Positions 1 to 37,580 of a stretch of 37,580 bases of DNA are shown here, in pieces. A model generated the notes under the pieces. The model ran no database searches. It saw nothing but the letters and a program-made list of their open reading frames with translations, and was not told the DNA's origin. Every line of letters begins with the position of its first letter. Positions within the stretch are counted from its first letter, which is position 1. The position numbers were made by a program, and so were the translations under genes. The DNA is from Chloroflexota bacterium (lineage in GTDB: Bacteria; Chloroflexota; Limnocylindria; Limnocylindrales; CSP1-4): contig PLLE01000013.1 of assembly GCA_003141245.1 (NCBI GenBank), positions 20,955 to 58,534 on the forward strand, given 5' to 3'.

Positions 1-435
1 GAATTCGAGCACCTCTGCGAGGAGGCCCGCGCCGAAGGCCGAACCGCCTTCATCTCGTCGCATCAGCTGCCCGAGGTGGAGCACCTGTGCGATCGCGTCG
101 GCATCATTCGCGAGGGCCGGCTTCTGGCCGTCGAGACGATCGCGTCCCTGAAGGAGCGGGCTCTGCGCCGCCTCGAGATCGACTTTGGCGAACCGATCGG
201 GGCCGATGCCTTCTCCGGCGTGCCCGGGGTGCGGGACCTCACGGTCGACGACGGCACGTTGAGATGTACCGTCATGGGCAGCCTCGACGCGTTGATCAAG
301 ACCGCGGCCCGATACGAGGTCCGCAATCTTCGGAGCGTCGAGACCAGCCTGGAAGAGATATTCCTCGCCTACTACGGCTCCGGCGAGGTCGCCGAAACGA
401 CCGCAGGGAAGGAGGCGGGCCATGCTGCTGCATAA
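1..435 (+). CDS. ABC transporter ATP-binding protein, C-terminal fragment
   Basis: This is the 3' end of an ABC-type ATPase; the Walker A, signature and Walker B parts lie outside the window. The visible frame opens at base 1 and shows the switch (H-loop) region, FISSHQLPEVEHLCDRVGII, with the H-loop His at fragment residue 21. This is followed by the usual GRLLAVETI strand and an approximately 85-residue C-terminal domain typical of drug/antibiotic exporter ATPases paired with ABC-2 permeases. The stop (433-435) overlaps the permease start by 14 bases, so the two are probably translated together as an exporter. The substrate cannot be read from the sequence. Confidence 0.9.
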   Translation, partial: EFEHLCEEARAEGRTAFISSHQLPEVEHLCDRVGIIREGRLLAVETIASLKERALRRLEIDFGEPIGADAFSGVPGVRDLTVDDGTLRCTVMGSLDALIKTAARYEVRNLRSVETSLEEIFLAYYGSGEVAETTAGKEAGHAAA

Positions 436-1222
436 CGTCTTCACCAAGACGGTTCGCGACTTGCGCTGGCCGACCTTCTGGGTGAGCCTCGGTTGCGGCA
501 CCATGACGGCCTACTTCGCGATTCTGTTCCCCACCTATTCGAAGCTGTTCGACATGAACGCGTTGCTCGAGAAGATGGGGCCGGCCGTGAAGCTGCTCGG
601 CGCCAGCATGGGCGATGCGAGCAGTCTCATCGGCTTTCTGCACATCGAGCTGTTCTCGATGATCCTGCCCGCCGCGATCGTCGCCTTTGCCGCCGGAGTG
701 GCCAGCGGATTCACTGCGGGCGAGGAATCCCGCGGCACGATCGACGTTCTTCTGTCGTATCCGGTGTCGCGTCGCCGCATCGTCCTGGAGAAGTGGCTCG
801 CGGTCGCGCTGGGATGCGTCGTCATAGTCGTCGTCCTGTGGGTCTTCGCGCTCGTCGGCGCCGCCATCAGCGCCAGCCCGCTCCCGCCAGATCGCCTGGC
901 CGCGGCCCTGGTGATGCTGGTGCTGCTGGGTCTGGCGTTCGGGGACATCGCCCTGGCCATCTCCGCCTATACGGGCAACCGCGGCGCCGCCATCGGCGTG
1001 ACGGTCGCGCTGCTGGTGGCGATGTACCTGGTCGACGCGCTCTCCTCGATAGTGGACGGCCTCGGCGCGATCCGGCCGCTCTCGCTGTTCCGCTACTACA
1101 TGGGCGGCGACCCGCTTCGCTACGGCCTGAATCTGGGCGACGCGGCAGTGCTGGCGGCGGTCGCGGCGGCCTTCCTGGCCCTCGCCGTCGTCGCCTTCGA
1201 GCGGCGCGACCTGGCGGCCTAG
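422..1222 (+). CDS. ABC-2 type transporter permease
   Basis: A 266-residue integral membrane protein with about six hydrophobic segments and the ABC-2 feature GEESRGTIDVLLSYPVSRRR between the second and third segments, which normally contacts the partner ATPase. The C-terminus FERRDLAA is also typical of this family. The start is supported by GGAGG at 411-415, six bases before the ATG, inside the end of the ATPase gene. It forms the membrane half of an exporter with the preceding ATPase. The exported substrate is unknown. Confidence 0.9.
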   Translation: MLLHNVFTKTVRDLRWPTFWVSLGCGTMTAYFAILFPTYSKLFDMNALLEKMGPAVKLLGASMGDASSLIGFLHIELFSMILPAAIVAFAAGVASGFTAGEESRGTIDVLLSYPVSRRRIVLEKWLAVALGCVVIVVVLWVFALVGAAISASPLPPDRLAAALVMLVLLGLAFGDIALAISAYTGNRGAAIGVTVALLVAMYLVDALSSIVDGLGAIRPLSLFRYYMGGDPLRYGLNLGDAAVLAAVAAAFLALAVVAFERRDLAA

Positions 1223-1451
1223 GGTCCACAGAAAGGTCCGTTCGCCGTGCGTGCGGGCCTCTCTCGTATACGTCTCGCAACCCTGCCACAACCCGCGATT
1301 GCGCTCAAGGCAACCGGGCCGCAGCAGAACCGCTCCCTGGCCAGTACTGATTCCCGCTCCCCCATCCGGGATGCTCCCCTTACGCACGGCAGCCGACGGT
1401 GGATCGTTGACCGGAGGCGAGATCCGACCGTGCGCGGACAGGAGGAGCACG

Positions 1452-2996
1452 ATGGCCGCCGCGCCAGGGACCGAAATGAAGCGCACCCTGACGATGACCG
1501 GGCTGACGATCAACGCCATGGCGCTGATTGCGCCCGGCGCGTTTCTCTGGACGACGTTCCAGGCGCAGGTCGTTCAGCAGAATGGCGGTCTCACCACCGC
1601 GTTCGACATGGTTCCGGGACTCTTGTTCGTTCTGGGTCTCGCATTCCTCACGGCCTTCTCATACGCCGAGCTGTCGAACATATATCCGGAGGCCGGTGCC
1701 GGATCCTCCTATTACTTCGCCGAGGCCGCCTTCCTCGAGAGAGAGGAGGCCGTCCACTACAAGTTCGCCAGACTGGCGAAGTTCGTCGTAGGTTGGGTCT
1801 CTCACCTGTACTACTGGATCTACCCGGGAATCATGGTCGGCTTCACCGCGATCCTGCTCGTGTACATCATGAGCCTGTTCGGCGTCACGCTGAATCAGCC
1901 GGCCGAAGTCGGAGCGGCGTTCCTGTTCTCCGGGATCGTCGGGCTGATCGCCTATCGCGGCATCTCCGGATCCACGATGACGGCCATCGTTATCAACGCC
2001 ATCCAGCTCACCGCGCTCGTCGGGTTCGCGGTCCTGGCAATTGCCTTCCGACTCACGCATCCGGACGTTGGCTACGCTCACTCGAGCGTCGCTTCGGTGG
2101 TCCTGCCGCACAACTTCACGAACGTTCTCTTCCAGGGCACGATCGCGATCCTCCTCTTGGTCGGGTTTGAGTCGGTCACGGCGCTCGGTGCCGAGGCGAT
2201 CAACCCCAAGCGCGACGTCCGGCGTGCCGTCCTGCTCTCGCTCGCGATCCAGGGCGCCGTCGCCTACGTCATCGAGTACGTCGCGGCCAACTTCCTCGTC
2301 AACAGCAGCGTCACCGCGACCGACGCGAGCGGCAAGGCCGTCTCCGGCTACGGGGCCGCGGCCGCCTCGTCGGCCCCGATCGGCGACATGGTGCGTTTCA
2401 TCGGCGACACGATGTTGGGCGGGACCGGCGTCGCTCTGGTCCTGATCCTGGCCGTCAGCGTCCTGATCGCCCTCATCGGCACGACTCTGGCGTGCCTCAA
2501 CACCGGCGTCCGCATCACTTACGTGATGGGCCGTGACAAGGAGGTCCCGGGCCTGCTGGGCATGCTCCATTTCCGCCATGCGACTCCGCACTACGGCGTG
2601 ATCGCCCTCGCGATCATCTCGGCAGTCCTGGGCGGATACGCCGTCCTCTCGGCCGACAACCTGCTCCAGATCACGCTTGCCTCCAACACTGGAACCTTCC
2701 TGGTCTACGGCATGACCAATGCGCTGGTCCTGGTGGCCTTCGGCAGGCGGCACCGCAGAAACGTCCTCAAGCACGTGATCATCCCCGTGGCCGGACTGGT
2801 GGCGAACATCGCGATGCTCGGGGCGGTCGTCGTCATGAGCGTCTCGGCCGGCGGATCGACCCAGACCGACACGCTGATCGCCCTGGGGGCGGTGGTCGTC
2901 TGGATCATCGTCGGAGCCATCTGGCTCGTCTTCAACTCGGCCTCAACCCAGACCAGCCTGCTGGTCAAACCGCAGACCGCGAGCCCGGAGCGGTAG
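1452..2996 (+). CDS. APC-superfamily amino acid/amine permease
   Basis: A 514-residue membrane protein with about twelve hydrophobic segments. The N-terminal helix TINAMALIAPGAFLWTTFQA, the FESVTALGAEAINPKRDVRR loop and the GVRITYVMGRDKEVP loop are characteristic of amino acid-polyamine-organocation permeases. The frame is open further upstream (from 1251), but the ATG at 1452 has a strong ribosome site, GGAGGAG at 1441-1447, and starts where family similarity begins. The 229 bases before it hold no other gene and probably contain the promoter. Downstream lie a kinase/phosphatase pair and a glutamine-synthetase-family enzyme, which suggests uptake of a nitrogenous substrate; that is inference. 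Confidence 0.88.
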   Translation: MAAAPGTEMKRTLTMTGLTINAMALIAPGAFLWTTFQAQVVQQNGGLTTAFDMVPGLLFVLGLAFLTAFSYAELSNIYPEAGAGSSYYFAEAAFLEREEAVHYKFARLAKFVVGWVSHLYYWIYPGIMVGFTAILLVYIMSLFGVTLNQPAEVGAAFLFSGIVGLIAYRGISGSTMTAIVINAIQLTALVGFAVLAIAFRLTHPDVGYAHSSVASVVLPHNFTNVLFQGTIAILLLVGFESVTALGAEAINPKRDVRRAVLLSLAIQGAVAYVIEYVAANFLVNSSVTATDASGKAVSGYGAAAASSAPIGDMVRFIGDTMLGGTGVALVLILAVSVLIALIGTTLACLNTGVRITYVMGRDKEVPGLLGMLHFRHATPHYGVIALAIISAVLGGYAVLSADNLLQITLASNTGTFLVYGMTNALVLVAFGRRHRRNVLKHVIIPVAGLVANIAMLGAVVVMSVSAGGSTQTDTLIALGAVVVWIIVGAIWLVFNSASTQTSLLVKPQTASPER

Positions 2997-3041
2997 CCGC
3001 CGGAGGAAGCCGAATCTGATGTCAGCTTCGTCGCCAGACAG

Positions 3042-3902
3042 ATGCAAGCCGTGACCACGGCGCTGGCCGTGGAGTACGCGGGTCTGTCCGTCTCGGGCCA
3101 CGTCCGGGACCATAACGAGGACCGGCTCGGCTGGGCAGCCCTCGACGGCGACTCGGCCTTCGTAATGCCGCCGGTGGACTACACCCTTGCTCAGGCGGTC
3201 GCCACCTCGGGGCAGGGCCTGATATTCGCCGTGGCTGACGGCCTCGGCGGATACGGCGGCGGAGAGGTGGCCTCCGGGATGGCCGTCGAGGCCTGCCTCG
3301 ACCACACCCAGCGGAACGTGGACGGCAGCGGGCGTCTGTCCGGAATCCTGCGCGGAGCCTTCTATCGGGCCAACCAGGCGATCTTCGACGCCGCGCTCGG
3401 CGGCCGCGGGGGCCGGAAGATGCAGTCCACTCTCAGCGCTCTGGCGATCACGCCCGGCGAGGCGCACCTTGCCCACGTCGGCGACAGCCGCGTCTACCGC
3501 CGTCATCACGGCGAACTGGAGATTCTGACCGCCGACCACAGCCAGGTCATGGAGCTGCTCCGCCTGCACATCATCACGCCCGAGCAGGCCGTCGACCATC
3601 CTGCCCGCTACGCGCTCACAAGATCGGTCGGCGGCGACATCACCGTTCGGGTCGACGTCCGGACGGAGCGCCTCGACTCCGACGACTCGTTCCTGCTCTG
3701 CTCGGACGGGCTGTGGAGCAACGTCACGGCGAGCGAGATCGTGGAGGCGCTGGCTCACTCGCCCGCGGAAGCCAGCGAGCGGCTGGTGAAGCTCGCCCTC
3801 GACCGCGGCGGCGACGATAATGCGACAGCCATGGTCATCCGCGTGCGCGAGGCCGGGCTGCGGCCCGAAGCGCCGCAGGGGTGGCGGAGGTTGTTCTCGT
3901 GA
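3042..3902 (+). CDS. PP2C-family Ser/Thr protein phosphatase (PrpC/Stp type)
   Basis: A 286-residue soluble metal-dependent phosphatase. The PP2C motifs appear in order: RDHNEDR (residues 22-28), VADGLGGYGGGE (64-75) with the metal-binding Asp66, GDSRVYR (147-153), LCSDGLW (219-225) with Asp222, and GGDDNATAMV (256-265) with the C-terminal metal Asp. All the metal-binding acids expected for activity are visible. The start ATG lacks a strong ribosome site; GTG at 3051 is an alternative. The stop overlaps the kinase GTG start (GTGA at 3899-3902), so the phosphatase probably reverses phosphorylation by the kinase next door. Confidence 0.92.
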   Translation: MQAVTTALAVEYAGLSVSGHVRDHNEDRLGWAALDGDSAFVMPPVDYTLAQAVATSGQGLIFAVADGLGGYGGGEVASGMAVEACLDHTQRNVDGSGRLSGILRGAFYRANQAIFDAALGGRGGRKMQSTLSALAITPGEAHLAHVGDSRVYRRHHGELEILTADHSQVMELLRLHIITPEQAVDHPARYALTRSVGGDITVRVDVRTERLDSDDSFLLCSDGLWSNVTASEIVEALAHSPAEASERLVKLALDRGGDDNATAMVIRVREAGLRPEAPQGWRRLFS

Positions 3903-4888
3903 CCACGAATGAGCTGCAGCCGGGCGCGAAACTCGACCAGTTCACGATCGTCAAGCCGATCGGCCACGGGGCCTACAGCGACGTCTTCCTGGCCGAGGAT
4001 CCGAGCGGCCATCAGGTCGTCCTGAAGTGCCCCCATGAGTCGATCATGGGCGACGTCTCGACCTTCGACCGCTTCCGGCGCGAGCTGGAGATCTCCCGCC
4101 ACCTCCATCACCCGGGGATCCAGCGCTCGCTCGAGTTCACGACCGACCGCAGTCGGCCGTATCTGGTGATGGAGTACGTCGAGGGCGAGACGCTGCGCGC
4201 CTACATGACCCGCGAGAAGCGCCTCTCGGTCGACCAGGCGGTCGACTTCGGCCGGCAGCTGGCGGCGGCGATGGCCTACGCCCACTCGCAGGGGGTCTTC
4301 CATCGCGACCTCAAGCCCGAGAACATCCTGGTGACTCCGGACGGGCGGCTGGTCGTCACCGACTTCGGCGTGGCCCTGATGGCCGGCGCCCGAAGGCTCA
4401 CCTGGCGCTGGTTCTCGACCGCCCTGGGCACGCCCGACTACATGTCACCCGAACAGATCCAGGGCAAACGCGGCGACGCCAGGACCGACGTCTACGCCAT
4501 CGGCGTCATGCTCTTCGAGATGCTTGCGGGGCGCGTGCCCTGGGAGGGCGACAATGCCCTCTCGGTCATGAGCCAGCATCTGAACGCGCCGGTTCCGGCG
4601 CTCCACGAGCTCAACGCAGCGGTGCCGCCGCCGATCGAGGGGATCGTGCGCAAGTGCCTGCGCAAGATCCAAGACGAACGCTACGAAGACGCCGCCTCGC
4701 TCGAGAGCGACCTCGAGCGCTGGCGGGACTTGCCGCTGTCCCAGTTCATCTTCGGCAACGAGGCGCCGGTGGCCCGTGCCTCCGACCAGAAGCTGATCCT
4801 GCTCGTCGTCGGGATCAGCGCCGGCTTCCTCGCCGCAAGCATTCTCTTCGTCCTGATCGCCTACCTTCTCGTCCACGCCCACGCATAG
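3899..4888 (+). CDS. Membrane-anchored Ser/Thr protein kinase (PknB/Hanks type)
   Basis: A 329-residue kinase with a cytoplasmic catalytic domain and one C-terminal transmembrane helix (about residues 300-325) followed by a very short tail, so it has no extracellular sensor domain. Visible motifs are the Gly-rich loop GHGAYSDVF (22-30), the ATP-anchoring Lys43 in VVLK, HRDLKPEN (135-142), DFG (155-157) and the activation-segment end GTPDYMSPEQ. The GTG at 3899 is preferred because GGAGG lies at 3886-3890 and it overlaps the phosphatase stop. A GTG at 3881 is also in frame. Linked to PP2C as a reversible phosphorylation module. Possible substrates include the flanking permease or the glutamine-synthetase homologue (inference). 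Confidence 0.92.
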   Translation: MTTNELQPGAKLDQFTIVKPIGHGAYSDVFLAEDPSGHQVVLKCPHESIMGDVSTFDRFRRELEISRHLHHPGIQRSLEFTTDRSRPYLVMEYVEGETLRAYMTREKRLSVDQAVDFGRQLAAAMAYAHSQGVFHRDLKPENILVTPDGRLVVTDFGVALMAGARRLTWRWFSTALGTPDYMSPEQIQGKRGDARTDVYAIGVMLFEMLAGRVPWEGDNALSVMSQHLNAPVPALHELNAAVPPPIEGIVRKCLRKIQDERYEDAASLESDLERWRDLPLSQFIFGNEAPVARASDQKLILLVVGISAGFLAASILFVLIAYLLVHAHA

Positions 4889-4924
4889 CCGCGCGAACGC
4901 CCACGACCGCGCGGGAGGAACGAA

Positions 4925-6391
4925 ATGCCCGACAGAACCGGACCCAAGCCATACGAGGGGAAACCCTCGGCGCGACGCTCGAATGGAGGCGGCACTGGAG
5001 CGGCCGCCGACGATGCCGGCACGAACGACGACGGCAACGGCAGCCTGACCGATCTGGACCGTCGAACGGTCGATCGGCTGGTCGGCGCCGCCCGAGAAGC
5101 CCGAGTCGAACAGATCGAGCTCCAGTTCGCGGACGTGACGGGCGCGGTCAAGACCGTGGCGGTCCCGGCCCGACGCCTGGCCCATGTCCTATCTGCGGGT
5201 GAGTGGTTCGACGGATCGGCGGTGGAGGGGCTGGCTCGCGAGGTCGAGTCGGACATGTACCTGCGCCCCGACCCGTCCACTTTCTCGATTCTGGGGCCGG
5301 CGGCGGGAGTGCCCTGCGCCAGGCTGATCTGCGAGGTCGTCACGCCTACCGGCGAGCCGTACCCTGGCGACGGCCGGGCCGTGCTCCGCTCGCTCCTGGA
5401 GCAGGCCGAGTCGGCCGGGCTCAACTACCTCGTGGCGCCCGAGATCGAGTTCTTCCTATTCCCCCTCGGCGACGACGTGGAGCCGCTTCCCGACGACCCG
5501 AGCAGCTACTTCGAGCGAGCGCGCGGGCGATCGCGCCAGGTCGAGCTGGAGATCGTCGCCAGCCTGGAGGCGATGGGGATCCGCATCGAGTCGAGCCATC
5601 ACGAAGTCGCGAGCGGACAGTTCGAGCTGGACCTGCCGATGCTGCCGGCCCTGGTCGCCGCCGATACCGTCACAACGCTCAAGCTCGCGGTCAAGGAGCT
5701 GGCTCGCGAACGCGGGATGCAGGCAACCTTCATGCCCAAGCCGCTTGCCGGCGCCGCCGGGTCCGGGATGCACACCCACCAGGTCCTGGTAGACCGCGCC
5801 GGCCGCAGCGTCTTCGACGACCCGGAGGCGGACTACGGCCTCTCGGCCGTCGCCCGGGCCTTTGCCGCGGGTCAGCTGGAGCACGCTCCGGGGCTGTGCG
5901 CCCTGGTCGCTCCGCTGGTCAACTCGTACAAGCGGCTCGTGCCCGGATACGAGGCCCCGGTCGCCGGCAGCTGGGGGCGCCACAGCCGATCCGCCTTGAT
6001 TCGCGTCCCCGCCCAGGTCCGCCAGGAGAATCCGCCGGCCGATATCTTCGAGACGCGCCTGGAGCTGCGTCTCCCCGATCCCAGCTGCAACCCGTACCTG
6101 GCATTCACGGCGATGCTCGCCGCGGGCCTGGACGGAATCGATCGGGGCTGCGAGCTCGGGCCGCCGCTGGAGGAAGTCGAGCATGGCTTTGGCGGCGGCC
6201 ACAGCCTGACGCGGCCGCTCCCCGCTTCCCTCGGCGAGGCGCTGGCCGCCCTGGAGGACGACGACGTCATGATCTCCGCCCTCGGAAGCGAACTCCTCGC
6301 CCTATTCCGCTCGGCCAAGGCGCTCGAATGGGAGGCCTATCGCCGCCAGGTCACACCCTGGGAGCTGGGCGCCTACTTCCAACGCGCCTAA
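4925..6391 (+). CDS. Glutamine synthetase family protein (GSI-like, possibly gamma-glutamyl-amine ligase)
   Basis: A 488-residue ligase of the type I glutamine synthetase fold. Conserved elements include WFDGSAVEG (94-102), the metal-binding EIEFFLF (173-179), HHEVASGQFELD (225-236), FMPKPLAGAAGSGMHTH (269-285), NSYKRLVPGYEAP (333-345) and RLELRLPDPSCNPYLAF (378-394). The first 40 residues are a Gly/Asp/Asn-rich extension absent from ordinary GlnA and probably disordered. No NLY-type adenylylation loop is seen between residues 395 and 440. The enzyme may therefore be a GlnA paralogue acting on amines rather than ammonia, which would fit the nearby permease, but specificity is not proven. GGAGG at 4914-4918 supports the start. 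Confidence 0.88.
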   Translation: MPDRTGPKPYEGKPSARRSNGGGTGAAADDAGTNDDGNGSLTDLDRRTVDRLVGAAREARVEQIELQFADVTGAVKTVAVPARRLAHVLSAGEWFDGSAVEGLAREVESDMYLRPDPSTFSILGPAAGVPCARLICEVVTPTGEPYPGDGRAVLRSLLEQAESAGLNYLVAPEIEFFLFPLGDDVEPLPDDPSSYFERARGRSRQVELEIVASLEAMGIRIESSHHEVASGQFELDLPMLPALVAADTVTTLKLAVKELARERGMQATFMPKPLAGAAGSGMHTHQVLVDRAGRSVFDDPEADYGLSAVARAFAAGQLEHAPGLCALVAPLVNSYKRLVPGYEAPVAGSWGRHSRSALIRVPAQVRQENPPADIFETRLELRLPDPSCNPYLAFTAMLAAGLDGIDRGCELGPPLEEVEHGFGGGHSLTRPLPASLGEALAALEDDDVMISALGSELLALFRSAKALEWEAYRRQVTPWELGAYFQRA

Positions 6392-6448
6392 GCCCGGGTC
6401 TGGCGGTTGCGCGCGCGCCCCGGATGGAGCGTCGGGGGTAACCTTGCA

Positions 6449-6462
6449 GCCGACAAGTCGGC
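6449..6462. promoter_or_regulatory. Perfect palindrome upstream of xylulokinase, possible operator
   Basis: GCCGAC-AA-GTCGGC is a six-base perfect inverted repeat with a two-base centre, 27 bases before the xylulokinase GTG and close to its GGAGG ribosome site (6480-6484). The position suits a repressor operator. No regulator gene is adjacent, so this is only a candidate. Confidence 0.3.
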
Positions 6463-6489
6463 GGCCGTGGGGCCAGTTCGGAGGTATGG

Positions 6490-7977
6490 GTGCGCGTCTC
6501 TATCGGGATCGACCTTGGATCATCGCGGGTGAAGCTTCTCGCCCTGGACGAGGAGGGCAACGCCCTGGGCGTGACGATGGCCTCGTACGCGACAGAGGCG
6601 CGCCAGCCCGGCTATGCCGAACAGAACCCCGATCGGTGGTGGGACGCCCTGCGGCTGGCTATGTCGGAGCTGCTGTCGCGCCCGGCCCTGCGCGGCGCAG
6701 ATGTGGTTGGACTCGGACTGACCGGCCAGATGCACAGCGCGGTCTTCCTCGATGCCGCCGGCGCGCCGGTTCGGCCGGCCCTGATGTGGTCGGACGGTCG
6801 GGCGGAAGCCGAGACCGCCGAGATCGAGAAGCGGATTCCGCGCGAGGAGCTGGTCGCCCGGACCGGCAACCGATCGAACGTCAGCTTCACGGCGCCGAAG
6901 ATAATGTGGGTCGCCGCCCACGAGCCCGAGGTCTTCGCCCGGACGCGCTGGATCGTTCAGCCGAAGGACGCGCTGCGAGCGCGGCTCACCGGCAAGGTGG
7001 CGAGCGACGTCTCGGACGCCTCGGCGACGCTCCTCTTCGACCTCAAGGCCCGAACCTGGGCGCGCGACATCTGCGAACGGCTCGGGATCGACGCCAAGCT
7101 GCTGCCGCCGCTCATGGAATCGGAATCCAAAGCCGGAGCCCTGCGCGAAGACGCCGCCCGGGTGCTCGGCTTGCCGGCCGGGATCGCTGTGGCCATGGGC
7201 GGGGCCGACGCCCCGGCCGCCGCGCTGGGCCTGGGTCTGGCGCGCGAAGCCGACACGAACGGCACGGTGCTGATCTCGCTCGGCACGGGCGGCCAGGTGC
7301 TGGCGCCGGTGGCGGAGCCGCGAGTGGACGCGGAGGGTCGCCTGCACGGCCTGTGCCACGTGGTGCCAGGCGAGTGGTGTGTCATGGCAGCGATCCTCTC
7401 GGCCGCGGCGGCGCTCGACTGGGTCGTGCGCCTGCTCCGACCCGACGACCCCAACGGCCGCCGCGAACTGCTCGCGGCCGCGGCAAGGGTCCCGGCCGGC
7501 AGCGACGGCGTGCTGTTCCTGCCATACCTGCGGGGCGAGCGGACGCCGCACTTCGACCCGTCGGCGCGCGGGGCGCTCGTGGGACTGCGCGTCAGCCACG
7601 GCCCCGCGGAGATGACCCGGGCGGTTCTCGAGGGAGTGGCTTTCGCCCTCGCCGAGGGGCTCGATCTGATGCGCGGCGTCGGCATCAATCCGACCTCGGG
7701 TGTGGTCGCGGGCGGGGGCGTCAATCGCCTGTGGCAGCAGATCATCGCCGATGTGTTGGACCTGCCGGTCGCGCTCGGGGCCACGGAACACGGATCGGCC
7801 CGGGGCGCGGCGCTGCTCGGCGCCGTTGCCGGCGGCGTCATTCCTTCCACCACGCGGGGAGTTCCGCCGCTACCTGCCGACACGCGCCTGATGGAGCCCG
7901 ACCAAGCGAACGTCCAGCTCTACGCCGGCATCTCCGCCACCTACCGCGAGCTCTACGGCCGCCTGCCGCGCCGCTGA
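6490..7977 (+). CDS. xylB: Xylulokinase-like FGGY carbohydrate kinase
   Basis: A 495-residue cytoplasmic sugar kinase, the usual length for xylulokinase, which phosphorylates D-xylulose with ATP. Visible features are the phosphate-1 loop GIDLGSSRVK (residues 6-15), the xylulokinase-type TGQMH (78-82), the likely catalytic base Asp239 in GGADAPAAALG, and the C-terminal nucleotide-site signature VAGGGVNRLWQQIIADVL. The start is a GTG with GGAGG at 6480-6484. No xylose isomerase or sugar transporter is adjacent, so the in vivo substrate may be another ketose or polyol. The symbol follows the closest family rather than proof. Confidence 0.85.
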   Translation: MRVSIGIDLGSSRVKLLALDEEGNALGVTMASYATEARQPGYAEQNPDRWWDALRLAMSELLSRPALRGADVVGLGLTGQMHSAVFLDAAGAPVRPALMWSDGRAEAETAEIEKRIPREELVARTGNRSNVSFTAPKIMWVAAHEPEVFARTRWIVQPKDALRARLTGKVASDVSDASATLLFDLKARTWARDICERLGIDAKLLPPLMESESKAGALREDAARVLGLPAGIAVAMGGADAPAAALGLGLAREADTNGTVLISLGTGGQVLAPVAEPRVDAEGRLHGLCHVVPGEWCVMAAILSAAAALDWVVRLLRPDDPNGRRELLAAAARVPAGSDGVLFLPYLRGERTPHFDPSARGALVGLRVSHGPAEMTRAVLEGVAFALAEGLDLMRGVGINPTSGVVAGGGVNRLWQQIIADVLDLPVALGATEHGSARGAALLGAVAGGVIPSTTRGVPPLPADTRLMEPDQANVQLYAGISATYRELYGRLPRR

Positions 7978-7992
7978 ACGACCAGAGGTTCC

Positions 7993-8424
7993 ATGACCGG
8001 CCCGGACCCCCGCTTCGCCAATTTGAACGCAACAGTCGTCGAGGATTTCCGGGCCCACGGAGGCCGGATAAGCGCCGGACCCTTCGCCGGTCGCCCCGTG
8101 CTGCTTCTCACCACCACCGGCGCGAAGACAGACGAGCCGCACCTGGCGCCGCTCGTCTACTCCCGTGACGGGGACCGCCTCGTGATCGTCGGCTCGAAGG
8201 CCGGCGCGCCGGTTCACCCGGCCTGGTATCTGAACCTGATGGCGAACCCCATCGTGAGAGTCGAAGTCGGCGGGGAGACATTCCAGGCTCGAGCCACGGT
8301 GGCGGAGGGCAACGAGCGCGATCGCCTCTACGCCCAGCACGCGGTCCAGCATCCCACCTTCGTCGAGTACCAGAAGCGGACTGCGCGCCGCATTCCGGTG
8401 ATCGTGCTGGAACGCCTCCGCTAA
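7993..8424 (+). CDS. Deazaflavin (F420)-dependent nitroreductase/quinone reductase family protein (DDN-like)
   Basis: A 143-residue protein of the split beta-barrel DDN family. The core is RPVLLLTTTGAKTDEPHLAP (residues 34-53), then VYSRDGDRLVIVGSKAGAP and HPAWYLNLMANPIV, where family members bind the F420 phosphate tail and isoalloxazine ring. Family members reduce quinones or nitro compounds with F420H2. AGAGG at 7984-7988 precedes the ATG, and the gene follows the kinase by 15 bases, so it may be co-transcribed. Together with the LLM oxidoreductase at 33124-34029 it suggests that the organism makes coenzyme F420. The exact substrate is unknown. Confidence 0.87.
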   Translation: MTGPDPRFANLNATVVEDFRAHGGRISAGPFAGRPVLLLTTTGAKTDEPHLAPLVYSRDGDRLVIVGSKAGAPVHPAWYLNLMANPIVRVEVGGETFQARATVAEGNERDRLYAQHAVQHPTFVEYQKRTARRIPVIVLERLR

Positions 8425-8453
8425 GTCGAGCTCGCGCCGCCTGCCCGCCGAAC

Positions 8454-9437
8454 CTACCAGCGCTGGTGGACCAGAGGCTTGACGCGCTCTTCGTACATGA
8501 CCCGGATCCGCTCCAGTGTGGCGGGCGGAATCGCCGCCAGGTCGGCTGCCTCCGCATTCGCCTTCGCTTGCTCGGGCGACTTGGCGCCGGGGATGGCCGC
8601 CGTGACGCCGTCGAACGCGAGGATCCAGCGCAGCGCCGTTTGCGCCATCGTGGCGCCGGCCGGCACGAGACTTCGCAGCTCATCGACGAACGCCAGACCC
8701 GCGTCGTAGTCCACGCCCGCGAAGGTCTCGCCCACGTCGAAGGCCTCACCGTGACGATTGAAGGACCGGTGGTCCGATGCGTCGAAAGCGGTCTTCTTGC
8801 TCATCTTGCCGGTAAGCAGGCCGGACGCGAGGGGTACTCGGGCCAGGACACCCACGTCGCGACGCTTCGCTTCGGCCAGGAAGCGATCCGCGGGCCGCTG
8901 GCGGAGCATGTTGAAGATGATCTGGACCGATGCGACGCCCGGGTACTCGATCGCCTTGAGCCCTTCCTCGACGCGCTCGACACTCACGCCGTAGTTGGCG
9001 ATCGCCCCGGCGGCAACCAGGTCATCCAGAGCGGCGAAGTGCTCCGGGCTGTAGTAGATGCTCGGGTGCAGGCAATGGAGCTGGACGAGATCCAGGCGAT
9101 CCATGCCCAGGTTCTCGCGGCTCCGGTCCGTCCAGTCCTTGAACGCCTCGGGCGTGTAGTTCTTCATCTCGACCGGGACGCGCCGGCCCATCTTGGTGGC
9201 GACGAAGAACTTCTCGCCGCTCCGCTCTCGCAGGAAACGGCCGATCACCCTCTCGCTTCGCCCGTCGCCGTAGACGTCGGCCGTATCGATTAGAGTGATC
9301 CCCGCGTCGGCGGCCGCGTGGAGCGCCCGGAGGCTCTCCGCGTCGTCCACCTTCCCCCAGTCGGCGCCGATCGCCCACGCGCCGAAGCCGATCGCGCTCA
9401 CCTCTCGACCGGTCTTGCCGAGCCTGCGGTACTGCAC
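8454..9437 (-). CDS. Aldo/keto reductase
   Basis: A 327-residue NAD(P)H-dependent oxidoreductase of the (beta/alpha)8 AKR family. The catalytic tetrad is visible: Asp51 and Tyr56 in DTADVYG, Lys82 in VATKMG and His121 in LVQLHCLHP. The C-terminal AAIPGAKSPEQAKANAEAAD is the cofactor-binding end of the barrel. The frame extends further upstream, but the GTG at 9437 starts at the family-typical YRRLGKTG and has GAGGAG at 9445-9450 seven bases before it. It lies downstream of the nuclease-helicase on the same strand, with a 142-base gap. The physiological aldehyde or ketone cannot be deduced. Confidence 0.92.
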   Translation of the reverse strand: MQYRRLGKTGREVSAIGFGAWAIGADWGKVDDAESLRALHAAADAGITLIDTADVYGDGRSERVIGRFLRERSGEKFFVATKMGRRVPVEMKNYTPEAFKDWTDRSRENLGMDRLDLVQLHCLHPSIYYSPEHFAALDDLVAAGAIANYGVSVERVEEGLKAIEYPGVASVQIIFNMLRQRPADRFLAEAKRRDVGVLARVPLASGLLTGKMSKKTAFDASDHRSFNRHGEAFDVGETFAGVDYDAGLAFVDELRSLVPAGATMAQTALRWILAFDGVTAAIPGAKSPEQAKANAEAADLAAIPPATLERIRVMYEERVKPLVHQRW

Positions 9438-9579
9438 TGTTGGGCTCCTCTCCGCCGGCGGGTCGACTCCAGGGAATGCCGGTTCTGGAGATAGAGTAAG
9501 CCCGCGCGCCTCGGAATGGCCGCGACCTGAGCCGGCTTCCGGCGCCGGAGCCCCAGGATGCCTCGCCCGGGGTCGATCG

Positions 9580-12500
9580 TCAGCGATTCTCTCTTGTTGA
9601 CGCCCCCAGCTCCAGGAAGCGGCACAGCGCGTTGGCCAGCCGCATCTGGCGAGGCGTGCCGGCGCGGACGCGGACCAGGGCCGGGCTGGCAATTACGGCC
9701 GCCAGGCAGCGGGCCCGCGACGTGGCTACGTTGAGGCGGTTCAGGCTGTAGAGGAACTCCATGCCTCGGGGCGCCTCTTCCGGGGCGGAAGTGGTCATCG
9801 AGTAGATCGAGACCGGCGCTTCCTGGCCCTGGAACTTGTCGACCGTGCCGACGCGCGCGGCCGGCAGCCGCCGCTCGATCTCCGCGACCTGGGCGTTGTA
9901 GGGGGCGACGACCAGCACGTCGTCCCAGTTCAGCCGACGCCGGACGCCCTCCTTGTCCGTCCAGGTCGCCCCGCCTTCGACCAGGTCCCGAACCAGTCCG
10001 GCAACCAGCTCCGCTTCCTCCGGTGACTCGCTGCTGTTGCCCACGTGGGTCGCGGGCACGAATCGAACCCCTGTCCCCGAGAGCCCACCGGGCGCCTCCA
10101 AGTCCTGGATCTCCAGGCCCGCGGCCGACTCCAGTCGCCCTTCGTAGAAGGCCTCCGAGGTGAACCGGCACAGGTCCGGATGGAGCCGGCGGGTTCGCTC
10201 GAGGAAGAGGCCGCGGTCGGCCGGCATCGTCGAATCCTTGCCCAGCACGTGGCCGAGTGCGGAGGCTTCGGCGCCGGGCGGGTGCGTGCCCTGGAGCGGC
10301 TGGTCGAGCTGCTGCGGGTCGCCGAGCAGGATCAGGTTTCGCGCCGCCGGCGAAACCGCCACCGCGTTGGCGAGCGACAGCTGGCCGGCCTCGTCCACGA
10401 CGAGCGCGTCCAGCCGCCCGGCGAACTCGGGCCGCGACCAGACCCACGCCGTGCCGCCGACGACGTCGAGCTCGCCGGCCTCTATCGCCCCGAGCAGCGC
10501 GCCGTTGCTCCCGAAGGGGACCGCGGAGTTCGAGGTGCAGTCGCCGGTGCTGTCGGTCTTCTGGCCGATGCGCACCTCCACGCCACGCTCGGCCGCTCGC
10601 TCCGCCACCTCGTCCAGCAGGTGGCCGATCACCTTGTGGCTGTTGGCTGTCACGCCGACCACGCGCCCGAACCGAACCAGCTCCACGATCGCGGCCGCGC
10701 CCAGGTAGGTCTTGCCCGAACCTGGCGGACCCTGCACGGCCAGGCAGTTTCCCGCCAGCGATGGCGCGATCCGGAGGGCCGTATCGAGCGCCTCTTCGTC
10801 CGGCCGAGTCATGGGTCCGATCCCACCACCTGGTGCCCGCCGAAGCAGCAGCTCACGAGCGGCCCGGAATTCGCCCGGCCCGTCGATCCCGTGCTCCGCG
10901 ACCCACTCCCCCACCCGCAACAGGCTATCGCGGAGTGGCGTCGTTCCCACGTGCCCGCTCGGAACGAGCGACGTGGGATGCGCGCCGTCCGTCGCGGGCC
11001 CCCGGCGCAGGTCCAGAGTGCCCGCCACTTCGTCCAGCGCCACCACGCTCCCCGGCGATCGTCCCGTGGCCGGGTCGCACACCTCGGTCCCCACCTCGAT
11101 CGCGTGCTCCTGCTCGGGGAAGCGATAGCGGTACACCGTGGAGCGAGCCACGTGCCCCAGGCATTCGACCAGCTCGAGCCCGCCGATCGGTTCGCGTTCG
11201 GCCATCCGCTCCTCGTCCGTGAGATCGTTCATCAGGTAGAAGAAGCGCCACCAGAAGGCCTTTTCCTCGCGGCGATGCCAGCTCAGAAGCTGGGCCAGGA
11301 GCCAGGCCGCCTGATGCGCCGGCGTCCGATCGGCCGTCTCGTCGGGGACGCCCTCGCACAGGCGCTCGCTCACTTGCGCGACGTGGGCGAGGTGCTCGGA
11401 CAGCGCCTCGGCCGCCTCCGGCTCGGCCGGCCCGGGTCGCGGCAGCGGCTCTCCGATCCGGCTCGCCAGCTCCAGGCGCCGCTCCTCCAGCCAGTCGCGC
11501 AGGCGCCAGTTCGAGACGCAGTCGTCGCGGTTGTAGGCCTCGATGCTGCGCAGCGTCATGTTCGTGCCCGGCGATCGCGCCTGGGCTGTCCCGGTCTCCG
11601 CCTCGGCCAGCCATGCCTCGAAGGCGACGATGCTCGACCCCGCGTCGCGCAGGCTCTCCTCGCGGGCCAGCCCGTACAGCGGCTCGAGCTTCTTGATCGA
11701 GTAGCTCTCCACCGAGGCGCGCAAACCCTGCCGAACCGCCCGAAACAGGTCGACGAAGACCTTGCCGCGCAGCAGTCGGTCCACCTCCAGCTCGCCTGTG
11801 GCGTGGCGGCCCATCAATCGACCGGCCGCCGTCGGCTCGTACGCGGCGTAGTGGTAGACGTGGATCTCGGGGTCCCTTGCGAGCCGGTCCATCAATAGGT
11901 CGATCGTCTGCTCGAAGGCCCGCTTCTCGGACTCGTGGGTCACCTGCCCGTCCTCGTCGACCGCCCAGAAGGCGTGGAAGATCGGCTCGCCGTCAGGCCC
12001 GACGATGCCGGGCTCCAGGATCCCGAACAGGTAGTCCACCCCGTCGTCCAGAGCGAACGGGTCGCCTTCGATGTCGAAGAAGAGGTCTCCGGGCCGTGGC
12101 GGAGGAAGGCTCGTCAGGCCGCGGTTGGGCTCCAGGTTGCCGTCGCGCAGCCGGCTCGGCGGCAGCAGCTCGTACAGAATTGCGCCCTCGTCCTGGCCGC
12201 GAACCTGGATTCGGGCCTGGTCGCGGCAGGTCTGCAGAGCCCCGGGGCCGACGTCGTCCAACGGCTCCGCGAGCGGCATCTCCAGGCCGGCCAGACCTCG
12301 ACGCGTCGGCACTCCCCTACCCTTAAGGGCCTTACGCATCCGAGTCGGCGCGCCGGCCACGAGCGAGAGGTCGTCGTCGGCCCGGCGGCGCGCGGCGCAG
12401 AGCTGGCTCCAGCGGCAGACATCGCAGTGCTCGACCGGTTCGGGGTAGGTCCCGATCGGCGGATACGCGACTCCGAGAGACCCGCCCTCGGCCGGCACAC

Positions 12501-13176
12501 CGCCACTGTTCGGCCCGACCCTGTTCGACCCACCGCCAGCCAAACCGGCGGCCGCGACCCTGGCTTCGAAGGCCGCCTCGACCATTCGGTAGTAGGCCAT
12601 GTAGTCGGCCACGCGATGCGCCTCGACCGTTCGCGCGCTCCCGCCCAGGGCGACGTGCATCTGCTCAGGCTCGACCCCCTGAACGCGCGTCAGCTGCTCC
12701 ACGTACGAGCAGATCTGCAGCAGCGCCGAAGCCTTGACGTGGCGGGCCAGCTTCGTGTCCACCACTTCGTAGCTCCAGGCCCCGAGGTCGCTCGGGCGCT
12801 CCACCCGGATCAGGAAGTCCGCCAGCCCGAGCCACCGGCCATCGAAGAAAGTGGCCTGGTACACGACCTCGTCGCCACGCTCGATCGCCTGCCGCGTGGC
12901 ATCGGCCGCGGCCACCAACCGCCCCCGACGATCCGGCAAGGTGGCGTCCTCCGCGATCCGCGTCACCCGCCGGCCGCCCTCCTCCAGCCCCTCGAGATAG
13001 CGCCGCTCGTGCTCGTCGCCGCGCTTCGCGATCAGGTCTATCTCCGGATCCATTCGTTCCGGACGCTCCACCAGGCCGGCCAGGGCGGCCAACTCCAGCC
13101 CGACGAGATGCTCGCAGGCGAGGAACCCGACAAGGTCCGTGGCGGCAAAGACGGGCCGCCCGTCGATGAGCTGCAT
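9580..13176 (-). CDS. TM0106-type RecB-like nuclease fused to RNase H-like domain and SF1 (Dna2/Upf1) helicase
   Basis: A 1198-residue multidomain DNA-processing enzyme. Residues 1-265 are a RecB/Cas4-like nuclease with catalytic Asp120, Asp140 and Lys142 (VVDTK) and the QICSY motif. Cys21 plus Cys251, Cys254 and Cys260 match the one-plus-three cysteine pattern that binds a 4Fe-4S cluster in Cas4 and AddB. Residues 365-560 are an RNase H/DnaQ-like exonuclease domain (FFDIEGDP, YHYAAYEP, YNRDDC). Residues 800-1165 are a superfamily 1 helicase with Walker A GPPGSGKT (816-823), VVDEAGQ (926-932), LGDPQQL (951-957), VDKFQGQE and NVATSRAR. ATG 13176 is chosen because the family begins there; ATG 13188 is possible. 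A role in repair or nucleic-acid processing is likely; the exact substrate is unknown. Confidence 0.9.
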   Translation of the reverse strand: MQLIDGRPVFAATDLVGFLACEHLVGLELAALAGLVERPERMDPEIDLIAKRGDEHERRYLEGLEEGGRRVTRIAEDATLPDRRGRLVAAADATRQAIERGDEVVYQATFFDGRWLGLADFLIRVERPSDLGAWSYEVVDTKLARHVKASALLQICSYVEQLTRVQGVEPEQMHVALGGSARTVEAHRVADYMAYYRMVEAAFEARVAAAGLAGGGSNRVGPNSGGVPAEGGSLGVAYPPIGTYPEPVEHCDVCRWSQLCAARRRADDDLSLVAGAPTRMRKALKGRGVPTRRGLAGLEMPLAEPLDDVGPGALQTCRDQARIQVRGQDEGAILYELLPPSRLRDGNLEPNRGLTSLPPPRPGDLFFDIEGDPFALDDGVDYLFGILEPGIVGPDGEPIFHAFWAVDEDGQVTHESEKRAFEQTIDLLMDRLARDPEIHVYHYAAYEPTAAGRLMGRHATGELEVDRLLRGKVFVDLFRAVRQGLRASVESYSIKKLEPLYGLAREESLRDAGSSIVAFEAWLAEAETGTAQARSPGTNMTLRSIEAYNRDDCVSNWRLRDWLEERRLELASRIGEPLPRPGPAEPEAAEALSEHLAHVAQVSERLCEGVPDETADRTPAHQAAWLLAQLLSWHRREEKAFWWRFFYLMNDLTDEERMAEREPIGGLELVECLGHVARSTVYRYRFPEQEHAIEVGTEVCDPATGRSPGSVVALDEVAGTLDLRRGPATDGAHPTSLVPSGHVGTTPLRDSLLRVGEWVAEHGIDGPGEFRAARELLLRRAPGGGIGPMTRPDEEALDTALRIAPSLAGNCLAVQGPPGSGKTYLGAAAIVELVRFGRVVGVTANSHKVIGHLLDEVAERAAERGVEVRIGQKTDSTGDCTSNSAVPFGSNGALLGAIEAGELDVVGGTAWVWSRPEFAGRLDALVVDEAGQLSLANAVAVSPAARNLILLGDPQQLDQPLQGTHPPGAEASALGHVLGKDSTMPADRGLFLERTRRLHPDLCRFTSEAFYEGRLESAAGLEIQDLEAPGGLSGTGVRFVPATHVGNSSESPEEAELVAGLVRDLVEGGATWTDKEGVRRRLNWDDVLVVAPYNAQVAEIERRLPAARVGTVDKFQGQEAPVSIYSMTTSAPEEAPRGMEFLYSLNRLNVATSRARCLAAVIASPALVRVRAGTPRQMRLANALCRFLELGASTRENR

Positions 13177-13485
13177 CGGGGCCACCATACTGCCCGCGTG
13201 TGACAGCTGTGTGTCGCGGGCTATTGACTCAGGCGCCCGGGTCCGGTTGACTTCTCGCTTGCCCGGCGTCTCAAGAGTCGCAGCGTCCATCACCGCAGCG
13301 GGCCACGCACAACTGTCGGTCGCGTTCGAGCGTGAAGGTTCGATCGTGCGCAGACGGCTCCCGGGACTGCTTACCGTGGGATCGTTCGCGTGGTGGCGCA
13401 CGACGGCGCAAGGCCCTGATCGTGATCGCGACGGCCGAACTGCCGGTGCCCTCGCGGGCGTCCCTACCACGCAGCGTGACCGTGG
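13177..13485. other. Non-coding gap between helicase and small membrane protein genes
   Basis: No convincing gene is seen in these 309 bases; the open frames crossing it have arginine/proline-rich shadow composition. It should contain the promoter of the minus-strand nuclease-helicase. Two plus-strand TTGACT hexamers lie near 13224 and 13249, but without a matching -10 element. Confidence 0.5.
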
Positions 13486-13845
13486 CTACGAATTCGCCTC
13501 CGTCGGGACGACCGGCTTGATCGGGCGCAGGGCGATGGCAACGCCCATAACCAGCGCCGGCGCGACGCCTGCCGCGATGACGAGCCGCCGCTTGCCGGCG
13601 AGGTAGAGTCCGGCGCCCAGGCCGACGGAGGTGGCCGAGAGCCAGCGAAGCGTCGAGTCGGGCAGTGTCTGCAGGGCGCTCGTCGTAGCAGGCGCACCGG
13701 CCCGCGTAGCGTTCATGGTCCTGGGAACACGCCCGATGAGGCTCGTGGCGCCGTTACGGGCGACCTTGATAGATCCCGACACGCGCCGGACGACGCTCGC
13801 CACGTGGTTACCGGGTAAGGGCTCTTCAAACTCCTCGATCGTCAT
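13486..13845 (-). CDS. Small two-helix membrane protein of unknown function
   Basis: I do not recognise the family. The 119-residue product has a polar N-terminal half beginning TIEEFEEPLPGNHVASVV, then a hydrophobic hairpin made of SATSVGLGAGLYLAG (about residues 70-84), a KRR turn, and VIAAGVAPALVMGVAIAL (about 87-104). This arrangement predicts a short cytoplasmic domain with two membrane helices. A weak purine-rich stretch precedes the ATG. It is followed on the plus coordinate side by GlsB-like and YggT-like genes on the same strand, a pattern that suggests an envelope-stress group (inference). Confidence 0.6.
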   Translation of the reverse strand: MTIEEFEEPLPGNHVASVVRRVSGSIKVARNGATSLIGRVPRTMNATRAGAPATTSALQTLPDSTLRWLSATSVGLGAGLYLAGKRRLVIAAGVAPALVMGVAIALRPIKPVVPTEANS

Positions 13846-13885
13846 GTCTCGCTCTCTTTCCGCGCTGGGCTGTTACGAACAGGCA

Positions 13886-13920
13886 GACAGGACCGGCCCG
13901 CACGCGGAGTCGGTCCTGTC
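13886..13920. terminator. 10-bp hairpin between two small membrane protein genes
   Basis: GACAGGACCG and CGGTCCTGTC form a perfect ten-base inverted repeat with a 15-base loop, 40 bases beyond the stop of the GlsB-like gene. No clear T-tract follows on the minus strand, so it may be a terminator, a processing site or a leader hairpin of the next gene. Confidence 0.45.
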
Positions 13921-13959
13921 CGTGGTTATTCGACCTTGAGGCTCTGCCGGGCTCCGGGA

Positions 13960-14220
13960 TCATCTCCAGGAATGGCGACGACGAGACGAACCAACCACGA
14001 AGATGACCAGGATCGCGCCAACCGTGGCGATCGCGATGCTCTCGACGTTGACGCCGTTGACCACGCCGACCTTGAACACGTACGTTGCGAGGTACCCGCC
14101 GATGAGGCCGCCGACGATGCCGAGGACGATCATCAGCAGCAGACCTTCGCGAGAATTCATGATCTCGCTGGCCAGGAAGCCGGCGATGGCGCCGACGATG
14201 ATCCACGCAATCCAGCCCAT
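13960..14220 (-). CDS. GlsB/YeaQ/YmgE (transglycosylase-associated) membrane protein
   Basis: An 86-residue very hydrophobic protein with the family pattern: GWIAWIIVGAIAGFLASEIM (residues 2-21), LLMIVLGIVGGLIGGYLA (about 28-45), and a third helix AIAIATVGAILVIFVVG. The GAIAGFLA and GIVGGLIGGYLA glycine-rich helices are the hallmark of the family, whose members are induced by general stress in many bacteria. Their molecular function is not settled. The tail SSRRRHSWR should be cytoplasmic. It lies between two other small membrane protein genes on the same strand. Confidence 0.88.
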   Translation of the reverse strand: MGWIAWIIVGAIAGFLASEIMNSREGLLLMIVLGIVGGLIGGYLATYVFKVGVVNGVNVESIAIATVGAILVIFVVGSSRRRHSWR

Positions 14221-14322
14221 TGAACTCTTTCCTTCCGTGTCGCGCGACCACGTTCGGGCCGACGCTGTCTGCGGACCAGGCCCTGCCCGCCTGGGGACCG
14301 CTGGGCGGTCGCACTTTTGGGG

Positions 14323-14730
14323 TCAGGCCGGCTCGCGCCGGAAGATCGCCAGGACCCAGATCACGATCAATTCGACGACCGTCCAGCCGACGAGGGCCAG
14401 GACGGCGGCGACATCGAGAACCGAACCCGCGGTATGGAGGGAGTTCGTCCGCAGGATCCCGTCGAAAGGCGCGACGAACAGCTGGCTGAGGTCGAGGATT
14501 CCCGACACGAGGCCGTTTGTTGTCCTGGCGTCGAGCAGGAGAAGGACGAGGCGCGCTCCGATGAAGATCTGGATCAGCCCAAACACGAAGACGACGATTC
14601 GCCGTGTCATCTCGGGCCCCTCGGGGCCGGTCCTGGTCGTGTGATGACTCTCGGTCCGCACCGTTTCCTGACCCGCGTCCACCGTGGGTCCTTGGGTGAC
14701 GACCGTCCGGTCGACTTGATCGATTCCCAT
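14323..14730 (-). CDS. YggT-like small membrane protein
   Basis: A 135-residue protein with a polar N-terminal 45 residues, then one or two helices near IVVFVFGLIQIFIGARLVLL, an amphipathic stretch, and a C-terminal helix in VLDVAAVLALVGWTVVELIV. The pattern resembles YggT-family proteins, which are involved in membrane or osmotic adaptation in some bacteria. The frame stays open to 14844, but the ATG at 14730 has a very strong ribosome site, GGAGGAAG, just upstream. It is transcribed away from the first copy of the bidirectional promoter repeat; a TTGACA/TTCAAT promoter at 14816-14844 would start its mRNA about 80 bases upstream. Confidence 0.7.
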   Translation of the reverse strand: MGIDQVDRTVVTQGPTVDAGQETVRTESHHTTRTGPEGPEMTRRIVVFVFGLIQIFIGARLVLLLLDARTTNGLVSGILDLSQLFVAPFDGILRTNSLHTAGSVLDVAAVLALVGWTVVELIVIWVLAIFRREPA

Positions 14731-14751
14731 GACTTCCTCCGTGCGTTTTCG

Positions 14752-14911
14752 GCATCCGGGGAAGCGGGGCACCGAGTCCACCGCCGGGATACGCTCCGGC
14801 CACTGCTGTGGTTGAATTGAACCACGAGACGGTCGTATTGTCAACTGTAGTTCTGCATATCAACTGTAGGACAGGAGCAGGATGGGAGCATCATCCTGAG
14901 CGGCGCTCAAG
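14752..14911 (+). repeat. Cassette repeat, copy A (promoter plus start of XRE gene)
   Basis: This 160-base stretch aligns without gaps to 16291-16450; I count about 21 differences (roughly 87% identity). It runs from GCATCCGGGGAAGCGGG through the divergent promoter to the CTCAAG codons near the start of the XRE reading frame. A third, more diverged copy is at 19203-19330. In each case an XRE gene or remnant follows immediately. Confidence 0.88.
14812..14844. promoter_or_regulatory. Overlapping divergent promoters, copy A
   Basis: On the minus strand TTGACA (14839-14844) and TTCAAT (14816-14821) are separated by exactly 17 bases and point to the YggT-like gene. On the plus strand TTGAAT (14812-14817) and TATTGT (14836-14841) lie in the same DNA with an 18-base spacer and point to the XRE remnant. 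Just downstream are two direct copies of TCAACTGTAG, the first extending to the near-palindrome AACTGTAGTT. These are candidate operator half-sites for the XRE regulator. Promoter function is inferred from motif and position only. Confidence 0.55.
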
Positions 14912-14990
14912 CTCGAGAACGACGTCGTCAAGAGCCCCTCGCCGCATGTCCTCCACGAGTTGAGCGAGGCCCTTACGGTGCCGTACGCGG
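14882..14990 (+). pseudogene. Remnant of XRE-family regulator gene
   Basis: The ATG at 14882 corresponds to the start of the intact regulator at 16418, but codon 6 is TGA. A 78-base in-frame block covering the first helices of the helix-turn-helix domain is missing: the sequence jumps from CTCAAG (14906-14911) straight to CTCGAG, as expected from deletion between two CAAG repeats. From 14911 to 14990 only two of 80 bases differ from the regulator at 19434-19513. Similarity then ends abruptly at 14990, before the middle and C-terminal part. It cannot encode a functional DNA-binding protein. Confidence 0.88.
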
Positions 14991-15010
14991 GCCCGGACTC
15001 ACAAGAAAAG

Positions 15011-15042
15011 GACCGACGGGCCTTGGAGAAGGCCCGTCGGTC
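15011..15042 (-). terminator. Rho-independent terminator of the ice-binding protein gene
   Basis: GACCGACGGGCC and GGCCCGTCGGTC form a perfect 12-base stem with an eight-base loop, about 45 bases past the stop of the minus-strand ice-binding gene. In the minus direction the stem is followed by CCTTTTCTTG, a T-rich tract, as expected for intrinsic termination. Confidence 0.85.
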
Positions 15043-15085
15043 ATGTCAACTCGTTAGGGGTCGCTCGATGCGACCTCGGGTTGTC

Positions 15086-16192
15086 CTAGCTGCGGACGCG
15101 CCGGCGCTGCGCCTCGACTGCCACCATACCCAGCCCGCCGAAGGCGAGACAGATCAGCAGTGCGAACAGCGGAGTCGAGTTGTTGCTCGAGGGGACATCC
15201 GCAATGCTGGTCGGAGGCGGCGTCGTGGTCGAGATCGGCGTGGGCGACGAGCTAGTCGTCGTGGAGGGGCTGGCGCTCGGGGAGGCGCCGGCCGATGGGC
15301 TGGCGCTTGTGGAGGCGCTGGCGCTTGTGGAGGCGCTGGCGCTCGGGGAGGCGCCGGCCGATGGGCTGGCGCTTGTGGAGGCGCTGGCGCTCGGGGAGGC
15401 GCTGGCGCTCGGGGAGGCGCTGGCGCTCGTGGAGGCGCTAGCCGACGGGCTGGCCGTATCGATCGGCGAAGTCAAGCACGTAGTTGTGACTGTGTTACTG
15501 ATCAAGGACACTAGGCCGTTTCGGGCCAGCGCTTGACCGTGGACCGTCGCCCCGTGGGCCATCGTGATGGATGTCAGGGCCATGATCGTCCCCATGAAGG
15601 TGGAGCCCGATCCGATAGTCGCCGAGCTGAGGACCTGCCAGAAGACGTTGCACGAGCTCGCGCCGCGAATGAGCTTCACCGAACTGCCCGATGCCGTGAT
15701 GAGAGACGAAGTGGTTTGGAAGATCCACACGGAACTCGGGTCATTCTGGCCATCGAGCGTCAGGGTGCCTGTGAGATTGAGAATGGCGCCGTCCGGCTTG
15801 TAGACGCCGGGGACCAGGATCAACCCGTCGAGGGCAGCGGGCAGGACGGTAGCCGGTGTTCGTCCTGCGGCGTCGTCGTACGCGGTGCCCAGGTCGCTCT
15901 TGGCACCTTGCGTGACCGCGTCGCCAGCGTGGTTCGTCCCAGTCAGCACGACCGTCTCGAATCCGGTCTCCGCAGGGTTTGAAAACGACCCGACATCGCC
16001 AGTGATTGTCGTCGCACCGGTATTGGTGATGCCGGTGCCGGCAAGGACGGCGAAGCTGTCGGCCGTTCCGAGGGGGACCGGCGTTGGACTTGCGGCATAT
16101 ACCGTCGATCCGGTGGCGAGCATGCCAATCGCGAGAGTGACCGCGGTGCCAGCCGAAAGTAGCAGCTTGGCACCGTGAACCCGTGTCTTCAT
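15086..16192 (-). CDS. Secreted ice-binding protein (DUF3494 family) with cell-surface anchor
   Basis: A 368-residue exported protein. Residues 1-33 are a signal peptide, likely cleaved after VYA. Residues 38-240 match the DUF3494 ice-binding beta-helix: LGTADSFAVLAGTGITNTG, TTITGDVG, AYDDAAGRTPAT, VPGVYK, LTLDGQNDPSSVWIFQ, CNVFWQV, MGTIMALTSITMAHGATVHG and ALARNGLVSL. Residues 247-338 are a low-complexity Ser/Ala/Thr/Pro linker, followed by a membrane helix (about 341-358) and a QRRRVRS tail, suggesting attachment to the cell surface. Family members inhibit ice recrystallisation or bind cells to ice. ATG 16192 has GAGGAG upstream. The gene is divergent from an XRE regulator across the copy B promoter, so it is probably controlled by it. 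Confidence 0.9.
   Translation of the reverse strand: MKTRVHGAKLLLSAGTAVTLAIGMLATGSTVYAASPTPVPLGTADSFAVLAGTGITNTGATTITGDVGSFSNPAETGFETVVLTGTNHAGDAVTQGAKSDLGTAYDDAAGRTPATVLPAALDGLILVPGVYKPDGAILNLTGTLTLDGQNDPSSVWIFQTTSSLITASGSSVKLIRGASSCNVFWQVLSSATIGSGSTFMGTIMALTSITMAHGATVHGQALARNGLVSLISNTVTTTCLTSPIDTASPSASASTSASASPSASASPSASASTSASPSAGASPSASASTSASASTSASPSAGASPSASPSTTTSSSPTPISTTTPPPTSIADVPSSNNSTPLFALLICLAFGGLGMVAVEAQRRRVRS
15270..15452 (-). repeat. Imperfect tandem repeats encoding the Ser/Ala/Pro linker
   Basis: Repeated units of about 18 bases (TGGCGCTCGGGGAGGCGC on the plus strand) with longer 48-base blocks occurring twice encode the SASAS(P/T)S linker of the ice-binding protein. Such repeats are prone to slippage, so linker length may vary between strains. 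Confidence 0.8.
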
Positions 16193-16290
16193 CTTGCCAT
16201 CTCCTCGAAGGCTCTTGTCAATCCTCGATCGACATGTCCAACGCCCGCTGGGCGAACACTCGCCCGGAGAACCGACTCCGTGCGCTCTAC

Positions 16291-16450
16291 GCATCCGGGG
16301 AAGCGGGACACCGAGTCCACCGCCGGGAGACGCTCCGGCCACTGCTGCACTTGCATTGAACCACGAGACGGTGGTATCGTCAACTGTAGTTCTTCGTATC
16401 AACTAAAGGATAGGTGCATGATGGCACCATCATTCGGAGCAGTGCTCAAG
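16291..16450 (+). repeat. Cassette repeat, copy B (promoter plus start of XRE gene)
   Basis: Ungapped counterpart of 14752-14911. It separates the ice-binding protein gene (minus) from an intact XRE gene (plus). The most strongly kept parts are the block CCACCGCCGGGA plus ACGCTCCGGCCACTGCTG, the palindromic ACCACGAGACGGTGGT core and TCAACTGTAGTTCT. Confidence 0.88.
16351..16404. promoter_or_regulatory. Overlapping divergent promoters and operator-like repeats, copy B
   Basis: Minus strand: TTGACG (16378-16383) and TTCAAT (16355-16360), 17-base spacer, reading toward the ice-binding gene with a leader of about 150 bases. Plus strand: TTGCAT (16351-16356) with TATCGT (16375-16380), 18-base spacer, reading toward the XRE gene. 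The repeated words TCAACTGTAG and ATCAACTAAAG follow at 16380-16406 and overlap the presumed plus-strand start of transcription, the position expected for autorepression. Inferred from sequence only. Confidence 0.55.
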
Positions 16451-16792
16451 CAGGCGCGCGCAGTGCGCGGGCTGTCGGCCGTCGAGGCGTCCCGAGCGGC
16501 CGGCATCTCACCGGCCTACCTGGGCAAGCTCGAGAACGACGCCGTCAAGCGCCCCTCGCCCCATGTCCTCCACCAGCTGAGCGAGGCCCTGGCGGTGCCG
16601 TACGCCGAGCTCATGCGCCTGTGCGGCTATCGCGTGCCCGGCGACCCCGATCGGAAACCCGCCGATTCGGACGTTATCGGTGCGGCGCTCTTCGCCGGTC
16701 TCACGGACGACGAGCGAGACGAGCTTCTCGAGTACCTCGCCTGGTATCGCGCCCGCCGGCGATCGAGCCGAGGCGCCCACGTCGGCAGCTGA
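16418..16792 (+). CDS. XRE-family transcriptional regulator (copy B)
   Basis: A 124-residue protein. Residues 6-66 form a Cro/C1-type helix-turn-helix: LKQARAVRGLSAVEASRAAG, ISPAYLGKLEND (recognition helix region) and PSPHVLHQLSEALAVPY. The C-terminal part ends with LFAGLTDDERDELLEYLAWYRA, an acidic helix probably used for dimerisation. It is about 80% identical by eye to the product at 19327-19710. ATG 16418 or the next codon, ATG 16421, can serve as start; AAGGA lies at 16405-16409. Gene order (divergent from the ice-binding gene, upstream of the EAL gene) suggests it controls its own promoter and one or both neighbours. Confidence 0.9.
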   Translation: MMAPSFGAVLKQARAVRGLSAVEASRAAGISPAYLGKLENDAVKRPSPHVLHQLSEALAVPYAELMRLCGYRVPGDPDRKPADSDVIGAALFAGLTDDERDELLEYLAWYRARRRSSRGAHVGS

Positions 16793-16950
16793 GATGAACT
16801 CTTGTGGCGATCCACGATCTCGCGGACATCGGTTCGGGGAGGACGAGCTGAGGGTGCCCCGGCTTGGGCCGGCTGCACAACTCCGCGCCAAGCGTGTCTG
16901 CGTAGTGCTCGGAAAAGCCACGGACCTCGCATGATACGGAATGTGATGGG

Positions 16951-16977
16951 TTGATCAACTCTCAGTTGACCTAATAT
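16951..16977 (+). promoter_or_regulatory. Promoter and palindromic operator candidate before the EAL gene
   Basis: TCAACT-CTC-AGTTGA (16955-16969) is a perfect six-base inverted repeat sitting between TTGATC (16951) and the -10-like TAATAT (16972-16977). The TCAACT word is the same as in the cassette promoters, so an XRE regulator may bind here and control the phosphodiesterase gene. Spacing between the -35-like and -10-like elements (15-17 bases depending on the hexamer chosen) is acceptable but not ideal. Confidence 0.5.
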
Positions 16978-17047
16978 GGTGGGGGGCCACGTCGACCGGC
17001 CGGTGAGTTCGGAACTCCCGGAACGACGCGCACGCGGGATCTGATTG

Positions 17048-19126
17048 ATGAGAGCTTCGGAACCCAAGGCGGTTCGGCGTCACGCGCCGCATGCGCCGCG
17101 CGACCGGATATCCAGGCTCGGGCCGCCAAGCCTGGCGCAGGACCCGGCGTTGCCCCATGAGGGTGCGGCTGCGACCGTCTCCGGGCCGAGCGCGGCGCGC
17201 TTCCGCGACCTGATGGAAGCGGCCCCTGTGGCCGCTTTCGTGAAGGATCCCGACGGCCGCTATATCTACGCCAACCCATACCTGCTCGCCGCCGTGGGCA
17301 AGCGGATGGGGTCCGATTGGTATGGCAAGGTCGATGCCGACATCTGGCCTCCCGAGGTCGCCGTGCTGGTCCGCGCGAACGACGAGTCGACCCTCCGTGG
17401 GGGTGGGCTGCAGGTCTTCTCGCAGCTGATGCCGCTCGAGGATGGGCCGCACACGTTCCTCGTCATGAAGTTCCCCCTGCCGACCGGCGGCCCGCGCTTG
17501 GGACTGGGTGGCGTCGGCTTCGACGTCACTCAACACTCGAATGCCGAGGTAGAGCGCGATGGGCTCACGGCTGCCATCGAGCAGGTGGCCGAGTCGGTCG
17601 TGATCACCGACCGCGACGCCCGGATCACCTACGTCAATCCCGCGTTCGGACGAGCGACCGGCTATGGCCGCGACGAGGTCATCGGCCAGAATCCAAGCCT
17701 CCTGAAGAGCGGCGTCCAGCCGCACTCGTTCTACAAGGCGATGTGGGACGCGCTCATGCGCGGCATGCCGTGGGTGGGCAACCTCGTCAACCGGCGCAAG
17801 GACGGTTCACTTTTCACCGAGGAGGCCGTCATCTCGCCAATTCGCGACGCCTCGGGCGAAGTCACGAGCTACGTGGCCGTGAAGCGTGATCTGACGCACC
17901 AGCTAGCGCTTGTGCAGCGCTCGGCACAACTCGCGCAGCAGCGCGTGCTCATCTCGGAGACGATCCGAGACCTTCGACCAGGCGACACGCCGGAGGCCAC
18001 CGCGCAGGCGATCTGCCGCCGGGTCGGCAGCCTTACCGATGTCGTGGCCGCAGCTCTCCTCCTCTTCGGGCTCGACGGACGCGCGTGGCCGATCGGCTTC
18101 GTCGTCACGGGCCAGTCCGACCCGCCGCTGCGACGGCTCCCGTTCCAGCGCAGTCGGCACCTCCGCGAGCGGGCCGCCGAAGGCCCCTGGATCGAGCCGT
18201 GGGTGAACCGGCCCTGGCACCCGTACAACCAGCTCCTGAACGGCCTCGGCGTCCACGTGGCTGCGTATGCGCCCGTGCGACACGAGCAGCGGCTCATCGG
18301 GCTGCTACTCATCTGCGCCAGGGGATCCGTCGAGGAGGTCGCCGTCACCGAGGCGCTGTCGGCCCTCGTCGAAGCCGCGGACCTGGTCGGGGCACTCATC
18401 GGCCGCGACGTGGCCGAGCGGACCGAGGTGGGACGTGGTCGCGACCACATCGCGGGCATCATCGGTCACCGAGCCTTCGGGCCGGTCTTCCAGCCGATCG
18501 TCGAGCTCGGGCGCGAGGGGATCGTCGGCTACGAGGCGCTCACGCGCTTCACGGACGGTTCCAACCCCGAGATCGTGTTCGCCGAGGCGGCCGCGGTCGG
18601 CCTCGGGGCCGAGCTGGAGATTGCCACGCTCGAGGCTGCCCTCGCGGCCGCGGAGGCCTTGCCACGCTCTGCATGGCTCAACCTGAACGCCTCGCCCGAG
18701 TTCATCCTCGCGGGAGAGCCGCTGCGGACCCTCCTCGCTAGAAGTCGCCGGCGCCTCGTGCTCGAGGTGACCGAACACACGGCCATCGCCGACTACCCGG
18801 CGTTCCGCGCGGCGATGGACGCGCTGGGACCCAAGGTGGATCTGGCCGTGGATGACGCGGGTGCCGGGTTCTCCAGCCTTCGCCACATCCTCGAGCTGCA
18901 ACCGGCGTTCGTGAAGCTCGATCGGTGGCTCGTGGCCGGCATCGAGTCCGATGAGGCACGCCAGGCGATGATCGTCGGCCTGCGTCACTTCGCTCGCGCG
19001 ACCGGCTGCCGGCTGATCGCCGAGGGGATCGAGACCGACCACGAGCTCGCCGTCTTGCGTGCCCTCGACATCCAACTGGGCCAGGGCTACCTGTTGGGTC
19101 GACCCCTGCCGGTCGCCGCTGCCTGA
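17048..19126 (+). CDS. PAS-PAS-EAL cyclic di-GMP phosphodiesterase
   Basis: A 692-residue cytoplasmic sensor-effector without membrane segments. Residues 50-165 are a PAS domain (AAPVAAFVKDPDGRYIYANP), 170-290 a second PAS (VAESVVITDRDARITYVNP, ATGYGRDEVIGQNPSLLKSG), 300-450 a GAF-like region (uncertain), and 465-690 the EAL domain. The catalytic set appears complete: Glu496 in YEALTRF, Asn547 in NLNASP, Glu573 in LEVTE, Asp602-Asp603 in VDDAGAGFSS, Lys623, Glu659 in AEGIET and Gln679 in GQGY. It should therefore hydrolyse c-di-GMP. There is no GGDEF domain. The preceding TTG at 17045 is a weaker start option. It is flanked by the two intact XRE genes. Confidence 0.92.
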   Translation: MRASEPKAVRRHAPHAPRDRISRLGPPSLAQDPALPHEGAAATVSGPSAARFRDLMEAAPVAAFVKDPDGRYIYANPYLLAAVGKRMGSDWYGKVDADIWPPEVAVLVRANDESTLRGGGLQVFSQLMPLEDGPHTFLVMKFPLPTGGPRLGLGGVGFDVTQHSNAEVERDGLTAAIEQVAESVVITDRDARITYVNPAFGRATGYGRDEVIGQNPSLLKSGVQPHSFYKAMWDALMRGMPWVGNLVNRRKDGSLFTEEAVISPIRDASGEVTSYVAVKRDLTHQLALVQRSAQLAQQRVLISETIRDLRPGDTPEATAQAICRRVGSLTDVVAAALLLFGLDGRAWPIGFVVTGQSDPPLRRLPFQRSRHLRERAAEGPWIEPWVNRPWHPYNQLLNGLGVHVAAYAPVRHEQRLIGLLLICARGSVEEVAVTEALSALVEAADLVGALIGRDVAERTEVGRGRDHIAGIIGHRAFGPVFQPIVELGREGIVGYEALTRFTDGSNPEIVFAEAAAVGLGAELEIATLEAALAAAEALPRSAWLNLNASPEFILAGEPLRTLLARSRRRLVLEVTEHTAIADYPAFRAAMDALGPKVDLAVDDAGAGFSSLRHILELQPAFVKLDRWLVAGIESDEARQAMIVGLRHFARATGCRLIAEGIETDHELAVLRALDIQLGQGYLLGRPLPVAAA

Positions 19127-19202
19127 ACGCCTGTCGCAACGATCGATCCAATCGCTAGCCGGTTGCTTCCCTTGCGGCCCACTTCGAGCCTCCGACGGCG
19201 AG

Positions 19203-19330
19203 GCATTCGAGGAGGCGCGCCACCAGGTCCACCGCCGGGAGACGCTCCGGCCACCGCTGTACTTGCAATGAACCACGAGAAGGTGGTAATGTCCACTGTA
19301 GTTGCATTGAGCTACTGTGAATTGGTATGG
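19203..19330 (+). repeat. Cassette repeat, copy C (diverged)
   Basis: The third copy of the regulatory repeat, six bases shorter than A and B and more diverged upstream. The segment TCCACCGCCGGGAGACGCTC, the promoter core and CACTGTAGTT are retained. It lies between the end of the EAL gene and the second intact XRE gene, so there is no divergent gene on its left side. Confidence 0.82.
19264..19295. promoter_or_regulatory. Promoter of XRE gene, copy C
   Basis: Plus strand: TTGCAA (19264-19269) and TAATGT (19287-19292), 17-base spacer, about 30 bases before the XRE start. The minus-strand promoter of the other copies survives only as TGGACA (19290-19295) and TTCATT (19267-19272). With no divergent gene behind it, its decay would be expected. 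Confidence 0.5.
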
Positions 19331-19710
19331 CGAGATCGTTCGGGACCATGCTCAGACAGGCGCGCCAGGTGCGTGAGCTGTCGGCCGTCGACGCGTCTCG
19401 AGCGGCCGGTATCTCACCGGCCTACCTGAGCAAGCTCGAGAACGACGTCGTCAAGAGCCCCTCGCCGCATGTCCTCCACCAGTTGAGCGAGGCCCTTACG
19501 GTGCCTTACGCGGAGCTCATGCGCCTCAGCGGCTATCGCGTGCCCGGCGAGTCCAATGCGAACACCACCGGCACGGTCAGTGCGGCGCTCTTCGCCGGTC
19601 TCACGGACGACGAGCGAGACGAGCTTCTCGAGTACCTCGCCTGGCATCGCGCCCGCCGGCCATCGAGCCGTGGCGTCAAGCGCGCGACCCGACGTATCCT
19701 GCCCGCCTGA
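19327..19710 (+). CDS. XRE-family transcriptional regulator (copy C)
   Basis: A 127-residue paralogue of the regulator at 16418-16792. The helix-turn-helix is at residues 7-65 (LRQARQVRELSAVDASRAAG, ISPAYLSKLEND, PSPHVLHQLSEALTVPY). The C-terminal LFAGLTDDERDELLEYLAWH helix is nearly unchanged, while the linker (residues 75-88) has diverged. The basic tail KRATRRILPA is specific to this copy. No clear ribosome site precedes the ATG; with the predicted promoter the leader is only about 30 bases. The almost identical recognition region suggests that both regulators read similar operators. Confidence 0.9.
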   Translation: MARSFGTMLRQARQVRELSAVDASRAAGISPAYLSKLENDVVKSPSPHVLHQLSEALTVPYAELMRLSGYRVPGESNANTTGTVSAALFAGLTDDERDELLEYLAWHRARRPSSRGVKRATRRILPA

Positions 19711-19775
19711 TAAGCTGAGCCCCGCCACCGAACCGGTCGGCCACGCCGGAGATCGCGGCGATTGAGGCAAGATCC

Positions 19776-20543
19776 ATGTGGCAAGTCGCGCTGTCGCTCA
19801 CCCTGGCCGTCCTGATCTGCTTTCCTGCGGCCATCGCCAGCACATCGACCTCGAGCCTGCCGAACCCGCTCGCCGTGCCCACGCTGGCTGCGCCGGTTCC
19901 TACGGCGGCAAGGGCGCTGCCGGCCTGCAGCTACGCCGACGAGACGACGCCTCTCGCCGGGTACGACGACTGGGCCCTGACGCTCCTCGACACGAGATAC
20001 GCCCTGCCGAGCAGCTACGTGCCTGCGGACCTCGTGAGCACCAAGGCGGCCGGGCTCAACGGCGGCTATCTGGTCCGCGCCGTGGCGGTTCCGGACCTGG
20101 CCGCGATGGCCGGGTCCGCCGCCGCCGCGGGTGCCCCGCTGGCGGTCATCTCGGCCTATCGCACCTACAGGACCCAGTCCGCAACCTTCTGGAAATGGGT
20201 CCGAACGCTTGGCTTCAACTATGCCCTCCTGAGTTCGGCGCGACCGGGCCACTCGGAGCACCAGCTCGGGCTGGCGATCGACTTCAAATCCAGGGGCGGC
20301 CCCCTGCCGTGGGCGTACTACAGCTGGGCGAGGGACACCAAAGCCGGCAAGTGGATGGCCGCTCACGCCTGGGAGTACGGGTTCGTGATGAGCTATCCGG
20401 CCGGCAAGACCAAGAAGACCTGCTACGGCTTCGAACCCTGGCACTACCGCTACGTCGGCCGTGACGAAGCGGCGGCCATTCACGCCTCCCGCCTCGTCCT
20501 GCGCGAGTGGCTCTGGCTCAAGCAGCCGCAGATGATCAGCTAG
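19776..20543 (+). CDS. Exported D-alanyl-D-alanine carboxypeptidase (VanY/M15 family)
   Basis: A 255-residue zinc peptidase acting on peptidoglycan stem peptides. Residues 1-21 are a signal peptide or anchor (WQVALSLTLAVLICFPAAIA), then an Ala/Pro/Thr-rich linker. The M15B motifs follow: SAYRTYRTQ (126-134), PGHSEHQLGLAIDF (157-170) with zinc ligands His162 and Asp169, and EPWHYRYVG (220-228) with catalytic Glu220 and zinc ligand His223. The active site looks intact. GAGG upstream of ATG 19776 supports the start. It is not part of a vancomycin-resistance cluster here, so cell-wall remodelling is the likely role. Confidence 0.92.
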   Translation: MWQVALSLTLAVLICFPAAIASTSTSSLPNPLAVPTLAAPVPTAARALPACSYADETTPLAGYDDWALTLLDTRYALPSSYVPADLVSTKAAGLNGGYLVRAVAVPDLAAMAGSAAAAGAPLAVISAYRTYRTQSATFWKWVRTLGFNYALLSSARPGHSEHQLGLAIDFKSRGGPLPWAYYSWARDTKAGKWMAAHAWEYGFVMSYPAGKTKKTCYGFEPWHYRYVGRDEAAAIHASRLVLREWLWLKQPQMIS

Positions 20544-20644
20544 CCGCCGCGCCTCTCGCCCCTGCGCCGCGCCGCTCGACAGAGCGCCTCTCGCCAATCT
20601 GTGGCACGCTCCGCGTCTTAGCGCCGCAGCCTCGGCGGAGCCGC

Positions 20645-21919
20645 TTGGCAGAACCCGTCACTCCAGCACCGTCCTATCGGGCACTCCTGGCCGTACCGTC
20701 ACTCGGCCGGGTCTTGCTCGGCATGCAGATTTCCAGGATCGCCCAGTCGATGGTCAGCATCGTGGTGATCCTGTTCGCGCTGCAGCGCTACAACTCGCCG
20801 CAACTGGCCGGCGCCGTCGCCTTCGCCAGCATCGCGCCGGGGATGCTCGTCAGCCCGATTGCCGGAGCCCTGCTCGACCGCCACGGCCGCGTCCGCCTGA
20901 TCATCCTCGACTACATCGTGGCTACGACCGCCTTGCTCTTGGTGGCCGGACTCTCGCTCGCCGGGGAGCTGCCGGCCTGGCTGCTCATCGTCATCACTGC
21001 CGTCGCTTCGATCACCGGTCCGCTGAGCAGCAGCGGTCTGCGCAGCCTCTTCCCGCTCCTCGTCCCCAAGCACCTCTGGGAACGGGTCAACGCCGTCGAC
21101 TCCAACGGCTGGGTCCTGGCCACCGTCGTGGGCGCCCCGTTCGGTGCGGTCTTCGCCCAGCTGCTCGGCTTCGAGGCGGCCCTGGCGCTGATCGCCGCCG
21201 CATACTTCGTGGCCGCGATCGTCATGCTCGACGCGCCCGACCCGCGCACGGACGTCGCCTCGACCGGCAACCTCTTCCGCGACGCCTGGCAGGGCCTGGT
21301 GTACACCTGGAACAACCGAACCCTGCGGGCTCTGGCCATTTCGCTCTCGACGATGAACCTCAGCGGCGGAGTGATCGAGATCGTCGTGCCGCTGCTGATC
21401 CTGCGCCGGCTGGGCATGGGCCAGGAGATGGTCGGCTACATGTTCGGCCTCAGCGGGGCTTTCGGCGTCGTCTCGGCCTTCGCCTGCGGCCGCCTGCGAA
21501 CCGAGGGCCGCGAGAGGGCGCTGATCCTCTTCCCATCGACCTGTTTCATCGGGACTACGGCGCTGCTGCTTTGGCCGGCCGGCCTCCTCCCGATCGCGCT
21601 CTGCATGGCCATCTCCGGCCTGGTCAACGGACCTCTCGACATCGCCATGTTCACGCTCCGCCAGCGTCGAACCGACCCGGCATGGATGGGCCGCGCCTTC
21701 ACCGTCTCGATGAACCTCAACTTCTCGGGCTACCCGATCGGAGCCGCGCTGGCGGGCGTCCTCGTGACCGTCTCGATCGAAGCCGCGATCATCTTCGGCG
21801 TCGCGGCCAACGTCGCCGCCGCAATCCTGGCCTACCTGCTGATCCCACGTTCCGACGGGGCTGTGGAGGCGGACGGGGACCGGGCGCAGCCCAACCCGAC
21901 GCCGGCTGCCGGAAGATAG
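20645..21919 (+). CDS. MFS transporter (multidrug-efflux or siderophore-exporter type)
   Basis: A major facilitator protein of about 424 residues with twelve predicted helices. The cytoplasmic loop AGALLDRHGRVRL after helix 2 is the family motif A, and WERVNAVDSNGWVLATVVGAP lies between helices 4 and 6, as in MFS_3/EntS-like proteins. The start is uncertain: TTG 20645, with GGAG nearby, fits the first helix best. The frame is open from GTG 20507, which would overlap the peptidase gene by 37 bases. The transported compound cannot be deduced. A strong hairpin follows the stop. Confidence 0.85.
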   Translation: MAEPVTPAPSYRALLAVPSLGRVLLGMQISRIAQSMVSIVVILFALQRYNSPQLAGAVAFASIAPGMLVSPIAGALLDRHGRVRLIILDYIVATTALLLVAGLSLAGELPAWLLIVITAVASITGPLSSSGLRSLFPLLVPKHLWERVNAVDSNGWVLATVVGAPFGAVFAQLLGFEAALALIAAAYFVAAIVMLDAPDPRTDVASTGNLFRDAWQGLVYTWNNRTLRALAISLSTMNLSGGVIEIVVPLLILRRLGMGQEMVGYMFGLSGAFGVVSAFACGRLRTEGRERALILFPSTCFIGTTALLLWPAGLLPIALCMAISGLVNGPLDIAMFTLRQRRTDPAWMGRAFTVSMNLNFSGYPIGAALAGVLVTVSIEAAIIFGVAANVAAAILAYLLIPRSDGAVEADGDRAQPNPTPAAGR

Positions 21920-21920
21920 G

Positions 21921-21948
21921 CGGAAGCCGGGCTTTCGCCCGGCTTCCG
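21921..21948. terminator. Shared hairpin terminator between convergent genes
   Basis: CGGAAGCCGGGC and GCCCGGCTTCCG form a perfect 12-base stem with the loop TTTC directly after the MFS stop codon and 35 bases from the end of the convergent RND gene. The symmetry allows it to act on both strands, though no long T-tract is present. Confidence 0.75.
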
Positions 21949-21982
21949 ATATCCCTGAGTTCGCGGCTCGCGCCTCGGGCCG

Positions 21983-24900
21983 CTACGCCTCCGCGTGCTC
22001 CTGTTCCGCGCCCACCAAGTGTCGGGCTCGCACCTTCGCGTCCTCGACCAGCGAGTACACGACCGGCACGACGATGAGCGTCAGGAAGGTCGAGGTGAAG
22101 AGGCCGCCGATCACTACCGTAGCCAGCTCCGAGGCGATGATCTCGCCTTCGGAAAGCCCCAGCGCGAGCGGCGTCAGGGCCAGCATCGTGGCTATGGCCG
22201 TCATCAGGATCGGCCGGACTCGCGTCCGCCCGCCCTGCATCAGCGCGTCGTACATCGGCATGCCGCGGCGCCGGTGTTGCTCGACCAGGTCAAGCAAGAC
22301 GATGGCGTTGGTGACCACGATCCCGATCAGCATCAGGAAGCCGATCAGGGCGCTGATGCCGATGGCGCGCTGGGTGATGAAGAGCGCCGGGAAGGCGCCA
22401 ATCGTGGCCAGCGGCAGGCTGAACATGATGACCAGCGGGTCGATCAGCGAGTTGAAGACCAGGACCATGACGATGTAGACGAGCAAGATCGCCACGGCCA
22501 TGGAAAAGAACAGGCCGCCGAAGGCATCGTTCATCTCCTGCGTCACACCGGAGAGAGTGACGGTCACGTCGCTGAGCTTGCCGTCGGCCTGCAGCTTGTC
22601 GATCGCCTTCTGGATCTCCGTGGAGACGCCACCGGTGTCCTTGCTGGTGGTGTCAGCGGAGATCGTCGAGGCGGGAGACTGATCCACGCGGCTGATGCGA
22701 GCCTGGGTGTCGACCGACTTGACCGTGGCGATCTGACCGAGTGGCATCTTGGCCACACCCACCGGCAGCTGAGCCAGGGTCTCGAGCGAGCTGAGCTTGG
22801 CGTCAACCTGGAGGTAGACGTCGGTCGGGGATCCGCCGAGACTGACGGTGCCGGCCTTGGTTCCAACCAGGGCGTTGTGAACCTCAGCCTGGACGCCTAC
22901 GGTGGTCGTCCCGTCCATGATGGCCTTGTTCGGATCTACGTCGATTTCGTATTGAGCTGTCGTGGTCGCGAGGTCGCTCTTGACGTTGAGGAGGTCGGGG
23001 TGAGCCTTGCGATCGGCGAGCTCGGCCAGCACCGCCGTCGTGGCAGCTGCGACGTCACTGGGTTTCGCTCCGCTGACGACGACGCTGATCGAGCTGCTGC
23101 CGGTCATGCTCTGCTGAGCGACCTGGATCTGCCAGCCGTCGAGCTGGAGTTGGGCCAGGTCGTCGGACAGCTTCTTCTGCTCGCTGTCCAGGTTGGTGCT
23201 GTTGTCCAGACCGACGACGATAGTTGCGGCGTTGGACGCTCCGCCGGTGAAGGCCGCCGCGAGAGCCGACAGGCCCGTATCGGCTTCGCTCGGAACCGTG
23301 GTCTCGATGAGCTTGACCTCGGAGTAGGCCTTGAGCTTGGTCTGGACGACCCGCGCCTGATCGAGCACGACCGACGATGGGGTGCCCGACGGCGGCGCCA
23401 CGGTCACGGAAAGCTGCTTCTGCGACCCGGCGTTGAGGAACTGGGTGGGAATGTGAGGGACGAGCAGGCCGGCGCCGAAGACCAGGAGGGTGGCGATCCC
23501 GATGACACTCCAGCGGCTGCGGCGGTTGTGGAGGGCTGCCTTCAGGAGCGGGGTGTAGATCTTCTGGACGATCGTGTCGTGGTGCTCGACTCCCTCGTCG
23601 GGATTGAGCTTGATGCGGTCGATGAAGAGGCTGGCCATGACCGGCACGACCGTCAGGGCGCAAACGAGCGATGCCAGCAGGGCGAAGGTCACGGTCAGGG
23701 CGAAGGGGAGGAAGAACTGGCTGACGATTCCGCCGACCAGGCCGAGCGGCAGGAATACCGCGACTGTGGTCAGCGTGGAGCTGGTGATCGCGCTGGCGAC
23801 TTCACGCGTGCCGGAGATGCACGCCTCGCGCATCGGATCCCCCCGGCCGCGGTGCCGGTAGATGTTCTCCAGGACGACGATGGCGTCGTCCACGACCCGG
23901 CCGACGGCTATCGCCAACCCGCCCAGGGTCATGATGTTGATCGTGACGCCCGCGAAGAGCATGAGGACGAGGGCGGTCATGATCGAGACGGGGATGCTGA
24001 TAGCGGCCACGAGTGTGGACCGCAGGCTGAGCAGGAAGACGAAGATCGTGATGATCGCGAACAGGGCGCCGAGGCCGCCCTCCCGGACGAGGCTGTCGCG
24101 CGACTCGATGATGAAGCTCGAGGAGTCCGAGACGGTGTCGATCTCGAAGCTGCCGTTGTTCTGCGCGTTGAGCTCGTCCAGCTTCTTCTGGACCGCCTGG
24201 ACAACGTTGACCGTATTCGCGTCCGAGGACTTCGTGACGCTCAGGACGAGCGAGGGTCCGGCGTCGCCATGCTGCGGATCCTTGTTCAGCTCCGCGTATC
24301 CCGTGGCGTTGACAGGGTCCAGCGAAACGGCCCCGAGATCACCCAGGGTTACGGGCGTGGGGGTGGTGGAGGTCGAACCGGCGGCAGGCATCTTCACGCT
24401 CACGGCCAGCGCCAGCAGCTCGTCCTTGTTCTCGAGCAGGAGCTGATGCTGGGCCGAGACCGGGATCGAGATGGTCGATCCGGACGAGGTCGTGATGGGC
24501 AGCGATCCGGCGGGCAGGATCAGGTTGTTGGCCGCCAGCACACCCTGGATCTGGCTGATCGAGACGCTGTTGGCGGCCAGCTTGGCCGGATCGAGCTTGA
24601 TGGTCAGGCGATACTGCGTCGCGCCCGTCAGGTCGACCTTGCTGACACCGTCGATGCTCTGGAGCGACGGCACTATGCTCGAGGCCGCCAGAGCGTTGAG
24701 CTGATCTGGGGTGGTCGATCCAGTAGCCCGGATCGCGACTATCAGCGACGGAAAGGCGTTGATGTCGAACGATTGGATCGTCGACGCTGAAGTGAGCCCC
24801 AGGGCCTTCACGTTCGAGTCGATGGCCGAGATCGTCCCCTTGATGTCGGTGCCATAGGAGAACGAGGCGACGACGATCGACAGGCTGTTGACCGAACTCG

Positions 24901-25147
24901 AGTCGACGTGCTTGAGCCGCGGGACACTGCCGATCGACCGTTCGATCGGTTGGGTGACCTGCGTCGAGACGTCCTGGGCGCTTGCGCCAGGCATCGGCGT
25001 GATAACGACCGCGAACGGGAACTGGATGTCGGGCAGCAGCTCCTGGTTCAGCTGGGACCAGGAAAAGAGGCCGCCGAGCAGAAGGCCCAGCGTGATCAAC
25101 ACTGTCACGCTGCGCTTGGCGACGGCTAGCTGGGTCAGACGGATCAC
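21983..25147 (-). CDS. RND-superfamily efflux transporter (AcrB/SwrC-like)
   Basis: A 1054-residue inner-membrane pump with the classic RND layout: helix 1 (TVLITLGLLLGGLFSW), a large extracellular domain (about 35-340), helices 2-6, a second large domain, and helices 8-12. The motif GRVVDDAIVVLENIYRHR contains the paired proton-relay Asp420-Asp421. GTG 25147 is supported by AGGAG eight bases upstream. No membrane-fusion or outer-membrane gene is adjacent, as for SwrC-type pumps of monoderm bacteria. The gene lies 76 bases downstream of a MarR gene on the same strand, so it is probably a drug- or surfactant-inducible operon. Confidence 0.93.
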   Translation of the reverse strand: MIRLTQLAVAKRSVTVLITLGLLLGGLFSWSQLNQELLPDIQFPFAVVITPMPGASAQDVSTQVTQPIERSIGSVPRLKHVDSSSVNSLSIVVASFSYGTDIKGTISAIDSNVKALGLTSASTIQSFDINAFPSLIVAIRATGSTTPDQLNALAASSIVPSLQSIDGVSKVDLTGATQYRLTIKLDPAKLAANSVSISQIQGVLAANNLILPAGSLPITTSSGSTISIPVSAQHQLLLENKDELLALAVSVKMPAAGSTSTTPTPVTLGDLGAVSLDPVNATGYAELNKDPQHGDAGPSLVLSVTKSSDANTVNVVQAVQKKLDELNAQNNGSFEIDTVSDSSSFIIESRDSLVREGGLGALFAIITIFVFLLSLRSTLVAAISIPVSIMTALVLMLFAGVTINIMTLGGLAIAVGRVVDDAIVVLENIYRHRGRGDPMREACISGTREVASAITSSTLTTVAVFLPLGLVGGIVSQFFLPFALTVTFALLASLVCALTVVPVMASLFIDRIKLNPDEGVEHHDTIVQKIYTPLLKAALHNRRSRWSVIGIATLLVFGAGLLVPHIPTQFLNAGSQKQLSVTVAPPSGTPSSVVLDQARVVQTKLKAYSEVKLIETTVPSEADTGLSALAAAFTGGASNAATIVVGLDNSTNLDSEQKKLSDDLAQLQLDGWQIQVAQQSMTGSSSISVVVSGAKPSDVAAATTAVLAELADRKAHPDLLNVKSDLATTTAQYEIDVDPNKAIMDGTTTVGVQAEVHNALVGTKAGTVSLGGSPTDVYLQVDAKLSSLETLAQLPVGVAKMPLGQIATVKSVDTQARISRVDQSPASTISADTTSKDTGGVSTEIQKAIDKLQADGKLSDVTVTLSGVTQEMNDAFGGLFFSMAVAILLVYIVMVLVFNSLIDPLVIMFSLPLATIGAFPALFITQRAIGISALIGFLMLIGIVVTNAIVLLDLVEQHRRRGMPMYDALMQGGRTRVRPILMTAIATMLALTPLALGLSEGEIIASELATVVIGGLFTSTFLTLIVVPVVYSLVEDAKVRARHLVGAEQEHAEA

Positions 25148-25223
25148 CTGGCGACTCCTTGACTTTGCGGCTCCATTGCGCCGACGGTCTCAAACGTTGT
25201 GACTTGCGGCCCGAGCGGGACGT

Positions 25224-25673
25224 TCACTCGACTCTCAGCCTGGTGCGCTCGAGGACGATCCGCAGCAGACGGGCGAGCGTCGCGAGCTCGTCTTCCGAAA
25301 GAACGGCGAGCGTCTCGCGGAAGACGCTCCGCTGCATGCCGGCGATCTCCTCGATCAGCTCGCGGCCGGCGGCGGTGAGCTGGCACTCGACGACACGCCG
25401 GTCGTCGAGGCGATGCTGGCGCTCGACCAGGCCGTGGCGTTCGACGCGGTCGACGACTCCGCTGGCCGCCGGCAGACCCACGGCGAGCCACTCGGCGACG
25501 CGACTCATCGGCGAAGGGCCGTGCTTACTCAGCAGGAAGAGCAGGCGCATCTGCCCGAAGGTGAGCTCCTGCGCCACCCAGTCGGGAACCTCGGGACCAT
25601 GCTGATCCCACCTTCCGCTCAGGGCGTCAAGGATGGCCTCGATCTCGACCTGTCGAGACGATACTTCACTCAC
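25224..25673 (-). CDS. MarR-family transcriptional regulator
   Basis: A winged-helix regulator of 149 residues from the GTG at 25673; the frame is open to GTG 25694. The recognition-helix region reads VAEWLAVGLPAASGVVDRVE, followed by the wing LDDRRVVECQLTAAGRELIEEI, which contains the DxR motif of the family. The upstream segment QMRLLFLLSKHGPSPMSRVA is the preceding helix pair. It lies first in a two-gene operon with the RND pump and probably represses it in the absence of a small-molecule ligand. No obvious palindromic operator is visible in the short upstream region. Confidence 0.88.
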   Translation of the reverse strand: MSEVSSRQVEIEAILDALSGRWDQHGPEVPDWVAQELTFGQMRLLFLLSKHGPSPMSRVAEWLAVGLPAASGVVDRVERHGLVERQHRLDDRRVVECQLTAAGRELIEEIAGMQRSVFRETLAVLSEDELATLARLLRIVLERTRLRVE

Positions 25674-25845
25674 GCGCGAACAGTACCACACCACGCGAAT
25701 AGCTCGTCATCATGCGAATTGAGCAGGCGGGAGCGGCCGAGCAAAGAGCCGTCGCGGGCACTACGATCCTGGCAGTTCGTCGGGCTAGGTCGTCACAGGG
25801 AGGGAGCGGGACGTGGCGGGCAGGGATAGGAGAACCGAGGGTCCC

Positions 25846-26583
25846 ATGCGGTGGACCACGCTGGGCAGCGCCCCGTACCCGAAAGCCGACGAGCCGTGCT
25901 CCGGCTACCTCTTGCAGGGCGGCGGCGCCAACGTCCTGGTCGACATCGGAGGCGGCACCCTCGGTGCGCTGCAGCGCCACGTCAACCTCGAGGATCTGCA
26001 CGCCGTGTGGATCAGCCACATGCATGCCGATCACTTCGCCGACATGCCGCTGCTGTACTACGCCTTCGCGTATGCAGAGAAGCCGATGCGCAAGATCCCC
26101 GTTCTGGCTCCGGCCGGCTGGGCCAAGCGCGTAGAGGATTTCGTCAAGAGCGCCGCGGACCACCACATGGGCGACTTCTTCCAGGTGGTTGAACTCAAAG
26201 ACCGCGGCATCGCCCAGATCGGCGACCTCCGCATCCAGGCTCGCGCTGTGGAGCATGCGGTCCCGACCTTCGGACTCACCGCGACACTCGGCGACCGCCG
26301 GCTGGCGTACAGCGGCGACACCGGCCCGTGCGACAACCTCGTCGCTCTCGCCAACGGAGCCAGAGTGCTGGTGGCCGAGGTCGGTACGGACCTCATCGAA
26401 GCCCACTCGGTCCATCTCTCTCCGGAGGACGCGGGCCGGACCGCCCAACATGCCCGCGTGGCCCGGCTCGTGCTGACACATCTGGCCCCGGGCCTCTCGG
26501 CCGAGGATGCCGTGGGGCGGGCCAGCAAGGTCTTCCGCGGGGCGATCGAGGTCGCCACGCCGGGGAGCCTGGTCGAGGTCTGA
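25846..26583 (+). CDS. Metallo-beta-lactamase-fold hydrolase (RNase Z/phosphodiesterase-like)
   Basis: A 245-residue hydrolase with the two-metal MBL site: HMHADH (residues 58-63) after VWIS, a His in AVEHAVPTFGL, the bridging Asp in YSGDTGP, and the C-terminal His in LVLTHLAP. The segment VAEVGTD followed by HLSPEDAG is common in RNase Z-like and phosphodiesterase-like members. The frame extends up to a GTG at 25813 with its own purine-rich site. ATG 25846 is chosen because family members begin near MRWTTLGSAP. It is divergent from the MarR gene and convergent with kimA, so context gives no substrate. Confidence 0.85.
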   Translation: MRWTTLGSAPYPKADEPCSGYLLQGGGANVLVDIGGGTLGALQRHVNLEDLHAVWISHMHADHFADMPLLYYAFAYAEKPMRKIPVLAPAGWAKRVEDFVKSAADHHMGDFFQVVELKDRGIAQIGDLRIQARAVEHAVPTFGLTATLGDRRLAYSGDTGPCDNLVALANGARVLVAEVGTDLIEAHSVHLSPEDAGRTAQHARVARLVLTHLAPGLSAEDAVGRASKVFRGAIEVATPGSLVEV

Positions 26584-26628
26584 TCGGGTCCGAAGGCCGC
26601 CGCCGATCGACGCTCGGCCGGTTCCTCG

Positions 26629-28623
26629 CTACGCCCCTCGCCGGTAAGGCGTGTCCAGCACCACGAAGTCCTTGCGACCGACCAGCGCCGCCCGGATGCG
26701 GTGGACATTCTGGTTGTACAGCAGGCGGTCCCACCAATGGCGGGGCAGGTGCTCGGGCAGCAGCACGATCGTGAGGCGGTCCGGGTCCTCGGTCTGCGAG
26801 ACCTCCAGGTAGCGTACGAATGGCCGGACGAGCGCCCGATAGGGCGACTCCACCAGCACGACCCGAACGCCCGGGAGCTGCCGTTCGACGCGCTCGCGGA
26901 AGCGCTCGCCCTCGGACGGATCCAGCGCTACGTGGACCAGCTGCACCTCCTCGCCCATCGTCTCGCCGACCTTGACCGCTTGGACCACGGCCCGACTCAT
27001 TGCCTGGGCGGAAACCACCACGCGCTGGCGGCGATGGGGCGGCCCGAAGACGACGTCCGGCGCGACATCCAGACCGCGGCCCTCCAGGTCGTACTCGTGC
27101 TTGATGAACAGCATCAGGGCGATGAGGATCGGGACCACGATGATGATCACCCACACGCCCTGGTCGAACTTCGAGATGGCGATGACCACGACCACCACGG
27201 CCGTCACGACCGCGCCGATCCCATTGATGACGGCGCTTCGCCTCCAGCCCGGCCCGCGCCCGGAGAACCAGTGGCGGACCATGCCCGACTGCGAGAGCGT
27301 GAACGAGGTGAAGACACCGATCGCGTACAGGCCGATGAGGCGGTCGGGCGAGCCGTTGAAGGCGACGACCAGGAAGATCGAGACGAGCGCTAGGGCTACG
27401 ATCCCGGAGTTGAAGGCGAGCCGCTCGCCTCGCAGAGCGAACTGGCGCGGGAAGTAACCGTCACGGGCCAGAATGGAGGAGAGGCGCGGGAAGTCGGCGA
27501 AGCTCGTCTGGGCCGCGAGGATCAGGATGCCCATCGTGGAGATCTGGAGGATGTAGTACATCGGCCCACGGCCGTAGAAAACCGTTCGCCCCACCTGCGA
27601 AAGAACGCTTTCGCCCGTGGCCTGGAACCCCGCGGGATGGGCCCCGATGTTGACGGCGAGGTAGCTCGTGCCAAGGAACATGATCCCGAGCAGGGTGGCC
27701 ATGATGATCATCGTCTGCTGAGCGTTCTTCCATTCGACCGGCTTGAACGCAGGAACGCCGTTGGCCACGGCCTCGGTGCCGGTCATAGCCGAGCAGCCGT
27801 CCGCGAAGGCCTTGCAGAGCAGGAACAGGCCCATGCTCTCGGTAGCGACGCCGGTCAAGGGTGCGACGTCGGCGACCTGGGAAAGCTGGCCGGTCAGCGA
27901 CCTGAAGACGCCGACGGCGATGAGCAGCAGCATCGAGCCGATGAAGATGTAGGTGGGGCTGGCGAACAGAGTGCCGCTCTCCCGCAACCCGCGCAGGTTC
28001 ACGACCATAACCAGCAGGATCGAGAGGGCGATGAGCGGAACCTTCACCGGCTCAAGCGCCGGAAAGGCCGAGTAGAGAGCCTGAACGCCCGCCGACACGC
28101 TCACCGCGACGGTCAGGACGTAGTCGGTCAAGAGCGATGCGGCGGCGGTGAGGCCGGCCAGAACGCCGAGATTGGCGTGGGCCACGATGTAGCTGCCGCC
28201 GCCGTTGGGATATGCGCGGATCGTCTGGCGGTAGCTGAAGGTCACGATGACCAGCAGAGCGACGACGATGACGGACAACCCCAGGACGTACTTGAACGTG
28301 TCCGGCCCCGCGCCCACGAGGATGAGCATCATGGCCCCGGTCGCGTAGGCCACTGAGGACATCACGTCCGACGAGAAGACCGGCAGAGCCTTCCATTTGG
28401 GCAGGCGTTCGGTCAGCTCTGCGGCCGACGACAGTGGACGGCCGAAGAGGAGTCCTCGGATGGTGGCCATTCGGCGCTGCTGGGCCGTCCGCGGAGCCTG
28501 CGCCTCGAGCTTCGCTTCCAGGACGCCAGGGCCCAAGTACCGGAAATAGCGGGCATGCGGCCGATCGACGACCACGCGACGATCGCCCAACTTCCGGCCG
28601 TGCAGTTGTGGCTGCTCAGCCAT
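26629..28623 (-). CDS. kimA: KimA-type high-affinity K+ importer (KUP superfamily)
   Basis: A 664-residue membrane transporter closely resembling Bacillus subtilis KimA (YdaO), a K+/H+ symporter. The match runs from the first helix through the C-terminal cytosolic domain. Residues corresponding to the K+ site of KimA are kept: Asp86 and Tyr93 in SSDVMSSVAYAT, and Asp167 in LLTDYVLTVAVS. The YPNGGGSYIVA and NLRGLRES segments are also shared. Residues 530-664 form the soluble USP-like domain (VVVSAQAMSRAVVQAVK, LLPEHLPRHWWDRLLYNQN). A 50-residue N-terminal extension with many Arg is extra. It overlaps the upstream small gene by eight bases and is divergent from a kdpDE-like pair. Confidence 0.92.
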   Translation of the reverse strand: MAEQPQLHGRKLGDRRVVVDRPHARYFRYLGPGVLEAKLEAQAPRTAQQRRMATIRGLLFGRPLSSAAELTERLPKWKALPVFSSDVMSSVAYATGAMMLILVGAGPDTFKYVLGLSVIVVALLVIVTFSYRQTIRAYPNGGGSYIVAHANLGVLAGLTAAASLLTDYVLTVAVSVSAGVQALYSAFPALEPVKVPLIALSILLVMVVNLRGLRESGTLFASPTYIFIGSMLLLIAVGVFRSLTGQLSQVADVAPLTGVATESMGLFLLCKAFADGCSAMTGTEAVANGVPAFKPVEWKNAQQTMIIMATLLGIMFLGTSYLAVNIGAHPAGFQATGESVLSQVGRTVFYGRGPMYYILQISTMGILILAAQTSFADFPRLSSILARDGYFPRQFALRGERLAFNSGIVALALVSIFLVVAFNGSPDRLIGLYAIGVFTSFTLSQSGMVRHWFSGRGPGWRRSAVINGIGAVVTAVVVVVIAISKFDQGVWVIIIVVPILIALMLFIKHEYDLEGRGLDVAPDVVFGPPHRRQRVVVSAQAMSRAVVQAVKVGETMGEEVQLVHVALDPSEGERFRERVERQLPGVRVVLVESPYRALVRPFVRYLEVSQTEDPDRLTIVLLPEHLPRHWWDRLLYNQNVHRIRAALVGRKDFVVLDTPYRRGA

Positions 28624-29044
28624 CGGTGGCGGTTTCCCTCTCGATGACGATGTCGACCCTGCCGCCCGGATGGACGACGGTGGGCAGGATCAGGATATCG
28701 GTTGATTCGACGGTCTGGTAGGCCTTCCAGAGCAGGCCCGGCCAGGAGCGAAAGCCGGACAGGACGACGCGAGTCGCCAGGCCTGCCTCGACGAGGGCGA
28801 CGGCGGCCTCGATATCGGCGAAGCCCGGCTCCAGGAACGATTCACTGCCCGCCTCCAAACCTGACGCCTCGTCAGCCAGCGCGGCCAGTTGCTCGCGGAG
28901 TGGCGCGACCGCCGTCGGTCGATTGGGGAGTGGCTCCACGTCGAGACGGTGCTCGATCACGGAGGCCCTCGGATCGCGCCCCGAGTCGATCCGGGCCCCA
29001 GCCCGAACCAGATGCAGCAGGCTGTCGGCGAATGTCACGCCCAT
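28616..29044 (-). CDS. Unknown small protein coupled to kimA
   Basis: A 142-residue soluble protein I do not recognise. Its stop overlaps the kimA start (ATGGCTGA), which implies coupled translation. Residues 75-98, FADIEAAVALVEAGLATRVV plus LSGF, read as an amphipathic helix followed by a beta strand, and the end (DILILPTVVHPGGRVDIVI) looks like further strands. This C-terminal region resembles the 89-residue product at 36000-36269, which precedes the kdp operon: the pattern (D/E)(I/V)ExA(V/I)ALVxxGxAxR(V/I)xLxGxR is shared. No membrane segment is present. A regulatory or accessory role in K+ uptake is proposed from context alone. Confidence 0.7.
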   Translation of the reverse strand: MGVTFADSLLHLVRAGARIDSGRDPRASVIEHRLDVEPLPNRPTAVAPLREQLAALADEASGLEAGSESFLEPGFADIEAAVALVEAGLATRVVLSGFRSWPGLLWKAYQTVESTDILILPTVVHPGGRVDIVIERETATDG

Positions 29045-29093
29045 ACGCTACGCAGCAGGCCACGAGGAAACGGGCTGGGCGGCGCCGGGTGGC

Positions 29094-29124
29094 GCTCAAC
29101 AACTGCTCAACAGGGTGGGCTCAA
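29094..29124. promoter_or_regulatory. Three GCTCAA repeats in the kimA/kdpDE divergent region
   Basis: GCTCAA occurs at 29094-29099, 29105-29110 and 29119-29124 (TTGAGC on the minus strand), spaced 11 and 14 bases apart in the 119-base gap between the kimA-linked gene and the sensor kinase. Clustered direct repeats in a divergent promoter region may be response-regulator sites; KdpE is an obvious candidate, but no match to a known KdpE site is claimed. Confidence 0.35.
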
Positions 29125-29163
29125 AAGGGGCGCGCGGCCCTTCGGCGGGACTACGATCGAATC

Positions 29164-30798
29164 GTGGCAATCACGCGAGCTCGGACTCGGCTGCCCGGAG
29201 TGGCACGTACGGCGCAGATGGCGGCGACGATTCTGGGCGCCTTGATCGCGGCCTCCGTGGCAATCGCGCTGCTGGCACCACTCGGCGTCACCCACGCCGC
29301 CCCGGTCTACCTGCTGGCGGTCGTCGCCGTCGGAATGCGTTGCGGCACCATCCCGGCCGTGGTCACGTCCGTGGCCGCGTTCCTCGCCTACGACTTCCTA
29401 TTCGTCCAGCCGCTCTACACCTTCACCATCAGCAGCCCCGAGGAATGGCTGAACCTGCTGCTCCTCCTGGCCGTGGCCGTCGCCATCGGCCGGCTCGTGG
29501 CCCTCCAGGCCGAGCACGCCGAGGAAGTGGCCCAGCGGGCGCGCGAGGCCCAGGCCCTCTTCGGCATCAGTCGGGCTCTGGCCGAAACCCGGACCGTCGA
29601 GGAAGCGGCGCCGATGGTGCTCGAACGCCTCGCGGCCGCCACGGCCATGGACCGCATCTGGTTCGGGCTGGGGGCGACGCCGGCCGAGGAAAGGGCGATC
29701 ACCGACACGGCTCCCGGCCAGCCACTCCCCGTCCCGGCCTGGCAGGTCGTGCTGCAGCATTCGCCGGGCGACGAGCCAGCCCGCTGGGTCCGTGTGCACG
29801 TGGCCGCAGCAATGGTCCGTCGAAAGGCGGACCGCGCCACCGTCCACCGCGTCCGCGTCGAGGCGTCGGGCGAGACGATCGGATCCGTTTGGGCGCTGAG
29901 GGCACGCGAGGAGCGTGAACCTGACCGTGCGGAGACGCGCATCCTTTCGGCAGCGGCAGATCAGCTCGGCCAGGCGATCGTCCGCGACCGCGCGGACCTG
30001 GAGCGGACCAACGCCGAGATCGCCCGCCGCAGCGAGGCCCTCAAGACGGCCCTGCTCGACTCCGTCTCGCATGACCTGCGCACCCCGCTGGCCACGATCC
30101 GAGCGGCGGCGGGCAGCATGCTCGACGAGTCGGTGGCCTGGACGGCACAGGACCAACGCGAAGCCTTCCAGGCGATCGATTCCGAGGCCGAGCGAATGGG
30201 CCGGCTCATCCGCAACCTGCTCGACCTCAGTCGGATCGAAGGCGGAGCCCTCAAGCCGGAGCTCGAGCCAACCGATCTCGACGATCTGGTGCCCCAGGTG
30301 GCCAGACGCGCCTGCGCCGCCACGACCAAGCACGTGCTGGTGGAGCTGCCCGACTCGCTGCCGCCGGTCCTGGCGGATCAGTTGTACCTGAGCCAGGTTC
30401 TGGCCAACCTGCTCGAGAACGCCATTCGCCACGGCGGCGAGACGATCCGAGTGCGCGCCTCAGATCGGCCGGACGGGCTGGTCGAGATCAGCGTCGAGGA
30501 CGACGGACCGGGCGTGCCCAAGGCCGCCCTGCCGCACCTGTTCGAGAAGTTCTACCAGGCCGGGCCCCCAGGCGAGGGCAAGCGGCGCGGCATGGGCATC
30601 GGAATGACCGTCGTCGAGGGCCTCACGCGGGCGATGGGTGGCGAGGTCTCGGCGAGCCGCAGCGAGCTCGGCGGCCTGCGTGTCGATGTGCGACTACGAT
30701 CGGCGCCCATCCCGGAGGACTCGGCCACGGGCGAAGACGCGAAGCCGACGGCGATGGGCATCTCCGCCATGCCGGGTGGAACCGGAGCCGAGCCGTGA
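29164..30798 (+). CDS. KdpD-like sensor histidine kinase lacking the N-terminal KdpD/USP domains
   Basis: A 544-residue membrane kinase. Residues 18-112 are the four-helix DUF4118 region of KdpD (VYLLAVVAVGMRCGTIPAVV, AYDFLFVQPLYTFTISSPEEW). Residues 125-275 are GAF-like, then HisKA with phospho-acceptor His303 (SVSHDLRTPLATIRA), the N-box NLLENAIRHG (415-424), and the G-boxes DDGPGVP (446-452) and GMGIGM (476-481). The 210-residue KdpD sensor and USP domains of classical KdpD are absent. The start is uncertain: GTG 29164 is used, with GTG 29200 and ATG 29218 possible. The stop overlaps the response-regulator GTG. Probably senses K+ or turgor and phosphorylates its partner. Confidence 0.87.
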   Translation: MAITRARTRLPGVARTAQMAATILGALIAASVAIALLAPLGVTHAAPVYLLAVVAVGMRCGTIPAVVTSVAAFLAYDFLFVQPLYTFTISSPEEWLNLLLLLAVAVAIGRLVALQAEHAEEVAQRAREAQALFGISRALAETRTVEEAAPMVLERLAAATAMDRIWFGLGATPAEERAITDTAPGQPLPVPAWQVVLQHSPGDEPARWVRVHVAAAMVRRKADRATVHRVRVEASGETIGSVWALRAREEREPDRAETRILSAAADQLGQAIVRDRADLERTNAEIARRSEALKTALLDSVSHDLRTPLATIRAAAGSMLDESVAWTAQDQREAFQAIDSEAERMGRLIRNLLDLSRIEGGALKPELEPTDLDDLVPQVARRACAATTKHVLVELPDSLPPVLADQLYLSQVLANLLENAIRHGGETIRVRASDRPDGLVEISVEDDGPGVPKAALPHLFEKFYQAGPPGEGKRRGMGIGMTVVEGLTRAMGGEVSASRSELGGLRVDVRLRSAPIPEDSATGEDAKPTAMGISAMPGGTGAEP

Positions 30799-31535
30799 GC
30801 GGTCCGACGCTCCTGATCGTCGAAGATGAAGAGCCCGCCCGGCACGCCCTGGCCGAGTACCTGCAGCGCCGCGGCTACGAGGTCTACCAGGCGGCGAGCG
30901 CCCATGAGGCCATGCGCCAGTGGGACGCTCACCGCGCCGATCTGGTCCTGCTCGACCTGGGCCTGCCCGACCTCGATGGCGTCGACGTCATCCGGCGAAT
31001 CCGCCGCGAGGCCACCACGCCGATCGTCATCCTGTCCGCCCGTGGCGACGAGCGCGACAAGATCGCCGGCCTGGAGGCCGGCGCGGACGACTACCTGACG
31101 AAGCCGTTCGCCACGGACGAGCTCAACGCCCGAATCCGGGCCGTCCTCCGGCGGGCCGGCGGTCCCGACGCCGACGCCAAGGGTTGCCTGCGGCTCGGCC
31201 CGATCGAGCTCGATGCCGTCAGACGTGAGGTCCACGTCTCAGGCGAGCTGGTTAGCCTCACGCCCCGCGAGTACGAACTGCTCAAGGTCATGCTGTCGAG
31301 CCAGGGCCGCGTCCTGACCAAGGCTCGGCTGCTGCGCGCGGTCTGGGGCCTGGCCTACGCCGACGAAAGCGCGTACCTCCACGTCTACGTGAATCGGCTC
31401 CGCCGCAAGCTCTCGGCCGCGGCACCCGCCACCTCGCTGGAGGGCCTGATCGAGACGGAGCCCGGCATCGGCTATCGCGTCGCCGACCACGAGTCGGTGC
31501 GCCAATTGCCCTCACGCACCGTGGCGCCGCGCTGA
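30795..31535 (+). CDS. kdpE: KdpE-like OmpR-family response regulator
   Basis: A 246-residue regulator with a receiver domain (residues 5-120; acidic pair Asp11/Glu12, phospho-acceptor Asp54 in LLDLGLP, conserved Lys103 in TKPF) and an OmpR-type winged helix (about 140-235; LTPREYELLKVMLSSQGRVL, YLHVYVNRLRRKL, ETEPGIGYRV). The GTG start overlaps the kinase stop (GTGA at 30795-30798), so the two are translationally coupled. The symbol rests on pairing with the KdpD-like kinase and the kdp operon about 5 kb downstream. Likely targets are the kdp and kimA promoters (inference). Confidence 0.9.
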   Translation: MSGPTLLIVEDEEPARHALAEYLQRRGYEVYQAASAHEAMRQWDAHRADLVLLDLGLPDLDGVDVIRRIRREATTPIVILSARGDERDKIAGLEAGADDYLTKPFATDELNARIRAVLRRAGGPDADAKGCLRLGPIELDAVRREVHVSGELVSLTPREYELLKVMLSSQGRVLTKARLLRAVWGLAYADESAYLHVYVNRLRRKLSAAAPATSLEGLIETEPGIGYRVADHESVRQLPSRTVAPR

Positions 31536-31569
31536 GATCAGGGGCTCGATTCCCTCGGGAGCGCCAGGA

Positions 31570-32814
31570 TTAGCGGCTGATCGCCAGCGCCGCGGCAGTC
31601 GTCACAACCGTTACCGTCAGCATCACCCCGAGGATCAAGATGAACGTTTGCACAGGTGTGGTAGATGAGCCGGCGGCGGACGCGGCAAGAACGAACGACA
31701 TGACGAGTCCCGCCGTTGCGCCCTGTCTGACGTTGAGCCGATGCCTGTAATCATTCGCGCTTCCATCGCCGACCTTCTGAACGACAACCGTGCCGCCGAT
31801 CACGTCGTGCCAGCCGCGCTTGCGCGCGTCGAACGCGACCCGGATCACGCCGATGTCGATACAGGCGAAAGCCACGAATAGGCCGATGAAGCGCAGGACC
31901 GCGTTGCCCCATGTGAGTTTGCCGCCGTCGGCGTTACGAACAACACGCAGACCTAGCAGCATCATCCCGACCGTCTGACCCCTGGTTCCCCAGAGGCCGA
32001 TGAAGTAGGCGATCGAGATGATCCCGCCGATCGCCTGCCCGATCACTCCGAGGGATGAGAGCAGGATCACCTCGACGATCACAAGCGAGATCCAGTCGAT
32101 GGTGAAGGCCACCACGCGGATCCAGAAGCCACCGAACGCCAGGTCCGGCGCGGGCCCAACCTGAGCTTGCGGATCCCGCGAAGGTTTCCCCATTCGCCAG
32201 GGCAGGAAGTCGATTGCCAGGCCCAGCCAGAACGCTCCGATGAATGCCGGCTCCGTCGCTACCCAGTAGGGCCACCCCGGCCCCTGTGCGATCGTCACGA
32301 ATGCCCCGACGGCGCCGCCGCAGTAGACCAGCACGCCTAACGTGTCGAGCCATCGATGCCGGCGCGCCCAGTCGCCGCGCCAGTCCTTGATGCGGACGCC
32401 GGCATGTCCCATGGCGCCCGTCAATGATGTGGTCTGCCAGGGCCACACCCCGATCGCGGGTCCATTCGGCTGGATGCGCCAGACAGTCCTGATTTCGTGG
32501 ACGATCTCAACCTGTGGGCCCAGTGCCATGACCGTGGAAGGCTCGCAGCCGGGCCAGGAGAGCCAGCCCCGACGGCGCAGCTCGTGGCCCGCGATGGTCC
32601 ACTCTGTGGTCAGCCCCAGCATGAAGAGCCAAATCCCAAGGAAGGCGATCGGCCAGATGGCCAGCGCCCAGTCGGACAAGTCGAGGCCGTGGGCGATTGC
32701 GAGATCGAACAGGCTAGCGATGGCAGCGGCCAGACCTGCTCGTCTCAGGAGGCCTGGCCACGTGCGCGCCCACAATCTGACCGGCTGGTCCGAGATGCCT
32801 CTTGCGTCGCTCAC
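31570..32814 (-). CDS. RDD-family membrane protein
   Basis: A 414-residue protein with an N-terminal membrane region of unknown type (helices near residues 25-70 and a polar 70-160 segment) and an RDD domain at about 225-360 (GGFWIRVVAFTIDWISLVIV, WGTRGQTVGMMLLGLRVV, FDARKRGWHDVIGGTVVV). The conserved Arg and Asp residues that name the family are present. One or two further helices close the C-terminus. GTG 32814 has a strong ribosome site (GGGAGGGAG) just upstream, although the frame stays open to 33033. RDD proteins have been linked to ion or osmolyte transport in some bacteria. The gene is convergent with the kdpE homologue. Confidence 0.82.
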   Translation of the reverse strand: MSDARGISDQPVRLWARTWPGLLRRAGLAAAIASLFDLAIAHGLDLSDWALAIWPIAFLGIWLFMLGLTTEWTIAGHELRRRGWLSWPGCEPSTVMALGPQVEIVHEIRTVWRIQPNGPAIGVWPWQTTSLTGAMGHAGVRIKDWRGDWARRHRWLDTLGVLVYCGGAVGAFVTIAQGPGWPYWVATEPAFIGAFWLGLAIDFLPWRMGKPSRDPQAQVGPAPDLAFGGFWIRVVAFTIDWISLVIVEVILLSSLGVIGQAIGGIISIAYFIGLWGTRGQTVGMMLLGLRVVRNADGGKLTWGNAVLRFIGLFVAFACIDIGVIRVAFDARKRGWHDVIGGTVVVQKVGDGSANDYRHRLNVRQGATAGLVMSFVLAASAAGSSTTPVQTFILILGVMLTVTVVTTAAALAISR

Positions 32815-33123
32815 GTCTCCCTCCCGATCGCCCTCCGACCCACATGGCGTCGTTCGGACAGAGGTTAGCATCGGCTCACACGTAGGTTGAGCCCCGGTCG
32901 ACTGCTGAGCACGTGGGTTCGATCCGCTCCGGCGTAGAACGCCAGCCAGCGGCAATCCGTTGGTGGGTGCGCCCTCAAGCCCCTTTGGGGGCACCACCGA
33001 CCGGTGCCGTCGCGCTGCCAACCGCGGCGGCAAAGCCTTCAGCGGGACCAGGCGACATGCCAGACGCGCCAGAGCGCGGTGGGGTCGACCATTACCGGTC
33101 CCGCGCCCGACCTCCCGGCGGCG
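32815..33123. other. Intergenic region with one hairpin
   Basis: These 309 bases hold no gene that I can support. A hairpin at 32962-32998 (inner arms GCCCC and GGGGC, outer arms GGTGG and CCACC) may terminate transcription from the LLM oxidoreductase gene. GGGTTCGATCC near 32912 resembles a tRNA T-loop, but no acceptor or anticodon arm can be built around it. Confidence 0.4.
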
Positions 33124-34029
33124 CTAGCGGCGCCCTCGGGTCAGTGGCGTGAGCTTCCTGAGCTCATTCAGCGGCGGAGCTGACTCGTCGGCGGAAACGA
33201 GGTTGAACACGACCTGATCCGCCCCCGCCTCGAAGCGCTGGCGTACCTTCTCGCCGATGCGATCGAGATCGCCCCAGGCGACGATGGCCTCGAACAGCGC
33301 GTCCGAGCCGGGCTTCTCCAGGTCGGCTTCGGGCCAGCCGATCCGCAGCAGGTTGTTGCGGTAGTTGGCCGACCCCAGGTAGTACGAGAGATGACGATCG
33401 CCGATGGCCCGGGCGGCCACTAGGTTGTCAGCCAGGACCACCGGCAGATCCGCAGCGAGGAACGGTTCGGGCCCGAGAATGCCCCTGACCTCACGGATGT
33501 GGGCCGTCGTCGTGAAATACGGGTATGCCCCTGCCGTGCGCTCGCGGGCGAGGCCGACCATCTTGGGCCCCAGCGCAGCCAGCACGATCGGCGGCAGCTC
33601 GGCCTCGGGCCCGCCCCAGGGCGCCGCGTCCATCGCGTCGAGGTACTCACGCATGGCCGAATACGGTCGCCCGTAGTCGTGGCCGCGCATTCGAACCAGT
33701 GGGGCATGGCTGACGCCGATGCCCAGGATGAACCGGCCCGGCCAGGCTTCGGCGAGGGTCCGGCCGCCGTTGGCCATCGCCGCCGCGTCGCGGGCCCAGA
33801 TGTTGGCTATGCCGCTGGCGATCACCAGCCGCTCGGTCGCGGCCAGGTAGATGGCACCCCGGGCAAAGGCCTCCTGGGCAAGGGCCTCGCCGTACCAGAG
33901 CGTGCCGTAGCCGAGTCGCTCCATCTCGCGCACGAACTCGCGCTGGATCGCGGTCGGCTGGCCGTTGAGCGGCCCGGCGAACACGCCGATGCGGCCGGGA
34001 TCGATGCCGTGGAGTCTCGTCAGGCTCAT
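33124..34029 (-). CDS. LLM-class F420-dependent oxidoreductase
   Basis: A 301-residue TIM-barrel oxidoreductase of the luciferase-like monooxygenase superfamily. Typical features are IGVFAGPLNG at strand 1, ERLGYGTLWYGE (37-48), ATERLVIASGIANIWARDAA (64-83), the RFILGIGVSHAP segment (99-110) and GHDYGRPYSAMREYLDAM. The arrangement resembles the F420-dependent group with TIGR03620-like proteins rather than FMN-dependent luciferases. ATG 34029 starts at the expected N-terminus. The gene follows the DHA2 transporter by only 14 bases and is probably in one transcript with it, possibly handling the same xenobiotic or metabolite (inference). Confidence 0.87.
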   Translation of the reverse strand: MSLTRLHGIDPGRIGVFAGPLNGQPTAIQREFVREMERLGYGTLWYGEALAQEAFARGAIYLAATERLVIASGIANIWARDAAAMANGGRTLAEAWPGRFILGIGVSHAPLVRMRGHDYGRPYSAMREYLDAMDAAPWGGPEAELPPIVLAALGPKMVGLARERTAGAYPYFTTTAHIREVRGILGPEPFLAADLPVVLADNLVAARAIGDRHLSYYLGSANYRNNLLRIGWPEADLEKPGSDALFEAIVAWGDLDRIGEKVRQRFEAGADQVVFNLVSADESAPPLNELRKLTPLTRGRR

Positions 34030-34043
34030 CGCTACCCGGGAGT

Positions 34044-35474
34044 CTACTGCCGGGCCGCCACCACCGGGTTCGCATGGCCCGGCCGGCTCGACCCGCGAAC
34101 CAGGCTGGTGACGATGCCCACGCAGCAGACGAGCGCCGCCACCACGAAGGCGTCGTGGATCGCCCCGGCGAGCGCCGCGCTCCGCACGGCAGCCGTGGGA
34201 ATGCCGCCTCCCAGCTCCGCCAGATGGACCGGCAGCCGCGTCGCAACGATCGCACCGCTCAAGGCGATCCCCACGGCCTGACCGTTGACACGCATCTGGG
34301 CCAGCGTGCCCGACGCCGTCCCGACTCGTGGCCGCGGCACGGAACCGAGCACGGCGCTGCTGTTGGGGCTCATGAACATGCCCTGACCGACACCCAGAAG
34401 GACGAGCCGCCAGACCAGGTCCGGCAGGGTGAAGTCCACCGACAGCTGGGTCAGACTCAGGAAGCCCAGGACCATGATCGCCATCCCCGCGCTGGCCAGA
34501 ATGCGCGGGCCAAATCGGTCCGAGGCAGCACCGCTGAGGGGTGCGACCAGGGCCATCGTGATCGGCACGGGCGTGAGCAGCAAACCGGCCTCGATCGGCG
34601 AGAAGCCACGTCCCTGCTCCAGCAGGAAGGGCAGCAAGAAGGTCGCAGTGAACAGCCCGGCAAACGCCACCACCGCACTGGCCAGGCCGGCGGAGAACGG
34701 CCGGATTCGGAAGAGGGCGAGATCGACCATCGGCTGGATCGAGCTGCGCTCCGTCAGGAGGAAGGCCCCACCCAGGACGACGAAGGTGACAAACAGGCCG
34801 ACGATCGCCGGACTGGTCCAGCCCCACTCCTGGCCGTCGCTGAGTGCCAGCAGGAGAGCGAACAGGGCGACGCCTGAAAGCGCGGCCCCCTTGATATCGA
34901 ACGACTCGTCCTTGCCTCGGGTCTCGGCCGGGAGCACGCGCGCCGCCCAGAGAATAGCCAGCAATCCGATCGGCGCGTTGATGAGGAAGATCGCCCGCCA
35001 GGTTGCGACCTGGGTGAGTATTCCGCCGAGCGCCGGTCCGAGGCTGAGGCCTATCGCGACGCTCAGGCCGTTGAGACCCAGGGCCCGTCCACGCTCGCGG
35101 TCGTGGAACGTATGAGCCACGATCGCCGGGCCCATGGCCATGAGCATCGCGGCGCCGATGCCCTGGACGACACGGAAGGCTACCAACCCCGCGGCGTTTG
35201 GGGCAGCGCCACAGCAGACGCTGGCCAGGGTGAAGATCGCGAAGCCGGCCATGTAGACGCGCTTGAAGGTCAGGACCTCGCCGAGCCGGCCGAAGGGCAG
35301 CAGCAGGCTGCCGACGACCAGCAGGTAGGCGACGACGACCCATTCGACCGTTGTCAAATCGATCGTGAAGTCGGTCTGGATCGCCGGCAGGGCGATATTG
35401 ACGATGCTGCCGTCGAGCGTCGACATGAGCGAACCGAGCGACACGGCCGTCAGGATGAGCCACTTGCGTTCCAT
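34044..35474 (-). CDS. DHA2-family MFS drug transporter (EmrB/QacA type)
   Basis: A 476-residue exporter. Helix 1 has the DHA2 motif STLDGSIVNIALPAIQ (residues 18-33), the loop after helix 2 has motif A-like GRLGEVLTFKRVY, and helix 5 has motif C, GLSLGPALGGIL. The length and hydrophobicity fit a 14-helix protein. The reading frame extends upstream, but ATG 35474 begins at the usual MERKWLILTAVSLGSLMS. A perfect 10-base hairpin lies in the presumed leader, and the F420-dependent oxidoreductase follows immediately. Substrate unknown. Confidence 0.9.
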   Translation of the reverse strand: MERKWLILTAVSLGSLMSTLDGSIVNIALPAIQTDFTIDLTTVEWVVVAYLLVVGSLLLPFGRLGEVLTFKRVYMAGFAIFTLASVCCGAAPNAAGLVAFRVVQGIGAAMLMAMGPAIVAHTFHDRERGRALGLNGLSVAIGLSLGPALGGILTQVATWRAIFLINAPIGLLAILWAARVLPAETRGKDESFDIKGAALSGVALFALLLALSDGQEWGWTSPAIVGLFVTFVVLGGAFLLTERSSIQPMVDLALFRIRPFSAGLASAVVAFAGLFTATFLLPFLLEQGRGFSPIEAGLLLTPVPITMALVAPLSGAASDRFGPRILASAGMAIMVLGFLSLTQLSVDFTLPDLVWRLVLLGVGQGMFMSPNSSAVLGSVPRPRVGTASGTLAQMRVNGQAVGIALSGAIVATRLPVHLAELGGGIPTAAVRSAALAGAIHDAFVVAALVCCVGIVTSLVRGSSRPGHANPVVAARQ

Positions 35475-35490
35475 GACCGGAAACCCTACT

Positions 35491-35514
35491 CGATGCCGCC
35501 GATTGGCGGCATCG
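35491..35514 (-). promoter_or_regulatory. Perfect palindrome in the leader of the DHA2 transporter gene
   Basis: CGATGCCGCC-GATT-GGCGGCATCG is a ten-base perfect inverted repeat 16 bases before the transporter start codon. It could be a repressor operator or an RNA hairpin controlling ribosome access. No TetR- or MarR-type gene is adjacent to pair it with. Confidence 0.45.
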
Positions 35515-35576
35515 GTGGGGCTGGGGGCCGGGAGGGCGCGTCCACGGCGGTCGGTATGTCGATCCCCCACGTGGCG

Positions 35577-35604
35577 CCGCAGCACCCGTGCCGCAGCACC
35601 CGTG
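35577..35604. repeat. Two-copy 14-bp tandem repeat
   Basis: CCGCAGCACCCGTG occurs twice head to tail, immediately before the nested inverted-repeat element. No function is evident. Confidence 0.7.
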
Positions 35605-35609
35605 CCGAT

Positions 35610-35799
35610 CTGGCCATTTGCAAACGGGGGTAGCAGGGGGCCGAGATGCGCGGCCGCTTCGCGCGCTTCAAAGCCTCCGGCGATCGTATCTCGGCCACTC
35701 CGCGCCCCTCAGCGGCCGGTTTGGGCTCCAAACCGTCCGGTTCGAGCCAGTGGGACGCGGGGACTCGGCAACGTGCTATCGGGGTTAGCAAATGGCCAG
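35610..35799. repeat. Nested inverted-repeat element, candidate structured RNA or MITE-like repeat
   Basis: CTGGCCATTTGC (35610-35621) is the exact reverse complement of GCAAATGGCCAG (35788-35799), enclosing 166 bases. Inside lie GGCCGAGAT/ATCTCGGCC (35639-35647 and 35688-35696, nine base pairs) and CGGTTTGG/CCAAACCG (35717-35724 and 35728-35735, eight base pairs, three-base loop). A weaker pair, GTTCGAG with CTCGGCAAC, closes the remainder. Folded, this gives a closed outer stem with two or three internal hairpins. No open frame crosses it convincingly and no transposase is nearby. No target duplication is seen at its ends. Confidence 0.6.
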
Positions 35800-35999
35800 A
35801 ATGTAGCCTTCTGCGCGGTCCACCGCGCCCGCGACCGGCGAGGCGATGGACGGGAACCCCGGCTTCTCTGGCCCACTGTGCGGAAGTCGCGGTCCAGTTC
35901 CGGCCGGCCGCCTCGGACCCCACTCGTTTAGGCCGTGTTTAGCGATCCACCCTTCTCGGACCGCCGCCGCCTCTTGGAGGGCGTGGCAATCCTGGGGGC
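35800..35999. other. Upstream region of the kdp-linked operon
   Basis: No gene is seen here. A seven-base hairpin, GCGCGGT-CC-ACCGCGC (35813-35828), lies just beyond the nested element. The promoter of the operon beginning at 36000 should be here, but I cannot point to convincing -35 and -10 hexamers. GGAGGG near 35975 is too far from the ATG to be its ribosome site. Confidence 0.4.
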
Positions 36000-36269
36000 A
36001 TGGAACGCGAAGCAGCACGCAGGACCGCGACTCCCGACCCGGAGGAGACCCGTCGTCGGCTGACCTCGGAGGTCGCCGAGGTCGAGACCGCCATCGCGCT
36101 CGTGGCGTCGGGCGCCGCCTCACGGATCACCCTCACCGGCCTGAGATTCGGGGAGCAGCTGGCGCGGCGCTTCCGCGGCGAGGCCCGCCTCAGGGGCCTC
36201 CGCCTCGACCCGCTCCCCTGGCCCGAAGACGCGGGTTGCGACCTGATAGTGCGGAGGATCGATGAGTAG
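36000..36269 (+). CDS. Unknown small protein at the head of the kdp operon
   Basis: An 89-residue soluble protein, not recognised. Residues 27-47 (VETAIALVASGAASRITLTG plus L) align with residues 77-97 of the protein coupled to kimA (28616-29044), with further scattered similarity to the C-terminus (DLIV versus DIVI). The stop overlaps the receiver-domain gene by eight bases (ATGAGTAG). The ribosome site is weak. The predicted fold is a charged N-terminal helix, a second helix, then short strands. Its presence beside a second K+ system supports a role in potassium uptake control, but function is unknown. Confidence 0.72.
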   Translation: MEREAARRTATPDPEETRRRLTSEVAEVETAIALVASGAASRITLTGLRFGEQLARRFRGEARLRGLRLDPLPWPEDAGCDLIVRRIDE

Positions 36270-36687
36270 CGGAGTGGTCCGAGCCCGAGTCCTCCTGATC
36301 GAGGACGACCTGCCGCTGGCGACGATCATCTCGAAGCATCTGAAGGCTCGAGGCCACGACGCGCGAGTCGCGGCCTCGGCCGAGGAGGCCACCCGGATCG
36401 TCCGCGCTGGCTACCGGCCGACGATCGTGCTCCTGGACATCAACCTGCCGGGCGAGTCTGGCTGGAGTTTCCTGCGTTCCGGCGCCCTGGACGCGGCCGG
36501 GGCGCCGCCGGTCTTCGTGGTCAGCGCCACCGCCGTCCCGCCCTCGAAGCTCCGTGAATTCGGCTGCGCTGGCTACCTGCCCAAGCCGTTCGCCGTGACA
36601 ACGCTCATCGAAATCGTGGAACGCCACCACAGTGAGGCGGACGGCGCCGAAGCCTCCGCCACCCAGGGAGGGCTCGATGCTTTCTGA
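36262..36687 (+). CDS. Stand-alone receiver-domain response regulator
   Basis: A 141-residue CheY-like protein: acidic pocket IEDD (13-16), phospho-acceptor Asp59 in VLLDINLPG, Thr/Ser in VVSAT (86-90), and Lys108 in PKPF. No output domain follows; the C-terminal 20 residues are polar and low in complexity. GGAGG at 36253-36257 supports ATG 36262. It lies inside a chain of overlapping genes leading into kdpFA, so it may receive phosphate from the KdpD-like kinase and act by protein contact (inference). Confidence 0.9.
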   Translation: MSSGVVRARVLLIEDDLPLATIISKHLKARGHDARVAASAEEATRIVRAGYRPTIVLLDINLPGESGWSFLRSGALDAAGAPPVFVVSATAVPPSKLREFGCAGYLPKPFAVTTLIEIVERHHSEADGAEASATQGGLDAF

Positions 36688-36769
36688 CCTGGCACTCATC
36701 GCCCTGATGGCAGCCTGGCTGCTGGGCTTCATGGGCCTGATCTGGCTCTGCGACCGGTTGGCCCGATGA
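36677..36769 (+). CDS. 30-residue membrane microprotein upstream of kdpF
   Basis: The ORF reads M-LSDLALIALMAAWLLGFMG-LIWLCDRLAR: one transmembrane helix and a basic tail. The ATG is four bases after a very strong ribosome site (GGGAGGG, 36666-36672). The gene overlaps the receiver gene by 11 bases and kdpF by four (ATGA), so it is embedded in a coupled operon. I recall similar tiny helices ending in C(D/E)RL upstream of kdpF in other bacteria, but this is from memory. It may be an extra small subunit or stabiliser of the Kdp complex. Confidence 0.72.
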   Translation: MLSDLALIALMAAWLLGFMGLIWLCDRLAR

Positions 36770-36855
36770 ACGCGCAGGACCTGTTGGGCGGCGTGATCGT
36801 CCTCTTCCTCGGTGCCTACCTGCTGTTCACCCTTCTGCGAGCGGAGAAGTTCTAG
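36766..36855 (+). CDS. kdpF: KdpF, small subunit of the Kdp K+-transporting ATPase
   Basis: A 29-residue single-helix protein, NAQDLLGGVIVLFLGAYLLF followed by TLLRAEKF. The C-terminal LLRxEKF and position directly before kdpA are the KdpF signature; KdpF stabilises the KdpFABC complex in the membrane. Its ATG overlaps the stop of the preceding microprotein gene, and kdpA begins immediately after its TAG. Confidence 0.9.
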   Translation: MNAQDLLGGVIVLFLGAYLLFTLLRAEKF

Positions 36856-37580
36856 ATGATCCCCTCGCCTCTTGGCCTGCTCCAGGCCTTCAGCCTCTTC
36901 GCCGTCGCCATCCTTCTGGCGCGGCCCCTCGGCGGCTACATGCGCAAGGTCATGGAAGGCGAGCGAGTCTTCCTGTCGCCGATCCTCCGGCCCGTGGAGC
37001 GCGGCGTCTACAAGGTCCTCCGCGTCGACGAGAAGGTCGAGCAGCGCTGGACCGCCTACGCGGTCTCGGTGATCGTCTTCTCGTTCGTCTGCATCCTGGC
37101 CCTGTACCTGCAGCAACGCCTGCAGGCGTCGCTGCCTCTGAGCCAGAGCGGCGTCACGGTCGGGCCCGTCGCGCCGGATCTCGCCTACAACACTTCCGTC
37201 AGCTTCGATACGAACACGAACTGGCAGAACTACTCCGGCGAGTCGACGATGACTTACCTGACCCAGATGGCCGGGCTCGCCGTCCGCAACTTCGTCTCGG
37301 CCGCTACCGGCATCGCCGTGGCGCTCGCCCTGACCCGCGGCCTGGTTCGCAGGTCGGCGACGACGATCGGCAACTTCTGGGTCGACCTGACCCGGAGCAC
37401 CCTCTACATCCTGCTGCCGATCGCATTCGTCGGCGCGCTGGTCCTCGTCTCCCAGGGCGTGATCCAGACCTTCGCCAGCTCGATCACCGTCCACACGCTG
37501 GCCGGCGGCACGCAGCTGATCCCGCTCGGTCCGGTCGCCTCCCAGGAGGCCATCAAGGAGCTGGGCACCAACGGCGGCGG
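36856..37580 (+). CDS. kdpA: KdpA, K+-translocating subunit, 5' part
   Basis: The first 241 residues of the channel-like subunit of the KdpFABC potassium pump; the gene continues beyond the window. The first selectivity-filter region is visible as YNTSVSFDTNTNWQNYSG (residues 111-128), followed by TYLTQMAGLAVRNFVSAATG. The second filter begins at the window edge (LGTNGG). The N-terminal segment PLGGYMRKVMEGERVF is also typical. GGAG at 36843-36846 serves the ATG directly after the kdpF stop. kdpB and kdpC should follow. Confidence 0.96.
   Translation, partial: MIPSPLGLLQAFSLFAVAILLARPLGGYMRKVMEGERVFLSPILRPVERGVYKVLRVDEKVEQRWTAYAVSVIVFSFVCILALYLQQRLQASLPLSQSGVTVGPVAPDLAYNTSVSFDTNTNWQNYSGESTMTYLTQMAGLAVRNFVSAATGIAVALALTRGLVRRSATTIGNFWVDLTRSTLYILLPIAFVGALVLVSQGVIQTFASSITVHTLAGGTQLIPLGPVASQEAIKELGTNGG

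Follow-up and report, generated by a model that had tools for sequence, protein, structure and literature searches.

P1 and P2, two small proteins encoded ahead of kimA and of the kdp genes in a Chloroflexota genome, are homologous as judged from their sequences and constitute one small-protein family, within which we regard them as paralogous members of an undescribed alpha/beta type. The members are under purifying selection, lie almost exclusively in K+ loci and share a KdpE-like repeat upstream of their genes. We describe the locus as K+ uptake under KdpDE control, with an accessory family not described before; the small protein probably assists the cell in responding to a shortage of potassium. 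The whole explanation that we propose, with a probability of about 0.4, is that KdpE-switched operons would be headed by paralogous small feedback adaptors.

The window, i.e. the whole stretch of 37,580 nucleotides that was analysed, is part of a contig from a 2.54-Mb draft genome. The features considered are, in order of position:

26629 to 28623, minus strand: kimA, KUP/APC-type K+ transporter of 664 residues, whose start overlaps the P1 stop
28616 to 29038, minus strand: P1, kimA-linked family protein, 140 residues from the GTG at 29038
29045 to 29050, minus strand: TAGCGT, resembling a -10 element, with its end 6 nt upstream of the GTG start (leaderless-looking)
29060 to 29066, minus strand: CTCGTGG, conserved element of the P1 promoter
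29094 to 29110, minus strand: TTGAGC-AGTTG-TTGAGC, KdpE-like tandem repeat upstream of P1, arranged like the KdpE sites of E. coli
29164 to 30798, plus strand: divergent KdpD-like histidine kinase (DUF4118, HisKA, HATPase) without the KdpD N-terminal domain
30795 to 31535, plus strand: KdpE-type response regulator (receiver and Trans_reg_C, from domain matches)
35927 to 35943, plus strand: TTTAGG-CCGTG-TTTAGC, KdpE-like tandem repeat upstream of P2
35971 to 35977, plus strand: CTCTTGG, conserved element of the P2 promoter
35988 to 35993, plus strand: AATCCT, -10-like element immediately upstream of the ATG, with A at -11 and T at -7
36000 to 36269, plus strand: P2, kdp-linked family protein, 89 residues, predicted alpha-beta-alpha-beta-beta fold
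36262 to 36687, plus strand: lone receiver-domain response regulator without output domain (Response_reg, 1.4e-12)
36856 to 37578, plus strand: kdpA, first part, the gene running to the window end

Both small ORFs are as given in the preliminary description, and each overlaps the next gene of its potassium locus by 8 nt: P1 overlaps kimA at ATGGCTGA (28616-28623) and P2 overlaps the receiver gene at ATGAGTAG (36262-36269). The P1 start was corrected from the ATG at 29044 to the GTG at 29038, which better agrees with the promoter geometry and with the starts of the orthologues. The name KimA, which we take from an earlier reading of the sequence and from knowledge of the family, has no dedicated model behind it; the product matches Pfam AA_permease_2 at 9.6e-24 and K_trans weakly. 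A second kimA-like gene of the genome, at G000:C7:25719-27695, is 51% identical and has no strict KdpE-like repeat. The genes of the DUF4118 kinase, for which a GTG start at 29164 is proposed, and of the KdpE-type regulator run divergently from P1. Outside the window, kdpA is followed by kdpB, kdpC and a short KdpD comprising KdpD and Usp domains and no kinase (L065:7238-8401, with a Walker A motif GMAPGVGKT). The short form of KdpD in Deinococcus is a c-di-AMP-controlled serine kinase inhibiting KdpB (PMC11018627). A c-di-AMP cyclase (diadenylate cyclase) is present in this genome and was found in 19 out of 19 genomes searched in the genus, and no c-di-AMP or other Rfam riboswitch was detected in the window at the gathering threshold.

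The preliminary description had proposed a core common to P1 and P2 and an identity of about a quarter. In local alignment 12 of the 24 core residues are identical, and the overall identity of 21% is in line with that estimate. Searching the genomes of 151 relatives, P1 recovered P2 orthologues and vice versa with weak E-values. The profile test connected the two proteins: the profiles built from P1 and P2 orthologues were aligned by hhalign over 75 columns with a probability of 95.9% and an E-value of 5.4e-9, and the P2 profile matched all 20 P1 relatives tested, with E-values from 3e-4 to 6e-10 (Z=5000). As negative controls, the profiles of six neighbouring proteins were compared with the family and yielded hhalign probabilities of 0.1-1.5%. 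A derivation of the family from Usp, KdpD, receiver, kinase, KdpE or KimA domains was rejected on the same figures, profile similarity being absent. The genes are protein-coding and under purifying selection, as median dN/dS values show (P2, 0.25; core of P1, 0.16). P1 and P2 have strongly diverged and P1-type proteins bear an extra N-terminal segment, the P1 layout being a conserved N-terminal amphipathic segment, a variable linker and an alpha-beta-alpha-beta-beta domain. Amphipathic-looking starts, MTFADSVLHLVRAGARID and MKVWLGPLGSLLRPSRRG (28985-29038, minus strand), occur in P1-type and other long kimA-linked members and are followed by the variable linker.

The family has no Pfam or NCBIfam match above the curated cut-off, and a PDB sequence search with the family proteins returned nothing significant. 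KdpF is a single membrane helix of about 30 residues encoded before kdpA. The family resembles it as a small protein encoded before kdpA, whereas its members have 89-142 residues and are predicted to be soluble alpha/beta proteins; Pfam gave no match above cut-off for P1, P2 or 19 family members.

Profile searches detected the family in 66 of the 177 genomes of the class, nearly all of them belonging to one taxonomic family. In a phylum sample of 400 genomes, only two marginal matches fell outside the class (L156 and L157), both within long unrelated ORFs, and these distant Chloroflexota matches were dropped as due to chance. We defined a K+ locus as a position beside KimA, the receiver-KdpA operon or a KdpD-like kinase/KdpE pair. 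Genome-wide, 88 of 91 family matches were found in K+ loci, the number of separate genes being slightly below 91 because a few entries of the context table are partial alignments of the same gene; the concern that homologues might mostly lie outside potassium loci is thereby answered. Of the 3 others, two are long ORFs matched by chance and the third is a fragment of 52 residues. This fragment (L154:5078-5233, minus strand) covers the domain's second half, with no K+ gene in view.

The commonest gene orders are KdpE-family-KimA (24) and KdpE-family-receiver (19), followed by uncharacterised gene-family-receiver (14) and divergent kinase-family-KimA (10). In three genomes (L125, L128 and L129) the family gene follows KdpE with no transporter beside it. 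Whenever it adjoins kimA it lies on the same strand, mostly directly upstream, and overlap with kimA is seen in the window's genus; 35 of the 87 kimA genes compared are accompanied by a family gene. In the family tree, kimA-linked and kdp-linked members are clustered, with at least 3 context changes between kimA and kdp on well-supported branches, the details being unsure because of the few columns and long branches. A named genome collection, scanned with close P2 orthologues only, contained 14 loci with the family, 13 of which are labelled Chloroflexi, many from fen samples. A short contig (L170) labelled Isosphaeraceae (Planctomycetota) shows the order kinase-KdpE-P2-receiver-kdpA, which we ascribe to misbinning or transfer. 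In L119 and L148 the order is kimA-family-receiver-short KdpD, the short KdpD-like protein being about 42% identical; its position beside kimA could indicate serine-kinase control of KimA. Among the metagenome-assembled genomes L158, L161, L163 and L164, several have split or frameshifted kdpB matches, which may reflect assembly errors or real decay.

One architecture was found upstream of both member types, consisting of a tandem repeat (TTGAGC-N5-TTGAGC or TTTAGG-N5-TTTAGC), 26-27 bp, the element CTC(T/G)TGG and the start codon, with 28 or 29 nt between the first base of CTC(T/G)TGG and the start codon. The exact 6+5+6 repeat is present in 68 of 73 family promoters, in which T occupies half-site position 2 in 100% and position 1 in 92% and 83% of cases. 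In E. coli, KdpE binds the direct repeats TTTATA and TTTACA, each of 6 bp, which are separated by 5 bp and begin with two invariant T's (PMC3264566). The 6+5+6 geometry and the leading TT are thus alike, whereas the half-sites found here, TTGAGC/TTTAGC, are richer in GC. An A at -11 and a T at -7 from the start codon are 98% conserved and would be the -10 base positions if transcription starts at the start codon; the mark of leaderless bacterial genes is TANNNT about 12 bp before the start (PMC3160421). The element CTC(T/G)TGG, nearly invariant at about -29 to -23, lies within the expected -35/-10 spacer and is too near the -10 for a normal -35; a site for a second activator or an unusual sigma contact are its candidate roles. 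Single copies of it are enriched in the window (27 versus 14.6 expected).

In the 2.54-Mb genome the strict repeat GTTKAGN5GTTKAGC has exactly two occurrences, one upstream of P1 and the other upstream of P2, against none for the reversed control, which strengthens the link to two K+ systems drawn in the preliminary description. Window shuffles gave 0 matches to a near-identical repeat pattern. Within the genus, 33 strict matches were counted across 21 genomes, and one genome has none. The composite promoter pattern was matched 75 times, in 57 of 177 genomes and always within K+ loci (reversed control: 7). Among these, 65 directly precede a profile-detected family gene, 1 precedes an N-interrupted P1 copy whose N-terminus was recovered (G013), 2 lead to divergent members missed by the profile (113 residues in G059, 72 in G153), and 7 lie directly at a kimA start with the small protein absent, one of them at a KimA-like N-terminus at a contig edge. 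The pattern was built from the family promoters and its presence there is therefore partly circular; this does not apply to its near-absence elsewhere, to the two new members or to the kimA-only cases. Those seven kimA-only cases tie the promoter to the K+ response rather than to the small gene as such. Members located downstream of kimA (G021, G057, G062 and G090) have no such promoter, as expected for second genes. Judging from their geometry and K+-locus specificity, the repeats are probably a KdpE-type operator, and P1 and P2 would be the first products of a KdpE-type regulon.

We propose the following course of events, whose first steps draw on established knowledge of such systems. Low K+ would be sensed by the kinase, and the KdpE-type regulator encoded beside P1, the presumed binder of both repeats, would switch on two operons when K+ is scarce, P1-kimA and P2-receiver-kdpABC-short kdpD. 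The transcript would begin at the start codon, and P1 and P2 would be made first, in step with KimA or with the receiver. As soluble, trans-acting feedback adaptors of K+-starvation signalling, they may act on the kinase, KdpE or the lone receiver and match signalling to the amount of importer, so that induction would end once the uptake machinery accumulates.

An action on the signalling side is favoured by the three genomes with KdpE and a family gene but no transporter, by the coupling to the receiver in kdp operons and by the two unrelated importers. The repeated switching of context between kimA and kdp points to a common signalling target. Against an adaptor role, many KdpE-kimA operons do without the small protein, some using the promoter directly, which indicates that it is dispensable there. 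In addition, the P1/P2 divergence and the extra N-terminal segment of P1-type proteins fit transporter-specific roles as well, and most kimA operons have no accompanying lone receiver. On the same sequence data, a signalling adaptor and direct control of the transporter would both be acceptable.

GlnK is a small soluble protein encoded directly before the nutrient transporter AmtB and subject to two-component control. Similarly, the family protein, made together with the adjacent importer, might directly regulate it by binding the cytosolic part of KimA or of KdpFABC and gating it on K+ return. This is the main alternative, which we consider real, if on the whole unlikely. Its constant strand and mostly upstream position next to kimA, with overlap in the window's genus, would suit such a role, as would the tether-like conserved amphipathic segment and linker of the P1 type and the fact that the P1 and P2 subfamilies are mostly split by transporter. 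However, the gene coupled to it in kdp operons encodes a receiver and not a transporter subunit, three loci have no adjacent transporter, many kimA operons have no small protein, and one family would have to suit two unrelated transporters. The likeness to GlnK-AmtB lies in a small soluble protein before a transporter and in two-component control, whereas the family here has no PII match. We are rather doubtful of the extended analogy in which one soluble family, induced by KdpE, would control proton-coupled KimA and ATP-driven KdpFABC as GlnK does AmtB, with transport or the sensor as its target once K+ is back.

It seems improbable that the family protein is the partner of the lone receiver, which when phosphorylated would bind or release it, the kimA-linked copies having lost or replaced their receiver. 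The receiver gene, whose product matches the Response_reg model, is directly next in nearly all kdp-type loci, with the 8-nt overlap in the window, and also occurs in kimA-family-receiver loci, but about half of the loci, those of the kimA type, have no such receiver nearby.

Structure prediction bears on a further alternative. The AlphaFold2 model of P2, obtained from an 18-row alignment (mean pLDDT 84, pTM 0.66), comprises a helix (14-36), a strand (42-48), a helix (51-64) and two strands (67-74 and 79-86). The predicted-structure comparison gave the same domain for P1, preceded by a short helix at the N-terminus and by a linker predicted with low quality. In the order of its elements P2 is like the N-terminal domain of ribosomal protein S8, several top Foldseek matches being of this kind (TM 0.43-0.46), which would suit a nucleic-acid-binding protein, acting for instance on its own mRNA, with a fold akin to S8, IF3-C, R3H or SpoVS-type domains. 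This reading is nonetheless very improbable, since Foldseek found nothing significant for either protein (none below E 0.1 for P2) and the matches of P1 differ from those of P2. A relation to SpoVS/Alba, suggested by the element order, was rejected because the profile score of 10.4 was no better than the shuffled-column mean of 10.1. Finally, we hardly believe that the similarity is convergent, or that the small ORFs are translated leaders setting downstream expression with an inert peptide, as their small size, operon-first place, overlap of stop and start codons in the window's genus, apparently leaderless start and absence from some kimA operons that have this promoter might suggest, given the purifying selection on the protein, the fairly confident fold prediction and the profile-level homology across genera.

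Returning to the feedback adaptor, its setting can be compared with known systems. Compared with E. coli kdpFABC control, the same site also precedes the kimA operon, the small protein comes first and KdpE binding is predicted. Split KdpD systems, known from Deinococcus, Anabaena and Alicyclobacillus, combine a short KdpD (ASK and Usp) with a separate kinase (PMC11018627). Here too a short KdpD follows kdpC and a DUF4118 kinase is separate and paired with KdpE, whereas the kinase-KdpE pair and the repeat are also found by kimA, and the small family and the lone receiver are added. The transporters are the same as those under c-di-AMP control, KimA and KdpD being its targets (PMC10284832, PMC8214093), and the genus has a diadenylate cyclase; however, the window contains no riboswitch and the family is unlike its Usp-bearing neighbours. 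As for the K+- or nucleotide-responsive role suggested in the preliminary description, the former holds at the level of predicted expression only; the latter was not borne out, the window having no c-di-AMP riboswitch and the family no detectable relation to known nucleotide-binding domains, although a cyclase is present in the genome.

Repeats of KdpE geometry, a split kinase and a short KdpD are already known kinds (PMC3264566, PMC11018627). A search of open-access papers yielded neither the small family nor its operon-first place in two K+ operons, nor the composite promoter. What is known of K+ uptake control comes mainly from E. coli (KdpDE) and Firmicutes (c-di-AMP). Here one KdpE-like switch would govern both a KUP-type importer and the Kdp pump, the two operons beginning with related genes, and a phylum with little molecular genetics thereby gains a candidate K+-specific regulatory protein, together with a promoter signature precise enough to predict members of the regulon and family members missed by profiles.
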